This document shows positions 1 to 64,000 of a DNA stretch of 64,000 nucleotides, piece after piece. This DNA is from Extensimonas soli. GTDB lineage: Bacteria > Pseudomonadota > Gammaproteobacteria > Burkholderiales > Burkholderiaceae_C. The number at the start of each line of letters is the position of its first letter. Within the stretch, counting starts at the first letter, position 1. Both the position numbers and the translations under genes were made by a program. Location of the stretch: contig NZ_JARGEL010000013.1 in NCBI RefSeq assembly GCF_029211265.1, positions 62,001 to 126,000 on the forward strand, in the 5' to 3' direction. The notes beneath the pieces are model-generated. The model was not told where the DNA came from. It ran no database searches and saw only the letters and a program-made list of their open reading frames with translations.

Positions 1-617
1 TCCAAAAAGAGGACTTCAACAGCTACGGCGCGCGCCGCGGCAACCACGAGGTCATGGTGCGCGGCACTTTTGCGAACGTGCGCATCAAGAACCTCATGCT
101 GCCGCCGCTGCCCGACGGCGCGCGCGAGGAGGGCGGCTTCACGCTCTACCAAAACCCCGGCGCGCAGCAGGGCGAAAAAATGTTCATCTTCGACGCCGCC
201 ATGCGCTACCAGGCCGAGCACACGCCCACGGTGGTGTTCGCGGGCGAGGAATATGGCACGGGCTCGAGCCGCGACTGGGCGGCCAAGGGCACGCAGCTCT
301 TGGGCATCAAGGCCGTGGTGGCGCGCAGTTTCGAGCGCATCCACCGCTCCAACCTTGTCGGCATGGGCGTGCTGCCGCTGCAGTTTCAAGGGGCCGATTC
401 GTGGCAGTCGCTGGGGCTCACGGGGCGCGAGGTCATCGACGTGCTGCCCGACCCTGCGCTCACGCCGCAAAGCGACGCCAGCCTGGTCATCCACCGCCCC
501 GACGGCACGCGCGAGCAGGTGCGCGTGACGCTGCGCATAGACACGCCGATCGAGGTGGACTACTACCGCGCGGGTGGCATCCTGCCCTTCGTGTTGCGCC
601 AGTTGCTGGCCGCCTGA
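1..617 (+). CDS. acnA: Aconitate hydratase A, C-terminal part (5' end outside window)
   Basis: The frame is open from base 3 and ends in TGA at 615-617, giving the last ~204 residues of AcnA, which isomerises citrate to isocitrate in the TCA cycle. What is visible is the C-terminal swivel domain: [18 protein letters not shown] at the start, then [15 protein letters not shown], whose Ser and Arg belong to the substrate-binding pocket of aconitases, then [19 protein letters not shown]. The [4Fe-4S] cysteines lie in the missing upstream part. An ATG at 54 is internal, not a start. AcnA rather than AcnB is chosen because this domain is at the C-terminus and the [10 protein letters not shown] form is typical of AcnA/IRP-type enzymes. 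Confidence 0.95.
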
Positions 618-695
618 GCAGCGGAGAGGCAACGCCGCAGACGCTGCCTTTGCGGGGCAGCGCACCTCAGAAAAAGACCGTGAACAGGTTTTAGC

Positions 696-1934
696 ATGCA
701 AAAACAATTGTTGATCGCGGGCGGCGGCATCGGCGGCCTGGCGGGCGCGCTCGCCGCGGCGCGTGCGGGCTGGCAGGTGCGCCTCTATGAGCGCGCCGCG
801 GCCTTCAGCGAGGTCGGCGCGGGCGTGCAGCTCGGCCCGAACGTGGTGCGCATCCTGCACGACTGGGGGCTTGCGCAGGCGCTGCAGGCCGTGGCGGCGC
901 TGCCGCAGCGCATCCAGGTGCGCTGCGCGCTCTCGGGGCGCGAACTCGCAGTGCTGCCGCTCGGCGCCACCATGCAGCAGCGCTACGGCGCGCCGTATGT
1001 GACCATCCACCGCGCCGATCTGCACGGCCTGTTGCTCGGCGCGGCGCGCGCGCATTCAGGCGTCGATTTGCACCTGGGCCAGAGCCTGGAGCGTTTCAGC
1101 GACGACGGCAGCGCCGTCACCGCCACCGTCACCGGGTGCGGCAGCGCCGGCAAGCCGATCGAAGGCGACGCGCTGCTCGGCGCCGACGGCCTGTGGAGCC
1201 GCACGCGCGCGCAGCTGCTCGGCGACGTGCCGCCGCGCGTCTCGGGCCACCTCGCGTACCGCGCGCTCGTGCCGCGCGAGGCGCTGGCGGACTTGCCGGG
1301 CCTTGCAGGGCGCGACTATGTCAACCAAGTCACGCTCTGGCTCGGCCCGCGCCTACACGCGGTGCACTACCCGGTGCGCCGCGGCGAGCTGCACAACCTC
1401 GTGGTGCTCGTCGAGGGGCCGGCGCCGCAAGACCTCGAATCCTGGGATCACGCGGCGAATGCCGCAGGCCTCGTCGCCGCGCTGCACGGCTGCTGCAGCG
1501 CGCTGCAGCATGTCGTGCACGGCGTGGCCGCGGCGGGTTGCGGCTGGCGCTTGTGGCCGCTGTGCGACCGTCCGCCGCTGCGCGGGCCGCAGGAGATGGC
1601 GCGCGGGCTGGTCGCGCTGCTGGGCGACGCGGCCCATCCCATGCGCCCCTATCTCGCGCAAGGCGCGGGCATGGCCATCGAGGACGCGGCCGAACTCGAG
1701 CGCGCACTGGCCATGGACGCGCTGGAAGTGCCCTTGCGCCTGCGCCGCTACGCGCTCAACCGCTGGCAGCGCGCAGCGCGCGTACAGGAGCGCGCGGTGC
1801 GCAACGGCCAGATCTTCCACGCGCGCGGGCCCGTGCGCTGGGCGCGCGACGGGGCGCTGCGTTGGCTGGGCGCGCAATTGCTCGACCAGCCCTGGCTGTA
1901 CGGGGGTGGCGTGGGTGCGTTGCGCGGCGCGTGA
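696..1934 (+). CDS. FAD-dependent aromatic-ring monooxygenase (UbiH/salicylate hydroxylase-like)
   Basis: 412 residues, usual length for single-component flavoprotein hydroxylases. An N-terminal Rossmann motif GGGIGG (residues 9-14) binds the FAD ADP moiety; a DG motif (GADGLWSRTR, about residue 160) contacts FAD/NADPH; the GD motif LLGDAAHPMRPYLAQGAG (about residue 310) binds the FAD ribityl chain. The family hydroxylates aromatic rings with NAD(P)H and O2; the closest relatives I can name are salicylate and 3-hydroxybenzoate 6-hydroxylases. The substrate cannot be read from the sequence. It starts 78 bases after acnA and precedes gshA, so it is probably not part of a dedicated degradation operon. 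Confidence 0.85.
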   Translation: MQKQLLIAGGGIGGLAGALAAARAGWQVRLYERAAAFSEVGAGVQLGPNVVRILHDWGLAQALQAVAALPQRIQVRCALSGRELAVLPLGATMQQRYGAPYVTIHRADLHGLLLGAARAHSGVDLHLGQSLERFSDDGSAVTATVTGCGSAGKPIEGDALLGADGLWSRTRAQLLGDVPPRVSGHLAYRALVPREALADLPGLAGRDYVNQVTLWLGPRLHAVHYPVRRGELHNLVVLVEGPAPQDLESWDHAANAAGLVAALHGCCSALQHVVHGVAAAGCGWRLWPLCDRPPLRGPQEMARGLVALLGDAAHPMRPYLAQGAGMAIEDAAELERALAMDALEVPLRLRRYALNRWQRAARVQERAVRNGQIFHARGPVRWARDGALRWLGAQLLDQPWLYGGGVGALRGA

Positions 1935-2039
1935 GTTTTCGGGGTTTCGCGCCGCTGCGGGGCAGCGTTTCATCCCCCGTTCAGCACAGTCATGGGTGCC
2001 GTGGTAAGTTCCGGGCCGAATTTCAATGCGATCCCGACA

Positions 2040-3602
2040 ATGAGCACCTTGCAAGAAAAAATCCAAGCCCTCGCGCCCCAGGTCATCGCCGGCATGCGCC
2101 GCGGCATCGAAAAAGAGGGCCTGCGCGTGCTGCCGGGTGGTGGCCTGGCGCTCACGCCGCATCCGCTTGCGCTGGGCGCGGCGCTCACGCACCCGCACAT
2201 CACCACCGACTACAGCGAATCGCAACTTGAACTCGTCACGGGCGCGCGCGCGGGTGTCGGCGCGTGCGTGGACGAGCTCAGCGAAATCCACCAATACGTC
2301 GCGCGCACGCTGCATGCGCAGGGTGAGCTGCTGTGGAATGCGAGCATGCCCGGCACGCTGCCCACCGACGAGACCATTCCGCTCGCGCGCTTTGGCGCGT
2401 CCAACGTGGGCCGCGCCAAGAGCATTTACCGCATGGGCCTGGGGCACCGCTACGGGCGGCGCATGCAGACCATTTCGGGTGTGCACTACAACTGGTCGCT
2501 GCCGGGCGTGGACAGCGCGGGCTACTTTGCGCTGATCCGCAACTTCCGCCGCCATGCGTTCGTGCTGCTGTACCTGTTCGGTGCTTCGCCTGCCCTGTGC
2601 CCGTGCTTTGTGCGGGGGCGCCCGCACAGTTTGCAGCCGCTGGGGCCGGACGCGCTGTATCTTCCCTACGCGACCTCGCTGCGCATGGGGCGCCTCGGCT
2701 ACCAGAGCGACGCGCAAGCCAGCCTTGCGGTGAGCTACAACAGCCTCGAGGGCTACGCCGCCTCGCTGCACGGAGCGCTCACGCGCCCCTATCCACCCTA
2801 CGAGGCCGTGGGCGTGCGCAATCCGGGCGGCGACTACAACCAGCTTGCCACCAGCTTGCTGCAGATCGAAAACGAGTTCTACAGCACCATTCGCCCCAAG
2901 CGCACCACGCGCAGCGGCGAGCGCCCCTTGCACGCGCTGAACGAGCGCGGCGTCGAATACGTCGAGGTGCGCCTGATGGACATAGACCCGTTCGAGCCCG
3001 TGGGCATCAGCGCGGCCACCATGCGCGTGCTCGACGTGTTTTTGCTGCACTGCCTGCTCAGCGACAGCCCGCCCGACACGCCTGAAGAAATCGCCGAGCT
3101 GCAGCGCAACCAGCAGCTCACCGCCGAGCGTGGGCGCGAGCCCGGCCTGTGTCTGCAGCGCCAGGGCCAGAGCGTGCCGCTCGCTGCCTGGGCGCAGGAA
3201 GTGCTCGACGCCTGCGTGCCGCTGGCCGCCGCGCTCGATGCCGTGCAGGGCGGCAGCGATTACAGCGATGCCTTGCAGCAGGCGTTGGCACGTGTGCGGG
3301 CGCCCGAGCAGACGCCCTCGGCGCGCGTGCTCGCACGCATGGCCCAGGCGCACGGCAACAGCTACCCTGCTTTTGCGCTGCACCAGTCGATGGTCGCGCG
3401 CGACGCCTTGCTCGCGCTGCCGTGGTCGGACGCGCAACAGGCGCGCTACCTCGCCATGGCGCAGGCGACGCTCGCCGAGCAAAAGGCCATCGAAGCGGCG
3501 GACACGCTGCCCTTCGAGGCCTGGCGCCAGCTTTACGTCGCGGTGGATGCGCTCGACGCGCCAGGCCATGCCGGCGCGTCTGCCCTGGGGCCGGGACTTT
3601 GA
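2040..3602 (+). CDS. gshA: Glutamate-cysteine ligase (proteobacterial class 1)
   Basis: GshA joins L-glutamate and L-cysteine with ATP to form gamma-glutamylcysteine, the first and limiting step of glutathione synthesis. The 520-residue product matches the E. coli-type family throughout: GIEKEGLRV near the N-terminus (Glu in the active site), ITTDYSESQLELVTG, MPGTLPTDETIPLARFG, the MQTISGVHYNWSLP block, and EYVEVRLMDIDPFEP. The ATG at 2040 is preferred because the product then begins MSTLQEKIQALAP, like other family members; an in-frame ATG at 1992 would add 16 residues. Neither has a clear ribosome binding site. A MITE-like repeat begins one base after the stop. Confidence 0.95.
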   Translation: MSTLQEKIQALAPQVIAGMRRGIEKEGLRVLPGGGLALTPHPLALGAALTHPHITTDYSESQLELVTGARAGVGACVDELSEIHQYVARTLHAQGELLWNASMPGTLPTDETIPLARFGASNVGRAKSIYRMGLGHRYGRRMQTISGVHYNWSLPGVDSAGYFALIRNFRRHAFVLLYLFGASPALCPCFVRGRPHSLQPLGPDALYLPYATSLRMGRLGYQSDAQASLAVSYNSLEGYAASLHGALTRPYPPYEAVGVRNPGGDYNQLATSLLQIENEFYSTIRPKRTTRSGERPLHALNERGVEYVEVRLMDIDPFEPVGISAATMRVLDVFLLHCLLSDSPPDTPEEIAELQRNQQLTAERGREPGLCLQRQGQSVPLAAWAQEVLDACVPLAAALDAVQGGSDYSDALQQALARVRAPEQTPSARVLARMAQAHGNSYPAFALHQSMVARDALLALPWSDAQQARYLAMAQATLAEQKAIEAADTLPFEAWRQLYVAVDALDAPGHAGASALGPGL

Positions 3603-3603
3603 T

Positions 3604-3769
3604 CTAGTGTAGTGTTCGACGCTATATGCGACATAAAACCGCGTCTTTTCGGCCCGGGCCGCGTTGCAAATCCTCGCGATACCACCCGGTATCGCTGCGG
3701 TTTGCGCCTTGCCCAGACCAAAAATCCATCGGCTTTATTTGTCGCATCAAGCATCAAACACTACACTAG
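3604..3769. mobile_element. MITE-like element, family A, copy 1
   Basis: A ~165-bp non-coding element starting CTAGTGTAGTGTT and ending AACACTACACTAG. The terminal inverted repeat continues imperfectly for ~30 bp (GCT...TGCGACA on both arms). An inner perfect hairpin gcgatacc-accc-ggtatcgc is present. A second copy lies at 33855-34019, nearly identical base for base. The distance between the TA of each CTAG end is 162 bp. It sits directly after the gshA stop and may act as that gene's 3' end. No transposase is encoded, so it would have to be mobilised in trans. Confidence 0.8.
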
Positions 3770-3845
3770 AAAATAAGCATAAAAATGGGCCACGGTGCTC
3801 GTCCATCAAGCGCTAGTAGCTCTTTTTTTGGGAGCGGCGCGCCGC

Positions 3846-4073
3846 TCAGCGCCGGCGCAGCACGTGGATGTATTCCTCGCCCACGGTTTGCTGCTCGACC
3901 AGTTCGTTGCCGGTTTGTTTGGCGAAGGCCTGGAAGTCGCGCAGCGAACCGCCGTCGGTGGCCACCACCTTGAGCAGCTGGCCGCTGGCCATGTCGGCCA
4001 GGGCTTTTTTGGCCTTGAGGATGGGCAGCGGGCAGTTGAGGCCGCGGGTGTCGATTTCTTTGTCGATGTGCAT
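3846..4073 (-). CDS. tusA: Sulfur carrier protein TusA/SirA family
   Basis: 75 residues, the usual TusA size. The signature LNCPLPILKAKKAL (residues 13-26) carries the CPxP motif whose Cys accepts persulfide sulfur. TusA relays sulfur from a cysteine desulfurase toward tRNA 2-thiouridine modification and other sulfur-using pathways in the cytoplasm. ATG start at 4073. It is the last gene of a - strand run (valS, galU, Nudix, tusA), 50 bases behind the Nudix gene. Family members also occur in sulfur-oxidation clusters, but no such cluster is here, so a housekeeping role is more likely. Confidence 0.9.
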   Translation of the reverse strand: MHIDKEIDTRGLNCPLPILKAKKALADMASGQLLKVVATDGGSLRDFQAFAKQTGNELVEQQTVGEEYIHVLRRR

Positions 4074-4123
4074 GGCGTGTTCCAGGTGGTGCGGTGCGGG
4101 GGCGCTCGGCCTCTCACACCTTT

Positions 4124-4666
4124 TCAGGCGGGGCGGCGCGTGGCGAAATCGACGAACTCTGGCTCGTGCCCGCGTGCGCGCAGCCAGTCGGCGAGTGCAA
4201 AGCCCGTGCCCGCGCGCCAGCAGCGCACCTCTTCAGGCGCTTCGAGGCGGTATTCGACGAGCTCGGGCGAGAGCTGCACCTCGCCCTGCGCGACGGCGTG
4301 GTAGGCGATGATGACCTGGTTCATGCGCTGGAAGTCGTAGGCGCCGATCAGCGAGAGCGCGCTCACGTCGAGGTTGGTTTCTTCCTTGACCTCGCGCACC
4401 AGCCCTTCCTGCGGCGACTCGCCCGCCTCCATGAAACCCGTGATGAGCCCAAAAGCCTGCTTGTTGGGCCAGGCCGCGTTGCGCGCGAGCAGCACGCGCC
4501 CTTCGAGCTCGATCACCGCGGCGAGCACGGGCGTGGGGTTGTTCCAATGCGTCCAGCCGCAGGCCGGGCAGCGCAGGCGTTCTTTGTGGATGCCGTCGTC
4601 TTCGGCGACGGCCAGCAGCATCAGCGGCGTGCCGCAGTGGGTGCAGTAGCGGGTTTCGTAGCGCAT
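4124..4666 (-). CDS. Nudix hydrolase with N-terminal zinc ribbon
   Basis: 180 residues. An N-terminal zinc ribbon uses two Cys pairs (CTHC at residues 8-11 and CPAC). The Nudix box reads GFMEAGESPQEG...REVKEET, matching GX5EX7REUXEEXGU and supplying the metal-binding glutamates. Such enzymes cleave nucleoside diphosphates linked to another group; the zinc ribbon recalls NADH pyrophosphatase NudC, but this protein is shorter and lacks the long N-terminal NudC domain, so the substrate is open. The ATG at 4666 (MRYETRYCTHCG) was chosen over an upstream in-frame start at 4741 because conservation begins there. Divergence from the NudC consensus argues against naming it. Confidence 0.85.
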   Translation of the reverse strand: MRYETRYCTHCGTPLMLLAVAEDDGIHKERLRCPACGWTHWNNPTPVLAAVIELEGRVLLARNAAWPNKQAFGLITGFMEAGESPQEGLVREVKEETNLDVSALSLIGAYDFQRMNQVIIAYHAVAQGEVQLSPELVEYRLEAPEEVRCWRAGTGFALADWLRARGHEPEFVDFATRRPA

Positions 4667-4780
4667 GGATGTTTCAACCTTCGAAGTCGCAATGAGAGCG
4701 GAAAGGAGCGGAAAGGGGGCGAAAAACGGCCCGGGGAGCAAAAGCGATTCTCGCGCATCCCGCGCCCGTCGTGCGGATTC

Positions 4781-5668
4781 TCAGAGTTCGAGGCCGCGCA
4801 GGTACTCGCGGAACGATGCGCCCACTTGCGGATGCTGCAAGGCCAGCTCCACGGTCGCTTCCAAAAAACCCTCTTTGCTCCCGCAATCGTAGCGCTTTCC
4901 GCTGTATTGGTAAGCGTAAACGGCCTCTTTTCCGAGGAGTCTGGCGATGCCGTCGGTGAGCTGGATCTCGCCGCCCACGCCGCGCGGCTGCTGGCGGATT
5001 TCCTCGAACACGCCGGGCGTGAGGATGTAGCGGCCCGCCACGCCCATGCGCGAGGGCGCGTCGGCGGCCTTGGGTTTTTCGACGATGCGCTCAATGCGGA
5101 TCAGCGGGCCGCCGGCGCTCTCGCCCGCGACGATGCCGTAGCGGTGCACCTGGTCGGCGGGCACCTCCTGCACGGCGATGACCGAGCGGCCCTGCTGGCG
5201 GAACGCGCTCATCATCTGCGCGAGCACGGGCGCGCCACCCGGCGGGCCGACCATGAGGTCGTCGGCGAGCAGCACGGCGAAGGGTTCGCGGCCCACGAGC
5301 GGCTCGGCACACAGCACCGCATGGCCCAGGCCCAGCGAGCGCGGCTGGCGCACGAAGGCGCAGTCCATGTCGCTGGGCTGCACCGAGCGCACGAGCGCAA
5401 GCAGTTCGTCTTTGCCCGCAGCTTCGAGCTCCGCCTCGAGCTCGTAGGCGGTGTCGAAGTGGTCCTCGATCGCGCGCTTGCTGCGCCCGGTGACGAAGAT
5501 CATGTGCCGTATGCCCGCGGCGTAGGCTTCTTCGACGGCGTACTGGATCAGCGGTTTGTCCACGATGGGCAGCATCTCCTTGGGCGATGCCTTGGTGGCG
5601 GGCAGAAAGCGTGTGCCCAGGCCGGCGACGGGAAACACGGCTTTTTGGACGCGGGAACTTTGGGGCAT
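4781..5668 (-). CDS. galU: UTP-glucose-1-phosphate uridylyltransferase
   Basis: GalU makes UDP-glucose from UTP and glucose-1-phosphate, a precursor for LPS, capsule and other glycans. The 295-residue product begins with the nucleotidyltransferase signature [22 protein letters not shown] (given here to its key residues G-x-G-T-R and K), followed by [25 protein letters not shown], and LADDLM with metal-binding Asp. Length is normal for bacterial GalU (about 290-300). ATG at 5668. It lies 56 bases behind valS on the same strand and may be cotranscribed. Confidence 0.95.
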
Positions 5669-5724
5669 GGTGGGCCTTTCAGAGAGTGCTGCAGATTCGG
5701 GAGTTGACAGACGATCGGGCCCGC

Positions 5725-8619
<2,895 letters not shown>

Positions 8620-8728
8620 CGGTCGCACGTGAAAACGGCACCCCATGCGGATGCCGTCGGGTTGATAGGCAGGAAAGACAAAGATTCTAGCGAGCCCTTT
8701 CCTGCGAGCGCTCCATCCGAGCAGACGC

Positions 8729-9592
8729 TCAGGCCAATGCCGCGAGCAGCGCGGCGTCGAACGCCTGCGCGCGCTCGAACTGCACCCAGTGGCCCGCGTC
8801 CGGGATCAGCGTCAGGCCGCGGAAGTCGGGCGCGGCCGCGGCGTAGGCGTCTTCGAGCTGGTGGATCCAGTCCTTGTAGAGCGCGTCGTACTGGCCGTAG
8901 ATGGCGTACACGGGGCAGGGCACGCGCGGCAGCGAGCGCGCGAGGATGTCGGTGTGCGACAGCCGCCGGTGCGGCGCGCGGTCACGCAGCACGTTGGCCA
9001 CGTGCAGCCGCAGCGCGAAGTCGTCGATGCACGCCTTGTCCCAGAGCATCAGCGCGCCGAGGTTGTAGCGGTGAATGTCAAGCTGCTCCTCAAGCGTGGA
9101 CAGATGGCGCCAGGCCTTGAGCTCGAACTGGCGCTTGGGCACCACGCCCATCGCGGGCGCGCCCACGAGCACGAGGCGGCGCGCGAGCTGCGGGTGCGCG
9201 GCCAGCAGCAGGCCCGCGGTGAGCCCGCCGAACGAAAAGCCGACCAGATCGCAGGGCTGCCCGTCCAGCAATTGCGCGAGCCCCGCGCGCAGCGGCTCGA
9301 CCGCGCCGTCGGCGTCGCCACCGAACGGCGAGCTCGCCGAGTCGCCAAAGCCGGGCAGATCGGGCGCCCAGACCTGGTGCCCCGCAGCCACGAGCACTTC
9401 GATGTTGCGCAGCCAGTGCGTCCAGCTACCGGCGCCGCCATGAAACAACACGAGCGGCGCCGCGCCGGGCCGCGCCTGGCCCCAGACATGCCAGACCAGC
9501 GCGCCCGTGCCGCAGGGCGTGGTGTGGCGCGTGGCCAGCGCTTCGAGGGCGCGTGCTTCTTCGGGAAGGGAGAAATCTTGTTCCATGACCAT
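8729..9592 (-). CDS. Alpha/beta-fold hydrolase
   Basis: About 287 residues with the classic fold: oxyanion region [13 protein letters not shown], nucleophile elbow GFSFGG with the catalytic Ser, an acid in the Y-G-Q-Y-D segment, and the His in DAGHWVQFE. Substrate unknown; relatives include C-C bond hydrolases and esterases. The ATG at 9592 shares its A with the aroQ stop (TGATG), suggesting translational coupling to aroQ; a second ATG at 9586 is also possible. The link to aroQ may be no more than operon convenience. Confidence 0.8.
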
Positions 9593-10035
9593 CACCAACT
9601 TGCGATGCCGTCAATAGCGAGGGCATAGCCTTGCACGCCAAAGCCGCACAGCTGCGCCTTGGCCGCGGCGGCGATGTAGGAATGGTGGCGAAACGGCTCG
9701 CGCGCATGCACGTTGCTGATGTGCAGCTCGACGAGCGGCACGCCCGTGCCCTTGATGGCGTCGAGCAGCGCGATGCTGGTGTGCGTGTAGGCGCCGGCGT
9801 TGAGCACCACGCCCGCGAGTGCGCCCGTGGCGTGCAGGCGCCCGGCCTCGTGCAGCCAGTCCACGAGCGCGCCTTCGTGGTTGCTTTGGTGAAAGCGCAG
9901 CGCAAAACCATGGCGTGCGCAGGCCGCGGCGCACAGCTGTTCTACGTCGGCCAGGGTCTGCGCGCCGTAGATGGCGGGCTCGCGCGTGCCCAGCAGGTTC
10001 AGGTTGGGGCCATTGAGGACGAAAACGGTTTTCAC
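9592..10035 (-). CDS. aroQ: 3-dehydroquinate dehydratase, type II
   Basis: AroQ dehydrates 3-dehydroquinate to 3-dehydroshikimate in the shikimate pathway. The 147-residue product shows the type II signature [17 protein letters not shown], containing the catalytic Arg18 and Tyr23, and later [17 protein letters not shown] with the catalytic His105. Type II enzymes are dodecamers of about 145-150 residues, as here. ATG at 10035. The stop overlaps the start of the downstream alpha/beta hydrolase. Confidence 0.97.
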
Positions 10036-10199
10036 GGGGAATCGGCTCCGGACGATGCCACCGCTGGCAGCGGCGGCAAGGAAGATGGGAGCCGATTATG
10101 CGGTGCGCGGAAAAGCGTCCGGGCCGCTCAGGGCAGGGCTGCGGCGGCAGCCCAGAGAAACCATGGGCAACGAAGCATTGGCAACTGGCAGAGGCAAAG

Positions 10200-10556
10200 T
10201 CAGCGCCTATGGCCTTCCCACCCGTGCCCATGACGATGATGGTGACCGCCGTGGTGCCAGCCGCGCGGTGCCACGACCACAGGCGCGCCGTAATAGACGG
10301 GGCGCGGAGCGTAATAGACGGGCCGCGGGGCGTAAACCACGGGTGCTGGCGCATAGTAAACCGGTGCCGGCGCGATCACTGGGGCTACCACGGCCGGGTA
10401 GGCATTGCCCACGCCTACGGCCACGCCCGGCGATGCCACGCCGACCGACCAATACACCGAGTCACGTGCCTGCGCGGCGCCAGCGCCCAACAACAACGCT
10501 GCACCCAAGCCCAGGCTGGCGATGGCAAAGCGGGAAGAAAAACGAGCTTTTTTCAT
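10200..10556 (-). CDS. Small exported protein with Pro/Tyr/Ala repeats and His-rich tail
   Basis: 118 residues. Residues 1-31 form a Sec signal peptide: MKKARFSSR, a hydrophobic stretch (IASLGLGAALLLGAGA), and an AQA cleavage site. The mature part has a Val/Gly segment, then imperfect tandem repeats of the type APxPVYYAP (five or more), and ends in a His/Gly/Arg-rich tail (HHGGHHHRHGHG) that could bind metal. The start at 10556 is well supported by a strong GGAGAT eight bases upstream. No enzymatic domain is visible. Function unknown; such proteins are common in Burkholderiales envelopes. Confidence 0.8.
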   Translation of the reverse strand: MKKARFSSRFAIASLGLGAALLLGAGAAQARDSVYWSVGVASPGVAVGVGNAYPAVVAPVIAPAPVYYAPAPVVYAPRPVYYAPRPVYYGAPVVVAPRGWHHGGHHHRHGHGWEGHRR

Positions 10557-10754
10557 GGAAATCTCCTTCGAGACCGTTTTAGTCTTGCTGTCCGGGCCTT
10601 GCAAAGGCTGCCGGACTTGTGGATATAACGCAGCAATTGCGCCCCAGGATGTCACACGCCAGCGTGAAGCTTGTTTCTGCACGTAAACGCGATACGCCGT
10701 GGCGCAGGGTGCGGGAGGTGTAGCGGCGCCTCGGTGTCGCGCGTGGAGCGTGCC

Positions 10755-10767
10755 TACAATCGCCGCC
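10755..10767 (+). promoter_or_regulatory. Putative glnS promoter -10 with start site at or next to the ATG
   Basis: TACAAT lies at 10755-10760, and the glnS ATG is seven bases further on at 10768. A transcript initiated at normal spacing would begin at or within a base or two of the ATG, with no room for a Shine-Dalgarno sequence. The -35 region is weak. Confidence 0.45.
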
Positions 10768-12606
10768 ATGAGTTCGTCGCATTCCCCCGCCAACGCCCCC
10801 GGTAGCGCTCAAGACGCCGCTGCACCGCGCCCGCCGTCGCCCCCGCCCAGCAATTTTCTGCGCCAGATCATCGAGCATGACCTCGCCGAGGGCAAATTCG
10901 CCCAGGCACGCTGGGGCGGCAGCCCGGGCGACGCGGCGCACCATGCCACAGGGCCGCTCGACCCGGCGCGCATCCGCACGCGCTTTCCGCCCGAGCCCAA
11001 CGGCTATTTGCACATCGGCCACGCCAAGAGCATCTGCCTGAATTTCGGCCTGGCGCGCGACTACGGCGGCGTGTGCCATCTGCGCTTCGACGACACCAAT
11101 CCCGAAAAAGAAGACCAGGAGTACGTGGACGGCATCATCGACGCGGTGCGCTGGCTCGGCTTCGACTGGCACGCCTTCGGCACCGAGCACCTCTACTACG
11201 CGAGCAGCTATTTCGACTTCATGTACCGCGCGGCCGAGTACCTGATCGAGCAGGGCTTGGCCTACGTCGATGAGCAAACGCCCGAAGAGATGCGCGCGCG
11301 CCGCGGCGACTTTGCCACGCCGGGGGTGGACAGCCCCTACCGCACGCGCAGCGTGGCCGAGAACCTCGCGCGCTTTCGCCAGATGAAGGAGGGCGAGCTG
11401 CCCGACGGCGCCGCGGTGCTGCGTGCCAGGATCGACATGGCCTCGCCCAACATCAACCTGCGCGATCCGGCGCTCTACCGCATCAAGCATGCCGCGCACC
11501 ACGCCACCGGCATGCGCTGGTGCATCTACCCGATGTACACCTTTGCGCACCCGATCGAGGACGCGCTCGAGCGCATCACGCACAGCATCTGCACGCTCGA
11601 ATTCGAAGACCAGCGCCCGTTCTACGACTGGCTGCTCGACCACCTCGCCGCGGGCGGGTTGATTGCCACGCCGCAGCCGCGCCAGTACGAGTTCGCACGC
11701 TTGAATCTGACCTATGTGGTCACGAGCAAGCGCAAGCTCAAGCACCTGGTCGATACCGGCATCGTGCAAGGCTGGGACGATCCGCGCATGCCCACCATCG
11801 TCGGCCTGCGCCGCCGCGGCTACACGCCCGAGGCGATCCAGCTTTTTTGCGAGCGCATCGGCGTCACCAAAGATTACAGTTGGATCGAATACAGCGCCCT
11901 CGAAGGCGCGCTGCGCGACGACCTCGAGCACAAGGCGCCGCGCGCGATGGCCGTGCTCGAGCCGCTCAAGCTCGTGCTCACGAACTGGGACGATCTGTTC
12001 GGCGCGGGCCACCTCGAACCCTGCGAGCTGCCGGCCCTGCCGCATGCGCCGCAAGACCAGCCCGCGCCGCCGCCGCGCCGCTTCACGCTGGGCAAAGAGG
12101 TCTGGATAGAGCGCGACGACTTCACCGAATTGCCGCCCAAGGGCTATAAGCGCCTGTTCCCGAGCAACCGCGTGCGCCTCAAAGGCGGCTTCGTGATCGA
12201 ATGCACAGGCTGCGTGAAGGACGCGAACGGCCAGGTCACCGAGGTGCACGCCAGCGTGCTGCCGGACACCAAGAGCGGCACGCCCGGCGCGGACAGCGTC
12301 AAGGTCAAGGCGGCCATCACCTGGGTGGGCGTGGCCGACGGCATCAGCGCCGAAGTGCGCCTTTACGACCGCCTGTTTACCGACGCGCAGCCCGACGCGG
12401 GCGGCAAGGACTTTTTGCAGCTGCTCAACCCGCAGAGCCTGCGCGTGGTGCAGGCCATCGTCGAGCCCTCGCTCGCCACGGCACGCCCTGACGACAAGTT
12501 CCAGTTCGAGCGCCACGGCTACTTCGTCGCCGACCGCGTCGAGCACACGCCGCAGCACCCCGTGTTCAACCTGGCCGTGGGGCTCAAGGACAGCTGGGGC
12601 AAGTGA
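10768..12606 (+). CDS. glnS: Glutaminyl-tRNA synthetase
   Basis: 612 residues; class Ib synthetase that attaches glutamine to tRNA-Gln. The HIGH motif is PPEPNGYLHIGHAKS and the KMSKS counterpart is TSKRKLKHLVD. RFDDTNPEKEDQEYVDGI is the conserved GlnRS/GluRS segment after the first half-site; the distal half is the two beta-barrel anticodon-binding domain ending in a conserved HPVFNLAVGLKDSWGK. The N-terminal ~25 residues are a Pro/Ala/Ser-rich extension. The ATG at 10768 is chosen; upstream in-frame sequence is unlike the family. The short ORF after it may be cotranscribed. Confidence 0.96.
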   Translation: MSSSHSPANAPGSAQDAAAPRPPSPPPSNFLRQIIEHDLAEGKFAQARWGGSPGDAAHHATGPLDPARIRTRFPPEPNGYLHIGHAKSICLNFGLARDYGGVCHLRFDDTNPEKEDQEYVDGIIDAVRWLGFDWHAFGTEHLYYASSYFDFMYRAAEYLIEQGLAYVDEQTPEEMRARRGDFATPGVDSPYRTRSVAENLARFRQMKEGELPDGAAVLRARIDMASPNINLRDPALYRIKHAAHHATGMRWCIYPMYTFAHPIEDALERITHSICTLEFEDQRPFYDWLLDHLAAGGLIATPQPRQYEFARLNLTYVVTSKRKLKHLVDTGIVQGWDDPRMPTIVGLRRRGYTPEAIQLFCERIGVTKDYSWIEYSALEGALRDDLEHKAPRAMAVLEPLKLVLTNWDDLFGAGHLEPCELPALPHAPQDQPAPPPRRFTLGKEVWIERDDFTELPPKGYKRLFPSNRVRLKGGFVIECTGCVKDANGQVTEVHASVLPDTKSGTPGADSVKVKAAITWVGVADGISAEVRLYDRLFTDAQPDAGGKDFLQLLNPQSLRVVQAIVEPSLATARPDDKFQFERHGYFVADRVEHTPQHPVFNLAVGLKDSWGK

Positions 12607-12626
12607 GCCTGGCAAAAGGACTTTCC

Positions 12627-12857
12627 ATGGGCAAAGATCAACCCGCGACACCCCCAGCCAACGCGCCAGCGACGGGTGACAAAAGAACAGCCACGGATAG
12701 ACGCCAGCAGGAGCAAGGCCCACCCACGCGCCACGAGCGGCGGCGCAGCATCGAAAGGCGCCAGCCCGAGGTCGAGGAGTTGCACCTTTCGGCAGAAGAC
12801 CTGGAAGCGCTGGGCTTCACGCCCCCAAAGTCTGCGGGTGAATATAAGAAACGATAG
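12627..12857 (+). CDS. Small charged hypothetical protein
   Basis: 76 residues from ATG 12627, which has AAAGGA about eight bases upstream; an in-frame GTG at 12603 overlaps the glnS stop (GTGA) and is an alternative start. The product is very hydrophilic: a Pro/Ala/Thr-rich start, then DRRQQEQG...RHERRRSIERRQPEVEEL and a short acidic helix HLSAEDLEALGF. No signal peptide, membrane segment or known domain is seen. Position just behind glnS and before a terminator-like hairpin suggests readthrough expression. Confidence 0.55.
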   Translation: MGKDQPATPPANAPATGDKRTATDRRQQEQGPPTRHERRRSIERRQPEVEELHLSAEDLEALGFTPPKSAGEYKKR

Positions 12858-12861
12858 CTAT

Positions 12862-12897
12862 AAGCGCTTGATATACCTTGGGAAAAGCGCTTTTTTT
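12862..12897 (+). terminator. Probable terminator after glnS / small ORF
   Basis: aagcgctt at 12862-12869 pairs with aagcgctt at 12885-12892 (self-complementary arms), followed by seven T. It sits between the convergent small ORF and mgtA and is built from the short dispersed palindrome seen at several other intergenic sites here. Confidence 0.6.
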
Positions 12898-15469
12898 ATC
12901 CAAATTTCCCGGTCAAGGCAAAGCCCTTGAGCCATTGCGCGCACAGCAGATAGACAAGCACCAGCAGCGCCATTCCGCCGAGCATGTCCCAGCCCGGCTG
13001 CACGAAGCCGAACCAGCCGGCGAGCGGCGTGAACGGCAGCACCAGGGCCACGGCGAGCGCCGCCAGGGACGAGGCCGTGAGCGCGGGGTGCGGCCTGTCC
13101 TGCCAGGGCAGGGCGCGCGTGCGGATGATGAAGATCACCAGAATCTGCGTGGCCATGGATTCCATGAACCAGAGCGTGTGAAAGGCCTCGGGCGTCGCGC
13201 GGTACAGCCACAGCAGGCCCGCGAACGTCGCCAGGTCGAACAGTGAAGACAGCGGCCCCATGATGCCCGCGAAGCGCAGCAGGCCGTGCATGTCCCACAC
13301 CTGCGGGCGCGCCAGGGCTTCGGGGCGCACGGTGTCGAAGGGGATGCCGACCTCGGAAAAGTCGTACAGCAGGTTGTTGAGCAGCACCTGCGTGGGCAGC
13401 ATGGGCAAGAAGGGCAGCAGCAGCGAGGCTGCGGCCATGGACAGCATGTTGCCGAAATTGGAGCTTGCCCCCATGCGCACGTACTTGAGGATGTTGACGA
13501 AGGTGCGCCGCCCTTCCTCGACGCCGTCGGCCACGACTTCGAGGTCCGAGGCCAGCAGGATCATGTCCGCTGCGGCCTGCGCCACGCCGCTCGCGCCCTC
13601 GACCGACAGGCCGACGTCGGCCACCTTGAGCGCGGGTGCGTCGTTGATGCCGTCGCCCAGAAAGCCCGTGACCGTGCCGCGGGCCTGCAGCGCATGCACG
13701 ATGCGCGCCTTCTGGTCGGGCGTGAGGCGGCCATAGACGTCCACCGCCTGCACCTGCACCGCGAGCGCCTCGTTGCCGAGCTGCGCGATGTCGGCGCCTG
13801 TGAGCACCTGCTCGGCCTGCAACCCCATCTGCTGCGCCAGCCGCTGCACCACGACGGGGTCGTCGCCCGAAAGAATCTTGAGCCGCACCCCGGCCGCGGC
13901 AAGCCGCGCGATCGCCGCGGGCGCGCTCGGCTTGGGCGGATCGGCAAAGGCGCACAAGCCCTCGAAGACGAGCCCCGACGCCTCGAGTTCCTGCGGCACC
14001 GCGTCCTGCAGCGCCCAGCGCCGCGAGGCCACGGCGAGCACGCGCAGGCCTTGCTGCGCGAGCTGGCGCAGGCGCGCGGCGTCCTGCGCGCGCTCGGCTT
14101 CGCCCTGCGGCAGCAGCTGGTCGCCCGCGCGCCGCTGCGTGCACAGCGGCAGCACGGCCTCGGGCGCGCCTTTGACGATCAGCAGACGCTCTATTTGTGA
14201 TAGCTCCCCATGCTCTTCGTTATTCGCGTTGCGTGCCGGTTGGCATTCAGCCAGCACGCTCCCCAGGCGCCGGCTGAAGTCGAACGCCTGGCGGCGCAGC
14301 AGCGTCCAGCCCTGCGCTGCCTCGGGGTGCGCGGCCTGCAGCGCCGCGTCGAGCGCGCCGCGGTCGCCGCCCAGATCGGCCGCGATGGCGGCGAGCTGCG
14401 CAGCGCGCGGGTCGGGGTTGCCGTCTGCGCCCAGGCTGCGGTCGAGCGCGATCTCGGCGCGCGTCAGCGTGCCGGTCTTGTCGGTGCACAGCACCGTCAT
14501 CGCGCCCAGGTCGTGGATGCTCGCGAGGCGCTTGACGATGACCTTGCGCGCCGCCATGCGCAGCGCCCCGCGCGAGAGCGTCACGGTGGTGATCATGGGC
14601 AGCAATTCGGGCGTGAGCCCCACGGCCAGCGCCACGGCAAACAGCAACGACTCGAGCACCGGCCGGCCGAACAGCATGTGCGCGGTGAGCACCAGCAGCA
14701 CGAGCGCGAGCGTCAGGCGTGCCGTCATGAGGCCGAAGGCGTGCATGTCGCGCTCGAACGGTGAGGGCTGCTGCGCCTCGCTGAGCACCAGCGCGGCAGC
14801 GCCGAACACCGTATTGCGCCCCGTGCCCACGACCAGCGCCAGCGCCTCGCCCGTCTGCGCCACGGCGCCGCGAAAGAGCGCGTTGCGCGCCTCGGCCGGG
14901 CTGGTGGCATTGACCACGCCGGGGTGCTTTTCGACGGGGTAGGGCTCGCCCGTGAGCGCGGCTTCGCCTGCGGTGAAGGCGTCGGATTGCAGCACCAGCG
15001 CGTCGGCGGGGATGATGTCGCCCGCGCGCACGCGGATCACGTCGCCGGGCACGATGTCCTGCACCGGCACCTGGCGAAAAACGCCGTCGCGCAGCACTTC
15101 GGCACGCAGCGCCACGGACTGGCGCAGCATCTCGGCGGCGCGCGTCGCGCGGCCTTCCTGCAGCGTGTCCAGGCCGATCGAGAGGCCCAAAATGGCCACG
15201 ATGATGCCGCCGCCCACGTTGTCGCCCGTAGCGGCCGAGATGGCGCCCGCGCCCAGCAGGATCAGCGACAGCGGCTCCAAAAGGCGCCGCCCCATGGCGC
15301 GCAGCAAGCCACGGCTGGGCGGCGCTGCGTCGCTGTTGGGCCCGTAGCGCGCAAGCCGCGCCTGCGCCTCGCTCGCGCTGAGCCCTGCAGCACTGCACTG
15401 CAACTGGGCATAAAGCGCCTCGGGCGCTTGTTGCCAAAAAGGCAAGGTGTGCACGGGCGCGGGGCTCAT
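12896..15469 (-). CDS. mgtA: Magnesium-translocating P-type ATPase
   Basis: 857 residues, a P3B-type ATPase of the inner membrane that imports Mg2+. Visible in order: N-terminal cytosolic domain; actuator motif LTGEPYPVEK; the membrane segment ALAVGLTPELLPMI with the Pro-Glu typical of MgtA; phosphorylation site CTDKTGTLT (Asp is phosphorylated); nucleotide-binding domain with KGAPEAVLPLC; hinge GFLGDGINDAPAL; and about six C-terminal membrane helices. No mgtL/mgtC-like upstream ORF is obvious in the short leader. Convergent with glnS. Confidence 0.94.
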   Translation of the reverse strand: MSPAPVHTLPFWQQAPEALYAQLQCSAAGLSASEAQARLARYGPNSDAAPPSRGLLRAMGRRLLEPLSLILLGAGAISAATGDNVGGGIIVAILGLSIGLDTLQEGRATRAAEMLRQSVALRAEVLRDGVFRQVPVQDIVPGDVIRVRAGDIIPADALVLQSDAFTAGEAALTGEPYPVEKHPGVVNATSPAEARNALFRGAVAQTGEALALVVGTGRNTVFGAAALVLSEAQQPSPFERDMHAFGLMTARLTLALVLLVLTAHMLFGRPVLESLLFAVALAVGLTPELLPMITTVTLSRGALRMAARKVIVKRLASIHDLGAMTVLCTDKTGTLTRAEIALDRSLGADGNPDPRAAQLAAIAADLGGDRGALDAALQAAHPEAAQGWTLLRRQAFDFSRRLGSVLAECQPARNANNEEHGELSQIERLLIVKGAPEAVLPLCTQRRAGDQLLPQGEAERAQDAARLRQLAQQGLRVLAVASRRWALQDAVPQELEASGLVFEGLCAFADPPKPSAPAAIARLAAAGVRLKILSGDDPVVVQRLAQQMGLQAEQVLTGADIAQLGNEALAVQVQAVDVYGRLTPDQKARIVHALQARGTVTGFLGDGINDAPALKVADVGLSVEGASGVAQAAADMILLASDLEVVADGVEEGRRTFVNILKYVRMGASSNFGNMLSMAAASLLLPFLPMLPTQVLLNNLLYDFSEVGIPFDTVRPEALARPQVWDMHGLLRFAGIMGPLSSLFDLATFAGLLWLYRATPEAFHTLWFMESMATQILVIFIIRTRALPWQDRPHPALTASSLAALAVALVLPFTPLAGWFGFVQPGWDMLGGMALLVLVYLLCAQWLKGFALTGKFG

Positions 15470-15513
15470 GGGTCAGACAGAGGGTCGGGCCAGAGGTCTG
15501 AAAATACTACATA

Positions 15514-15558
15514 AAAAATAGCTGCTTATGCTTTATATATAAGCACTTGCAGCCATTT
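15514..15558. repeat. Short dispersed palindrome (agctgct...agcacttgcagc type)
   Basis: An imperfect inverted repeat, aatagctgcttatgc / ataagcacttgcagccatt, between mgtA and yacG. The same core motif (agctgctNgcgcttgat or its complement) recurs at about 3811-3830, 12855-12870, 39034-39066, 42497-42520, 57133-57156 and 61950-61972. Confidence 0.7.
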
Positions 15559-15786
15559 TCATGCTTTATCGAGGCGCGGGTCGCCATGCGGGGCATCGTC
15601 GGGCGGCGCCTCGGTGGGCACGCGAAAAGACTCGCTGGCCCAGGCGCCCAGGTCGATCTGCTTGCAGCGCTCGCAGCAAAACGGCCGATAAGGGTTGCTG
15701 GGGCCGTAGATGCTGTCGCCGCCGCAGGCCGGGCAGATGACGTGCCGCTCGGGCGCGGGTGGCTGCAGCGCGGGAGTGTGGGGCAT
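15559..15786 (-). CDS. yacG: DNA gyrase inhibitor / zinc-binding protein YacG
   Basis: 75 residues. Zinc-ribbon cysteines occur as CPACGG and [14 protein letters not shown], the last being the YacG hallmark. In E. coli YacG binds GyrB and inhibits gyrase. ATG 15786 gives [10 protein letters not shown]; an in-frame ATG 36 bases upstream overlaps zapD. It sits four bases from the zapD stop, in the gene order zapD-yacG usual for beta- and gammaproteobacteria. Confidence 0.92.
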
Positions 15787-15790
15787 GGCG

Positions 15791-16546
15791 TCACGCGCAC
15801 AAGGCGATTTCGAATGCGGCATCCTCGCCGCTGGCGAGCAAGCGACCGTCGGCCTGCTGGCGCAAAAGCCGCACCGAAACGAGCAGGCGGTTGCCGCTGA
15901 TCTCGGGAATCAGACCGAGTGCTGGGTCTATGCGCAGGCGCAAAAGCTGGAAGGTGCGGCCCTGCGGCAGGTTCTGCTGAAACTGGCCTCCGACGACCGC
16001 AACCTTTTGCGGTATGCCGGCATTGCGCAGCAATTTGAGCAGCAGATACACGGTTTCGGCGAGCGGCGCCAGCGTTCCCGCCCAGTGCTGCAAGTCCTGC
16101 TGGCGCGCCTCGGGGCTCTGGTGTTGCCAGGCGTAGTAGGCGGGCAAGTCGAAGCTGCAGGTGCCACCGGGGATGCCGATGCGGTTGCGTATGCCCATGA
16201 GCCACTCGTTTTCGGTCAGGCTTTGGCCGATCTTGCCGGGCTCTGCGTTGAGCGCGGCATGGCAGTGGTCGAGCTGCTCCAGCACGGCGTCGAGTGCCTG
16301 CTCCGAGATCGAAGGGTTGCCGCGGTAGCTCTCGAGCTGCTGCTTGTGCTTCTCGATGTCTTTGAACAGGTCGGCCTTGAGGTCGGAGCGCGCGGCCACG
16401 TCCATGAGCTCGAACAGGGTGGCGAGCGCGAAGTGGTGGTCCAGCGCCTGCGCGCGCGGGATCAGCTCGCCCAGCCGCAGCAGCAGTTGCTCCAGCCGCA
16501 GATAAGTGCGCACGCGCTCGTTGAAGGGGTACTCGTACAGGATCAC
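15791..16546 (-). CDS. zapD: Cell division protein ZapD
   Basis: 251 residues of the YacF/ZapD family, which cross-links FtsZ protofilaments at the Z-ring. The N-terminus [20 protein letters not shown] is family-defining; further conserved blocks are [30 protein letters not shown], and [10 protein letters not shown]. The start is a GTG at 16546, supported because conservation begins at the next codon. Helical N-terminal half, beta-rich C-terminal half. Confidence 0.92.
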
Positions 16547-16637
16547 GCTGAGGGCTTCCTCGGGGCTCGGGGTGTCGCGGCCGTTGCCGGTGGCTGCGCA
16601 AAAGCAGGCAGCACACCGTCATCGGCGCCGTGCGGGA

Positions 16638-17258
16638 TCATAGCCCCAAGCATTGCAGCGTTTGCGCCACCTGCTGCTGCAAGTCGGCCAAACTTACACC
16701 GTCGTCGTTGTAGATCACCACGTCGGCCGCGCCGCGGCGCGCCGCGCGCGTTGCCTGTGCGGCGATGATGGCCTCCACGGCGGCGCGCTCCAGGCCGTTG
16801 CGCGCCATCACGCGCTGGACCTGCGTTTCGACCTTGCAGTCCACCACCAGCACGGCGTCGAGCCGGCGTTCCCAGTGGCCGGATTCCACGAGCAGGGGCA
16901 CGTCAAACAAGACCAAGGCGCTGCCTTGCGCGATGGCCTCGCGTGTGCGCCGCTCGTTTTCCTGCGCGACACAGGGGTGCACGATGGCTTCGAGCCGGAC
17001 GCGCGCCGTCGGGTCGGAAAAGGCGAGGCGGCGCATGCGCTCGCGGTCCATGGCACCGTCGGGCGCGACATATTCAGACCCAAAGGCCTCGGCGATCGCC
17101 GCCATGGCCGCGCCGCCAGGCCCCGTCACGGCGCGTGCGATCTGGTCGGCATCGATCAAGGCGGCGCCGTGCGCAAGGAACATCTGCGCGACCGTGCTCT
17201 TGCCGCTGCCTATGCCACCCGTCACACCGAGGCGCAAGGTTTTTTGCATGTGTTTCAT
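16638..17258 (-). CDS. coaE: Dephospho-CoA kinase
   Basis: 206 residues. CoaE phosphorylates dephospho-CoA at the ribose 3'-OH, the last step of CoA synthesis. P-loop [14 protein letters not shown] (residues 10-23), then LIDADQIAR with the substrate-binding Asp, and [22 protein letters not shown]. The ATG at 17258 overlaps the pilD stop as ATGA, implying coupling; a second ATG at 17249 is also in frame. Gene order pilD-coaE-zapD-yacG is the common one. Confidence 0.96.
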
Positions 17259-18163
17259 CCCAGCAGCGTCCAGACAGCCTGCAAGATGGCGCCAGGCCCG
17301 AACACCATGGCGACTATGCCCGCACCGGCCAAAAAGGGCCCAAAAGGCACGTAGCCGCCCGGGCGCAGCGTGTGGAATACTTTCATGGCGATGCCCACCA
17401 GCGCGCCGATCACCGAAGCGAGCAGGATGATGGGCACCAGAGCCTGCCAGCCAAACCAGGCACCCAAGGCAGCAAACAACTTGAAGTCGCCAAAGCCCAT
17501 ACCCTCCTTGCCCGTGGCGAGCTTGAAGCCCCAATACACCAGCCACAGCGACAAATATCCTGCCGCCGCGCCGACCACGGCCTGGGTGAGCGGCACGCCG
17601 ATCCAGCCCAGCACAGAAGCCAGCAAGCCCGCCCACAGCAAAGGCTGGGTGATGTCGTCGGGCAGCAGCGTGGTGTCCCAGTCTATGCAGGCCAGCGCGA
17701 GCAAGGCCGCCGCAAAGCCGCACCAGCAAAGTCCCGCAGGCGTCCAACCCCAGCGGGCGATGCACCAGGCAAAGAGGCCAGCGGTCGCCAGTTCAACGAG
17801 CGGATAGCGCCAGCCTATGCGCGCACCGCAGGCTGAACAGCGCCCGCGCAGATACACAAAGCTCAGCACGGGGATGTTTTCCCACCAGCGCACGCCATGC
17901 CCGCACGCGGGGCAGCGTGAGCGTGGCGTCCAGAGGTTGAAGGTTTGCGCGGGCGCAGCCGGCGCCATCGTCGCGGCATGCGCCGTGGGCTTTGCGGCAT
18001 CGGATTGCTGCTGTGCGGCAAACTCGGCGCATTCCGCCGCCCACTGCCGTTCCATCATCTTGGGCAGGCGGTAGATGACAACGTTGAGAAAACTGCCGAG
18101 CAGCAGACCCAAAACACCTGCCAGCGCGACTTGCACCGCCGGCGGCCAAAGCTCCAGGCCCAT
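17255..18163 (-). CDS. pilD: Prepilin peptidase / N-methyltransferase (type 4)
   Basis: 302 residues, integral membrane aspartic peptidase that cleaves and N-methylates type IV prepilins and pseudopilins. The N-terminal domain has [15 protein letters not shown] and a zinc site of two CxxC pairs (CPAC and CSAC) linked to the methylase. Catalytic aspartates lie in [14 protein letters not shown] and [16 protein letters not shown] (GxGD motif). About seven to eight membrane helices. ATG 18163 shares one base with the pilC stop (TGATG). Confidence 0.95.
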
Positions 18164-19383
18164 CAAACGACCTGTCCGAGCTTGAAGATGGGCAGGTACA
18201 TCGACACCACGATGCCGCCGATGATGACCCCCAGAAACACGATGATGATGGGCTCCATCAGGCTCGAGAGGCCCGCCACCATGTCATCGACCTCGGCTTC
18301 GTAAAAATCAGCGGCCTTGCCCAGCATGTGGTCTATGGAGCCGGATTCTTCGCCAATCGCGCACATTTGCAGCACCATCGAGGGAAAAATATTGGCATCG
18401 GTCATGGCGGCAGTCAGGCTGGTGCCTACGGAAACCTCCTGCTGAATTTTCTTGGTTGCTATTTCGTAAACCGAATTCCCTGCGGCACCACCCACGGAGT
18501 CCAGTGCCTCGACCAAGGGCACGCCAGCGGCGAACATGGTCGATAGGGTGCGCGTCCAGCGGGCGACGCAGGACTTGTCGACGAGCGGACCAAAAATCGG
18601 CAAACGCAGCATCAGGCGATCCATGAACATCTGCATTTTTTCATTGCGTCGCCAGGCCTGCATGAAAAAATAAATGCCGCCCCCAATAACACCGAAAATC
18701 AGCCACCACCAGCGCACGAAAGTGTCACTCATGCTAATGACGAACAGCGTGGGTGCAGGGAGGTCGGCGCCGAAAGAGGTAAAAACTTCCTTGAATGCCG
18801 GAATCACGAAAATCATGATGATCGTGACCACCACGAAGGCCACGATGATCACCGACACCGGGTACATCAGGGCCGATTTGATCTTGGACTTGATGGCCTC
18901 GGTTTTCTCCATGTAGGTTGCAAGCCGATCGAGCAACGAATCCAGAATACCCGCAGCCTCACCGGCCTCCACCAAGTTGCAATACAGGCTGTCGAAATAC
19001 ATGGGATATTTGCGAAAAGCACTGCTCAAGGCCGTGCCCGTTTCCACGTCCATGCGGATATCGTTGAGCAGTTTGCCCACACTGGGGTTGGTGTTGCCGC
19101 GCCCGACGATATCGAAGGCTTGCAGCAGCGGCACGCCCGCCTTCATCATCGTGGCCAACTGGCGCGTGAACAGAGCAATGTCCTTGGGCTTGATTTTTCT
19201 GCCCGTGAGCATGCGGCGTTTTTTGATTTTCGTGGGCAGCACGCCCTGACGGCGCAGGGAGGCTTGCACCTGGTTTTCACCGACGGCGCGTGTTTCCCCA
19301 CGGACTATCTTGCCGTTGCGGTCTTTGCCTTCCCACTCAAAGACGAAGTCTTTGACGTCTCTTTTCGATACTGCGGTCGCCAT
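18163..19383 (-). CDS. pilC: Type IV pilus assembly inner-membrane platform protein
   Basis: 406 residues, GspF/PilC family. Two repeated cytoplasmic helical domains, each followed by membrane helices: FTRQLATMMKAGVPLLQAFDI in the first half and WTRTLSTMFAAGVPLVEALDSVGG in the second show the repeat clearly (shown in part). The membrane segment MYPVSVIIVAFVVVTIIMIF (about 167-186) is strongly hydrophobic. PilC couples the PilB/PilT motors to the growing pilus. 17 bases behind pilB. Confidence 0.95.
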   Translation of the reverse strand: MATAVSKRDVKDFVFEWEGKDRNGKIVRGETRAVGENQVQASLRRQGVLPTKIKKRRMLTGRKIKPKDIALFTRQLATMMKAGVPLLQAFDIVGRGNTNPSVGKLLNDIRMDVETGTALSSAFRKYPMYFDSLYCNLVEAGEAAGILDSLLDRLATYMEKTEAIKSKIKSALMYPVSVIIVAFVVVTIIMIFVIPAFKEVFTSFGADLPAPTLFVISMSDTFVRWWWLIFGVIGGGIYFFMQAWRRNEKMQMFMDRLMLRLPIFGPLVDKSCVARWTRTLSTMFAAGVPLVEALDSVGGAAGNSVYEIATKKIQQEVSVGTSLTAAMTDANIFPSMVLQMCAIGEESGSIDHMLGKAADFYEAEVDDMVAGLSSLMEPIIIVFLGVIIGGIVVSMYLPIFKLGQVV

Positions 19384-19400
19384 GCTGCTTCCTCGTATGT

Positions 19401-21152
19401 TTAATCGTTGGTGACGGCCAGCACTTCCTCGAGCGAGGTCAGGCCCATTTTGACCTTGTGCAGGCCGGATTCGCGCAATGAACGCACACCTTCCAGGCGG
19501 GATTGTTCGGCAATTTCCAGTGCACTTCCATCACGCAAAATGATGCGCTGAATTTCTTCCGAAATGGGCATCACCTGGTAAATGCCGACGCGGCCCTTGT
19601 AGCCGTTGTTGCAGGCAGAACAACCTACGGCATGATAGGGCATCCAGGAGCCATCGAGTTCGTGTTCCTGGAAGCCGGCATCCAGCAGCGCCTCCATGGG
19701 AATGTCGGCGGGCTGCTTGCAGCTCGGGCAAAGTCTGCGGGCCAGGCGCTGTGCCGTGATCAGGATGACGCTGGAAGCAATATTGAAAGGCGCTACCCCC
19801 ATGTTGCGCAGGCGCGTCAGGGTCGTTGGCGCGTCGTTGGTGTGCAGCGTGGAAAGCACGAGGTGCCCGGTCTGCGCCGCTTTGACGGCAATGTCCGCCG
19901 TTTCCAGGTCGCGGATTTCGCCCACCATGATGATGTCGGGATCCTGGCGCAAAAACGCCCGCAGGGCGACGGCAAAGGTCAGCCCGGCCTTTTCGTTCAC
20001 GTTGACCTGATTCACGCCGGGCAGGTTGATTTCAGAGGGGTCTTCGGCCGTGGCAATGTTGACCCCGGGCTTGTTCAGGAGGTTCAAACAGGTATAGAGC
20101 GAAACCGTCTTCCCGGAGCCCGTGGGACCGGTGACGAGAATCATGCCGTAGGGGCGGTTGATTGCCTGCAGCAGGCGTTCTTTTTCTTCTTGTTCGTAAC
20201 CCAAGGCTTCTATGCCCATCTTTGCCGAGCTCGGGTCGAGAATACGGATGACGATCTTTTCGCCGAACAAAGTGGGCAGCGTGCTGACACGAAAATCGAT
20301 GACCCGATCCGGCCCGATTTTCAGCTTCATCCGACCATCCTGGGGCACCCTTTTTTCCGAAATATCCAGGCGGGAAATCACCTTGATGCGCGAAGCCAGC
20401 TTGTCCTTGATGGCAATCGGGGGCGAGGCAATCTCACGCAACTCCCCATCGATACGAAAGCGCACGCGGTATTGATGCTCGTAGGGTTCGAAGTGCAGGT
20501 CGGACGCGCGCATGTGGAAGGCATCAAGCAGCATCTTGTGCAAGAACTTGACAATGGGCGCATCTTCAACGTCAGAGTTTGCAGCGGCCGCACTTTCATC
20601 CGGGGTTTCCGGAGCGACTTCTTCCAGGCCGAAGTCAAAATCGAAGTCCGCCCCATCAGGAATCGAATAATCCGTGGAGCCACTCGACGCTTTGGCACTG
20701 GCATCTAGAAAGCGATTGAGCTTGTCATACTCCGCAATGACCCAGTCCACGCCCAATTGGGTCGTGAATTTGATTTTTTCGCTGGCCTCCTGATCCGTCG
20801 GGTCTGCGGTGGCGACGATGAGGCGACTTCCACGCTTTGCAAGTGGAACGACACGGTAGGTGCTGCATATTTTCGGATCCAGCAAGCCTTTGGGTAGCCG
20901 AATCGGATCAATGGCGCTGATGTCCAGCAAGGGCGTGCCAAAAACATGCGAAACGGTATGGGCCAGATCCGTGGCTGAAACTGCGCCCGAACCGGTCAGC
21001 TCAGCAATGAAACTGGTGCGACCCGATTGCGACTTTTTGTAAATCTCTTCCGCTGTTTTTTGGGAGAGCTTTTCTGCAGCAATCAATGCCCGCACCAGCC
21101 CTGGCAGAGCGATGGAAGATGCTTCTTTTTGCAGAGGATCAACGGCAGCCAT
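19401..21152 (-). CDS. pilB: Type IV pilus extension ATPase
   Basis: 583 residues, GspE/PilB secretion ATPase. N-terminal MshEN-type domain, then the core: ASDLHFEPYEHQYRVRFRID, Walker A GPTGSGKTVSLY, Asp box and Walker B VGEIRDLETADIAVKAAQTGH, and a tetracysteine zinc site (CPSC, CSAC) near the C-terminus. It powers pilus extension with PilC. No major pilin or pilT is in the window. Downstream genes pilC, pilD and coaE probably form one operon with it. Confidence 0.96.
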   Translation of the reverse strand: MAAVDPLQKEASSIALPGLVRALIAAEKLSQKTAEEIYKKSQSGRTSFIAELTGSGAVSATDLAHTVSHVFGTPLLDISAIDPIRLPKGLLDPKICSTYRVVPLAKRGSRLIVATADPTDQEASEKIKFTTQLGVDWVIAEYDKLNRFLDASAKASSGSTDYSIPDGADFDFDFGLEEVAPETPDESAAAANSDVEDAPIVKFLHKMLLDAFHMRASDLHFEPYEHQYRVRFRIDGELREIASPPIAIKDKLASRIKVISRLDISEKRVPQDGRMKLKIGPDRVIDFRVSTLPTLFGEKIVIRILDPSSAKMGIEALGYEQEEKERLLQAINRPYGMILVTGPTGSGKTVSLYTCLNLLNKPGVNIATAEDPSEINLPGVNQVNVNEKAGLTFAVALRAFLRQDPDIIMVGEIRDLETADIAVKAAQTGHLVLSTLHTNDAPTTLTRLRNMGVAPFNIASSVILITAQRLARRLCPSCKQPADIPMEALLDAGFQEHELDGSWMPYHAVGCSACNNGYKGRVGIYQVMPISEEIQRIILRDGSALEIAEQSRLEGVRSLRESGLHKVKMGLTSLEEVLAVTND

Positions 21153-21289
21153 GTAAGCAGCGGTGTGTTAGGTATGGAAAGGATTCCATCCTATCATCAT
21201 GGGCCACGCTTGAATGTAAGCCGCGTGAAACAAATCCCCGAAGGGGATCGTGGAACGGATGTTCCGTGGCGCGGACAAGAAAGGAACTC

Positions 21290-21366
21290 TGGTCGGGGTG
21301 AGAGGATTCGAACCTCCGGCCTCTACGTCCCGAACGTAGCGCTCTACCAGGCTAAGCTACACCCCG
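21290..21366 (-). tRNA. tRNA-Pro (anticodon CGG)
   Basis: A 77-nt cloverleaf read on the - strand: acceptor CGGGGTG pairs with CACCCCG, discriminator A, and an encoded CCA end. The anticodon stem CTACG/CGTAG encloses TTCGGGA, giving CGG, which reads CCG. C1-G72 and A73 are proline identity features. Lies between ispB and pilB. Confidence 0.95.
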
Positions 21367-21403
21367 CTATGCCTCTCGAAAATGTGGCGGGATAAATGTC
21401 TCA

Positions 21404-22390
21404 TCAGGCGCGCCGCTCGAGAAGCTGAGCCGCCAATTGTAGCAAACCTGAGGTGTAGGGATTTTCCGGCAGTTGCGCCAGCGTAGCGATGGCGCGCCTG
21501 GCTTCAGCGTGAGCAGCGTCGCGCGCCACGTGCAAGGCGCCAGTGCTGCGCACGATATGTACGATGTCGTCCAACCGGTCGGTGGAGCCTTGCTCGATGG
21601 CGTGGCGCACCAGAGCGGCCTGCTCTGGCGCGCCACGCTGCATGGCGGCAATCAGCGGCAGCGTGGATTTTCCTTCGCGCAGATCGTCGCCGAGGTTTTT
21701 TCCCATTTCCGTCGCGTCGCCGTCATAGTCCAGCACGTCGTCGATGATCTGGAATGCGGTGCCCAGCGCCTGCCCATAGGTTGCGCAGGCTTGTTCGACG
21801 GCGCTGGGGCTTTGGGCCAGGATGGCTCCCAGGCGTGCGCTGGCCTCGAACAGCTTGGCGGTCTTGGAGCGAATGACCTGCAGATAACCGGCTTCGTCGA
21901 GTGAGGCGTCGTGCATGTTCATGAGTTGCAGAACCTCGCCTTCGGCGATGATGTTGGTTGCCTCGGCCAAGACTTCCAGAATGTGCATGTTCCCGGTTTC
22001 CACCATCATCTGGAACGATCGGGTGTGTAGAAAATCTCCTACCAGAACGCTCGCAGGATTGCCGAACACCTCGTTGGCGGTGGCGCGGCCTCGGCGCAAG
22101 GTGGAGGCATCCACCACGTCATCATGCAGTAGCGTGGCCGTGTGGATGAGTTCTACCACGGCCGCGAGGTTGAAGCGGTGTTGCCCACGGTACCCTAGCG
22201 CGCCGCAGACGAGCAGCAAGAGCGCAGGACGCAGGCGCTTGCCACCGGCGGCAATGATGTAGTGCGCAATTTGTGCCACCAAGGGCACGCTAGAGGTGAG
22301 ACGCCTTGCAATCACCCGGTCCACTTCATGCATGTCTTCGGCAATGAGTGCGAGCGGGGAGGGCAGAGCGGAAATGATGGGAGAGGTCAA
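21404..22390 (-). CDS. ispB: Octaprenyl/polyprenyl diphosphate synthase
   Basis: About 328 residues. A trans-prenyltransferase that elongates FPP with IPP to make the ubiquinone side chain. First Asp-rich motif LLHDDVVDAST, second DDVLDYDGD, plus GGKRLRPALLLL and the KTAKLFEAS block. A longer reading frame goes up to 22480, but a TATAAT -10 at 22418-22423 lies inside it, so I place the start at TTG 22390 (MTSPIISALPSPLALIAEDM); the ATG at 22333 is too far in. The start is therefore uncertain by ~20 residues. Confidence 0.9.
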   Translation of the reverse strand: MTSPIISALPSPLALIAEDMHEVDRVIARRLTSSVPLVAQIAHYIIAAGGKRLRPALLLLVCGALGYRGQHRFNLAAVVELIHTATLLHDDVVDASTLRRGRATANEVFGNPASVLVGDFLHTRSFQMMVETGNMHILEVLAEATNIIAEGEVLQLMNMHDASLDEAGYLQVIRSKTAKLFEASARLGAILAQSPSAVEQACATYGQALGTAFQIIDDVLDYDGDATEMGKNLGDDLREGKSTLPLIAAMQRGAPEQAALVRHAIEQGSTDRLDDIVHIVRSTGALHVARDAAHAEARRAIATLAQLPENPYTSGLLQLAAQLLERRA

Positions 22391-22417
22391 GATGGTGGCC
22401 GCAACAAATAGCGGCAG

Positions 22418-22423
22418 ATTATA
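22418..22423 (-). promoter_or_regulatory. Putative ispB -10 box
   Basis: TATAAT on the - strand, about 28 bases before the chosen TTG start. The -35 is not recognisable. Confidence 0.5.
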
Positions 22424-22498
22424 AAAAGCCGGTCGGAGATGGCGGCATGGCTGAACTGGCCCCCATCCAGTGGACGCCACGAATCGCGCTGAGCGTTA

Positions 22499-22566
22499 GC
22501 GTTACCCACCGACGGCCGGTTCGGTCGCTTGCGACGAACCGGGAGCCGGCCGTCGGTGGGTAACGC
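22499..22566. repeat. Large perfect inverted repeat (21-bp arms)
   Basis: Arm 22499-22519 (gcgttacccaccgacggccg + g) is perfectly complementary to 22546-22566. The 26-base spacer can itself pair (ggttcg.../...cgaacc), so the whole 68-bp forms one long hairpin. No T-run follows. It lies upstream of ispB and next to an IS3-like remnant, so it could be the end or target of a mobile element. Confidence 0.8.
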
Positions 22567-22579
22567 GGCGCTCTTTGGC

Positions 22580-22690
22580 GGCGATGCCTTGCCCCGGAGG
22601 GTGGGACTGGACCTGCCAGCGCCGTTCAAACTCTGCCGGGCAGAGGTTGCCCAGCGCAGAATGACACGGCGCTCGGTATTGGAGTCACCG
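22580..22690 (-). pseudogene. IS3-family transposase (OrfB) C-terminal remnant
   Basis: On the - strand the translation CHSALGNLCPAEFERRWQV resembles the end of IS3-type OrfB integrases (usual form HSALGxLSPAEFE). SNTERR fits just before it but in another frame, so an indel is present. The rest of the transposase is missing; the IS21-like element begins two bases upstream at 22692, suggesting later insertion cut it. Confidence 0.45.
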
Positions 22691-22691
22691 A

Positions 22692-22929
22692 TGTCAACGC
22701 AAAGTAGAAATGTCCCCTTTTGGAGGAAGAGGTGACCTGACCAGAGTGCCTTGCACACATGGTTGGAAGCCCGGCCATGCCGCACTTCCAACCATGTTTC
22801 AGCATATGGCCCCCTGCGCAGCGTCAAGGGTGCGCTGCGCCAGACTTCGTCTGCCCTTGACCCTGCTCCGTGTTCCAGGGGACATTTGTATTTGGCGTAG
22901 AAAGGGGACATTTCTACTTTGCGTTGACA
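22692..22929. mobile_element. IS21-like solo element without transposase
   Basis: 238 bp with ~28-bp near-perfect terminal inverted repeats starting TGTCAACGCAAAGTAGAAAT and continuing gtcccctt. The right end carries a second, related repeat (ggggacatttgtatttggcg), and TG...CA ends with multiple end repeats are an IS21 trait. Inside, a hairpin with 12-bp arms (catggttggaag at 22758-22769; cttccaaccatg at 22785-22796) is present. No istA or istB remains, so this is an internally deleted derivative. Confidence 0.65.
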
Positions 22930-22956
22930 AGGTGTGAGAAGGCGCCCAGTTTGGTA

Positions 22957-22962
22957 TACAAT
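22957..22962 (+). promoter_or_regulatory. Putative -10 box of tRNA-Pro(GGG)
   Basis: TACAAT, 11 bases before the tRNA. The TTGACA at 22924-22929, which is the IS21-like end, is 27 bases away and too far to act as its -35. Confidence 0.4.
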
Positions 22963-22973
22963 GGAGATCTTCT

Positions 22974-23050
22974 CGGCGTGTAGCGCAGCCTGGTAGCGCA
23001 CTTGCATGGGGTGCAAGGGGTCGCGAGTTCGAATCCCGCCACGCCGACCA
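22974..23050 (+). tRNA. tRNA-Pro (anticodon GGG)
   Basis: 77 nt. Acceptor CGGCGTG/CACGCCG, discriminator A and encoded CCA. The anticodon stem CTTGC/GCAAG holds ATGGGGT, giving GGG, which reads CCC (and CCU by wobble). It faces the phage-capsid relic with its 3' end, the usual side of prophage integration. Confidence 0.95.
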
Positions 23051-23059
23051 ATAAAATCA

Positions 23060-23099
23060 AGGGCTTACGTGAGATATTGCGTAAGCCCTTTTTCTTTTC
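23060..23099 (+). terminator. Rho-independent terminator after tRNA-Pro(GGG)
   Basis: Perfect 10-bp stem agggcttacg / cgtaagccct with a 10-base loop, followed by a T-rich run (ttttt c tttt). Confidence 0.85.
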
Positions 23100-23209
23100 T
23101 CGCGCGAAACGCGGCTTTGGTTGCCATTTCAACACCAATTGGCGCTTACTTGGTTGCCATTCCCCACGGCGGCCAGGCCTTTCCCCACAAAAAACCGGCG
23201 CAAGGCCGG

Positions 23210-23680
23210 TCTGCAGCGCACGTAGCTGGATAGCGCCTTGCTCATAGTAGGGGTTCGAGTAGGGGTTTGGCACAGGCTCAAGCACACCCCACTCGCCGAT
23301 GGGCGGGGCTGACCAGTTGCCGAAAACGACTGAACTCAGGCCGGAGCCCTTGACGCCGTCGGAAGGGATGCTGTTCGTTGCCAGCAGCTTGAAGCCCAGC
23401 GCAGAAAAACCGGAATCTCCTCCCGGTGTTGCGCCAAGCGCGGCGCTTGCGGGCGCGTAGGACTCGCTTTCCGGCGATCCGAAGCCCCGCCCAAAGTACT
23501 GCCCCGTGGTCGCCTCCAGGCGGGCCAGAGCGCCAACAACAGCCGGATTCGTGGTGACCCCAAGTGCGCCATCATCTGCGTTTGCGGCAACAACAGTTTG
23601 ATGGAGCTGGATCAGGTGGTCGAAGCTGATTGCAGCGCCGTTGCGGGCGGTGGGCACGCCTGCGCTGTCCGCGGGGCGCG
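23210..23680 (-). pseudogene. Phage major capsid protein (HK97 type), C-terminal relic
   Basis: About 155 residues recall the back half of HK97-fold phage capsid proteins: AISFDHLIQLHQTVVAANAD, then TNPAVVGALARLE, LGFKLLATNSIPSDG, VVFGNWSAPPIGEWG, and NPYYEQGAIQLRAL. After that block the similarity stops at ~23210 where a typical capsid would go on for a last strand, so both ends are missing. No other phage gene lies nearby. A prophage probably sat at the adjacent tRNA-Pro and was almost wholly lost. Confidence 0.65.
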
Positions 23681-23739
23681 CCCGCGCACCGTCCACGTGT
23701 CCAGCAGCCCTGCCGGGCCCTCCCCATGCGTTGGCGCCC

Positions 23740-24549
23740 TCTGTGCGCGGCCCCCCGCCGTTCTTGGTTTAGACCAACGCGTTGTCGTTGCTGCTGCGCG
23801 GGCGGCTGCGCGTGAACTCGATGTGCAGCTTCTGCAGCAGCTGCGCCATGCGATGATTGACGTACTCGCTGCCGTTGTCCGAGTGAAAGCCCAGAATCTC
23901 GAAGGGAAACTGCGCCATCATCTGCTCGATCACCCACAGCAGGTGCACCTCGCAGATGGTTTGCACTCTGGTCACCACCTGCCACTGTGTGACACAGTCC
24001 ACCGCGGTGATGTGGTACAGCACCCTTGGTGCCGTCCTGGCCGTCCTGGCCGTCCTGGTGCGCGCTGTCAATGCGAATGAAGACCGCGCGCCCCTGGGGC
24101 GCGGGCGCGCGGCGCACGCCTATGGAAGGGGCTTTGACCCCATAGAGTTTGGTGATTGTGACGCGTCGCGTGCGGTGGCCGGCTCCGAGAGGGTATCCAT
24201 GGTCCGGTCTACTTGCGCCAGCAGCGCTGTGTCAGCGCTGCTGTAGCGGCGCGCAAAGGCGTGTTCGAGGGACGGTAGTTTTTTACCCAGGGCTGGCGGA
24301 CTTCCGGCGCGCAATCAGTCTGGTGACTTGGGCGCGGCTGTAGCCGCTGAAGCGCTGCACATACGCCAGCACTGCACCTCGGTTGTTGCGCCCAAGGCGT
24401 CGGTAGGCAAGGCGCTGCAGCACTTGTGCGATCCAGGCGTAGCGTTCTTCGGGCTGCCGGGCGTTCAGCAGTAGCGCCTGGGTGCCTTCGAGTACTTGGC
24501 GCACCTGTTCGAGGGTGCGCACTTGCGTTTCGTTCATGTCGGTCGCCAT
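23740..24549 (-). pseudogene. DDE (integrase-core) transposase, decayed
   Basis: The N-terminal part (24549-24283) reads MATDMNETQVRTLEQVRQV... with a helix-turn-helix GYSRAQVTRLIARRK, then the frame shifts to LEHAFARRYSSADTALLAQV, again to APQGRAVFIRIDSAHQ, and again to VLYHITAVDCVTQWQVVT and EILGFHSDNGSEY. The first two catalytic Asp are in AVDCVTQW and HSDNGSEY; the third residue (Glu of LVETKNG in relatives) is a TAA stop at 23769-23771. At least three frameshifts, a 9-bp tandem expansion at about 24031-24057, and the loss of the C-terminus make it non-functional. The family is common in Comamonadaceae, as I recall it. Confidence 0.75.
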
Positions 24550-24654
24550 GGTGTGATGATCGACCCGTTTGGCCGGAGGGCTGCCTGTCAGCCGCTTGCG
24601 CTGCTCTTTCCGAACCTGTCTTCAGGCTCATTCCTCGTTGGATAAGACTGCTTG

Positions 24655-24682
24655 TTGACAGCCATTTTTTTTGTGCCATAAT
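24655..24682 (+). promoter_or_regulatory. Promoter of the spc ribosomal operon
   Basis: TTGACA at 24655-24660 and CATAAT at 24677-24682 with 16-bp spacing, close to sigma-70 consensus. It leaves a leader of ~150 bases before rplN; no known ribosomal-protein operator structure was recognised in it. Confidence 0.75.
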
Positions 24683-24836
24683 ACGAGGCTTCGCGTTGTT
24701 AGGCGCGAGTTTCTTGCCCAACAGGAAGTGCTGCAAGTGGTTTGCGGTACGGACGGCGGGCCCAAGACTGACTGGTTGACTTGCAGCTCCGGGTTCGGGG
24801 TTGTGAGGTGTGCTGGTACAAGTTGGGAATATTGCA

Positions 24837-25205
24837 ATGATCCAAACAGAATCTCGGTTAGAGGTTGCCGACAACACCGGCGCCAAGTCCGTTCTTTGCA
24901 TCAAGGTGCTGGGCGGGTCTAAGCGTCGCTATGCAAGTGTCGGTGACATCATCAAAGTGAGTGTCAAGGAGGCTGCTCCGCGTGGTCGCGTCAAAAAAGG
25001 CGAGATCTACAACGCGGTGGTGGTGCGCACGGCCAAAGGTATCCGTCGCGGCGATGGCTCTCTTGTGAAATTCGACGGCAACGCTGCGGTGTTGCTCAAT
25101 AGCAAGCTGGAGCCAATTGGCACGCGCATCTTCGGGCCTGTTACGCGCGAGTTGCGTACCGAGCGCTTCATGAAGATCGTCTCCTTGGCTCCTGAAGTTC
25201 TTTGA
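24837..25205 (+). CDS. rplN: 50S ribosomal protein L14
   Basis: 122 residues, standard length. Starts [20 protein letters not shown], the L14 signature, and has [20 protein letters not shown]. The ATG 24837 is correct; the nine codons upstream in the open frame are leader. First gene of the spc operon here; rpsQ and the S10 operon, which often precede it, are not in the window. Confidence 0.98.
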
Positions 25206-25214
25206 GGTTGCGCC

Positions 25215-25535
25215 ATGAACAAAATTCGCAAAGGCGATGAAGTCATCGTGTTGACGGGGCGGGATAAAGGCAAGCGTGGCACCGTGGCGTTGCGCAAAGA
25301 TGAATTCCACCTCGTTGTCGATGGCATCAATGTGGTGAAGAAGCACGTCAAGCCGAATCCCCTGAAGGGTGACGCTGGCGGGATCGTGGAGAAGTCGATG
25401 CCTATCCATCAATCCAATGTGGCCATTTTTAATCCGGTCACAGGCAAGGCAGATCGCGTTGGCATCAAGGTGCAGGCCGATGGGGTGCGCGTTCGCGTGT
25501 ACAAGTCCAGCGGTGCGGAAATCAAGGCGGCCTAA
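25215..25535 (+). CDS. rplX: 50S ribosomal protein L24
   Basis: 106 residues. KOW motif near the N-terminus ([19 protein letters not shown]), then [18 protein letters not shown]. It is one of the initiators of 50S assembly. Nine bases behind rplN with a GAGG-type ribosome binding site. Confidence 0.98.
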
Positions 25536-25544
25536 GGAAAAAAA

Positions 25545-26084
25545 ATGGCACGACTCCAGCAAATTTACCGCGAACAAATCGCTCCCGAATTGATGAAGCA
25601 ATTCGGGTATACCTCGCCCATGGAGGTTCCTCGACTGCTCAAAATCACGCTCAACATGGGCGTGGGTGAGGCTGTGGCCGATAAAAAGGTCATGGACAAC
25701 GCCGTGGCTGACTTGACCAAAATTGCCGGGCAAAAACCCATAGTGACCAAGGCCAGAAAGGCCATTGCCGGGTTCAAAATCCGCGAAGGCCAGCCCATAG
25801 GTTGTATGGTGACGCTGCGCGGCGTCCAGATGTATGAGTTTCTCGATCGTTTCGTGACGGTTGCATTGCCGCGTGTGCGCGACTTCCGTGGTATATCCGG
25901 ACGCGCTTTTGATGGACGTGGGAATTACAACGTCGGCGTCAAAGAGCAGATCATTTTCCCTGAGATCGAATACGACAAGGTCGATGCCTTGCGCGGCCTC
26001 AATATCAGCATCACCACGACGGCCAAAACCGACGCAGAAGCCAAGGCGCTGCTCTCAGGTTTCCGTTTTCCCTTCAAAAACTGA
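25545..26084 (+). CDS. rplE: 50S ribosomal protein L5
   Basis: 179 residues. Conserved [35 protein letters not shown] and [17 protein letters not shown]5 binds 5S rRNA and contacts P-site tRNA. Follows rplX by nine bases. Confidence 0.98.
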
Positions 26085-26092
26085 GGTGGCGC

Positions 26093-26398
26093 ATGGCTAA
26101 AGTAGCTTTGATTCAGCGCGAGCAAAAGCGCGCAAAATTGGCGGCCAAGTACGCAGGCAAATATGCGGAACTGAAGGCCATTGCCGGCGACGCCAAGCGC
26201 AGCGACGAAGAGCGCGAAGTGGCGCGTCTCGCTCTGCAAAAGTTGCCGCGCAACGCAAATCCGACGCGTCAGCGCAATCGCTGCGAAATCACGGGCCGTC
26301 CGCGTGGCACTTTCCGTCAATTCGGGTTGGGCCGTGCAAAGATCCGCGAAATGGCTTTTGCGGGTGAAATTCCTGGCATCACCAAGGCCAGCTGGTAA
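26093..26398 (+). CDS. rpsN: 30S ribosomal protein S14 (zinc-independent form)
   Basis: 101 residues, the long S14 type. [17 protein letters not shown] and [19 protein letters not shown] are the signatures. The four-Cys motif of the short zinc-binding form is missing, as expected for this length. Confidence 0.98.
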
Positions 26399-26418
26399 GC
26401 AGGCAGGAGAGATTCAAC

Positions 26419-26814
26419 ATGAGCATGAGTGATCCTATCGCTGACTTGCTGACCCGCATTCGCAATGCCCAAATGGTCTCCAAGGCCACGGTGAAGGTGC
26501 CTGCCTCCAAGGTGAAGGTGGCCATCGCCCAGGTGCTGAAGGATGAGGGGTATATCGACGGCTTCCAGGTGAAGTCCGAAGCTGGCAAGTCTGAACTTGA
26601 AATTGCCCTGAAATACTACGCCGGTCGTCCTGTGATTGAGCGTATTGAGCGTGTTAGCCGTCCTGGCCTTCGCGTCTACAAGGGGCGTGATGCCATTCCG
26701 CAGGTCATGAATGGTTTGGGTGTCGCCATCGTCACCACTCCCAAGGGCGTGATGACCGATCGCAAGGCGCGTGCTGTCGGTGTCGGCGGCGAAGTGCTTT
26801 GCTATGTGGCTTAA
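26419..26814 (+). CDS. rpsH: 30S ribosomal protein S8
   Basis: 131 residues. [18 protein letters not shown] at the N-terminus and [22 protein letters not shown] at the end (in part). In E. coli S8 is the translational repressor of the spc operon, binding near rplE; the same autoregulation is likely here but its site was not traced. Confidence 0.98.
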
Positions 26815-26836
26815 CGTGGCATTGAGGAGAAACTGA

Positions 26837-27370
26837 ATGTCCCGCGTAGGAAAATTGCCTGTGGTCATCCCCGCAGGCGTGGATGTGTCCATTAAAGAAG
26901 ACCAAATCAGCGTGAAAGGCGCCGGCGGCACCTTGTCGCTGGGGCAAAACATCTTGGTCAAGGTGCTCCACAATAATGACAAACTAAACTTCGAGCCGGC
27001 CAATGAATCCCGCGAGGCCAATGCCATGAGCGGAACTTTGCGTCAGTTGGTCAACAACATGGTGGTTGGCGTCAGCAAGGGCTTTGAGAAGAAGCTGAGT
27101 CTCGTTGGTGTGGGTTATAAAGCGCAAGCCAGCGGTTCAAAGCTGAACCTGAGTGTGGGTTTTTCGCATCCTGTGGATATTGAAATGCCCGCAGGGATTA
27201 CCGTGGCCACGCCCTCTCCAACGGAAGTCGTCATCAAAGGCGCAGACCGCCAACGAGTAGGTCAAATAGCCGCTGAGATTCGTGCCGTTCGTCCTCCCGA
27301 GCCTTACAAAGGCAAGGGTATTCGCTATGCGGACGAAAAGATCACGATCAAAGAGACCAAGAAGAAATAA
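26837..27370 (+). CDS. rplF: 50S ribosomal protein L6
   Basis: 177 residues. [19 protein letters not shown] start and the L6 signature [14 protein letters not shown] near the C-terminus; two tandem alpha/beta domains. ATG preceded by GAGGAG. Confidence 0.98.
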
Positions 27371-27381
27371 GGAGCTGCACC

Positions 27382-27747
27382 ATGCTGAACAAAAAAGAGC
27401 AGCGTCTTCGTCGTGCACGCCAGACCCGTATTCGTATTGCCCAGCAAGGGGTTGCGCGCCTGACCGTGAATCGCACGAATCTTCATATTTACGCCAGTGT
27501 CATCTCCGGCGACGGCAGCAAAGTGCTCGCCAGTGCCTCTACCCTGGAAGCCGAAGTGCGCCAGTCGCTCGGTGGGGCGGGAAAAGGTGGCAATGCAGCC
27601 GCGGCCCAATTGATTGGCAAGCGAATTGCCGAAAAGGCTAAAGCTGCGGGGATAGAGAGGGTGGCATTTGATCGTTCAGGTTTTGCCTACCACGGTCGCG
27701 TCAAGGCTCTGGCCGAGGCGGCGCGCGAAGCTGGTCTGCAGTTCTAA
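27382..27747 (+). CDS. rplR: 50S ribosomal protein L18
   Basis: 121 residues. Basic N-terminus ([15 protein letters not shown]), [16 protein letters not shown], and [19 protein letters not shown]18 binds 5S rRNA together with L5. Confidence 0.98.
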
Positions 27748-27764
27748 GCGAAGCGAGATACAAA

Positions 27765-28283
27765 ATGGCAAAATTTCAACCCAAGGTACAAGACGAAGGT
27801 CGTGACGACGGTTTGCGCGAGAAAATGATCGCGGTGAACCGCGTGACCAAAGTCGTTAAGGGCGGCCGTATTCTCGGTTTCGCAGCCCTGACGGTGGTCG
27901 GCGATGGAGATGGTCGCGTGGGCATGGGCAAAGGGAAGTCGAAAGAAGTCCCCGCTGCAGTGCAAAAAGCCATGGAAGAAGCGCGTCGCAATATGGTGAA
28001 GGTGTCGCTGAAAAACGGCACCATTCACCACAACGTGATGGGTGTTCATGGCGCTGCTGTTGTGATGATGATGCCCGCACCCAAAGGCACGGGCATTATC
28101 GCTGGTGGCCCCATGCGCGCCGTGTTTGAGGTGATGGGCATTACCGACATCGTTGCCAAAAGCCACGGGTCGTCCAATCCGTACAACATGGTACGCGCCA
28201 CTTTCGATGCGCTGAATAAGTCCACCACACCGGCGGAAGTAGCCGCCAAACGTGGCAAGGCCGTGGAAGACATCTTTGCCTGA
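27765..28283 (+). CDS. rpsE: 30S ribosomal protein S5
   Basis: 172 residues. [20 protein letters not shown] and [18 protein letters not shown] are the double-stranded RNA-binding hallmark of S5. It takes part in decoding accuracy. Start ATG at 27765, 17 bases after rplR. Confidence 0.98.
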
Positions 28284-28296
28284 ACAGGAGTCTGCT

Positions 28297-28479
28297 ATGA
28301 CAACCCAACAAACCGTCAAGGTTCAATTGGTGCGCAGCCCGATTGGAACCAAAGAATCGCATCGCGCCACGGTACGTGGCCTGGGCCTGCGCAAGCTCAA
28401 CAGTGTTCGTGAACTGAAGGATACCCCTGAAGTGCGCGGCATGATTAACAAGATCAGTTACCTGGTCAAAGTCCTCTGA
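28297..28479 (+). CDS. rpmD: 50S ribosomal protein L30
   Basis: 60 residues, [20 protein letters not shown], then [22 protein letters not shown] 28297 with an ACAGGAG ribosome binding site; the longer open frame upstream overlaps rpsE and is not used. Confidence 0.98.
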
Positions 28480-28489
28480 GAGATAGATC

Positions 28490-28921
28490 ATGCAACTCAA
28501 TAGCATCAAGCCTGCAGATGGTGCCAAACATGCCAAGCGCCGCGTTGGCCGTGGTATTGGCTCTGGACTCGGGAAAACTGCGGGGCGTGGCCACAAGGGC
28601 CAAAAATCGCGCGCTGGCGGCTACCACAAGGTGGGCTTCGAGGGCGGGCAGATGCCGCTGCAGCGTCGTTTGCCCAAGCGTGGCTTCAAGTCGCAGCAGT
28701 TGAGATTCAATGCAGAGGTGACTCTGACGGATCTGGAGCAACTAGGTCTGGGCGAAGTTGATTTGCTGGCGCTCAAGCAGGCCGGGCTGGTTGGTGAAAT
28801 GATCAAGGCGGTCAAGGTAATCCAGACCGGAAACATCACGAAAGCGGTCAAACTCAATGGCGTTCGGGCTTCGGCTGGCGCCAAGGCGGCTATCGAGGCT
28901 GTCGGCGGTTCCGTCGCGTGA
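28490..28921 (+). CDS. rplO: 50S ribosomal protein L15
   Basis: 143 residues. [20 protein letters not shown], then [20 protein letters not shown] and the Gly/Arg-rich [15 protein letters not shown] tail that threads into 23S rRNA. Confidence 0.98.
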
Positions 28922-28956
28922 AGTGATCTTCTGCCCTAAGCTGAAAGAAGGCACCT

Positions 28957-30267
28957 GTGGCTACTAATGCTGCTTCGCTTGCGAAAAGTGGTAAGTTCGG
29001 TGATTTGCGCCGCCGCTTGGTATTTTTGTTGCTGGCGCTGGTGGTTTATCGCATCGGGGCACATATTCCCGTGCCCGGGATTGACCCAGTGCAGCTGCAG
29101 AAATTGTTCAGCGGGCAGCAGGGCGGGATTTTGAACTTGTTCAACATGTTCTCGGGTGGAGCGTTGTCGCGCTTTACGGTCTTTGCACTTGGGATAATGC
29201 CGTATATTTCGGCGTCTATCATCATGCAATTGATGACTTACGTCGTACCCACTTTCGAGCAGTTGAAAAAGGAAGGAGAGGCCGGGCGCCGCAAGATCAC
29301 GCAATATACGCGGTATGGTGCTTTGGCTCTGGCCTTGTTTCAATCAATGGGAATCGCAGTCGCCTTGGAAAGCTCTCCTGGTTTGGTATTGAGTCCTGGC
29401 TTTGCTTTTCGCATGACCGCCGTTGTGAGTCTGTCCGCCGGGACGATGTTTTTGATGTGGCTCGGTGAACAGATCACGGAACGCGGTTTGGGCAACGGGA
29501 TTTCCATCTTGATTTTTGGCGGTATTGCCGCAGGCCTCCCGGGTTCCATAGGTGGTTTGCTCGAGTTGGTGCGTACTGGCGCTATGAGCATACTGTCGGC
29601 CATATTCATTGTGCTGGTGGTAGGTGTGGTCACTTACTTCGTCGTGTTCATTGAGCGTGGCCAGCGTAAGATTCTCGTGAACTATGCGCGGCGTCAGGTG
29701 GGAAACAAAGTGTACGGCGGGCAGTCATCGCATTTGCCGTTGAAGCTGAATATGGCTGGCGTGATCCCGCCAATATTCGCTTCGTCCATCATTTTGCTTC
29801 CTGCTACGATCATGAACTGGTTTGGTGCCGGCGATTCGATGCGCTGGTTGCGCGATATGGCGGGCACCTTGACGCCTGGACAGCCGATTTATACATTGTT
29901 GTACGCGGCGGCCATTATTTTCTTTTGCTTTTTCTACACGGCCTTGGTTTTCAATAGTCGTGAAACTGCGGATAATTTGAAGAAAAGTGGCGCATTCATC
30001 CCGGGTATTCGCCCGGGCGAGCAAACGGCAAGATATATTGACAAGATTCTGGTGCGATTGACGCTTGCGGGTGCCGCTTACATCACCTTTGTGTGTCTGT
30101 TGCCAGAATTCTTGATTATCAAATACAACGTCCCTTTTTATTTCGGGGGCACATCATTGCTGATCATCGTGGTTGTGACGATGGACTTCATGGCGCAAGT
30201 GCAGAACTATCTCATGTCGCAGCAATATGAGTCCCTGCTCAAGAAGGCTAGTTTCAAAGCCCAATGA
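28957..30267 (+). CDS. secY: Sec translocon channel subunit SecY
   Basis: 436 residues with ten membrane helices. Family features: [13 protein letters not shown], the plug region [26 protein letters not shown] (in part), [17 protein letters not shown], and the cytosolic loop [10 protein letters not shown]-like [17 protein letters not shown]. The start is GTG 28957 with GAAAGAAGG upstream. It forms the protein-export channel with SecE and SecG. infA is not downstream; rpmJ follows 71 bases later. Confidence 0.98.
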
Positions 30268-30338
30268 GGTTTTTTCGGATTCCATCGTACTCGACATGCA
30301 GTGTCAGGGGATGGGTGGACAAGTTTTAGGAGAGTGAA

Positions 30339-30452
30339 ATGAAAGTTTCGGCTTCGGTCAAAAAAATCTGCCGCAACTGCAAGATCATCCGCCGCAAAGG
30401 GGTGGTGCGTGTGATCTGCACTGACCTGCGTCATAAGCAGCGTCAAGGTTGA
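30339..30452 (+). CDS. rpmJ: 50S ribosomal protein L36
   Basis: 37 residues, too short to stand out without checking. [20 protein letters not shown], then [17 protein letters not shown]. Zinc ligands Cys11, Cys14, Cys27 and His32 are all present, so this is the zinc-binding form. ATG 30339 with GGAGAG upstream; stop at 30450-30452. Confidence 0.97.
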
Positions 30453-30474
30453 TAAAGAGTAATAGAGGACGCAC

Positions 30475-30840
30475 ATGGCACGTATCGCTGGTATCAATAT
30501 TCCTCCGCATAAACATGCTGAGGTCGGACTGACGGCTATCTATGGAATTGGCCGTACGCGCGCACGTCAGATTTGCGACGCTTGCGGAATTGCTTATTCC
30601 AAAAAGATCAAAGAACTCACGGACGCAGATCTCGAAAAAATTCGGGATCAAATTGCACAATACACTCTTGAAGGTGATTTGCGTCGTGAAACCACGATGA
30701 ACATCAAGCGCCTGATGGACATTGGCTGCTATCGCGGCTTCCGGCATCGCCGTGGTTTGCCTGTACGGGGGCAGCGGACACGTACCAATGCGCGTACCCG
30801 CAAGGGTCCGCGCAAGGGCGCAGCGGCATTGAAGAAGTAA
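30475..30840 (+). CDS. rpsM: 30S ribosomal protein S13
   Basis: 121 residues. [20 protein letters not shown] start, helix-two-turn-helix [17 protein letters not shown], and [20 protein letters not shown]. It bridges 30S head and 50S. First gene of the alpha-operon set. Confidence 0.98.
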
Positions 30841-30853
30841 TTGAAAGACTTGT

Positions 30854-31258
30854 ATGGCCAAATCTCCTTCCAATAGCGCAGCTCAGCGAGTACGCAAGAA
30901 GGTTCGCAAGAACGTTTCAGATGGCATTGCACATGTGCATGCTTCATTCAATAACACCATCATCACGATCACGGACCGTCAGGGCAATGCGTTGTCTTGG
31001 GCATCGTCCGGTGGCCAAGGCTTCAAGGGCTCTCGCAAGTCCACGCCTTTTGCTGCGCAGGTTGCCTCCGAGGTTGCGGGGCGTGCGGCCATAGAGCAGG
31101 GGATCAAGAATCTCGATGTGGAGATCAAGGGCCCCGGGCCGGGCCGTGAGTCTTCGGTGCGTGCATTGGGTGCGTTGGGGATTCGAATCACGTCTATCTC
31201 TGACGTGACCCCTGTCCCGCACAATGGATGCCGCCCCCAAAAGCGCCGTCGTATCTGA
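30854..31258 (+). CDS. rpsK: 30S ribosomal protein S11
   Basis: 134 residues. [40 protein letters not shown] and the C-terminal [17 protein letters not shown] signature are all present. Confidence 0.98.
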
Positions 31259-31347
31259 CTCTTTCAAGACCACCGCCGCCTGTGTACGTTTTGCGACGCA
31301 GGTGGCTCCCGCATTGACTTGCGGCAGATGAAATAAAGGAAATTCAA

Positions 31348-31971
31348 GTGGCACGTTATCTCGGCCCCAAGGCCAAACTCTCACGCCGTGAAGGCACGGA
31401 TTTGTTTCTCAAGAGCGCACGCCGCTCTATTGCAGACAAAGCGAAGTTCGACTCCAAGCCGGGGCAGCATGGACGCACCTCCGGCGCGCGCACGTCCGAC
31501 TATGGCCTGCAGCTGCGTGAGAAGCAGAAAGTCAAGCGCATGTATGGTGTGCTCGAGAAGCAATTCCGTCGTTATTTCGAAGCCGCGGAAAGTCGCAAGG
31601 GGAATACCGGCGCGAACCTGCTTTTCTTGCTTGAGTCGCGTCTCGACAACGTGGTTTATCGGATGGGGTTTGGCTCTACGCGTGCCGAGGCGCGTCAGTT
31701 GGTGTCGCACAAGGCCATCACGGTGAATGGCCAGTCGGTGAATATTCCTTCGTACCTGGTCAAGCCCGGCGACGTGGTTGCCGTGCGCGAAAAATCCAAG
31801 AAACAAAACCGTGTGATCGAAGCCTTGCAGTTGGCAGCACAGGTGGGGATGCCTGGATGGGTCGAGGTGAATGCCGATAAGGCCGAGGGCGTATTCAAGA
31901 AAACTCCGGATCGTGATGAATTCGGTGCTGACATCAACGAATCCTTGATCGTCGAGCTTTATTCGCGTTGA
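31348..31971 (+). CDS. rpsD: 30S ribosomal protein S4
   Basis: 207 residues. GTG start at 31348 preceded by [26 protein letters not shown], and an S4 RNA-binding domain [20 protein letters not shown]...[12 protein letters not shown]. In E. coli S4 represses the alpha operon; the site is not traced here. The 89-base gap before it is the largest within this operon apart from the gap before rpoA. Confidence 0.98.
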
Positions 31972-32080
31972 TGAAGCGACGGTTCAGTTCATAAACCTTT
32001 CGCACCGCGCTATATCGTGGTGCGGGGGCGTTATCAGCCTTACCGGTGTAACGAGCTGGGGGCATTGAGAGGAAGTTTGC

Positions 32081-33076
32081 ATGCAAACCAATTTGCTGAA
32101 ACCCAAGACGATTGCCGTGGAGCAATTGGGAAATAACCGTGCCCGTGTGGTGCTCGAGCCTTTCGAGCGGGGCTATGGCCATACGCTGGGCAATGCTTTG
32201 CGACGCGTTTTGTTGTCGTCGATGGTGGGGTATGCAGCGACTGAAGTGACCATTGCAGGAGTGCTTCACGAATATTCTTCGATCGACGGTGTTCAGGAAG
32301 ATGTGGTGAATCTCTTGCTGAATCTCAAGGGTGTGGTGTTTAAGCTGCACAATCGCGACGAAGTAACTCTGAGCTTGCGCAAAGAGGGTGAGGGTGCGGT
32401 GACGGCGGGTGATATCCAAACGCCGCACGATGTGGAAATAATCAATCCAGGCCATACGATTGCGCATTTGTCACAGGGTGGCAAATTGGACATGCAGATC
32501 AAGATCGAGAAGGGGCGTGGATACGTGCCTGGTACGGTGCGCCGCTATGGCGATGAGCCGAGCAAGGCGATTGGCCGGATTGTTCTGGATGCCTCGTTTT
32601 CGCCCGTCAAGCGCGTGAGTTACACGGTGGAAAGCGCTCGCGTTGAGCAGCGCACGGACTTGGACAAGTTGGTGCTCGAAATCGAGACCAATGGCGTGAT
32701 CGCCGCTGAGGATGCTGTGCGCACGTCGGCGAAGATATTGGTCGAACAGCTGGCTGTTTTTGCCCAACTGGAAGGTGGTGAAGTCCCTACTTTTGGTGCC
32801 GCCGGTGGCGAGGCCCGCGGGGCTGCTGCGTTCGATCCGATTCTGCTGCGCCCTGTGGACGAATTGGAACTCACTGTTCGCTCCGCCAACTGCCTCAAGG
32901 CGGAAAATATCTACTACATCGGTGACCTGATTCAGCGCACTGAGAACGAACTGCTCAAGACCCCCAACCTCGGTCGCAAGTCGCTCAATGAGATTAAGGA
33001 AGTTCTTGCGTCCCGTGGCTTGACCTTGGGAATGAGGCTGGAGAACTGGCCTCCCGCAGGTCTTGAGAAACGGTAA
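32081..33076 (+). CDS. rpoA: RNA polymerase alpha subunit
   Basis: 331 residues. N-terminal dimerisation domain with [20 protein letters not shown] and [19 protein letters not shown]-terminal domain [20 protein letters not shown]...[19 protein letters not shown], which binds UP elements and activators. ATG 32081 with GAGAGGAAG upstream, 109 bases after rpsD. Confidence 0.98.
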
Positions 33077-33164
33077 TTTTTTTCCCTTTATTCAAGGGAA
33101 GAGTGCCTCAGGCAGTACCTGATCCGGCTGCCTGATTAAATAATTGATCTAGAAGGAAAGCACT

Positions 33165-33554
33165 ATGCGCCACGGACATGGACTCCGCAAACTCAATCGC
33201 ACCAGCTCGCACCGTCTTGCGATGCTGCAGAACATGATGAACTCGCTCATTGAGCATGAGGCCATCAAAACCACGCTGCCCAAAGCCAAGGAGTTGCGCC
33301 GCGTGATCGAACCCATGATCACTTTGGCCAAGGAAGATAGCGTTGCCAATCGGCGCCTGGCTTTCAATCGCCTGCGCAATCGTGACAGCGTCACCAAGCT
33401 GTTCAACGACTTGGGGCCGCGCTTCAAGGCGCGTCCCGGTGGCTATACGCGCATTCTGAAAATGGGCTTTCGCGTCGGTGACAATGCGCCTATGGCCTAC
33501 GTGGAGCTCGTGGATCGCGCTGAGGAAGAAATTTCTTCCCAATCTGCCGAATAA
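33165..33554 (+). CDS. rplQ: 50S ribosomal protein L17
   Basis: 129 residues. [20 protein letters not shown], then [20 protein letters not shown]. Last gene of the alpha operon; an initiator tRNA lies 22 bases beyond. Confidence 0.98.
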
Positions 33555-33559
33555 TGGTG

Positions 33560-33565
33560 TATAAT
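33560..33565 (+). promoter_or_regulatory. Putative -10 box of tRNA-fMet
   Basis: Perfect TATAAT, 11 bases before the tRNA. It overlaps the 3' flank of rplQ; no clear -35, so readthrough from the alpha operon is also possible. Confidence 0.5.
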
Positions 33566-33576
33566 CTTTAGCTTGC

Positions 33577-33653
<77 letters not shown>

Positions 33654-33660
33654 AAATTGG

Positions 33661-33688
33661 AAAAGCCCGGTTCATGCCGGGCTTTTTT
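33661..33688 (+). terminator. Rho-independent terminator after tRNA-fMet
   Basis: Stem aaaagcccgg / ccgggctttt with a ttcatg loop and a run of six T. Confidence 0.9.
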
Positions 33689-33691
33689 GCG

Positions 33692-33854
33692 TGCAGGTGC
33701 TGCAAAGGCGGCTACATCTGGTGCATGAGTCGCTGCAGCCCCGGATAAGCATTTCTACCGCGATCGCGACCAGAATCAAGCCCCTCAGCCGCTCAAAGGC
33801 GGCCACCACGAGGTCGCCAAGCCAGCGCTGTATGCTTTCGACGGGCACAAGTAC
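33692..33854 (-). pseudogene. Possible MarC-family membrane protein end, truncated
   Basis: On the - strand, WLGDLVVAAFERLRGLILVAIAVEMLIRG followed by a Cys-rich tail to a stop near 33683 (shown by its key region ERLRGLILVAIAVEML) resembles the last amphipathic/membrane segment of MarC-like proteins. The start and most helices are absent, and the MITE copy A2 begins where similarity ends. Weak; based on one short segment. Confidence 0.35.
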
Positions 33855-34019
33855 CAGTGGTAGTGTTCGACGCTATCTGCGACATCAAACCGCGTCTTTT
33901 CGGCCCGGGCTGCGTTGCAAATCCTCGCGATACCACCCGGTATCGCTGCGGTTTTCGCCTTGCCCAGACCAAAAATCCATCGGTTTATTTGTCGCATCAA
34001 GCATCAAACACTACACTAG
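33855..34019. mobile_element. MITE-like element, family A, copy 2
   Basis: Second copy of the 3604-3769 element with only scattered differences. Right end intact (AACACTACACTAG, 34007-34019); left end altered (cagtggtagtgtt in place of ctagtgtagtgtt), so the left CTAG has been lost. The inner hairpin gcgatacc-accc-ggtatcgc is kept. It lies at the break of the MarC-like relic. Confidence 0.8.
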
Positions 34020-34158
34020 CACCCAGCAGGGCTTTCGAATCGCCGGCTACCACTGCTCGGCAAATGAAAACACGGGTTTACGCGCCGCCCCAGGCGCTGT
34101 CTGCTCCTGGCGGCTTACGGTGTGTCAAGCAGATTTGGGCCCTACGGTGCTCGGCCAT
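34020..34158. other. Non-coding stretch
   Basis: Nothing recognised between the MITE and the stop of the next gene; possibly the far side of whatever gene was lost here. Confidence 0.4.
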
Positions 34159-34533
34159 TCATACCTGAGAGGGGTCTGCTGCCAGCCGGTCGTACTTTTT
34201 GAAATATTGTTTTGCCAAAGCCACCAGTTGTGCATCGGTAGGATGGTCTGTGGAAATGGAATCCACGACGAGGGCTGCGGTCTTGGGGCGATGTGCTTGG
34301 CACCATTCCCGAAACTGATTGCGCGCCAGACCCGGTCCGGTGAGCAGTACCTCATGGCTGCCCTCGAGTGCCTTGGCGATGTCGTCGAAAAATGGGGCGG
34401 TATCGCCGGCCTTGTTCTGTGGTTTATGGTGGCTGCGCGATTTGACGCGCTGTGCTTCGAGATGTTCGCGGTCGAACATCAGCACATGGGCTTCAGAGTG
34501 GTCCAGCCAGACGACGGAGTGAAATGTAGCCAT
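34159..34533 (-). CDS. eRF1-like / host-attachment-type small protein
   Basis: 124 residues. VVWLDHSEAHVLMFDREHLE at the start and VLLTGPGLARNQFREWCQAH later resemble small bacterial proteins often annotated as translational machinery or eRF1 domain 2-like proteins; EHPTDAQLV-like DHPTDAQLVALAKQYF ends it. ATG 34533 with AAGGAAACTCC before it. Biochemical role unknown. It follows the DksA-like gene by 66 bases, with which it may be cotranscribed. Confidence 0.65.
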   Translation of the reverse strand: MATFHSVVWLDHSEAHVLMFDREHLEAQRVKSRSHHKPQNKAGDTAPFFDDIAKALEGSHEVLLTGPGLARNQFREWCQAHRPKTAALVVDSISTDHPTDAQLVALAKQYFKKYDRLAADPSQV

Positions 34534-34599
34534 GGAGTTTCCTTTTTTCAGTTTGAGAATGTGTGTGTTTTTGGTGAGATCTTTGCGCCGCAACAACTG

Positions 34600-34971
34600 T
34601 CAGGCGCGTGGGTGATGCTTTTCGAAGGTCTCCTGGCACGCGATGCAGCGCAGGGCCTCAGGAGCCGCCTGCAGGCGTGCGAGCGGAATGTCTATGCCGC
34701 AATCCATGCAAAGGCCGTAAGTGCCGGAGGCCAAGCGCTCGAGCGCAGCGGCAATGTCGGCAAGGCGCGCGACTTCATGTTCGTCCCATGAGAGTTCGTC
34801 TGCTTTCTCGGAAGCGACCTCGGACTGGGGATCTTCGAGTTGCGCGAAGTGTTCTGCGGTGGCTTCGGCGCGACTGACGAAACCTCCGCGTTGAAGGGCG
34901 ATGCTGTCCAACAATTCGGACTGCATTTGCAGTAATTTTTCCCTGAAAGGGGCGGCTTGGGTGCTGTCCAT
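34600..34971 (-). CDS. TraR/DksA-family zinc-finger protein
   Basis: 123 residues. N-terminal coiled coil (REKLLQMQSELLDSIALQRG) and a C-terminal four-Cys zinc finger CMDCGIDIPLARLQAAPEAL...CIAC. The family enters the RNA polymerase secondary channel to alter promoter response, often with ppGpp. At 123 residues it is shorter than DksA itself (~150), and the tip acidic residues are not clear, so a DksA paralogue is the safer call. ATG 34971 with GGAG upstream. Confidence 0.85.
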   Translation of the reverse strand: MDSTQAAPFREKLLQMQSELLDSIALQRGGFVSRAEATAEHFAQLEDPQSEVASEKADELSWDEHEVARLADIAAALERLASGTYGLCMDCGIDIPLARLQAAPEALRCIACQETFEKHHPRA

Positions 34972-35060
34972 GGGGGCTCCTGAAAAAGAACATGCAATGT
35001 AATTCTGACAACTATCTTGCGCTTTCTGTCTTCGTTTGCTGTTGACCAAAGTCAAGGATT

Positions 35061-35078
35061 GGACTCCTGGAGGAGTCC
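35061..35078. repeat. Short perfect inverted repeat in the divergent intergenic region
   Basis: ggactcc-tgga-ggagtcc between the divergently transcribed DksA-like gene and the copper chaperone. Could be an operator or a weak hairpin; nothing decides between them. Confidence 0.35.
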
Positions 35079-35198
35079 TTGCGTTTTGCAGAACGGCTTG
35101 CCCTGCTTCTGATGGCGTTTGGAGGGCAGAGCCGCTGGTTAGAATGATCTCTCGTCAAGTCCAGACCATTTGGTCGTTATCGCAAAGGAGAGTCCTTC

Positions 35199-35672
35199 AT
35201 GAAATTTCATGGTATTGCCGCATCTTTCGCCTTGGCTGGCACTTTTCTTGTCGCACCGGCCATGGCGCAAACTGCCGCGGCGCCGGTGAGCGTGGAAAAC
35301 GCCTGGGTGCGTGCTCCGGTGGCGGGGCAAAAAGCGACCGGTGCGTTCATGCGCATCACGGCCAAGACCGATCAGCGGCTGGTGCGCGCTGATTCGCCCG
35401 TGGCGGGCGTGACCGAAGTGCACGAGATGGCCATGGATGGCAATGTGATGCGCATGCGTGCCATCCCGGCGCTGGATGTTCCTGCGGGCAAGCCTGTGGA
35501 GCTTAAGCCTGGCAGTTACCATGTGATGTTGATGGACTTGAAAGCGCCGCTGGAAAAAGGCACGAATGTTCCCTTGACCCTGGTGTTCCAGGACCCCAAG
35601 GGCGTGCAGAGTGAGCTGCAGTTGCAAGTGCCTGTGACCGACCAGCCGCCGGCTGCCAAGATGCGCCACTGA
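35199..35672 (+). CDS. PCu(A)C copper chaperone, periplasmic
   Basis: 157 residues. A Sec signal peptide (residues 1-24, ending AMAQ) leads into the DUF461/PCu(A)C domain. The Cu(I) site H(M)X10MX21HXM is met by VHEMAMDG, MRMRA and the later YHVMLMDL. The protein delivers copper to the CuA site of cytochrome c oxidase. GGAGAG precedes the ATG. Confidence 0.9.
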   Translation: MKFHGIAASFALAGTFLVAPAMAQTAAAPVSVENAWVRAPVAGQKATGAFMRITAKTDQRLVRADSPVAGVTEVHEMAMDGNVMRMRAIPALDVPAGKPVELKPGSYHVMLMDLKAPLEKGTNVPLTLVFQDPKGVQSELQLQVPVTDQPPAAKMRH

Positions 35673-35782
35673 ACGCGGAACATTTGCGCGGAGGTTTTCA
35701 GGCGCGGCGTTTGGCCGGCGCAGTGGCGCGTGGAGAGGGCCTGTGGCCCGGCAATGCACAATCTTCGGATGGAGGAGCGAAC

Positions 35783-36634
35783 ATGAACAATGCACCTCAG
35801 TGGAGCTTCAGCGCCATGGTGCCGGGTTTCGATTTTTTGCAGAACCTGGTGAAGGGCGCGTCGGGTGGTATGGGGCAAATGCCGCACCTGGCGAGTTGGG
35901 TGGCGCCGACCATCGATGTGCAGGAGTTGCAAAAGCGCATAGACGATCTCAAGGCGGTGCAGTTCTGGCTCGAGCAGAACGGGCGCGCGCTGGCGGCCAC
36001 AGTCCAGGCGCTCGAGGTGCAAAAAATGACCCTGAGCGCGCTGCAGGGCATGAACGTGGGTTTTGCGGACATGGTGCAAAACTTTCAGCCGACAAAGTCT
36101 GCCCCTGCCAGCGCGCCCGCCACGCCGGCCAAAGAGCCTGAGCCTGCGAAGGCGACCAAAGCGGTGTCGGGAGCGGACAAGCAAGATGCGCCGAGGGCTG
36201 AGGCACAGACGGCGCAGGCGGCCAGCATGCTCGACCCCATGCAGTGGTGGGGGGCGCTGACCCAGCAGTTTCAGCACATCGCGACGCAGGCGCTGCAAGA
36301 GATGGCCGCGCCCGCAGCCCAAGGAGCGCCGGCCGCAGTTCAGGAGGCGCTCCAATCTGCCGCGGGTGCTGCGAGCCAGGTGGGTCAAATGGCGGCGCAA
36401 AGTTGGCAGGGCATGCAGGAAGCCGCGCAAAAAATGGCGCAGGCCGCAGCGGGGCAAAAGTCGCCTCCTGCTGCGGGCGAAAATGCGGCCGCAAGCCGCA
36501 AGTCCGCGACAGCGAAGGGTGCGGCGCGCAAGGCTGCCGCATCGGCTCCGGCTGCAGCACCGGCGCGCCGCACTGCCAGCAAAAAGGCGTCGGCGCCAGC
36601 GCGCAAGTCTGCCGCGGGCAAGAGCGCGCGCTGA
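35783..36634 (+). CDS. phaM: PhaM-like polyhydroxyalkanoate granule protein
   Basis: 283 residues. The N-terminal helical part (PTIDVQELQKRIDDLKAVQF, LEVQKMTLSALQ) matches PhaM of Cupriavidus, which activates PHA synthase PhaC and tethers granules to DNA. The middle is Ala/Gln-rich; the last ~60 residues are a Lys/Ala/Arg-rich tail (KGAARKAAAS, RRTASKKASA) like histone H1, suited to DNA binding. ATG 35783 with GGAGGAG. It implies the host stores PHA, though no phaC is in the window. Confidence 0.75.
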   Translation: MNNAPQWSFSAMVPGFDFLQNLVKGASGGMGQMPHLASWVAPTIDVQELQKRIDDLKAVQFWLEQNGRALAATVQALEVQKMTLSALQGMNVGFADMVQNFQPTKSAPASAPATPAKEPEPAKATKAVSGADKQDAPRAEAQTAQAASMLDPMQWWGALTQQFQHIATQALQEMAAPAAQGAPAAVQEALQSAAGAASQVGQMAAQSWQGMQEAAQKMAQAAAGQKSPPAAGENAAASRKSATAKGAARKAAASAPAAAPARRTASKKASAPARKSAAGKSAR

Positions 36635-36686
36635 GACCGACGCGCTCTGCGGCCGGCGTTCACGCGCCTTCTACCTTCTCATCCTC

Positions 36687-37685
36687 TCAGTCTGCGTAGC
36701 TGCCCGCGGCCTTGATGATGGCGCCCCACTTGTCGATTTCGGCGAGCACGAACTTCTTGTGCCCGGCTGGATCGACGCGGCCGTCGGTCACGATGACGGC
36801 GCCCAGGCCTTCCTGTTTTTTCACGAATTCCGGGTCTTTGAGCGCCTGTTTGAGCGCGTCGTTGAGCTTTTTCTGCACGCCTGCGGGCGTGCCCTTGGGC
36901 GCGTACAGGCCGTGCCAGATCGTGACCTGGAAGTTTTTCAGGCCCGATTCGTCGAGCGTCGGCAGGTCTTTGAGCGCCGGGGTCTGCAGGCGCTTGAGGG
37001 TGGTGACGGCATAGGCCTTGACCTTTTTCGCCTCGATCTGGCCCGTGGTGTTGGTGGTCTGGTCGCACAGCAGGTCGATCTGGCCGCCGATCAGGTCGGT
37101 CATGGCCGGGGCCGTGCCTTTGTAGGGCACGGGGGTCATTTCGACCTTGATCGTGGACTGGTACAGCAGGCCGCACAGGTGCGAGGCCGAGCCCAGGCCG
37201 GCGTGGCCGAGGTTGATATTGCCTTTGTTCTGCGCGATCCAGGTGGTGAGCTCTTTGTAGTTGTTCGGCGGCAGCGAGGGGCGGCCGATCAGAGTCATGG
37301 GCACGTCGTTGACCAGGCCGAGGAACTCGAAATCGCTGGGCACGCTGAACGGCAGCTTGCGGTACATGCTCGGCATGGTGGCCATGCTGATGTGGTTGAG
37401 CAGCAGGGTGTAGCCATCGGGCGCGGCGCGTGCCACGCGCGCCGTGCCTATGGTGCTGCCGGCGCCCGCGGTGTTGTCCACCACCACGCTCACGTCGCCC
37501 AGGGGTTTGCGCAGGGCTTCGGCGAGGTCGCGCGCGACGCGGTCCGTGGGGCCGCCGGCGGCGTAGGGCACGACGATGGTGATGGTCTTGTTCTTGGCCG
37601 GGAAGTCTTCGGCATGTGCGCCAGCGGGGACGAGGGCAGCCGCGAGGGCGAGGGCCGGCAGGGTGTGTTGCAGCAGTTTGCGCAT
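36687..37685 (-). CDS. Bug-family (TctC-like) periplasmic solute-binding protein
   Basis: 332 residues with a signal peptide (cut near AHA-ED at 25). The start of the mature part, ITIVVPYAAGGPTDRVAR, is the Bug signature for carboxylate ligands; YTLLLNHISMATMP and GLYAPKGTPAGVQKKLNDAL also fit. Bug proteins bind small carboxylates such as aromatic or dicarboxylic acids; most lack their own transporter genes nearby, as here, though this one ends the liv-like block. GGAGGAA before ATG 37685. Confidence 0.9.
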   Translation of the reverse strand: MRKLLQHTLPALALAAALVPAGAHAEDFPAKNKTITIVVPYAAGGPTDRVARDLAEALRKPLGDVSVVVDNTAGAGSTIGTARVARAAPDGYTLLLNHISMATMPSMYRKLPFSVPSDFEFLGLVNDVPMTLIGRPSLPPNNYKELTTWIAQNKGNINLGHAGLGSASHLCGLLYQSTIKVEMTPVPYKGTAPAMTDLIGGQIDLLCDQTTNTTGQIEAKKVKAYAVTTLKRLQTPALKDLPTLDESGLKNFQVTIWHGLYAPKGTPAGVQKKLNDALKQALKDPEFVKKQEGLGAVIVTDGRVDPAGHKKFVLAEIDKWGAIIKAAGSYAD

Positions 37686-37765
37686 GATTCCTCCATCAAA
37701 ATGGGCTTTTGCGCCCATGGGTAGAGCGTAGGCAGCTATGAAAAGTAGCGTTTTCTGCGATGCAT

Positions 37766-39013
37766 TTAGCGGTAACTGCGTGCATCTTCGATGACGATGC
37801 CGTCGTTGGGCAGCGAGCCCGGCGGCAGCATTTCGACTTCGCAGCGCAGCTTGGTCACTTCGCGCATGGTTTCGCTGAGCAGCTGCGCGAGGCCGGCGGC
37901 GGTTTCGCGCGTTTCCACCTTGAGCACCATCTGGTCGTTGCCCATTTCGCCGCTGACCACGAGGCGCGCGCGCAGCACTTGCGGGAAGCGGCGCACCACG
38001 TCGGCCACCTGGCCGGGGTGCACGAACATGCCGCGCACCTTGGTGGTCTGATCGGCGCGCCCGAGCCAGCCGCGGATGCGCGTGTTGGTGCGGCCCGTGG
38101 GACAGGTGCCGGGCAGGATGGCGGAAAGGTCGCCGGTGCCGAAGCGGATCAGCGGGTACGCGGGGTTGAAGGTGGTGACCACGAGCTCGCCGACTTCGCC
38201 CTCGGGCAGCGGCTCGCCCGTGCCGGGGCGCACGATTTCGACGAGCACGCCTTCGTCGAGCACCAGCCCCTCGCGGGCGCTGGTTTCGTAGGCGATCAGG
38301 CCCAGGTCGGCCGTGGCGTAACACTGGTAGGCCGCGATACCGCGCGCCGTGAGCCAGTCGCGCAGCGAGGGCGGGAAGGCCTCGCCCGAGACCAGCGCCT
38401 TGCGCATGCTGGGCAGCGGCACCCGCATTTCGGCGGCTTTTTCGAGGATGATTTTGAGAAAGCTCGGCGTGCCTACGTAGCCTGCGGGGCGCAGTTCGGC
38501 CATGGCCTGCACCTGCTGTTCGGTCTGGCCCGTGCCGCCCGCGAACACGGTGCAGCCGAGCGCGTGCGCGCCGCTTTCCATCATGGCGCCGGCGGGTACG
38601 AAGTGGTAGCTGAAGCAGTTGTGGATCAGCTCCCCGGCGCGAAAGCCCGCGGCGTAGAGCGCACGCGCGGTGCGCCACTGGTCGCGCGCCGTGCCTTCGG
38701 ACTCGTAGATGGGGCCGGGGCTTGCGAATACGCGCGGCATGTCCGGGCCGAAGCGCAGCGCGCTGAAGCCGCCAAACGGGTCTAGAACTCGCTGCGCTTT
38801 TTGGCGTTCGAGCAGCTCGTGCTTGCGCGTGACGGGCAGCTTGGCGAGTGCGGCGCGGCTGGTGACCTGGGCCGGATCGACGTGCGCGAGGAAATCGGCG
38901 AAGGCCGGCGCGGCGGCGCGTGCGTGTGCGATCTGCGCGGGCAGCGCGGCGAGCAGGGCTGCCTCGCGTGCGGCGGGGTCGCGGGTTTCGAGGGCGTCGA
39001 AGAATTCGGTCAT
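37766..39013 (-). CDS. Phenylacetate-CoA ligase-like (PaaK family) AMP-forming enzyme
   Basis: 415 residues, the size of PaaK. ESEGTARDQWRTARAL replaces the usual TSGTTGKPT ATP-binding loop in part; GYVGTPSFLKIILEKA, YQCYATADLGLIAYE, and the hinge-region FGTGDLSAILPGTCPTGRTN follow, with the C-terminal lid beginning at TTKVRGMFVHPGQV. The family activates aromatic acids to CoA thioesters through an acyl-AMP. The altered phosphate loop makes the exact activity less certain. It lies 82 bases after livF. Confidence 0.85.
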   Translation of the reverse strand: MTEFFDALETRDPAAREAALLAALPAQIAHARAAAPAFADFLAHVDPAQVTSRAALAKLPVTRKHELLERQKAQRVLDPFGGFSALRFGPDMPRVFASPGPIYESEGTARDQWRTARALYAAGFRAGELIHNCFSYHFVPAGAMMESGAHALGCTVFAGGTGQTEQQVQAMAELRPAGYVGTPSFLKIILEKAAEMRVPLPSMRKALVSGEAFPPSLRDWLTARGIAAYQCYATADLGLIAYETSAREGLVLDEGVLVEIVRPGTGEPLPEGEVGELVVTTFNPAYPLIRFGTGDLSAILPGTCPTGRTNTRIRGWLGRADQTTKVRGMFVHPGQVADVVRRFPQVLRARLVVSGEMGNDQMVLKVETRETAAGLAQLLSETMREVTKLRCEVEMLPPGSLPNDGIVIEDARSYR

Positions 39014-39033
39014 GGCTTTTGCTATTTAAAAGA

Positions 39034-39066
39034 AAGCTGCTTGCGCCGATCCAGCAAGCGCTAGTG
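39034..39066. repeat. Short dispersed palindrome
   Basis: agctgcttgcgc-cgatcca-gcaagcgctagt between livF and the PaaK-like gene; the same motif family as at 15514-15558. Confidence 0.6.
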
Positions 39067-39095
39067 GCCAAAGATGCTCTGAATTGAACGAGGCT

Positions 39096-39905
39096 TCAGG
39101 CGAGCCAGCGCTTGCGCCGTCGGTAGCTCTTGACGTCCTTGAAGCTCTTGCGCTCGCTGCCGCCCATGCCAAGGTAGAACTCCTTGACGTCCTCATTATT
39201 CGCCAAGTCGCTGGCGGGGCCGTCCATGACCACGCGCCCGCTCTCCATGATGTAGCCGTAATCGGCGTACTGCAGCGCCATGTGGGTGTTTTGCTCGGCC
39301 AGCAGGAAGGTGACTTTTTCTTTCTCGTTGAGATCTTTGACGATGTGGAACACCTCTTCGACGATCTGCGGCGCGAGGCCCATCGAGGGCTCGTCGAGCA
39401 GCATCACGCTGGGCTGGGTCATGAGGGCTCGGCCGATCGCGCACATCTGCTGCTCGCCGCCCGAGGTGTAGGCGGCCTGCGAGTGGCGGCGCGTCCTGAG
39501 GCGCGGGAAGTAGGTGTAGACCTTTTCGAGGTTGGCCGCGATCTCGCCCTTGTCTTTGCGCGTGTAGGCGCCGGTGAGCAGGTTCTCCTCGATCGTGAGG
39601 TGCGCGAAGCAGTGCCGGCCCTCCATGACCTGCACCACGCCGCGCTGCACGAGTTCGGCGGGCGAGAGGTTTTCGATGCGCTCGCCGCGCAGCGTAATCG
39701 CGCCTTTGGTGACCTCGCCGCGCTCGCCCTGCAGCAGGTTGGAGATCGCGCGCAGCGTGGTGGTCTTGCCCGCGCCGTTGCCACCCAGCAGCGCGACGAT
39801 GCCGCCTTCGGGCACGCTGAGCGACACGCCCTTGAGCACGAGGATCACGTGGTTGTAGATGACCTCGATGCCGTTGACGTTGAGGACGATGTTTTGAGGA
39901 TCCAT
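39096..39905 (-). CDS. livF: Branched-chain-type ABC transporter ATPase (LivF)
   Basis: 269 residues. Walker A GGNGAGKTTTL, signature YTSGGEQQMCAIGRAL (a Gly-Gly-Glu form), Walker B VMLLDEPSMGLAP. LivF pairs with LivG to drive import through LivHM. The C-terminal RKSFKDVKSYRRRKRWLA extension is longer than in E. coli LivF. 61 bases after livK. Confidence 0.93.
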   Translation of the reverse strand: MDPQNIVLNVNGIEVIYNHVILVLKGVSLSVPEGGIVALLGGNGAGKTTTLRAISNLLQGERGEVTKGAITLRGERIENLSPAELVQRGVVQVMEGRHCFAHLTIEENLLTGAYTRKDKGEIAANLEKVYTYFPRLRTRRHSQAAYTSGGEQQMCAIGRALMTQPSVMLLDEPSMGLAPQIVEEVFHIVKDLNEKEKVTFLLAEQNTHMALQYADYGYIMESGRVVMDGPASDLANNEDVKEFYLGMGGSERKSFKDVKSYRRRKRWLA

Positions 39906-39966
39906 GGTGTGCTCTTGAGGGGTTCCCGGCGCCAGGGCTGCGTTGTGCAGCCCTGGCGCGGGCTTG

Positions 39967-41307
39967 TCAGGATTGGCAATCGGCAGCGGTGCGGCGCGTG
40001 ATCTTTTTCTCGGCCGCGTACTTGTCGGCCACGCTCTTGACCAGCGGCTTGAGGATTTGCTCGTCGGCCTGCAGCCAGTCGCTCGAGAACTGCCACTTGC
40101 TGCCGTCCCAGGTGTGGATGCGCGCCCAGTTGCCGCCCATGTGATCCTGGCAGCTCGTGGAGACGGGCTTGAGCACGCCCTTGAAGCCCAGCGCGTCGAG
40201 CTTGGCCTGCGTGAGGTTGAGGTTTTCGAGGCCCCAGCGTGCCTGCTCGGAGCTGATGACCTTGCCCTTGCCGAAGCGCTCCTGCGCGGCGCGCACGGCC
40301 TCGACGGCGTACATGGCGCTGACCACGCCGCGCATGTACATCACCTGCCCGACTTCTTCCTTGGGCCCCGTGCCCTGGCCCTTGGCGTGGACCTTGTCGA
40401 GGATTTCTTTGACCACGGCGGAGCCGGGCTCGGCGCCATGCTGCATTGCAGCGGCGTTGTAGCCCTTGGCGCCCATGCCTACGTCCTTCACGTCGGGCTC
40501 GGCGCCCGACCACCAGGCGCCGTACATTTTTTCGCGCGGGTAGCCCGTGGCCTGCGCCTCTTTGAGCGAGGTGGAATTCATGATGCCGTAGCCCCACAGC
40601 AGCACGTAGTCGGGGCGCTGCTGGCGGATCTGCAGCCAGGTGGATTTTTGCTCCACGCCGGGCGCCGTGACGGGCAGCGCGTTGAACTGAAAGCCCAGCA
40701 TCGCGGCGCGCTCGGTCAGCAGCGGGATGGGCTCCTTGCCGTAGGGGCTGTCGAGATAGACGAGCGTGATCTTTTTGCCTTTGAGCTTGTCGAGGCCGCC
40801 TTCCTTCTTGCCGATCTGCTGCAGCAGCACGTCGGCCGCGACCCAGTAGGTGCCGCCGATGGGGAAGTTCCACTTGAACACGCCGCCGTCCTGCGACTCG
40901 CTGCGGCCGTAGCCCACGGTGAGCAGCGGGATTTTGTCGATGGGGGCCTTTTCGGTGAGCGCGAAGGTGATGCCCGTGGCCAGCGGCTGGATCATCGTGG
41001 CGCCGCCGTTTTTGCCCTTGAGCCGCTCGTAGCACTCCACGCCGCGGTCGGTGGCGTAGGCGGTTTCACACTCTTCGACCAGCACCTTCACGCCGTTGAT
41101 GCCGCCGCGTGCGTTGGTCAGTTTCATGTAGTCGGCATAGCCGTTGGCCCAGGGGATGCCGTTGGGCGCGTAGGGGCCGGTGCGATAGACCAGCGCGGGC
41201 AGGTATTGCTCCTTGGCCTGCTGGGCCAGGGCGGCCGGTGCCAGCAGGGCCGCGGAAAGGGCCGCGCCGAGGGCGGACGCGGAAAGGACGAGGTTGCGCA
41301 GCTTCAT
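39967..41307 (-). CDS. livK: ABC transporter periplasmic ligand-binding protein (LivK-like)
   Basis: 446 residues, longer than LivK/J (~350-370). Signal peptide MKLRNLVLSASALGAALSAA...AALAQ, then a type I periplasmic-binding fold (NGIPWANGYADYMKL; ITLVYLDSPYGKEPIPLL). The binding cleft residues are not readable, so the ligand is unknown; the size and linked CoA ligases suggest a larger acid than leucine. ATG 41307 with AGGAGACC. Confidence 0.9.
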   Translation of the reverse strand: MKLRNLVLSASALGAALSAALLAPAALAQQAKEQYLPALVYRTGPYAPNGIPWANGYADYMKLTNARGGINGVKVLVEECETAYATDRGVECYERLKGKNGGATMIQPLATGITFALTEKAPIDKIPLLTVGYGRSESQDGGVFKWNFPIGGTYWVAADVLLQQIGKKEGGLDKLKGKKITLVYLDSPYGKEPIPLLTERAAMLGFQFNALPVTAPGVEQKSTWLQIRQQRPDYVLLWGYGIMNSTSLKEAQATGYPREKMYGAWWSGAEPDVKDVGMGAKGYNAAAMQHGAEPGSAVVKEILDKVHAKGQGTGPKEEVGQVMYMRGVVSAMYAVEAVRAAQERFGKGKVISSEQARWGLENLNLTQAKLDALGFKGVLKPVSTSCQDHMGGNWARIHTWDGSKWQFSSDWLQADEQILKPLVKSVADKYAAEKKITRRTAADCQS

Positions 41308-41373
41308 CACGAGGTCTCCTTGGTAAAAATCGGTCAGCAAAAATTCGTCAGCACGAACGAGGGTTTGTAAAAG

Positions 41374-42450
41374 TCAGTGCGGGAAGGGCCACAGGCGCAT
41401 TTTTTGCCGGCCAATGCTCCAAAGCTTGGCCAGGCCGTGCGGCTCCACGATCAGGAACCACACGATGAGCACGCCGAACACCATGGATTCGGTGTGGGCC
41501 AGCAGCGCCGTCGATACCTCGGCGCCAAACAGCGCGCCGAGCACGGGCAGAAAGCGGCTCAGAAAGATGGGCAGCACGACGATGAAGGCCGCGCCGAAGA
41601 AGCTCCCCATGATAGAGCCCAGGCCGCCGATGATGACCATGAACAGCAGCTGGAACGAGCGCTCGACGGAAAAGGCCGCGGGCTCCCACGAGCCCAGGTG
41701 CACGAAGGCCCAGAGCGCACCCGCCACGCCGATGATGAAGCTGCTCACGGCAAAGGCGCTGAGCTTGGCGTACATGGGGCGGATGCCGATCACCGCAGCG
41801 GCCACATCCATGTCGCGGATGGCCATCCACTCGCGCCCGATCGCGCCGCGCACCAGGTTTTTTGCGAGCAGCGCGAACAGCGCGAGCAGGGCCAGGCAGA
41901 AAAGGTACTTTTGCAGCGGCGTGGCGATGGGCCAGCCGAAGATTTGCAGGTTGGCCACCGACACCGAGCCCGAGGGGCTGTTGCCGGTGAACCATGGGAT
42001 GCGCAAAAAAGCCCAGTCGCAGAAAAACTGCGCCGCGAGCGTCGCCACGGCCAGGTACAGGCCCTTGACGCGCAGGCTGGGCACGCCGAACACCATGCCC
42101 ACGAGCGTGGCAAAAAAACCGCCCGCGAGCAGCGCCACGAGCAGCGGCATGCCGTCGATGCGCACGAAGCAGTTGTAGGCCATGTACGCGCCCACGGCCA
42201 TGAAGGCGCCCGAGCCCATGGAAATCTGCCCGCAGTAGCCCACGAGGATGTTCACCCCGAGCGCCGCGAGCGCGAGGATCAGGAAAGGGATCAGGATCGC
42301 GCGCAGCAGGTACTCGTCGGCCAGCAGCGGCACGCCCACGAAGGCAAACGCCAGCAACGCCACGATGGCCCAGCGGTCTTGCGCCACGGGGAGGATCTGC
42401 TGGTCGGCCTGGTAGCTGGTCTTGAACTGGCCGTTCTCGCGGTAAAACAT
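41374..42450 (-). CDS. livM: ABC transporter permease (LivM)
   Basis: 358 residues with about eight to nine membrane helices, including LAALGVNILVGYCGQISMGSG, the LivM/LivH signature (in part), and GREWMAIRDMDVAAAVIGI (EAA-like loop that contacts the ATPase). LivM forms the channel with LivH. Confidence 0.93.
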   Translation of the reverse strand: MFYRENGQFKTSYQADQQILPVAQDRWAIVALLAFAFVGVPLLADEYLLRAILIPFLILALAALGVNILVGYCGQISMGSGAFMAVGAYMAYNCFVRIDGMPLLVALLAGGFFATLVGMVFGVPSLRVKGLYLAVATLAAQFFCDWAFLRIPWFTGNSPSGSVSVANLQIFGWPIATPLQKYLFCLALLALFALLAKNLVRGAIGREWMAIRDMDVAAAVIGIRPMYAKLSAFAVSSFIIGVAGALWAFVHLGSWEPAAFSVERSFQLLFMVIIGGLGSIMGSFFGAAFIVVLPIFLSRFLPVLGALFGAEVSTALLAHTESMVFGVLIVWFLIVEPHGLAKLWSIGRQKMRLWPFPH

Positions 42451-42496
42451 GGGTCAGCCTTTGGAAATAAGAGTCAAAATGGCCGTTTGTGCAGGT

Positions 42497-42520
42497 GTAT
42501 CAAGCGCTGGCAGCTATTGA
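42497..42520. repeat. Short dispersed palindrome arm
   Basis: tatcaagcgctggcagctat between livH and livM; half of the recurrent motif. Confidence 0.55.
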
Positions 42521-42550
42521 ATTTGAAGTTCATCGGGCGCGAGCGAGAAA

Positions 42551-43480
42551 TCAGACGCGATCGATGATTTTTTCCCCAAACAACCCCTGCGGGCGGAACA
42601 GCAGATACACCAGCGCGAGCACGTAGGCAAACCAGATTTCGATGCCGCCGCCGACGAAGGGGCCGAGATAGACCTCGGAGAGCTTTTCGCCCACGCCGAT
42701 GATGAGCCCGCCGATGATCGCGCCGGGCACCGAGGTCAGGCCGCCGAGGATGATCACCGGCAGCGCGCGCAGCGCCACGGTGGCGAGCGAAAACTGCACG
42801 CCCAGCTTGCTGCCCCAGATCACCCCGGCCACCAGCGCCGTGATGCCCGCGACGCACCAGACGATGACCCAGATGCGCGCGAGCGGAATGCCAATCGACT
42901 GCGCGGCCTGGTGGTCGTCGGCCACGGCGCGCAGCGCGCGGCCGGTGCTGGTCTTCTGGAAAAACAGCGACAGCAGCGACACCAGCAGTGCCGCGACCAC
43001 GGTGGCGATCAGGTCTTCCTGGTTCACCATGATGCCGCCAGGGAAGGTGTTTTCGAACAGCAGCAGCGGGTCTTTGGGCATGCCCACGTCGATTGGGTAG
43101 ATGTCGCTGCCAAACAGCGTCTGCCCCAGGCCGTCGAGAAAGTAGGTGATGCCCAGCGTGGCCATGAGCAGCGTCACGCCCTCCTGGTTCACGAGGTGGC
43201 GCAGCACCAGGCGCTCCACCGCCCAGGCGAGCACGAACATGCAGGCCGCGGCCAGCGCGAAGGCGATGGCGTTGGCGAGGAGCTTGCTTTGCAGCCCGAG
43301 CCAGTGCGGCACCCACTCGGAAAAGCGCGCCATCGCGAGCGCGGCGAACAGCACCATCGCGCCCTGCGCGAAGTTGAACACGCCGCTGGCCTTGAAGATC
43401 AGCACGAAGCCCAGCGCCACGAGCGAATACAGCATGCCGGCCATGAGGCCGCCGAACAGGGTTTCAAGAAAAAATCCCAT
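42551..43480 (-). CDS. livH: ABC transporter permease (LivH)
   Basis: 309 residues, about eight membrane helices. FLETLFGGLMAGMLYSLVALG opens it (in part), and GRALRAVADDHQAAQSIGI is the EAA-like loop. Pairs with LivM. It starts 15 bases behind livG. Confidence 0.93.
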   Translation of the reverse strand: MGFFLETLFGGLMAGMLYSLVALGFVLIFKASGVFNFAQGAMVLFAALAMARFSEWVPHWLGLQSKLLANAIAFALAAACMFVLAWAVERLVLRHLVNQEGVTLLMATLGITYFLDGLGQTLFGSDIYPIDVGMPKDPLLLFENTFPGGIMVNQEDLIATVVAALLVSLLSLFFQKTSTGRALRAVADDHQAAQSIGIPLARIWVIVWCVAGITALVAGVIWGSKLGVQFSLATVALRALPVIILGGLTSVPGAIIGGLIIGVGEKLSEVYLGPFVGGGIEIWFAYVLALVYLLFRPQGLFGEKIIDRV

Positions 43481-43495
43481 GTGATTGGTCTCCCA

Positions 43496-44281
43496 TCAGT
43501 GCCCGGTGCCAAGGTAGGCACGTATCACTTCTTCGCTCTGGCGCACCTCGTCGGGCGTGCCGTCGCCGATCTTTTTGCCGTAGTCGAGCACCACCACGCG
43601 GTCGGAGATGTCCATCACCACGCCCATGTCGTGCTCGATGAGCACGATGGTGGTGCCGAATTCGTCGTTCACGTCGAGGATGAAGCGGCACATGTCCTGC
43701 TTTTCCTCGACGTTCATGCCGGCCATGGGCTCGTCGAGCAGCAGCACCTGCGGCTCCATGGCAAGCGCGCGCCCCAAATCCACGCGCTTTTGCAGGCCGT
43801 AGGGCAGCTGGCCCACGGGCGTCTTGCGGTGCGCCTGGATTTCGAGGAAGTCGATGATGCGCTCGACGAATGCGCGGTGCTGCACTTCTTCGCGCGCCGC
43901 CGGGCCTATGCGCAAAGCCTGCAGGAACAGGTTGCTCTTGATTTTGAGGTTGCGCCCGGCCATGAGGTTGTCGATCACGCTCATGCCCTTGAACAGCGCC
44001 AGGTTCTGAAAGGTGCGCGCCACGCCCATCTCGGCCACCTGGCGGCTGTTCATGTGGCTGAAAGTCTGGCCGCGGAAGGTGATCGAGCCTTCGGAGGGCG
44101 TATAGACGCCGTTGATGCAGTTGAGCATCGACGACTTGCCCGCGCCGTTGGGGCCGATGATGGCGCGGATTTCGTGCTCGCGCACGTTGAAACTGATGTC
44201 GGTGAGCGCGTTCACGCCGCCAAAGCGCAGGCTGATGTTGCGCACGTCGAGGATGACTTCGCCGATCTTCTTTTTGCTCAT
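43496..44281 (-). CDS. livG: Branched-chain-type ABC transporter ATPase (LivG)
   Basis: 261 residues. Walker A GPNGAGKSSMLNCI, signature LPYGLQKRVDLGRAL (LSGGQ replaced by LPYGLQ, usual in LivG), Walker B VLLLDEPMAGMN, H-loop VLIEHDMGVV. ATG 44281; the frame is open upstream into the synthetase gene but unconserved. Confidence 0.93.
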   Translation of the reverse strand: MSKKKIGEVILDVRNISLRFGGVNALTDISFNVREHEIRAIIGPNGAGKSSMLNCINGVYTPSEGSITFRGQTFSHMNSRQVAEMGVARTFQNLALFKGMSVIDNLMAGRNLKIKSNLFLQALRIGPAAREEVQHRAFVERIIDFLEIQAHRKTPVGQLPYGLQKRVDLGRALAMEPQVLLLDEPMAGMNVEEKQDMCRFILDVNDEFGTTIVLIEHDMGVVMDISDRVVVLDYGKKIGDGTPDEVRQSEEVIRAYLGTGH

Positions 44282-44318
44282 GGGGCTTCCTGGACTTGGG
44301 CAGGGCATGTGGGCAAGC

Positions 44319-46265
44319 TCAGGCCGCGGCCTGCACGGGGGCGAAGGTCTTGGCGTCCACAATCTTGAGCGTGGCGCTGACGCTGCCCGTGCGGCCGTCC
44401 TCGAACTTGACCTGCGTCTCGATGAATTGCTCGGCCCGGCCGCCGTACAGCGCATCGACGAGCACGCGGTATTTGTCGGCGATGAAGCCGCGGCGCACCT
44501 TGTTCGTGCGCGTGAGCTCGCCGTCGTCGGCGTCGAGCTCCTTGTGCAGCACCAGAAAGCGGCTGATCTGGCTGCCCGCGAGCAGCTGGTCTTCAGCGAG
44601 GTCGGCGTTGACCTTTTCCACGCAGTCCTGGATCAGCGCATACACCTCGGGCTTTTGCGCGAGGTCGGTGTAGCCCGCGTAGGGCAGGTTGCGGCGCTCG
44701 GCCCAGTTGCCCACGGCGTCGAAGTCGATGTTGATCATGGCGCAGACCTTGTCGCGCCCGTCGCCCAGCGCCACGGCCTCCTTGATGTAGGGGAAGAACT
44801 TGAGCTTGTTCTCCACGTACTTGGGCGCAAACATGGCGCCGTCGTGCGCGCCGCCGCGCAGGCGCCCCACGTCCTTCACGCGGTCGATGATCTTGAGGTG
44901 GCCGTGCGCGTCGATGAAGCCCGCGTCGCTCGTGTGATACCAGCCGTCGGGTGTGAGCACCTCGGCCGTGGCCTGCGGGTTTTTGTAGTATTCCTTGAGC
45001 AGGCCGGGCGACTGGACGAGGACTTCGCCATCGTCGGCCACGCGGATCTGCACGCCGTGCACGGGCACGCCCACGGTGTCGGCGCGCGCTTCGTGGTCGG
45101 GCTGCAGACACACGAACACCGCGGTTTCGGTCGAGCCGTAGAGCTGCTTGAGGTTGATGCCTATGGCGCGGTAAAAGTTGAACAGGTCGGGCCCGATGGC
45201 CTCGCCCGCGGTGTAGGCCACGCGCACGCGCGAAAAGCCCAGGTTGTTGCGCAGCGGCCCATAAACCAGCAGGTTGCCGAGCGCGTACTGCAGCCGCGCG
45301 AGCAGCCCCACGGGCTGCCCGTCCATGAGCGCGGGGCCCACGCGGCGCGCCACGTTCATGCAGGCGTCGAACATCTTGCGCTTGAGGGCACTGGCGTCTT
45401 CCATGCGGATCATCACGCTGGTGAGCATGCCCTCGAAGACGCGCGGCGGCGCGAAGTAGTACGTAGGCCCGACTTCCTTGAGGTCTATGGACACGGTGCT
45501 GGCCGACTCCGGGCAGTTCACCACGTAGCCGCACGCGAGCCACTGCGCGTAGCTGAAGATGTTTTGCCCGATCCAGGCCGGCGGCAGGTAGGCCAGCACC
45601 TCTTCGGCGTTGCCCAGGCGGTCGAATTCGGCGCCGGCCCGCGCGCGGTCGAGCAGCGCGGCGTAGGTGTGCACCACGCCTTTGGGGTTGCCCGTGGTGC
45701 CCGAGGTGAAGAACATCGCCGCCACGTCCTCGGGCCGGCCTTGCGCCACCACGGTGCGAAACCACTCGGGCTGCTGCGCTACGAACGCCTGGCCCGCGGC
45801 CATCAGGGCGGCAAGCGGCTGCAGGCCCAGCGCATCGTAGTTGCGCAGGCCGCGCGGGTCGTCGTAGTAAAGCTGCGCGATCGTGGGGCACTGCGCGCGG
45901 ATTTCGAGCAGCTTGTCCACTTGCTCCTGGTTTTCGAGCACGCAAAAGCGCACTTCGGCGTTGTTGAGCGGAAACACGCATTCGGCCGCGACCGCGTCCT
46001 GGTACAGCGGCACCGGAATCGCCCCCAGCGCCTGCGCCGCGAGCATCGCCGCATACAGGCGCGGGCGGTTGTCGCCGATCACGACCAGATGCTCGTGGCG
46101 CTGCAGCCCGGCCTGGTGCAGCCCTGCGGCGAGGTGTTCGACCTGCTGCGCGAACTCGGCCCAGCTGGTGGTCTGCCAGATGCCGTATTCCTTCTCGCGC
46201 ATGGCCGCGGCCTGGGGGCGCTCGGCCGCGTGGCGCAGCAGCAGTTGGGGAAAGGTGGTGAGCAT
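44319..46265 (-). CDS. AMP-dependent acyl-CoA synthetase (long-chain FAA1-like)
   Basis: 648 residues. P-loop FFTSGTTGNPKGVVHTY, A5 motif QLYGSTETAVFV, A7 motif GWYHTSDAGFIDAHGHL and A8 hinge KIIDRVKDVGRLRGG. The extended C-terminal half is typical of FAA1-like/acid-CoA ligases that take long-chain or aryl acids. First gene of the block with livGHMKF, so it likely activates the imported acid. Transcribed divergently from the Crp/Fnr gene. Confidence 0.9.
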   Translation of the reverse strand: MLTTFPQLLLRHAAERPQAAAMREKEYGIWQTTSWAEFAQQVEHLAAGLHQAGLQRHEHLVVIGDNRPRLYAAMLAAQALGAIPVPLYQDAVAAECVFPLNNAEVRFCVLENQEQVDKLLEIRAQCPTIAQLYYDDPRGLRNYDALGLQPLAALMAAGQAFVAQQPEWFRTVVAQGRPEDVAAMFFTSGTTGNPKGVVHTYAALLDRARAGAEFDRLGNAEEVLAYLPPAWIGQNIFSYAQWLACGYVVNCPESASTVSIDLKEVGPTYYFAPPRVFEGMLTSVMIRMEDASALKRKMFDACMNVARRVGPALMDGQPVGLLARLQYALGNLLVYGPLRNNLGFSRVRVAYTAGEAIGPDLFNFYRAIGINLKQLYGSTETAVFVCLQPDHEARADTVGVPVHGVQIRVADDGEVLVQSPGLLKEYYKNPQATAEVLTPDGWYHTSDAGFIDAHGHLKIIDRVKDVGRLRGGAHDGAMFAPKYVENKLKFFPYIKEAVALGDGRDKVCAMINIDFDAVGNWAERRNLPYAGYTDLAQKPEVYALIQDCVEKVNADLAEDQLLAGSQISRFLVLHKELDADDGELTRTNKVRRGFIADKYRVLVDALYGGRAEQFIETQVKFEDGRTGSVSATLKIVDAKTFAPVQAAA

Positions 46266-46415
46266 GCAGCTTCCTGAAAATTCCAGAAGTCGGGCCGGCG
46301 CATGGCAGACCCGCCTTGTAACGGTGTGCGCATGCTAGGGCAAGCTTTGACGTCATATTGTCTTTGTGACGACAATCTAAGGGAAATCACTGAGAGGGGC
46401 GCTGCTTTGCGCGCC

Positions 46416-46584
46416 CTAGCAGCCTGTCGGACTTTGGGCGTCGATAGCGAGAATGGGCCCCAGCGAGGCCAGTTTTTGCCGGATTCGCCGCCCCATAGTG
46501 GTGCTATGGGGCAAGAAGACGGTAAAAAATGGGCCGCTGCGGCGCATTCGCAGCCGACGATTCCAAAGTCCGACAGGCTGCTAG
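46416..46584. mobile_element. MITE-like element, family B, copy 1
   Basis: 169 bp from CTAG to CTAG, with perfect 22-bp terminal inverted repeats beginning CTAGCAGCCTGTCGGACTTT. The TA-to-TA distance is 165. Inside is a hairpin gccccatag-tggtg-ctatggggc. The + strand frame through it is open and joins the Crp/Fnr frame. The second copy is at 60333-60501. Confidence 0.85.
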
Positions 46585-46622
46585 CGCTCCTGGAGCTCCT
46601 GGAAAACCCGTTTCAGTCCACC

Positions 46623-47339
46623 ATGCCCCCCGATCCTTCCCTGCACCAGCGCCGCCGCCCGCTCACCGAGGCGGAGCTGCACACCATCCCCTGGCTCGCC
46701 CGGATCGAGCCCGGCGAGCGCGCGCGTGCCGCCGCGGCGCTGCGCGTGGTGCAGGCGCGCGCGGGCGACCACGTGTGCCGCGTCGGCCGGCCTGCGACCT
46801 ACTGGTTCGGCGTGCTCTCGGGCCTGCTCAAGATGAGCAGCGACACGCCGCAGGGCCAGACCATGACCTTCACCGGCCTGCCGCCGGGCGGCTGGTTCGG
46901 CGAGGGCACGGCGATCAAGCGCGAGCCCTACCGCTACAACGTGCAGGCGCTGCGCACCAGCCTGGTCGCGGGCCTGCCGGTCGATACCTTCCACTGGCTG
47001 CTCGACCATTCGATAGGCTTCAACCGCTTCGTCATGAACCAGCTCAACGAGCGCCTGGGCCAGTTCATCGCCGCGCGCGAGATCGACCGCATCAGCAACC
47101 CCGAACTGCGCCTGGCGCGCAGCCTCGCCATTTTGTTCAACCCCGTGCTCTACCCCGGCGTGGGCGAGGTGCTGCGCACCACGCAGCAGGAGCTCGCCTA
47201 CCTCGTCGGCCTGTCGCGCCAGCGCGTCAACGAGGCGCTCGCCACGCTGCAGGCGCAGGGCGTGATCCGCGTCGAATACGGCGGCGTGCGCGTGCTCGAC
47301 CTGGAGGCGCTGCGCAGCGGGGCGCTGGGCGGGCATTGA
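46623..47339 (+). CDS. Crp/Fnr-family transcriptional regulator
   Basis: 238 residues. A cNMP-like sensor domain (GDHVCRVGRPATYWFGVLSG; LPPGGWFGEGTAI) and a winged helix (TQQELAYLVGLSRQRVNEAL, recognition helix SRQRVNEAL). No Cys cluster, so not an oxygen-sensing FNR; whether it binds cAMP is open. ATG 46623 is chosen because conservation begins just after; the frame is also open up to 46302 through the MITE. Divergent from the acyl-CoA synthetase block and a good candidate for its regulator. Confidence 0.85.
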   Translation: MPPDPSLHQRRRPLTEAELHTIPWLARIEPGERARAAAALRVVQARAGDHVCRVGRPATYWFGVLSGLLKMSSDTPQGQTMTFTGLPPGGWFGEGTAIKREPYRYNVQALRTSLVAGLPVDTFHWLLDHSIGFNRFVMNQLNERLGQFIAAREIDRISNPELRLARSLAILFNPVLYPGVGEVLRTTQQELAYLVGLSRQRVNEALATLQAQGVIRVEYGGVRVLDLEALRSGALGGH

Positions 47340-47377
47340 GCGGGCGGCGAGTAGGAGATAGGCTGGGTTCAAGCCTC

Positions 47378-50300
47378 TCAAACCTGCCCGCCCACACCTT
47401 TGAACTTCTCCACAAAAGCCGCGATTTTCTGGAACACGCTTTGCTTTTTGGTCAGGTATTGCGGATGCAGCGGACTCATCTTGGGCAGAACGGCATTGAG
47501 CTCGGTGCCACTGTCACTGGCAAATTCCCGCTTGAGCGAGGTGCTGATGTAGCGCCTGGCGGCCTCTGCATTCAGGTTCTCGGCGGTGATCAACGCTTGC
47601 GCTTCGCGCTGTTGTTCTGCCTGGGCAAAGGTAAAAAAGGCCTCGATCACACTGGCCTTGTCGCCCAGCGGGTCCAGATCGGTCTGATGGATGAAGTCCA
47701 CCAGCAAGCTCTCTTTGGCGCGGTTGCCCAGGCTGGCGCGAATCACGCGGCGCACCTCATTCACAAGGTCTGACTTGCTCTTGATCTTCCTGTGGCGCTC
47801 GAAGAGCAGCTCCAGGATGTAATCCAGATTGATTTCCTGTGACTTGAGCAGATCCACCTCAAACACCACGTCGTCCCAGTCGATGGTGGACTTGTCCTTC
47901 TGGGCGGATGATTTTTCCTGGCGCAGCCAGTCGCGCACATCGTTGTAGGTGGAGCGGTAATCCTGGATTTTTCGCTCCGCGGGGAGCGTGATGGCTTGCA
48001 GTGCGGTCACGTCCTCATCGGTCAGATAGTGCTTGGCCTTGAAAGCATCCATCGCCGCCGGGTCGTTCACGTCCACGCCTTGCAATTCTTTCAGGCTGGC
48101 GAACTCGTCATAGTTTTGCAGCACGTTCTCGATGCGCAAATACTCGCCAAACAGTTTGGCAAAGGCCTTTTTGTCTGCCTCCTTTTCAATGGCGGCGGGG
48201 TTAGGGAAGCGTGCTTCCAGTTCCTTCACCACCTCCACAAAACCCCGCCGCGCCTCACCGGTGGCCGCATCGGTAAAGCCTTCCATGTACTCCTTGTAGC
48301 TTTTCTCCAGCACCACATTCTTGGTGTTCTTGTCACCGAACAGAGTGATGGCGGCTATGGTTGCCTGCTCCAGATCGCGGAAGGTGACGATGTTGCCGAA
48401 GGTTTTGGTGGCGTCAAAAATGCGGTTGGTGCGCGAGTAGGCCTGCATCAGACCGTGGTAGCGCAGGTTCTTGTCCACAAACAGCGTGTTCAGCGTGGGC
48501 GCATCAAAGCCCGTCAGAAACATGCCCACCACGATCAGCAGGTCGATGTGCTGGGCTTTGACCTGCTTGGCCAGATCACGGTAGTAGTTCTGAAAGCCAT
48601 TGCTGTCCACGCTGAAATTGGTTTTGAACAGCGCGTTGTAATCCGCAATGGCCGCGCTCAAGAACTCCTTGGCGCTGCTGTTCATGGCAGACACATCAAA
48701 ACTTTCGTCCTGAATATCGCCGATGGCATCCTGCTCCTCGTTGGCAGCAAACGAGAAAATGGTGGCCACTTTCAGGGGCTTGTCGCTGTCCTTCTGCAAT
48801 GCCTTAAAAGACTCGTAATACAACTTGGCAGCATCCACGCTGCTGACTGCAAACATCGCGTTGAAGCCCTTGTTGCCCGCGTGCAGGCGGTGGGTTTTCT
48901 GCCGGAAGTTGTTCAGGATGTATTGGGTGATCTCGCGGATGCGGTCGGGGTGCAGCAGGGCTTGCTTGTTTTCTGCCGCGCTCAGCTTCTTCTCGTCTTG
49001 TTCGGTTTCGATGGCCTTGAACTGCGGGCGCACATCGTTGTAATCCACCTTGAACTTCAGCACCTTTTCGTCACGAATGGCATCGGTAATCACATACGAA
49101 TGCAGCTCGCGCCCAAACACGCTGGCCGTGGTTTCTGCGCCCAAGGCGTTTTCCGGGAAGATCGGCGTGCCGGTAAAGCCAAACTGACAGAACTTTTTGA
49201 ACCTCTTTTGCAGATTCTTCTGTGCCTCGCCAAACTGGCTGCGGTGGCACTCATCAAAAATGAAGACCACCTGCTTGCCGTAAATCGGCAAGTCCGCCTC
49301 GCTCTTCATCAGATTGTTGAGCTTCTGGATGGTGGTGACGACGATCTTGTTGTCGTCCTTCTCCAGATTGCGCTTCAGGCCCGCTGTGCTGTCCGAGCCG
49401 TTCACGCTGTCCGGTGAAAAGCGCTGGTATTCCTTCATGGTCTGGTAGTCCAGATCCTTGCGGTCCACCACGAAAAACACCTTGTCGATGAATTCCATTT
49501 CGGTAGCAAGCCGCGCCGCCTTGAAGCTGGTCAGGGTCTTGCCTGAGCCGGTGGTGTGCCAGATGAAGCCGCCGCTTTCCGTATTGCTCCAGTTTTTTGC
49601 CTGATGGCTGCTGTTGATCTTCCACAGAATGCGCTCCGTGGCTGCAATCTGGTAGGGGCGCATGACCAGCAGCGTGTTGCTGGCATCAAACACCGCGTAG
49701 TGCAGCAGCACATTGAGCAGGGTGTGCTTCTGGAAGAAGGTGGCCGTGAAGTCCTTCAGGTCTTTGATCAGGCTGTTGTCCGCCTTCGCCCAGTTCATGG
49801 TGAAGTCGAAGCTGTTTTTGTCGCGCTGCGTGGTGTTGGCAAAGTAACGGCTGTCGGTGCCATTGGAGATGACGAACAGCTGCAAATACTTGAACAAGGA
49901 ATGCGCGCTGTTGAAGCTCTCTTTGCTGTAGCGGTGCACCTGGTTAAAGGCTTCACGAATCGCCACCCCGCGCTTTTTCAATTCCACCTGCACCAGCGGC
50001 AGGCCATTGACCAAAATCGTCACGTCATAGCGATTGGCGTGGCTGCCGGTCTGCTCAAACTGCTGGATCACCTGCACCTTGTTGCGCGCGATGTTCTTCT
50101 TGTCCAGCAGGTAGATATTCTGAATGCGCCCGTCGTCGAAGACAAAGTCGTGGATATAGTCGTCGTGAATCTTGCGGGTTTTCTCGACAATGCCGTCGCT
50201 GGGCTTGTCCAGCCAGGTTTCGACAAAGCGCAGCCATTCTCCGTCGGCAAACTGCACGTTGTTGAGCGCCTGCAGCTGCACGCGCACATTGGCCAGCAAG

Positions 50301-50476
50301 GCTTCGGGCGTGTTCAGGCCGGGCAGGTATTCATAACCCTGGTTTTTCAAATCCTGAATAAGCTCGCGCTCCAGGTCGTATTCGCTCTGGTAGCTTTCTG
50401 CAACTTTCCACTCCTGGGTGTATTGATCGAGAACGATAAAGTTCTTCGACTCGGCAATGGTCTTGTAGTCACTCAT
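47378..50476 (-). CDS. hsdR: Type I restriction enzyme subunit R
   Basis: 1032 residues. The N-terminal nuclease shows a PD-ExK site: Asp151 and VELKK (Glu165, Lys167). Motor domain: TTGSGKT (308-314), [25 protein letters not shown] (DECH), [11 protein letters not shown], and [20 protein letters not shown]-terminal helical domain for assembly with HsdM. All key motifs are intact, so it looks functional. Its ATG overlaps the rhuM stop by eight bases. Confidence 0.96.
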
Positions 50477-51506
50477 TCTTGTCCGCTCCCTTTTGCAGCA
50501 GCTTCTTCACTTCCCGGTCAAAATCAGACTCAATGCGTTGCTGTTTGTTGAACTTTTCATATTCAGCGAAAGCTTTTTGTTCCGCCTGTTGGCGGGTTAC
50601 CTTGCCGTAGCCTTCCAGAATCCGGTATTCATTGAAGGCCAGGAATTTGTTGACGCTCTCGGCAAAGCTCTCCATCGTGAAGGTGTTTCGCCGCTCGATG
50701 ATGCCCTCGATGTAATCGAAAAAAGCGGTCACTGCCCGCTCCAATTTCCGTATTTCATCTTCGCTCAAATAATTTTTCGCCACCAGCGAATCGGATTTCA
50801 ACACCCGGCCATCCGGTGCGTTTTTATAAGTGCTCATGCCCATCAGGGGCTTGCTGGCGTCGGCCTTCAGCGAAATGATCTCGGCTGCCGTGTGGCCCGT
50901 AATCGCAAAATGAAACTTGTCCTGCACATGGGCGTAAAACAGGCGCGCGGTTTCGGACTTCGGGTCGTAATCGATACTGCACTCGGCAAAAATATCCGTA
51001 ATCTGCTGGTAAATGCGCCGCTCACTGGCGCGGATGGAGCGCACCCGCTCCAGCAGCTCACGAAAGTAGTCTTTTCCAAAGAAACGGCCGTTTTTCAGGC
51101 GCTCATCATCCATGGCAAAGCCTTTGATGATGTATTCCTTGATCAACTGGGTGGACCAAATGCGGAACTGGGTGGCCTGCGCTGAGTTCACCCGGTAACC
51201 GACCGAAATCACGGCATCCAGGTTGTAATACTCCAGCTTGCGTGCAACCTGACGCCCTCCCTCCTGTTGAACTGTTTCCAAAATGGAAAGAGTTGCCTCG
51301 CGCTGCAATTCACCTGATTCATAAATGTTTTCAAGGTGCTTGGAAATGGTCGGAATGCCCACGCCAAACAGCTCGGCCATGCGTTTCTGGGTAAGCCACA
51401 GGGTTTCACCACTCAGCAGCACCTCCACCTTGATCGCGCCATTGGGTGCGGTGTAGAGCAGGAATTCGGTAGTTTGGTCGCGTAGCGTGAGATGGTGCTT
51501 GGACAT
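50469..51506 (-). CDS. rhuM: RhuM-family protein
   Basis: 345 residues. N-terminal [20 protein letters not shown] is a winged-helix-like DNA-binding motif; then [19 protein letters not shown] and [20 protein letters not shown], RhuM hallmarks; [20 protein letters not shown] follows. RhuM is recurrent beside type I RM genes, but its biochemical role is not established. Between hsdS (10-base gap) and hsdR (overlap), so it is made with them. Confidence 0.9.
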
Positions 51507-51516
51507 GGCAGCATCC

Positions 51517-52773
51517 TTATGTGGCAGTGGACGCGGTGACTTCCGGCTTGGGGAAGCTCAGCAGCAGATCGCGGTAATACGCGTATTGCTTCTGGCGCAG
51601 CTCGATTTCACGCGGCAAGCCTTCGCTGATGGAAAATGCTAGCGCTTCGAGCTTGTCAAGAATCGAAACGATACGTTTTTGCTTATCAAGAGACTTAGCT
51701 GGAGACTCCGGGTAAGGGATGGGGACAGGGATTTTCTCAACCTGATGACTCATCAGTTTTGGGTTGCCCATACCTGAGTAAACATACTTTTGCGCTTCAA
51801 TTGATAGCCAGTAGTACAAGAACTTATAGTTCAACTTCGATTCATCGTTTATTTTTATCAGGCCACACACATTGGTAATGGAAAACTTTCCCGTCCGATG
51901 AAAAACGGTTCCGGCATTGGCGCCATCAGTCGTCCAGCTAATGAATTCCCCATCGAAATCAAACGTTTCAATTTTTCCAATCATGCCGTTATTGGCGGTT
52001 TGTGAGCTGAATACTGGAAAGGGGCCTGCATTCTCCGCAAGATAGCCTTTCGACATAACGCGGCCACGCCTCAAGGTTACCACTTCCGCTAGCGTCTTCC
52101 ATTCCACTTCACCTTCTTCAAAACTCAACAACTGGTCGCGATAGTAGTTGTATTGTTTCTTGCGGGCGGTCAGCTCGGCGGTCAGCTCGGCGGTCAGCTC
52201 GGCGGTCAGCTCGGTGAAGGTGTCCAGTATGCGGACGATTTCGGCCTGGATTTCAAGCGATTTTTTGGGGTTTTCTGGGCAGGGGATGGGGATTGAGATT
52301 TTCGCCATATCTGTGGCAGACACATCAACCACTTTTGCACCCTTTGCATATTTTCTTTTTTCAGACGCAAATTCGTTTGTTTGAGTGAAATATGCGAAGT
52401 ATTTCCCCAGCAGAAGCTCTCCGGGTTTCAATATTGTTGCATGCCCACCCGTGACTGCTTGCGGTTCGCCAAGATAAACCAGCGCCTTGCCTACATCTTC
52501 AAGGTTTTCACTTGTGTTTGTGATTACGACATCGCCCTTGTTTACCTTCTTAAGTTGCCTAGCCAGCTCAGGTGAAACAAAGGATTTTGTTTCAGTCGTG
52601 GACAGGCCGTAATAGGTATATATCTGGCCGTAGTGGATGGCGGGCACACCTGCTTCAGTGAAGTCTTTCTTTTGCAAGCCGTTGCCACGAACCAGTTCGC
52701 CAAGGGTCCCCAGCGCCCGCCACTCCACATCAACGCCATCCAACAGCTTTTCCAAAAAACGCGCGCCGCTCAT
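51517..52773 (-). CDS. hsdS: Type I restriction-modification specificity subunit S
   Basis: 418 residues. Two target-recognition domains, each followed by a conserved helical region (YYRDQLLSFEEGEVEWKTL after the first, YYRDLLLSFPKPEVTASTA at the end). The first helix has four tandem TAEL-type repeats (TELTAELTAELTAELTA) encoded by 52166-52213. In EcoR124-type systems the number of such repeats sets the gap length in the DNA site. Recognition-domain DNA is clearly lower in GC than the surroundings, typical of exchange. Confidence 0.95.
   Translation of the reverse strand: MSGARFLEKLLDGVDVEWRALGTLGELVRGNGLQKKDFTEAGVPAIHYGQIYTYYGLSTTETKSFVSPELARQLKKVNKGDVVITNTSENLEDVGKALVYLGEPQAVTGGHATILKPGELLLGKYFAYFTQTNEFASEKRKYAKGAKVVDVSATDMAKISIPIPCPENPKKSLEIQAEIVRILDTFTELTAELTAELTAELTARKKQYNYYRDQLLSFEEGEVEWKTLAEVVTLRRGRVMSKGYLAENAGPFPVFSSQTANNGMIGKIETFDFDGEFISWTTDGANAGTVFHRTGKFSITNVCGLIKINDESKLNYKFLYYWLSIEAQKYVYSGMGNPKLMSHQVEKIPVPIPYPESPAKSLDKQKRIVSILDKLEALAFSISEGLPREIELRQKQYAYYRDLLLSFPKPEVTASTAT
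52166..52213 (-). repeat. Four 12-bp tandem repeats inside hsdS
   Basis: gcggtcagctcg repeated four times exactly (52166-52177, 52178-52189, 52190-52201, 52202-52213), encoding TAEL/ELTA units in the spacer between the recognition domains. Unit length is a multiple of three, so copy changes keep the frame. Confidence 0.95.
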
Positions 52774-53810
52774 GCCTCACCCCCTTCCAGCTCTCGCTCA
52801 ATTTGTTCAATGCTGGGCAGGCTGGTTTGCAGTTCAGCAGGCAGCGATTCCAGCAATTTGTATTCGGCAATGCCCATGGGCTGGGTTGTGTCGCCCAAGG
52901 CATATTCGGCCACCACCTTGTTTTTGCTTTTGCACAGCAGCAAGCCAATGGTGGGCTTGTCGTGCTCGGTTTTCACTTGGCGGTCCACGGCGGTGAGGTA
53001 AAAGCCCAATTGCCCCAAATGCTCGGGTTTGAACTTGCCCGCCTTGAGCTCAATCACCACATAGCAGCGCAGTTTGAGGTGATAGAAAAGCAGGTCGATG
53101 AAGAATTCATCGCCGCCCACATCCAGCAGCACCTGCCGCCCCACAAAGGCAAAGCCCGCGCCCAGCTCCAGCAAAAATTCGGTGACGTGCTTGACGAGGG
53201 CATGTTCCACTTCGCGCTCTTGCGCCTCGTTGGTCAGCCCCAAAAAGTCAAAGCGGTACGGGTCTTTGATGGATTCCAGCGCCAGGTCTGACTGGGGTTT
53301 GGGCAGGCTGGCTGCAAAGTTGGTCACGGCGGTGCCGCTGCGTTCGTGCAAGCGGGTTTCGATGTGCATGGCCAGCACGTTGCGCGACCAGTTGTGCTCG
53401 ATGGCTTTGGCGGCGTACCAGCAGCGCTCTGCTTGCGTTTTCAGCTTTGATAGCAGTACCAAGTTATGCCCCCAAGGCAATTGTCCAACAGCCTGTTGGA
53501 CAATTTCGGCATCAGGCCACGCTTGGGCAAACGCACGCATATACATCAGGTTGGCACGCGAAAAACCTTTCATGTCAGGGAAGGCAGTGTGCAGATCGTG
53601 CGCCAGCCGTTCAATGACCTTGGCACCCCAGCCTTGTTGGGACTGCCGCGCCAGAATGTCGCGGCCCATCTGCCAGTACAGCAGCACCAGTTCGCGGTTG
53701 ACTGCCAGCGTGGCGCGTTGTTGGGCGTTGTGAATGCGTGTTTTCAGTTCGGCCAGCCAGTCGGCGTAGCCGGCAGGTGTGGGCGTGAGGGTGATGGGCT
53801 GGTCGTTCAT
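52770..53810 (-). CDS. DUF1016/YhcG-type PD-(D/E)XK nuclease-domain protein
   Basis: 346 residues. An N-terminal helical domain ([36 protein letters not shown]) and a C-terminal nuclease fold with Asp239 and the ELK triplet (Glu254, Lys256) in [20 protein letters not shown]. Catalytic residues are present. Overlaps hsdM and hsdS by four bases each (ATGA), so it is cotranslated with the methylase. Members often accompany type I RM loci; function unproven. Confidence 0.9.
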
Positions 53811-55393
53811 GCCTCCAACCCCTCGCTCTCGCTTTCGTCCACTCCCTCGCTGTCGCCCTCGATCTCGGCCACGATGGCATCGATGTCTTTGCGCAGCTGG
53901 TCGATTTTGGCGACGGTGGTTTTCAGCTCGGCATTGAGCTTTGCAATGTCCACCACTTCGCGGGTGTCTTTGGCCTCGACGTAGCTGCTGACCGACAGGT
54001 TGTAGTCGTTGGCGGCAATGCGGTCATGGCTGACCGAGCGGGCAAAGTGATCGACATTGGCCTTGCTGTCGAACACGGCCATGATTTGCTCGATGTGCGT
54101 GTCCAGCAGCACGTTGTTGTTGGTTTCTTTTTTGAACAGGCCACTGGCATCGATGAACTGGGTGGTGGTGTCTTTTTTGTTTTTGGCCAGCACCAGAATA
54201 TTCACGGCGATGGTGGTGCCGTAAAACAGGTTGGGCGCGAGCGCAATCACGCTTTCTACATAGTTGTTGTCCACCAGGTACTGGCGGATTTTCTGCTCGG
54301 CCCCGCCCCGGTAAAAAATGCCGGGGAAGCAGACGATGGCGGCGCGGCCTTTGCTGGAAAGGTAGCTGAGCGCATGCAGCACAAAGGCAAAGTCGGCCTT
54401 GGATTTGGGAGCCAGCACGCCCGCCGGGGCAAAGCGTTCGTCGTTGATCAGGGTGGGGTCGTCGCTGCCCACCCACCTTACCGAGTACGGCGGGTTGGAG
54501 ACGATGGCGTCAAACGGCTTGTCGTAGCCAAAGTGCGGGTCGATCAGGGTGTCGCCCAGCTGGATGTTGAACTTGTCGTAGTTCACGTTGTGCAAGAACA
54601 TGTTCATCCGCGCCAGGTTGTAGGTGGTGTGGTTGATTTCTTGCCCGAAGAAGCCTTCTTCGATGGTGTGCGCGTCAAAGTGTTTTTTGGCCTGCAGCAG
54701 CAGCGAGCCCGAGCCGCAGGCGGGGTCGTAAATCTTGTTGACGCTGGTTTGCTGGTGCATGGCCAGCTGGGCGATCAGCTTGGACACATGCTGCGGCGTG
54801 AAGAATTCGCCGCCCGATTTGCCTGCATTGGCAGCGTAGTTGGAGATCAGGAACTCGTAAGCGTCGCCAAACAGGTCGATATGGCTGGCATCGAAGTCGC
54901 CAAAGTCCAGTTCTGCCACGCCCTTGAGCACGGCGGCCAGGCGGGTGTTTTTGTCTTTGACGGTGTTGCCCAGGCGGTTGCTGGTGGTGTCAAAGTCGGC
55001 AAACAGGCCTTTGATGTCGTGCTCGGAGGGGTAGCCGTTGGCGGAGGCTTCAATGGCGGCAAAGATGCTGGCCAGATCGGTATTCAGGCGCTCGTTGGTG
55101 TTGGCTTGGGCCGCAATGTTGACGAACAGCTGGCTGGGGTACAGAAAAAAGCCCTTGGTTTTGATGGCGTCGTCTTTGATTTCGGGGGTGATGACAATGT
55201 CGTTCAGCTTGGCGTAATCGATGCTGTCGTCGCCGCCTTCGATGTAGGCCGCAAAGTTTTCGCTGATGAAGCGGTAAAACAGGGTGCCGAGCACGTATTG
55301 CTTGAAGTCCCAGCCATCGACGGCCCCGCGCACATCGTTGGCGATTTGCCAGATTCGGCGTTGCAGTTCGGCGCGTTGTTGAATGCTGGTCAT
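53807..55393 (-). CDS. hsdM: Type I restriction-modification methyltransferase subunit M
   Basis: 528 residues. AdoMet motif [14 protein letters not shown] (DPACGSG at 223-229) and catalytic motif IV NPPY (300-303), the adenine-N6 methylase form. The N-terminal helical domain (residues 1-150) contacts HsdS. Intact. Start ATG 55393 overlaps the stop of the HTH gene by four bases. Confidence 0.97.
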
Positions 55394-55602
55394 GGTTGGT
55401 TCCTTGTTGAATCGGTCATTTTGTCTTCATCCGCGCCGCCCGCGCGCACCCAGTCATCCACCTCGGAAAGCTGGAATTTCCACAGCCGCCCCACCCGGTG
55501 CGCGGGCAGCCCCTTGCGCTCGCGCCAGCGGTAAACGCTGTCCTTGGCCACGCCCAGGTGCTGGGCGACATCCACGGCGGTAACCCACGGTTCGGTAGTC
55601 AT
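55390..55602 (-). CDS. Excisionase-type HTH protein of the RM operon
   Basis: 70 residues. [23 protein letters not shown] is a MerR/excisionase helix-turn-helix, followed by a wing ([18 protein letters not shown]). First gene of the RM operon; a likely transcriptional controller of it. ATG 55602 ([11 protein letters not shown]); the upstream open frame is unconserved. Confidence 0.8.
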
Positions 55603-55878
55603 GGCATTGGCGCTCCGGTGGTGCAGTTCAAAGTCGATGAAGATCGTTGAAAGTCTATACTGCCCAAACATTCCCCGACCCCAAGCCTGCGGCTGCGCGT
55701 TGCAGCACGCCGTGCCGAGGCATGCGTAATTCCACCCGATACCTTGCGCAGCGGGGCTCGGAGCAAGGTGCTGACCGCGCTGCGGCAGCGCGGCTGGGTT
55801 GGGCCTGTCGACGATGGCCACCGGCTGGCAGCCGCACACCGTGCGCGCGAAGCGGGCCGGCGCGGGACAATACGCTGC

Positions 55879-56910
55879 ATGCCGTCCTCCACCTCCTCAT
55901 CCTCACGCCCCACTTCGTTGTCACCTGCAGCTTCGGCCCCGCGTGCCGGTGCAGCGCCCGCGGCGCAGCCGCCCGCAGCGGCTGCGAACCCCGCACATCC
56001 AGCGAATCAAGCGAATCCAGCGAATCAAGCGAATCCCGTGCGCCCGGTGCTGCGCCGGCCTGCATCTGCCAAGGCCGCCCCGCCTGCGGCGCGCCTGCCC
56101 AGGGCGGCGGCTGCGTCTGAACCTGCCCCAAGCCCCGGGCCCACTGCGGGCGGCGATGCCACCATGCGCCTGAACAAGCGCATGGCCGAGCTCGGTTTGT
56201 GCTCGCGCCGCGAGGCCGACGCGTGGATCGCGCAGGGCTGGGTGCGCGTCAATGGCCGCGTGGCCGCCGTGGGGCAGCAGGTGGGGCTGCAGGATCGCAT
56301 CGAGCTGGATGCGCGTGCGCAGGGCCAGCAGCAGCGGCTGGTGACGTTCCTGCTGCACAAGCCCATGGGCTACGTGAGCGGGCAGGCCGAAGACGGGCAC
56401 ACGCCCGCCGTGACGCTGATCCAGCCGCGCAACCACTGGCGCGAAGACCCGAGCCGCATACGCTTTGATGCGCAGCAGCTGCGCGGGCTGGCGCCGGCGG
56501 GGCGGCTCGACAGCGACTCGGTCGGCCTGCTCGTGCTCACGCAGGACGGGCGCGTGGCGCGGCAGATCATCGGTGAAGACTCGGTCATGGAAAAGGAATA
56601 CCTCGTGCGCGTGCAGTACGGCGCGGTGAGCAGCAACGTGCAGGCAGCCTTTCCTGCGGCGCAGCTCGCGCGCCTGCGCCACGGCCTGGCGCTCGACGGC
56701 CAGCCGCTGCAGCCCGCGCGCGTCGAATGGCAAAACCCCGAGCAGCTGCGCTTCGTGCTCACCGAGGGCAAGAAGCGCCAGATCCGCCGCATGTGCGAGC
56801 TCGTGGGCCTGCGCGTCGTCGGGCTCAAGCGCATCCGCATCGGGCGCGTGACCCTGGGCGCGCTGCCGCCCGGGCAGTGGCGCTATCTGCTGCCGCATGA
56901 GCAGTTCTGA
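55879..56910 (+). CDS. RluF/RsuA-family pseudouridine synthase with low-complexity N-terminus
   Basis: 343 residues. An S4 RNA-binding domain (RLNKRMAELGLCSRREADAW) after an ~95-residue Pro/Ala-rich leader; then the synthase core with PAGRLDSDSVGLLVLTQDG, holding the catalytic Asp, and GKKRQIRRMCELVGLRV. It isomerises a uridine in ribosomal RNA; RluF (23S U2604) and RsuA relatives are closest. The N-terminal leader contains an 18-bp tandem repeat. ATG 55879 is chosen; an in-frame start at 55744 is too early. Confidence 0.85.
   Translation: MPSSTSSSSRPTSLSPAASAPRAGAAPAAQPPAAAANPAHPANQANPANQANPVRPVLRRPASAKAAPPAARLPRAAAASEPAPSPGPTAGGDATMRLNKRMAELGLCSRREADAWIAQGWVRVNGRVAAVGQQVGLQDRIELDARAQGQQQRLVTFLLHKPMGYVSGQAEDGHTPAVTLIQPRNHWREDPSRIRFDAQQLRGLAPAGRLDSDSVGLLVLTQDGRVARQIIGEDSVMEKEYLVRVQYGAVSSNVQAAFPAAQLARLRHGLALDGQPLQPARVEWQNPEQLRFVLTEGKKRQIRRMCELVGLRVVGLKRIRIGRVTLGALPPGQWRYLLPHEQF
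55997..56032 (+). repeat. 18-bp tandem repeat in the pseudouridine synthase leader
   Basis: atccagcgaatcaagcga twice in a row, plus a partial third. It encodes NPANQA units within the low-complexity leader, so it alters length without a frameshift. Confidence 0.85.
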
Positions 56911-56931
56911 GCGCACCGCGCAATTTTTGGG

Positions 56932-57115
56932 TTAAACCCAGATTGTCCATTAGGCGGTGCTGCGCACCTACGCGGGCGTTGGCGGACGTCTGCCGGTCAT
57001 TTTGGCCGCGGCTTCGGCGTCCATGGCACTGGCCATGGACTTCTCACCCGCGACCAAACTGCCACGCCAGCCGCCTCGCCACCATCCCGCGTCCTAACGA
57101 ACAATCTGGGTTAAA
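56932..57115. mobile_element. MITE-like element, family C, copy 1
   Basis: About 184 bp between TTAAACCCAGATTGTCCATT and its complement-like end cctaacgaacaatctggg + ttaaa. The ends form an imperfect inverted repeat of ~25 bp. It fills most of the gap after the pseudouridine synthase gene. Confidence 0.65.
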
Positions 57116-57159
57116 TCGGCCCAAAGCCAAGGCGCATCAAGCACTGGCAGCTATCAAAA

Positions 57160-57379
57160 CAGATGGTTAGGCGGTGCTTGGCACCTGCGCGGGCGGCTGG
57201 CGGTCATTTTGGCTGCAGCAAAGAAACCCGTCATTGCGAGCCCCGTAGGGGCGCGGCAATCCAGTCCCGTCCTTGGCTGCGCACGTAGGCGCTGTTTCGA
57301 CGGCCCCATGGATTGCCGCGGGCCTTCGGCCCTCGCAATGACGGGGAAAGATCATCCCGCGTCTTCATGAACAATCCAG
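57160..57379. mobile_element. MITE-like element, family C, copy 2, interrupted
   Basis: Starts cagatggttaggcggtgctt and ends atcccgcgtcttcatgaaca, both close to the matching ends of copy 1. The central part differs because a 119-bp repeat (57227-57345) sits in it. Its right end touches the GH15 stop at 57382. Confidence 0.6.
57227..57345. repeat. CGTCATTGCGAG-type palindromic repeat inside family C copy 2
   Basis: Perfect 14-bp arms cccgtcattgcgag (57227-57240) and ctcgcaatgacggg (57332-57345), with inner ggcaatcc/ggattgcc also pairing. This is the repeat seen widely in proteobacteria with CGTCATTGCGAG ends. It interrupts the host element, so it came later. Confidence 0.75.
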
Positions 57380-57381
57380 GC

Positions 57382-59790
57382 TCAGCCCACCTCCACCGCA
57401 TAGTCCACGCCGCGCCAGCCACCGCCCTCGTGCCAGCGCCAGGTGAAGTCGATGTGCGTGGCGTGGGTGAGGGCGGCGGCTTCGACTTCCAGCACGTGCA
57501 GGCCTATGGGCAGCGCGCGGCTGTCCTGCTCGCGCACGTCCTGCCAGCCGTCGCGCCCCCAGTGCAGGCGCGCGGGGCGCGGCAGCAGCAGCAGGAGCCC
57601 CTGGCCGCGTGCGATCTGCGTAATCGGCGCGGCCTCGCTCCAGCACGCGAGCGCGGCTTCGGGGCGGCGGCCCTGGTAGCGCGCGGCCACGGCGGGCGGC
57701 TGGTCGATCACGCGGCCGAACTGGCGCGAGAGCACGAGCTTGATGAACTCGGCATGCGCCCAGGCGAGCGGCATCGCGCCGCCCGTGGGCCGGCCGGGGA
57801 ACAGAAAGCGCTCGGGGATGGGCTGCGGCTCGTCCCACACCTGCTCGGGCAACAGGCCCAGCGGGCTGGCCATGCGCGCCATGGCTTCGAGGTAGGGCAG
57901 CGGATCGCGCCCGGCGGCGAGTTCGTAATGGCCGCGCTCGCCCGTGAGCAGCGGCCAGCCGCGCCCGATGCCGCTGCCGTCGTGGGCACTGCCGTCGGCA
58001 TGCTCGCCGTAGCCGTCGCCAAGGTAGCGGCGCCACACTGGGCCGCTGGGCGTATCGCGGCGCAGCAGCGCGTCGGCAAGGATGAGCGTGTCGCGCACCA
58101 GCGCATCGTCGGGCGCACGCAGGCCAAAGCGCACCAGCTGCAGAAAGTCCACGCCCACCGTTTCGGCCGCGCGCTGGCCGGGGTCGTGGCGGTGGTTTTT
58201 GATCGGCAACACCTGCTGCAACGCCGCCGGCCCTTGCCAGAGCACCTGCGGCGGCGCGATGCGCGTGTAGTAGGCGGCCACGCCGTGGCGCTGCGCGAGC
58301 GGCGTGGCGCGGGCCGCGGTCCAGTCCTCGATGCGGCTGTTCCAGTAGTCGGCCAGCGCGAGCAGCACGCGCGCCGATGCGGCATCGACGAAGCGGCTGC
58401 CCGCCACGAGCGCGGCGATCAGCGTGGCCAGCGTGAAGGCGTTGAGGCCGGCGTTTTCCTCCCAGCGGTCTTGCGGACTGCTCGGGCCGTTGAGCGCAAG
58501 ATGGCGCAGCGCCGCGGCCGCCATGGGCGCGGCGTGCAGGCCGTGCAGCGCGTCGCGCTCGGCCAGGCTCGCGGCAAGCAGCACGGGCAGGGCGGTTTCG
58601 TCGAGCTGGATGCCGGCCCAGTACGCGCGCCCGCCCAGCCACTGGTTCTGGTACCAGCGGCCGTCGGCCTGCTGCGTGGCGATCAGGTAGGCCAGGGTGT
58701 TGCGGCAGGCGTGGTGGTCGCCGAGCGCGAGCAGCGCGCCCGCGCATTCGACCAGGTCGCGCGGCCACACCAGGTGGTAGCCGCCCGGCGAGTCGGAGCT
58801 GCTGCCCCACGGAATGCTCAGGCTCGCGACGGCGGCGCCGGGGTAGGTGCGGTCGAGGTGGCTGCGCAGCACCAGCGCCGAGACGGCGAATTCGCGCTTC
58901 ACCGCGGACGTGAGGCCGGCCGCGCTCGGCGCCTTGCGGTGCGGCGACAGCCCGCGCCGGCGCCAGTCGCGCCAGCCGCGCACGTAGGCTTCGAGGCGCT
59001 TGGCAAACGGCGCCGCGAGCGCGCTCGCCGCAAGCGTGGCCGCGGCCACCGGGCTGCTGGCCAGGCCCAGCGCAAGCACCGCATGCCGGCTGCGCAGCGC
59101 GCCCGTGAGCGCCACGTTGCCGGGGCCGGCCTCGGCATACGCCCAGGTCATGGCGCCGTGGCGCGCAAAGTCCTGCCAGCCGTCGGAGTAGCCCACGTAG
59201 CCGGCGCTGGCCTGCGCGAAGGCGTCCTGCCCGTTGGCGTCGCAGGCGAGCAGCGCGAGGCCGAACGGCCCCTGCTCGGCCCAGAGCACGCGCCGCCCGC
59301 CATGGCGCGCGACTGCGGCGCGGTTGTGCTGGCCGGTGCTGCCCAGGTGCGGCGCCAGCAGCACATAAGGGCGCAAGTCTTCATCGCCGCTCAGCACGAC
59401 TTCGATCAGCAGCACCTCGCGTTCCACGTCGCTGCAAATGCGCAATTGCAGCGTGAAGCGCGGATGCCGGTGCACGATGATCGGCGCGGGCACGCCGCTG
59501 TGCACCAGGCGCAGCTGGCGGTCTGTGAGGCGCTTGACCTCGACCCAGAAGCCCGCGCCGTCGGCAACGATGAAGCCCAGGTCGCGCGTTTGCGGGATGT
59601 CTATGCGCGGGCCATAGACCTCGTTGACGATGCCGTGGCCGCAGGTGAACCACAGGCGCGAACCTTCGGCGGCCGTGCCGACCAGGTCTTTGTCGCTGCT
59701 GCTCCAGGTGGGCGCGATGCCGGGTGCGCCGGGCGCCGTGCCCTGTGGCTCGGCGGAGATTGGGCTGGCGGGGTGGTCGGGTGGGGCCAT
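57382..59790 (-). CDS. Glycoside hydrolase family 15 (glucoamylase-type)
   Basis: 802 residues: an N-terminal super-beta-sandwich (residues 1-270) and an (alpha/alpha)6 catalytic barrel, as in bacterial glucoamylases and glucodextranases. Substrate motif GGYHLVWPRDLVECA (337-351); catalytic acid in SPQDRWEENAG (Glu444 or 445) and base in ERGHYELAAG (about 618-627). It releases glucose from alpha-glucan ends. No signal peptide is visible, suggesting a cytoplasmic role in glycogen or maltodextrin use. Starts at ATG 59790. Confidence 0.9.
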   Translation of the reverse strand: MAPPDHPASPISAEPQGTAPGAPGIAPTWSSSDKDLVGTAAEGSRLWFTCGHGIVNEVYGPRIDIPQTRDLGFIVADGAGFWVEVKRLTDRQLRLVHSGVPAPIIVHRHPRFTLQLRICSDVEREVLLIEVVLSGDEDLRPYVLLAPHLGSTGQHNRAAVARHGGRRVLWAEQGPFGLALLACDANGQDAFAQASAGYVGYSDGWQDFARHGAMTWAYAEAGPGNVALTGALRSRHAVLALGLASSPVAAATLAASALAAPFAKRLEAYVRGWRDWRRRGLSPHRKAPSAAGLTSAVKREFAVSALVLRSHLDRTYPGAAVASLSIPWGSSSDSPGGYHLVWPRDLVECAGALLALGDHHACRNTLAYLIATQQADGRWYQNQWLGGRAYWAGIQLDETALPVLLAASLAERDALHGLHAAPMAAAALRHLALNGPSSPQDRWEENAGLNAFTLATLIAALVAGSRFVDAASARVLLALADYWNSRIEDWTAARATPLAQRHGVAAYYTRIAPPQVLWQGPAALQQVLPIKNHRHDPGQRAAETVGVDFLQLVRFGLRAPDDALVRDTLILADALLRRDTPSGPVWRRYLGDGYGEHADGSAHDGSGIGRGWPLLTGERGHYELAAGRDPLPYLEAMARMASPLGLLPEQVWDEPQPIPERFLFPGRPTGGAMPLAWAHAEFIKLVLSRQFGRVIDQPPAVAARYQGRRPEAALACWSEAAPITQIARGQGLLLLLPRPARLHWGRDGWQDVREQDSRALPIGLHVLEVEAAALTHATHIDFTWRWHEGGGWRGVDYAVEVG

Positions 59791-59833
59791 GCACGTTTTA
59801 TACCGCCGTTGCGCCGCGCGTGCTTTGTGCGGC

Positions 59834-59890
59834 GAAAGGGGGGGTGAAAGGGGGGGTGAAAGGGGGGTGAAAGGGGGGTGAAAGGGGGGT
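59834..59890. repeat. G-tract tandem repeat (GAAAGGGGGGT)x5
   Basis: Two 12-bp units (seven G) then three 11-bp units (six G), one after the other, all in the gap between the tauE stop and the GH15 start. Five G-runs of six to seven can form a G-quadruplex on the + strand. The - strand is the transcribed sense for both neighbours. Confidence 0.9.
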
Positions 59891-59919
59891 GAAAGAGTGC
59901 TTTGGCGCTCAAAGGCTGA

Positions 59920-60846
59920 TCAGCCGCGCCAGAAAAACAGCCCCGCCATCACGAGCCCCGTGGCCACGATGCCGGCGCGCAGCCAGGGCGCGGGAATGCG
60001 CCGCGCCAGGCGCGCGCCGCCGTAGCCGCCCGCCGTGGCCGCGAGCATCATGGCCAGTGCCTGCGGCCAGGCGACGAGGCCGCCAGCCGCGTAGATCAGC
60101 ACGGCAATCGCCGTGAGCAGGGCCGAGACCAGGTTCTTGAGCCCGTTGGCCGCATGCAGCCGCGTCTGCCCGAGCAGGCCGAACAGCGCGAGCAGCAAAA
60201 TCCCCAGCCCGCCGTTGAAGTAGCCGCCATACGCCGCCACGGCGAGCACGCCGGCCTGCGCGCGCAGGCGTGCCGCGGGCGTTACGGCGTGCGCCGTCGC
60301 GTCGGGCCGCGCAGCCGGGCGCAGACGCGGGCCTAGGAGCCAGTCGGACTTTGGAGCCGTCGGCTGCGAATGTGCCGCAGCGGCCCATTTTTTACCGTCT
60401 TCTTGCCCCATAGTCCCGCTATGGGGCGGCGAATCCGGCAAAAACTGGCCTCGCTGGGGCGCATTCTCGCTATCGACGCCCAAAGTCCGACAGGCTCCTA
60501 GCGCGAACAGCGCCGTCGCGGCGAGCAGCAGCCAGGGCACGACGCGGCGAAAGGTGGCGTCGGGCGTGGCCAGCAGCAAGAGCGCGCCCAGCGCCCCGCC
60601 CACGAGCGACAGCCCCATGACGGCGCGCAGCGTGAGCCCCGGCGGCGGCGCCAGGTCTTCACGGAAACCCCAGGCGCTCGCGATGTAGCCGGGAAACAGC
60701 GCCACGGTGCCGGTGGCGTTGGCCATCACGGGCGGCACGCCGCTGAAGACCAGCGCCGGCAGCGTCAAAAAGCTGCCGCCACCGGCCACCGCGTTGAGGG
60801 CGCCGGCGGTGCAGGCCGCGGCGAGCAGGAGCAGGATTTCGAGCAT
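59920..60846 (-). CDS. TauE/SafE-family sulfite/anion transporter, with in-frame MITE
   Basis: 308 residues as read. Start LLLLAAACTAGALNAVAGGGS with the family motif NAVAGGGSFLTLPAL; second-half repeat YGGYFNGGLGILLLALFGL and NGLKNLVSALL. About seven to eight membrane helices. After ~residue 116 come 55 codons (GACRTLGVDSEN ... PKSDWLL) that are MITE family B, not transporter; without them the protein would be ~253 residues, the normal size. The frame is not broken. Start at 60846; ATG 60858 is an alternative. Confidence 0.85.
   Translation of the reverse strand: MLEILLLLAAACTAGALNAVAGGGSFLTLPALVFSGVPPVMANATGTVALFPGYIASAWGFREDLAPPPGLTLRAVMGLSLVGGALGALLLLATPDATFRRVVPWLLLAATALFALGACRTLGVDSENAPQRGQFLPDSPPHSGTMGQEDGKKWAAAAHSQPTAPKSDWLLGPRLRPAARPDATAHAVTPAARLRAQAGVLAVAAYGGYFNGGLGILLLALFGLLGQTRLHAANGLKNLVSALLTAIAVLIYAAGGLVAWPQALAMMLAATAGGYGGARLARRIPAPWLRAGIVATGLVMAGLFFWRG
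60333..60501. mobile_element. MITE-like element, family B, copy 2 (inside tauE)
   Basis: CTAG at 60333-60336 and 60498-60501; TA-to-TA distance 165, the same as copy 1. One mismatch in the 22-bp ends (cctgtcgg/ccagtcgg). Relative to the gene it runs in the same direction as copy 1 runs relative to the Crp/Fnr gene. 165 bases is 55 codons, and no stop occurs in the used frame. Confidence 0.9.
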
Positions 60847-60969
60847 GGGTTCTGGCATGGGGAGCGGGTTTGCTTGAAAAAGGTGGCGCTGCGCATGGAG
60901 GAGCGAGCAAGTTGCCGTCTGGGCGCTGTATGGGTGCCGTCTGGGCGCCGCTTCGCAGACAATCGGGCC

Positions 60970-61914
60970 ATGGATTTTCCCCTGTTCCAAGCCCAGCACC
61001 TGCGCAAAAGCTACGGCGACCATGCCGTTGTCGATGACCTGTCGTTTCACATCGATGCGGGCGAATGCCTGGGCATCATCGGCCCGAACGGCGCGGGCAA
61101 GACCACCACACTGCGCATGTGCCTGGGCCAGGCCGTGCCCGACGCGGGCAGTGTGCGCTTTACCGCCGAGCCGGGCGCGGCGCCGCTGTACATGCCGCGC
61201 GACGCGCTCGCGATCAAGGCGCAGCTTGGCGTGGTGGCGCAGTTCGACACGCTGGATCCCGACTTCAGCTGCGCTGAGAACCTGCGCATCTATGGGCGCT
61301 ACTTTGGCCTGGGGCGCGGCGTGATGGACGCGCGCGTGCCGCAGCTGCTCGAATTTGCCGCGCTCGCCAGCAAGGCTGCGGCCCGGCCCGCGGAGCTCTC
61401 GGGCGGCATGCGGCGGCGTCTGTCGCTTGCGCGGGCGCTGGTCAACGATCCGCGCCTGCTCCTGCTCGACGAGCCCACGACGGGGCTGGACCCGCAGGCG
61501 CGCCACCTGATGTGGGAGCGCCTGCAGTTGTTGCTGCAGCAGGGCAAATCGATCCTGCTGACCACGCACTTCATGGACGAGGCCGAGCGCCTGTGCACGC
61601 GCCTGCTGGTGCTCGACCACGGCCGCAAGATTGCCGAAGGCGCGCCGCGCGCGCTGATCGCCGAGCACCTGGAGCGCGAGGTGGTCGAGGTCTATGGCGT
61701 GGGGGCGCTCGCACTCGCGCAGGACGCCGCGCTGCGCGCGCTCGCGGCGCGCGTGGAGACGAGCGGCGAGACGGTGTTTTTCTATACCGCCGACGCGCGC
61801 CCCTTGCTGCACGCGCTCGAAGCCTGGCCGCAGCTGCGCACGCTGCACCGTCCGGCCAATCTGGAGGACTTGTTCCTCAAGCTCACGGGGCGGCAGATAC
61901 GGGACGAGGGCTGA
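60970..61914 (+). CDS. NodI-like ABC transporter ATPase
   Basis: 314 residues. Walker A GPNGAGKTTTLRMCL, signature LSGGMRRRLSLARAL, Walker B LLLLDEPTTGLDPQ, H-loop TTHFMDEAERL. The C-terminal ~90 residues match the DrrA/NodI extension. The permease partner (NodJ) that normally follows is absent; priA lies convergent instead. Start ATG 60970. Confidence 0.88.
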   Translation: MDFPLFQAQHLRKSYGDHAVVDDLSFHIDAGECLGIIGPNGAGKTTTLRMCLGQAVPDAGSVRFTAEPGAAPLYMPRDALAIKAQLGVVAQFDTLDPDFSCAENLRIYGRYFGLGRGVMDARVPQLLEFAALASKAAARPAELSGGMRRRLSLARALVNDPRLLLLDEPTTGLDPQARHLMWERLQLLLQQGKSILLTTHFMDEAERLCTRLLVLDHGRKIAEGAPRALIAEHLEREVVEVYGVGALALAQDAALRALAARVETSGETVFFYTADARPLLHALEAWPQLRTLHRPANLEDLFLKLTGRQIRDEG

Positions 61915-61921
61915 GTCCCTG

Positions 61922-61947
61922 GTAGGCTGGGTTGCAACCCAGCCTAC
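61922..61947. terminator. Bidirectional terminator-like palindrome
   Basis: A perfect 26-bp palindrome gtaggctgggtt-gc-aacccagcctac followed by tttt, between the convergent NodI-like and priA genes. Another copy of the agctgctNgcgcttgat motif follows at 61950-61972. Confidence 0.7.
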
Positions 61948-62058
61948 TTTTGATAGCTGCTTGCGCTTGATGCGCCTTGGGTTTGGCCGGTTTTTTCATA
62001 AAACGCCGCGTGCGCTGTGTGCCTGCCCGGGATGGCGCATCCCAATCCCCTTGCGGCA

Positions 62059-64000
62059 TCAGATCGCGAGTGGATCGACGTCGATCAGCCAGCGGATCAG
62101 CCCCTTGTGCGCGGGCTCGGCGCGCGTGGCGTGCAAGAGCGGCTGCCACGCGGCCAGAAAGCGCTGCAGCGCGGTGCGGTGCTGGCTCTCGAGCAGCATT
62201 TGCGCGCGCTCCACGTTGGCCACGCGCTGGATCGCGAGCGGCACGGGCGGGTAGAGCGTGACCTGGGCAAGCTCGGGCAGCGCCTGCGCGGCTTCGCTTG
62301 CGGCGCGCAAAAAGCCTTGGGCGACGTCCTGCGTGCGTGCGTCGGCGCGCACGAGCGCCTGGAAGCTGAACGGCGGCAGGCCCGCGGCGGCGCGCTCTTG
62401 CAGCTGCTGCGCGGCGAAGGCCGGGTAGTCGTGGCGCTTGAGCGCTTCGAACACGGGGTGGCGCGGGTGGCTGGTCTGCACCCACATCTCGCACGGCGTG
62501 CCCTGCGCGGCCATGTAGGCGGCGTCGCGCCCGGCGCGGCCTGCGGCCTGCATGAGCAGCGCAAACAGGCGCTCGGGCGCGCGAAAGTCGCTCGAAAACA
62601 GCGCGCCGTCGGGCTGCACCGCGGCCACGAGCGTGATGCGGCGAAAGTCGTGGCCCTTGGCGATCATCTGCGTGCCCACGAGCACGTCGACCTCGCCCGC
62701 GTGCACCTGCGCGAGCTGGCTTTGCAGCGCCCCCTTGGCGCGCGTGCTGTCGGCGTCTATGCGCACGATGCGCGCGGGCGTGCCGTCGGGGCGCAGCACG
62801 GGTGCGAGCAGCTCGGCCAGCTGCTCTTCGAGCTGCTCGGTGCCGCGGCCTATGGGCACGATGTCCAGGCTGCCGCAGGCCGGACAGGCGCGCGGCACGC
62901 GCTGCGTGGTGCCGCAGTGGTGGCAGCGCAGCGTGCGGTCGAGCTTGTGGAACACCTGGTGCGCGCTGCAGTGCGGGCAGTCGCTTTTCCAGTCACAGTC
63001 GGCGCAGTGCAGCACCGGGGCGTAGCCGCGCCGGTTGAGCAGGATCATGCTCTGCTCGCCGCGCGCCACGCGCTCGGCGATGGCCGCGAGCAGCGGCGGC
63101 GAAAGCACGCTGCGCCGCGGCTGCTGGTTCATGTCCACGCGGCGCACGCGCGGCAGCGCGCCCGCGCCGATGCGGCTGGGCATGTGCAGGCGCAGGTAGC
63201 GCCCGCCCGCGGGGTCTTCGGGCGTCGCTGGGCGGCTTGCGTGCCAGCTCTCGAGCGAGGGCGTGGCCGAGCCCAGGATCACCTTCGCGCCCTGCGCGCG
63301 TCCGCGCCAGAGGGCCAGGTCACGCGCCGAATAGCGCGCGCCCTCTTGCTGTTTGTAGCTCGGGTCGTGTTCCTCATCGACGACGATCAGGCGCAGGCCC
63401 GGCAGGCTCGCGAACACGGCCATGCGCGTGCCCAGCACGATGCGCGCGCGGCCCGCGTGCGCCGCGAGCCAGCTCGCCAGGCGCTGCGCGTGCGTCATGC
63501 CGCTGTGCAGCGCCACCACCGCCGCGGCGCCAAAGCGCGGCGCGAAGCGCGCGCGAAAGCGCTCTTCGAGCTGCGGCGTGAGGTTGATCTCGGGCACCAT
63601 CACGAGCGCCTGTGCGTCGGGCGCCGCCGCGAGCGCCTCTTGCACGCAGCGCAGATAGACTTCGGTCTTGCCGCTGCCCGTGCTGCCGAACAGCAAGAAA
63701 GGCCCGGGTTCAGAGACAATTTGGGCTCTGGCGCTTTCCTGCTCTGCGCTGAGCACTACGTTTTCGATAGTTTCCGCAGACGCCTCGGGCGCGGGCGTGC
63801 TGCGCCGCAGGCGGCGCGCGATTTGCTCGGTGCTGAGCGTGCGCAGCTGCGGCGGCAGCGCCGCAAGCGCCACTTCGCCCAGGCTGCGCTGGTAGTAGCG
63901 CGCCGTGAAAGCCACGAGCCGGCGCCAGTGCGCATCGAGCGGCGCAAGCCCCTCGAGCACGCCCGCGATGGGCCGAATCTCCACCCCTGCCGCGGGCGGC
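62059..64000 (-). CDS. priA: Primosomal protein N' (replication restart helicase), N-terminus outside window
   Basis: At least 645 residues of PriA; the frame stays open to the window edge, and the GTG at 63984 is internal. Walker A GSTGSGKTEVYL, DEEH box VDEEHDPSYKQQEG, then the zinc-binding insert CADCDWKSDCPHC...CHHCGTTQRVPRACPAC (four CxxC pairs), and the C-terminal helicase lobe with QMIAKGHDFRRITLV and QAAGRAGRD. PriA loads the replisome at stalled forks. Confidence 0.96.
   Translation of the reverse strand, partial: PPAAGVEIRPIAGVLEGLAPLDAHWRRLVAFTARYYQRSLGEVALAALPPQLRTLSTEQIARRLRRSTPAPEASAETIENVVLSAEQESARAQIVSEPGPFLLFGSTGSGKTEVYLRCVQEALAAAPDAQALVMVPEINLTPQLEERFRARFAPRFGAAAVVALHSGMTHAQRLASWLAAHAGRARIVLGTRMAVFASLPGLRLIVVDEEHDPSYKQQEGARYSARDLALWRGRAQGAKVILGSATPSLESWHASRPATPEDPAGGRYLRLHMPSRIGAGALPRVRRVDMNQQPRRSVLSPPLLAAIAERVARGEQSMILLNRRGYAPVLHCADCDWKSDCPHCSAHQVFHKLDRTLRCHHCGTTQRVPRACPACGSLDIVPIGRGTEQLEEQLAELLAPVLRPDGTPARIVRIDADSTRAKGALQSQLAQVHAGEVDVLVGTQMIAKGHDFRRITLVAAVQPDGALFSSDFRAPERLFALLMQAAGRAGRDAAYMAAQGTPCEMWVQTSHPRHPVFEALKRHDYPAFAAQQLQERAAAGLPPFSFQALVRADARTQDVAQGFLRAASEAAQALPELAQVTLYPPVPLAIQRVANVERAQMLLESQHRTALQRFLAAWQPLLHATRAEPAHKGLIRWLIDVDPLAI

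Follow-up and report, generated by a model that had tools for sequence, protein, structure and literature searches.

An in-frame CTAG-bounded MITE in a tauE/safE-type gene of Extensimonas and the orientation rule of its intragenic copies

The closest described systems to the element considered here are the Rickettsia palindromic elements (RPE). These repeats are 100-150 bp long, contain an open frame and occur in frame in many unrelated conserved genes, and one RPE host, guanylate kinase, has been reported to be translated and active (passages of PMC10969869, PMC2229807 and PMC3767692). Their target duplication is given as unknown in a table of PMC2229807. The same source describes the small MITEs ERIC, the 107-bp NEMIS/Correia element and YPAL as having open frames and forming in-frame gene fusions, with TA at the termini of Correia and ERIC (PMC2229807). 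The QMITE1 and QMITE2 families of Coxiella have about 50 copies each, some of which overlap genes or lie in frame within them (a passage of PMC5896051). A 2024 review sees nothing exceptional in in-frame fusions made by MITEs, picks out Rickettsia because they are so frequent there, and finds it "conceivable" that proteins have evolved in a similar way in other prokaryotes (PMC10969869). No report of the Extensimonas MITE was present among the literature matches listed, and the sequence string of its terminal inverted repeat (TIR) was unmatched.

The window referred to below is the whole stretch of 64,000 nucleotides of Extensimonas soli DNA that was analysed. The original prediction, made from its sequence alone, was that a 165-bp MITE with 22-bp TIRs, CTAG ends, a length divisible by three and an open frame adds 55 in-frame codons to a transporter gene near residue 116. 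All of these features are seen in the tauE copy (Table 1). Its arms are 22 nt each, 95% complementary and separated by 125 nt, CTAG bounds the element on both sides, and the tauE frame, read on the minus strand, is stop-free across it and gains 55 residues; the position had been placed close to the exact start, which is given in the table. The Pfam TauE profile matches the product at 2.8e-35, with profile positions 1-234 extending over residues 9-303 and flanking the insert on both sides. In a structure model of the protein (mean pLDDT 83.9) the host helices mostly score 88-97; the insert, scored block by block at about 47-65, is predicted to lie in the loop that joins helices 98-123 and 192-211. 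Units resembling GGGGGGTGAAA form a short tandem repeat at 59836-59895 of the window, between tauE and the neighbouring gene.

Table 1. Coordinates of the element copies, their terminal repeats and the host gene in the window
Feature	Position	Strand	Remarks
tauE/safE-type transporter gene	59920..60852	-	310 aa; element from codon 118
MITE copy in tauE	60333..60501	-	169 bp, CTAG ends included; net gain 165 bp
TIR left arm (plus-strand numbering)	60333..60354	.	right end as tauE reads the element
TIR right arm (plus-strand numbering)	60480..60501	.	left end as tauE reads the element
Second MITE copy in window	46416..46584	+	94% identical; not called intragenic

A scan of genomes with TauE minus the insert returned 61 TauE loci, of which the closest were those of Extensimonas vulgaris DSM 100911 (98% identical) and E. 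perlucida HX2-24 (96%). In both species tauE is uninterrupted and the gap in the DNA alignment is exactly 165 bp, which bears out the 55 added codons, and when the protein was aligned with uninterrupted homologues, as had been proposed, the 55-residue gap was found in all 26 relatives. The segment is thus not a loop common to the homologues, being absent from 26 of 26 proteins, and none of the 61 loci carries the element.

The element in tauE is a MITE: it is short, bounded by TIRs, has no transposase and is dispersed in many copies, about 90-100 per genome in each of three Extensimonas genomes. At least 40 places were scored in the window genome, the window's own among them, with 94-100% identity among the matches listed, and a TIR pattern allowing up to three mismatches gave 216 matches there as against five for a reversed control pattern, so the element is not a chance resemblance. 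An interior pattern (up to two mismatches) was found at 89 places in the window genome and at 102 and 107 places in the two congeners, the places in the latter being taken from the 100 of 102 and 100 of 107 matches listed. The census sample comprised 266 copies (82 from the window genome, 94 and 90 from the congeners) and omits copies with fewer than 140 matched bases or less than 60 bp of flank and some places near contig ends. The length was 169 bp in 254 of the 266. Stops in the frame used had been put forward as the finding that would tell against a built-in open frame; the frame was open in 247 of the 254 169-bp copies (74/77, 90/92 and 83/85 by genome) and stopped in seven. CTAG was present at both ends of 169 of the 266 copies, whilst the end 4-mers were equal in 181 and unequal in 85, so that the target duplication may be either of 4 bp or of TA, some of the unequal ends being compatible with the latter. 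The base beside CTAG was G or C, and complementary across the ends, in 251 of 266 copies from the three genomes, and this base defines two subfamilies of ends.

A number of variants and associations were encountered in the course of the census. Forms of 79 bp (L267 1978-2056, L270 2206-2284 and L273 791-869) are without 90 bp, or 30 codons, of the interior and still constitute a 3n insertion, and a 190-bp form present in two different genera (L101 1946-2135 and L389 1501-1690) has 21 extra bases, seven codons encoding a similar peptide, with the used frame open in both. Some odd TIR matches, considered as a possible parent element, proved to be short or partial copies. Three intergenic pairs from the window genome and E. 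perlucida (L012/L148, L013/L163 and L085/L145) have identical elements in identical or nearly identical 60-bp flanks, which suggests that DNA was exchanged recently. Another family of CTAG-bounded elements has the ends CTAGTGTAGTGTT...AACACTACACTAG and is present at 3604-3769 of the window and also at about 300-700 of L266, beside the end of an IS630-type (PF13358) transposase; the MITE was nested at the ends of this other family in 15 of 82, 7 of 94 and 0 of 90 copies in the three genomes.

The ends of the MITE match those of autonomous insertion sequences of the IS1182 family in the same genomes. These are 1,534 bp long in the window genome (two copies) and E. vulgaris (one copy) and 1,576 bp in E. 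perlucida, and the two transposases scanned scored 383.8 and 369.8 bits against NF033551 (cut-off 270). With CTAG counted, 17-19 of 19 bp of the IS ends match those of the tauE MITE, depending on the ends compared, and for the right arm (60480-60501) the outer 19 bp match at 18-19 positions. At two loci a MITE and an IS1182-family element lie back to back with one CTAG in common. The two kinds of element probably also share a palindromic 4-bp target, the IS being autonomous and having sequence in common with the MITE only at its ends. The MITE is most likely mobilised by the IS1182-family transposase, to judge from these matching ends. A mover of IS630/Tc1 type, guessed at from the TA at the ends, was made unnecessary by this match; PF13358 (DDE_3) was found at four places in two of the three genomes, none of which shows the MITE ends as its own, although three of them are near contig ends.

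For one member of the IS1182 family, ISPsy36, a GGCC target is reported (a passage of PMC8027508). At 26 empty sites of the congeners CTAG was not found once, and 13 of the 26 read CT[CGT]G (CTCG, CTGG or CTTG). This fits poorly with strict targeting of CTAG unless CTA codons are short-lived, and either short-lived CTA codons or a looser target could explain empty sites without CTAG. A 16-kb alignment with E. vulgaris contains five CTAGs, of which two are the MITE's own ends; two of the remaining three are kept, too few for a rate of turnover to be derived.

The original prediction had also proposed a search for further copies and a count of those inside genes, by frame. Copies were called intragenic when, with the flanks joined, both 180-bp sides were coding in one frame according to a codon-usage model for which the window had served as training set. 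By this strict definition 41 of the 266 copies are intragenic (18/82 in the window genome, 8/94 and 15/90 in the congeners), and all are in a stop-free orientation. In 39 the element is in forward orientation and the CTAG is read CTA/G (the stroke marking the codon boundary); the other two are in reverse orientation with the CTAG read NCT/AGN. Neither of the stop-containing combinations of phase and orientation was represented among the 41 of this strict class, which could miss old disrupted genes. The net insertion is 3n in all 41, compared with 216 of the 225 remaining copies. At the other coding CTAG sites of the DNA retrieved, too, the CTA/G reading was commoner (53) than NCT/AGN (9), and orientation has therefore to be compared within each phase. 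When shared sites are collapsed the open orientation is found at 36 of 36 distinct sites, for which the probability at one-half per site is 2^-36, or 1.5e-11. Looser calling (score 5, one stop allowed) admitted three contrary copies in phase -1 and one in +2, against a noise level gauged by three copies in impossible phases at the same setting; with 120-bp flanks there was one contrary copy in -1 and one in an impossible phase, and with 90-bp flanks one contrary copy in -1. In other genera six of 34 judged copies, some genomes having contributed several, were intragenic, all in the same frame.

It is very probable that the MITE inserts at CTAG with a net gain of 55 codons and that copies in the stopping orientation are purged whilst those in the open orientation persist. 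A non-autonomous element moved by the IS1182-family transposase would, on inserting at CTAG, add a net 165 bp, that is 55 codons, to a gene. Coding CTAG is mostly read as CTA/G in the genus, and in that phase one orientation would be open throughout and yield a 55-residue hydrophilic, predicted-disordered segment, while the opposite orientation would reach a stop after some 26 codons; where CTAG falls in the less common NCT/AGN phase, it would be the reverse orientation that is open. Insertions in a stopping orientation would truncate their genes and be lost, and those in the open orientation would leave full-length proteins and persist, single-copy cell-wall genes included. We infer that purging is the cause of the orientation rule and that the inserts are translated and tolerated. 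The rule might instead derive from the transposition mechanism, if this were tied to transcription or replication, and 39 of the 41 copies are indeed the same way round relative to the gene; the two NCT/AGN copies, however, are reversed, as avoidance of stops predicts, and even though two cases are weak evidence an origin in mechanism is considered improbable.

The host genes are mostly familiar ones. A protein family was matched by 34 of the 35 host frames scanned, five frames at shared sites lying outside the scan, and the hosts include GlmS, Mpl, PdxA, MurD, threonine synthase, UvrA, Sua5, glucokinase and MltB, together with a cystathionine beta-lyase-like enzyme that falls under the curated cut-offs. 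PdxA of the window genome has two insertions, and Sua5 is interrupted at different sites in different species. In most bacteria neither glmS nor murD is dispensable. A search for each of these two families gave one gene above the cut-off in each of the three genomes. The interrupted glmS of the window genome, a single frame of 712 aa, scored 765.1 bits compared with 771.3 and 763.8 for its uninterrupted counterparts, and the interrupted murD of E. perlucida 349.2 bits compared with 362.4 and 368.5. A more conventional reading is that these are cases of insertional damage, in which the hosts are pseudogenes or the continuity of the frame is accidental, and a 102-bp MITE does inactivate genes in Pseudomonas syringae pv. 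actinidiae (a passage of PMC6053426). Against this, single-copy glmS and murD with the insert score like their uninterrupted orthologues, all but one of the host frames scanned have a protein-family match and the open orientation is found without exception among the 41, so that damage is the least probable of the explanations considered.

For 15 of the 18 intragenic sites of the window genome, one congener or both have an orthologue free of the insertion; of the other three, the first is occupied in both congeners, the second is occupied in a single congener, the other having yielded no orthologue, and the third is in a gene that was not found in either. Some intragenic sites are common to the three species in conflicting patterns (L080, L143, L205, L101, L204, L004 and L041). 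Shared sites were at first read as simply inherited, but the resident elements at the Mpl and Sua5 sites are unlike in subfamily or length, which suggests exchange, conversion or a renewed insertion at one and the same site.

An important consideration is whether the peptide itself is under selection. It may be argued that it is a selected module, a functional linker domain kept by purifying selection and spread by its usefulness, as the same peptide occurs in 39 intragenic copies, and remains recognisable in many diverged copies of other genera, and as some match to the element is present in 28 of 141 sampled genera (46 of 399 genomes of the bacterial family), some of the matches being end fragments only. 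No match to the MITE was found in plasmid and phage collections, nor was the exact TIR pattern matched in a viral collection. The peptide is hydrophilic (GRAVY -0.78, 12 charged residues) and the segment is predicted to be disordered, which makes the term linker domain of the original prediction too strong; the reverse open frame would encode a less hydrophilic peptide (GRAVY 0.01) containing three Cys and three Trp residues. No purifying selection was detected on the peptide, either within the genus from private changes or across genera from dN/dS. Private changes in the intragenic copies were 27 nonsynonymous to 6 synonymous, and in the others 115 to 38, where about 2.48:1 is expected without selection; none of 33 private changes in intragenic copies made a stop as against 8 of 161 in the others, a difference that is not significant (p 0.36). 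Across genera the median dN/dS in the used frame was 1.16-1.18 and variability had no three-base periodicity. Conservation is at the level of the DNA, the transcript of which is predicted to form a strong hairpin (-111.5 kcal/mol, z -11.2, none of 200 shuffles as good), and a selected peptide is improbable.

Most of the 36 diverged copies that were read retain the 169-bp layout, and 26 were used for dN/dS and openness. The used register was open in 25 of these 26, a figure flattered by the exclusion of copies not of 169 bp and of L037, whose used frame has three stops, L051, with an unaligned end, and L382, with an internal shift. Preserved openness was discarded as a signal of selection, as an unused register, serving as control, was likewise open in 25 of 26. 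With the interior shuffled and the TIRs retained, the used frame was open in a proportion of 0.32 and one of the two orientations in 0.68. Openness is thus a property of the element that makes the insert tolerable, and in these comparisons it gives no sign of being preserved as such. The suggestion of an open frame as a dedicated feature is, accordingly, not supported by the shuffles, the unused register and dN/dS of about 1.2; what survives of the built-in linker domain, only partly supported given this dN/dS and an open frame not rare by chance, is a tolerable open insert, with no sign that the peptide is useful. It is doubtful, though rather less so than the alternatives discussed here, that the 3n net length, the usual CTA/G phase and the one open orientation are maintained together and make coding sequence a safe landing place; were this true, the element would be a protein-compatible transposon carrying out a natural linker-insertion scan of the proteome in many genera of the bacterial family.

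It is also conceivable that RNA processing takes the segment out of the transcript, or that ribosomes bypass it at the hairpin, so that it would be missing from the mature protein, and the great predicted stability of that hairpin speaks for this. Skipping, however, needs no stop-free 3n insert, yet all 41 copies are open and 3n, and this too is very unlikely. Retention of translated open-orientation inserts is the reading adopted here, and on it the three genomes offer a natural set of 36 positions at which a protein seems to tolerate 55 extra residues. As close genomes with empty sites and a matching IS are available, it can be tested directly whether such inserts are translated and tolerated and whether they transpose.

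As a kind, the element is an RPE-like protein-coding palindrome, an in-frame palindromic repeat in many unrelated open genes, and that kind is known; what is surprising is the scale, the cleanness of the rule and the presence of empty sites. Compared by description, RPE resemble the Extensimonas MITE in palindromy, in an open frame and in their in-frame presence in unrelated genes, but their hosts are obligate intracellular alphaproteobacteria. In-frame palindromic insertion as frequent as this is best known from Rickettsia, and we know of no mover for RPE there. In the Extensimonas MITE, unlike RPE, orientation follows the reading phase of a CTAG target, and IS1182-family elements with matching ends occur in the same genomes. 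ERIC, NEMIS/Correia and YPAL, again compared by description, are similar in having open frames fused to genes, but they occur in other hosts and a phase-orientation rule does not form part of their description in the passage concerned (PMC2229807). The QMITE1 and QMITE2 matches, according to the passage that describes them, are mainly in hypothetical genes and in 3' regions (PMC5896051). The Extensimonas family thus represents in-frame palindromic insertion on a scale comparable to that in Rickettsia, in a separate clade.
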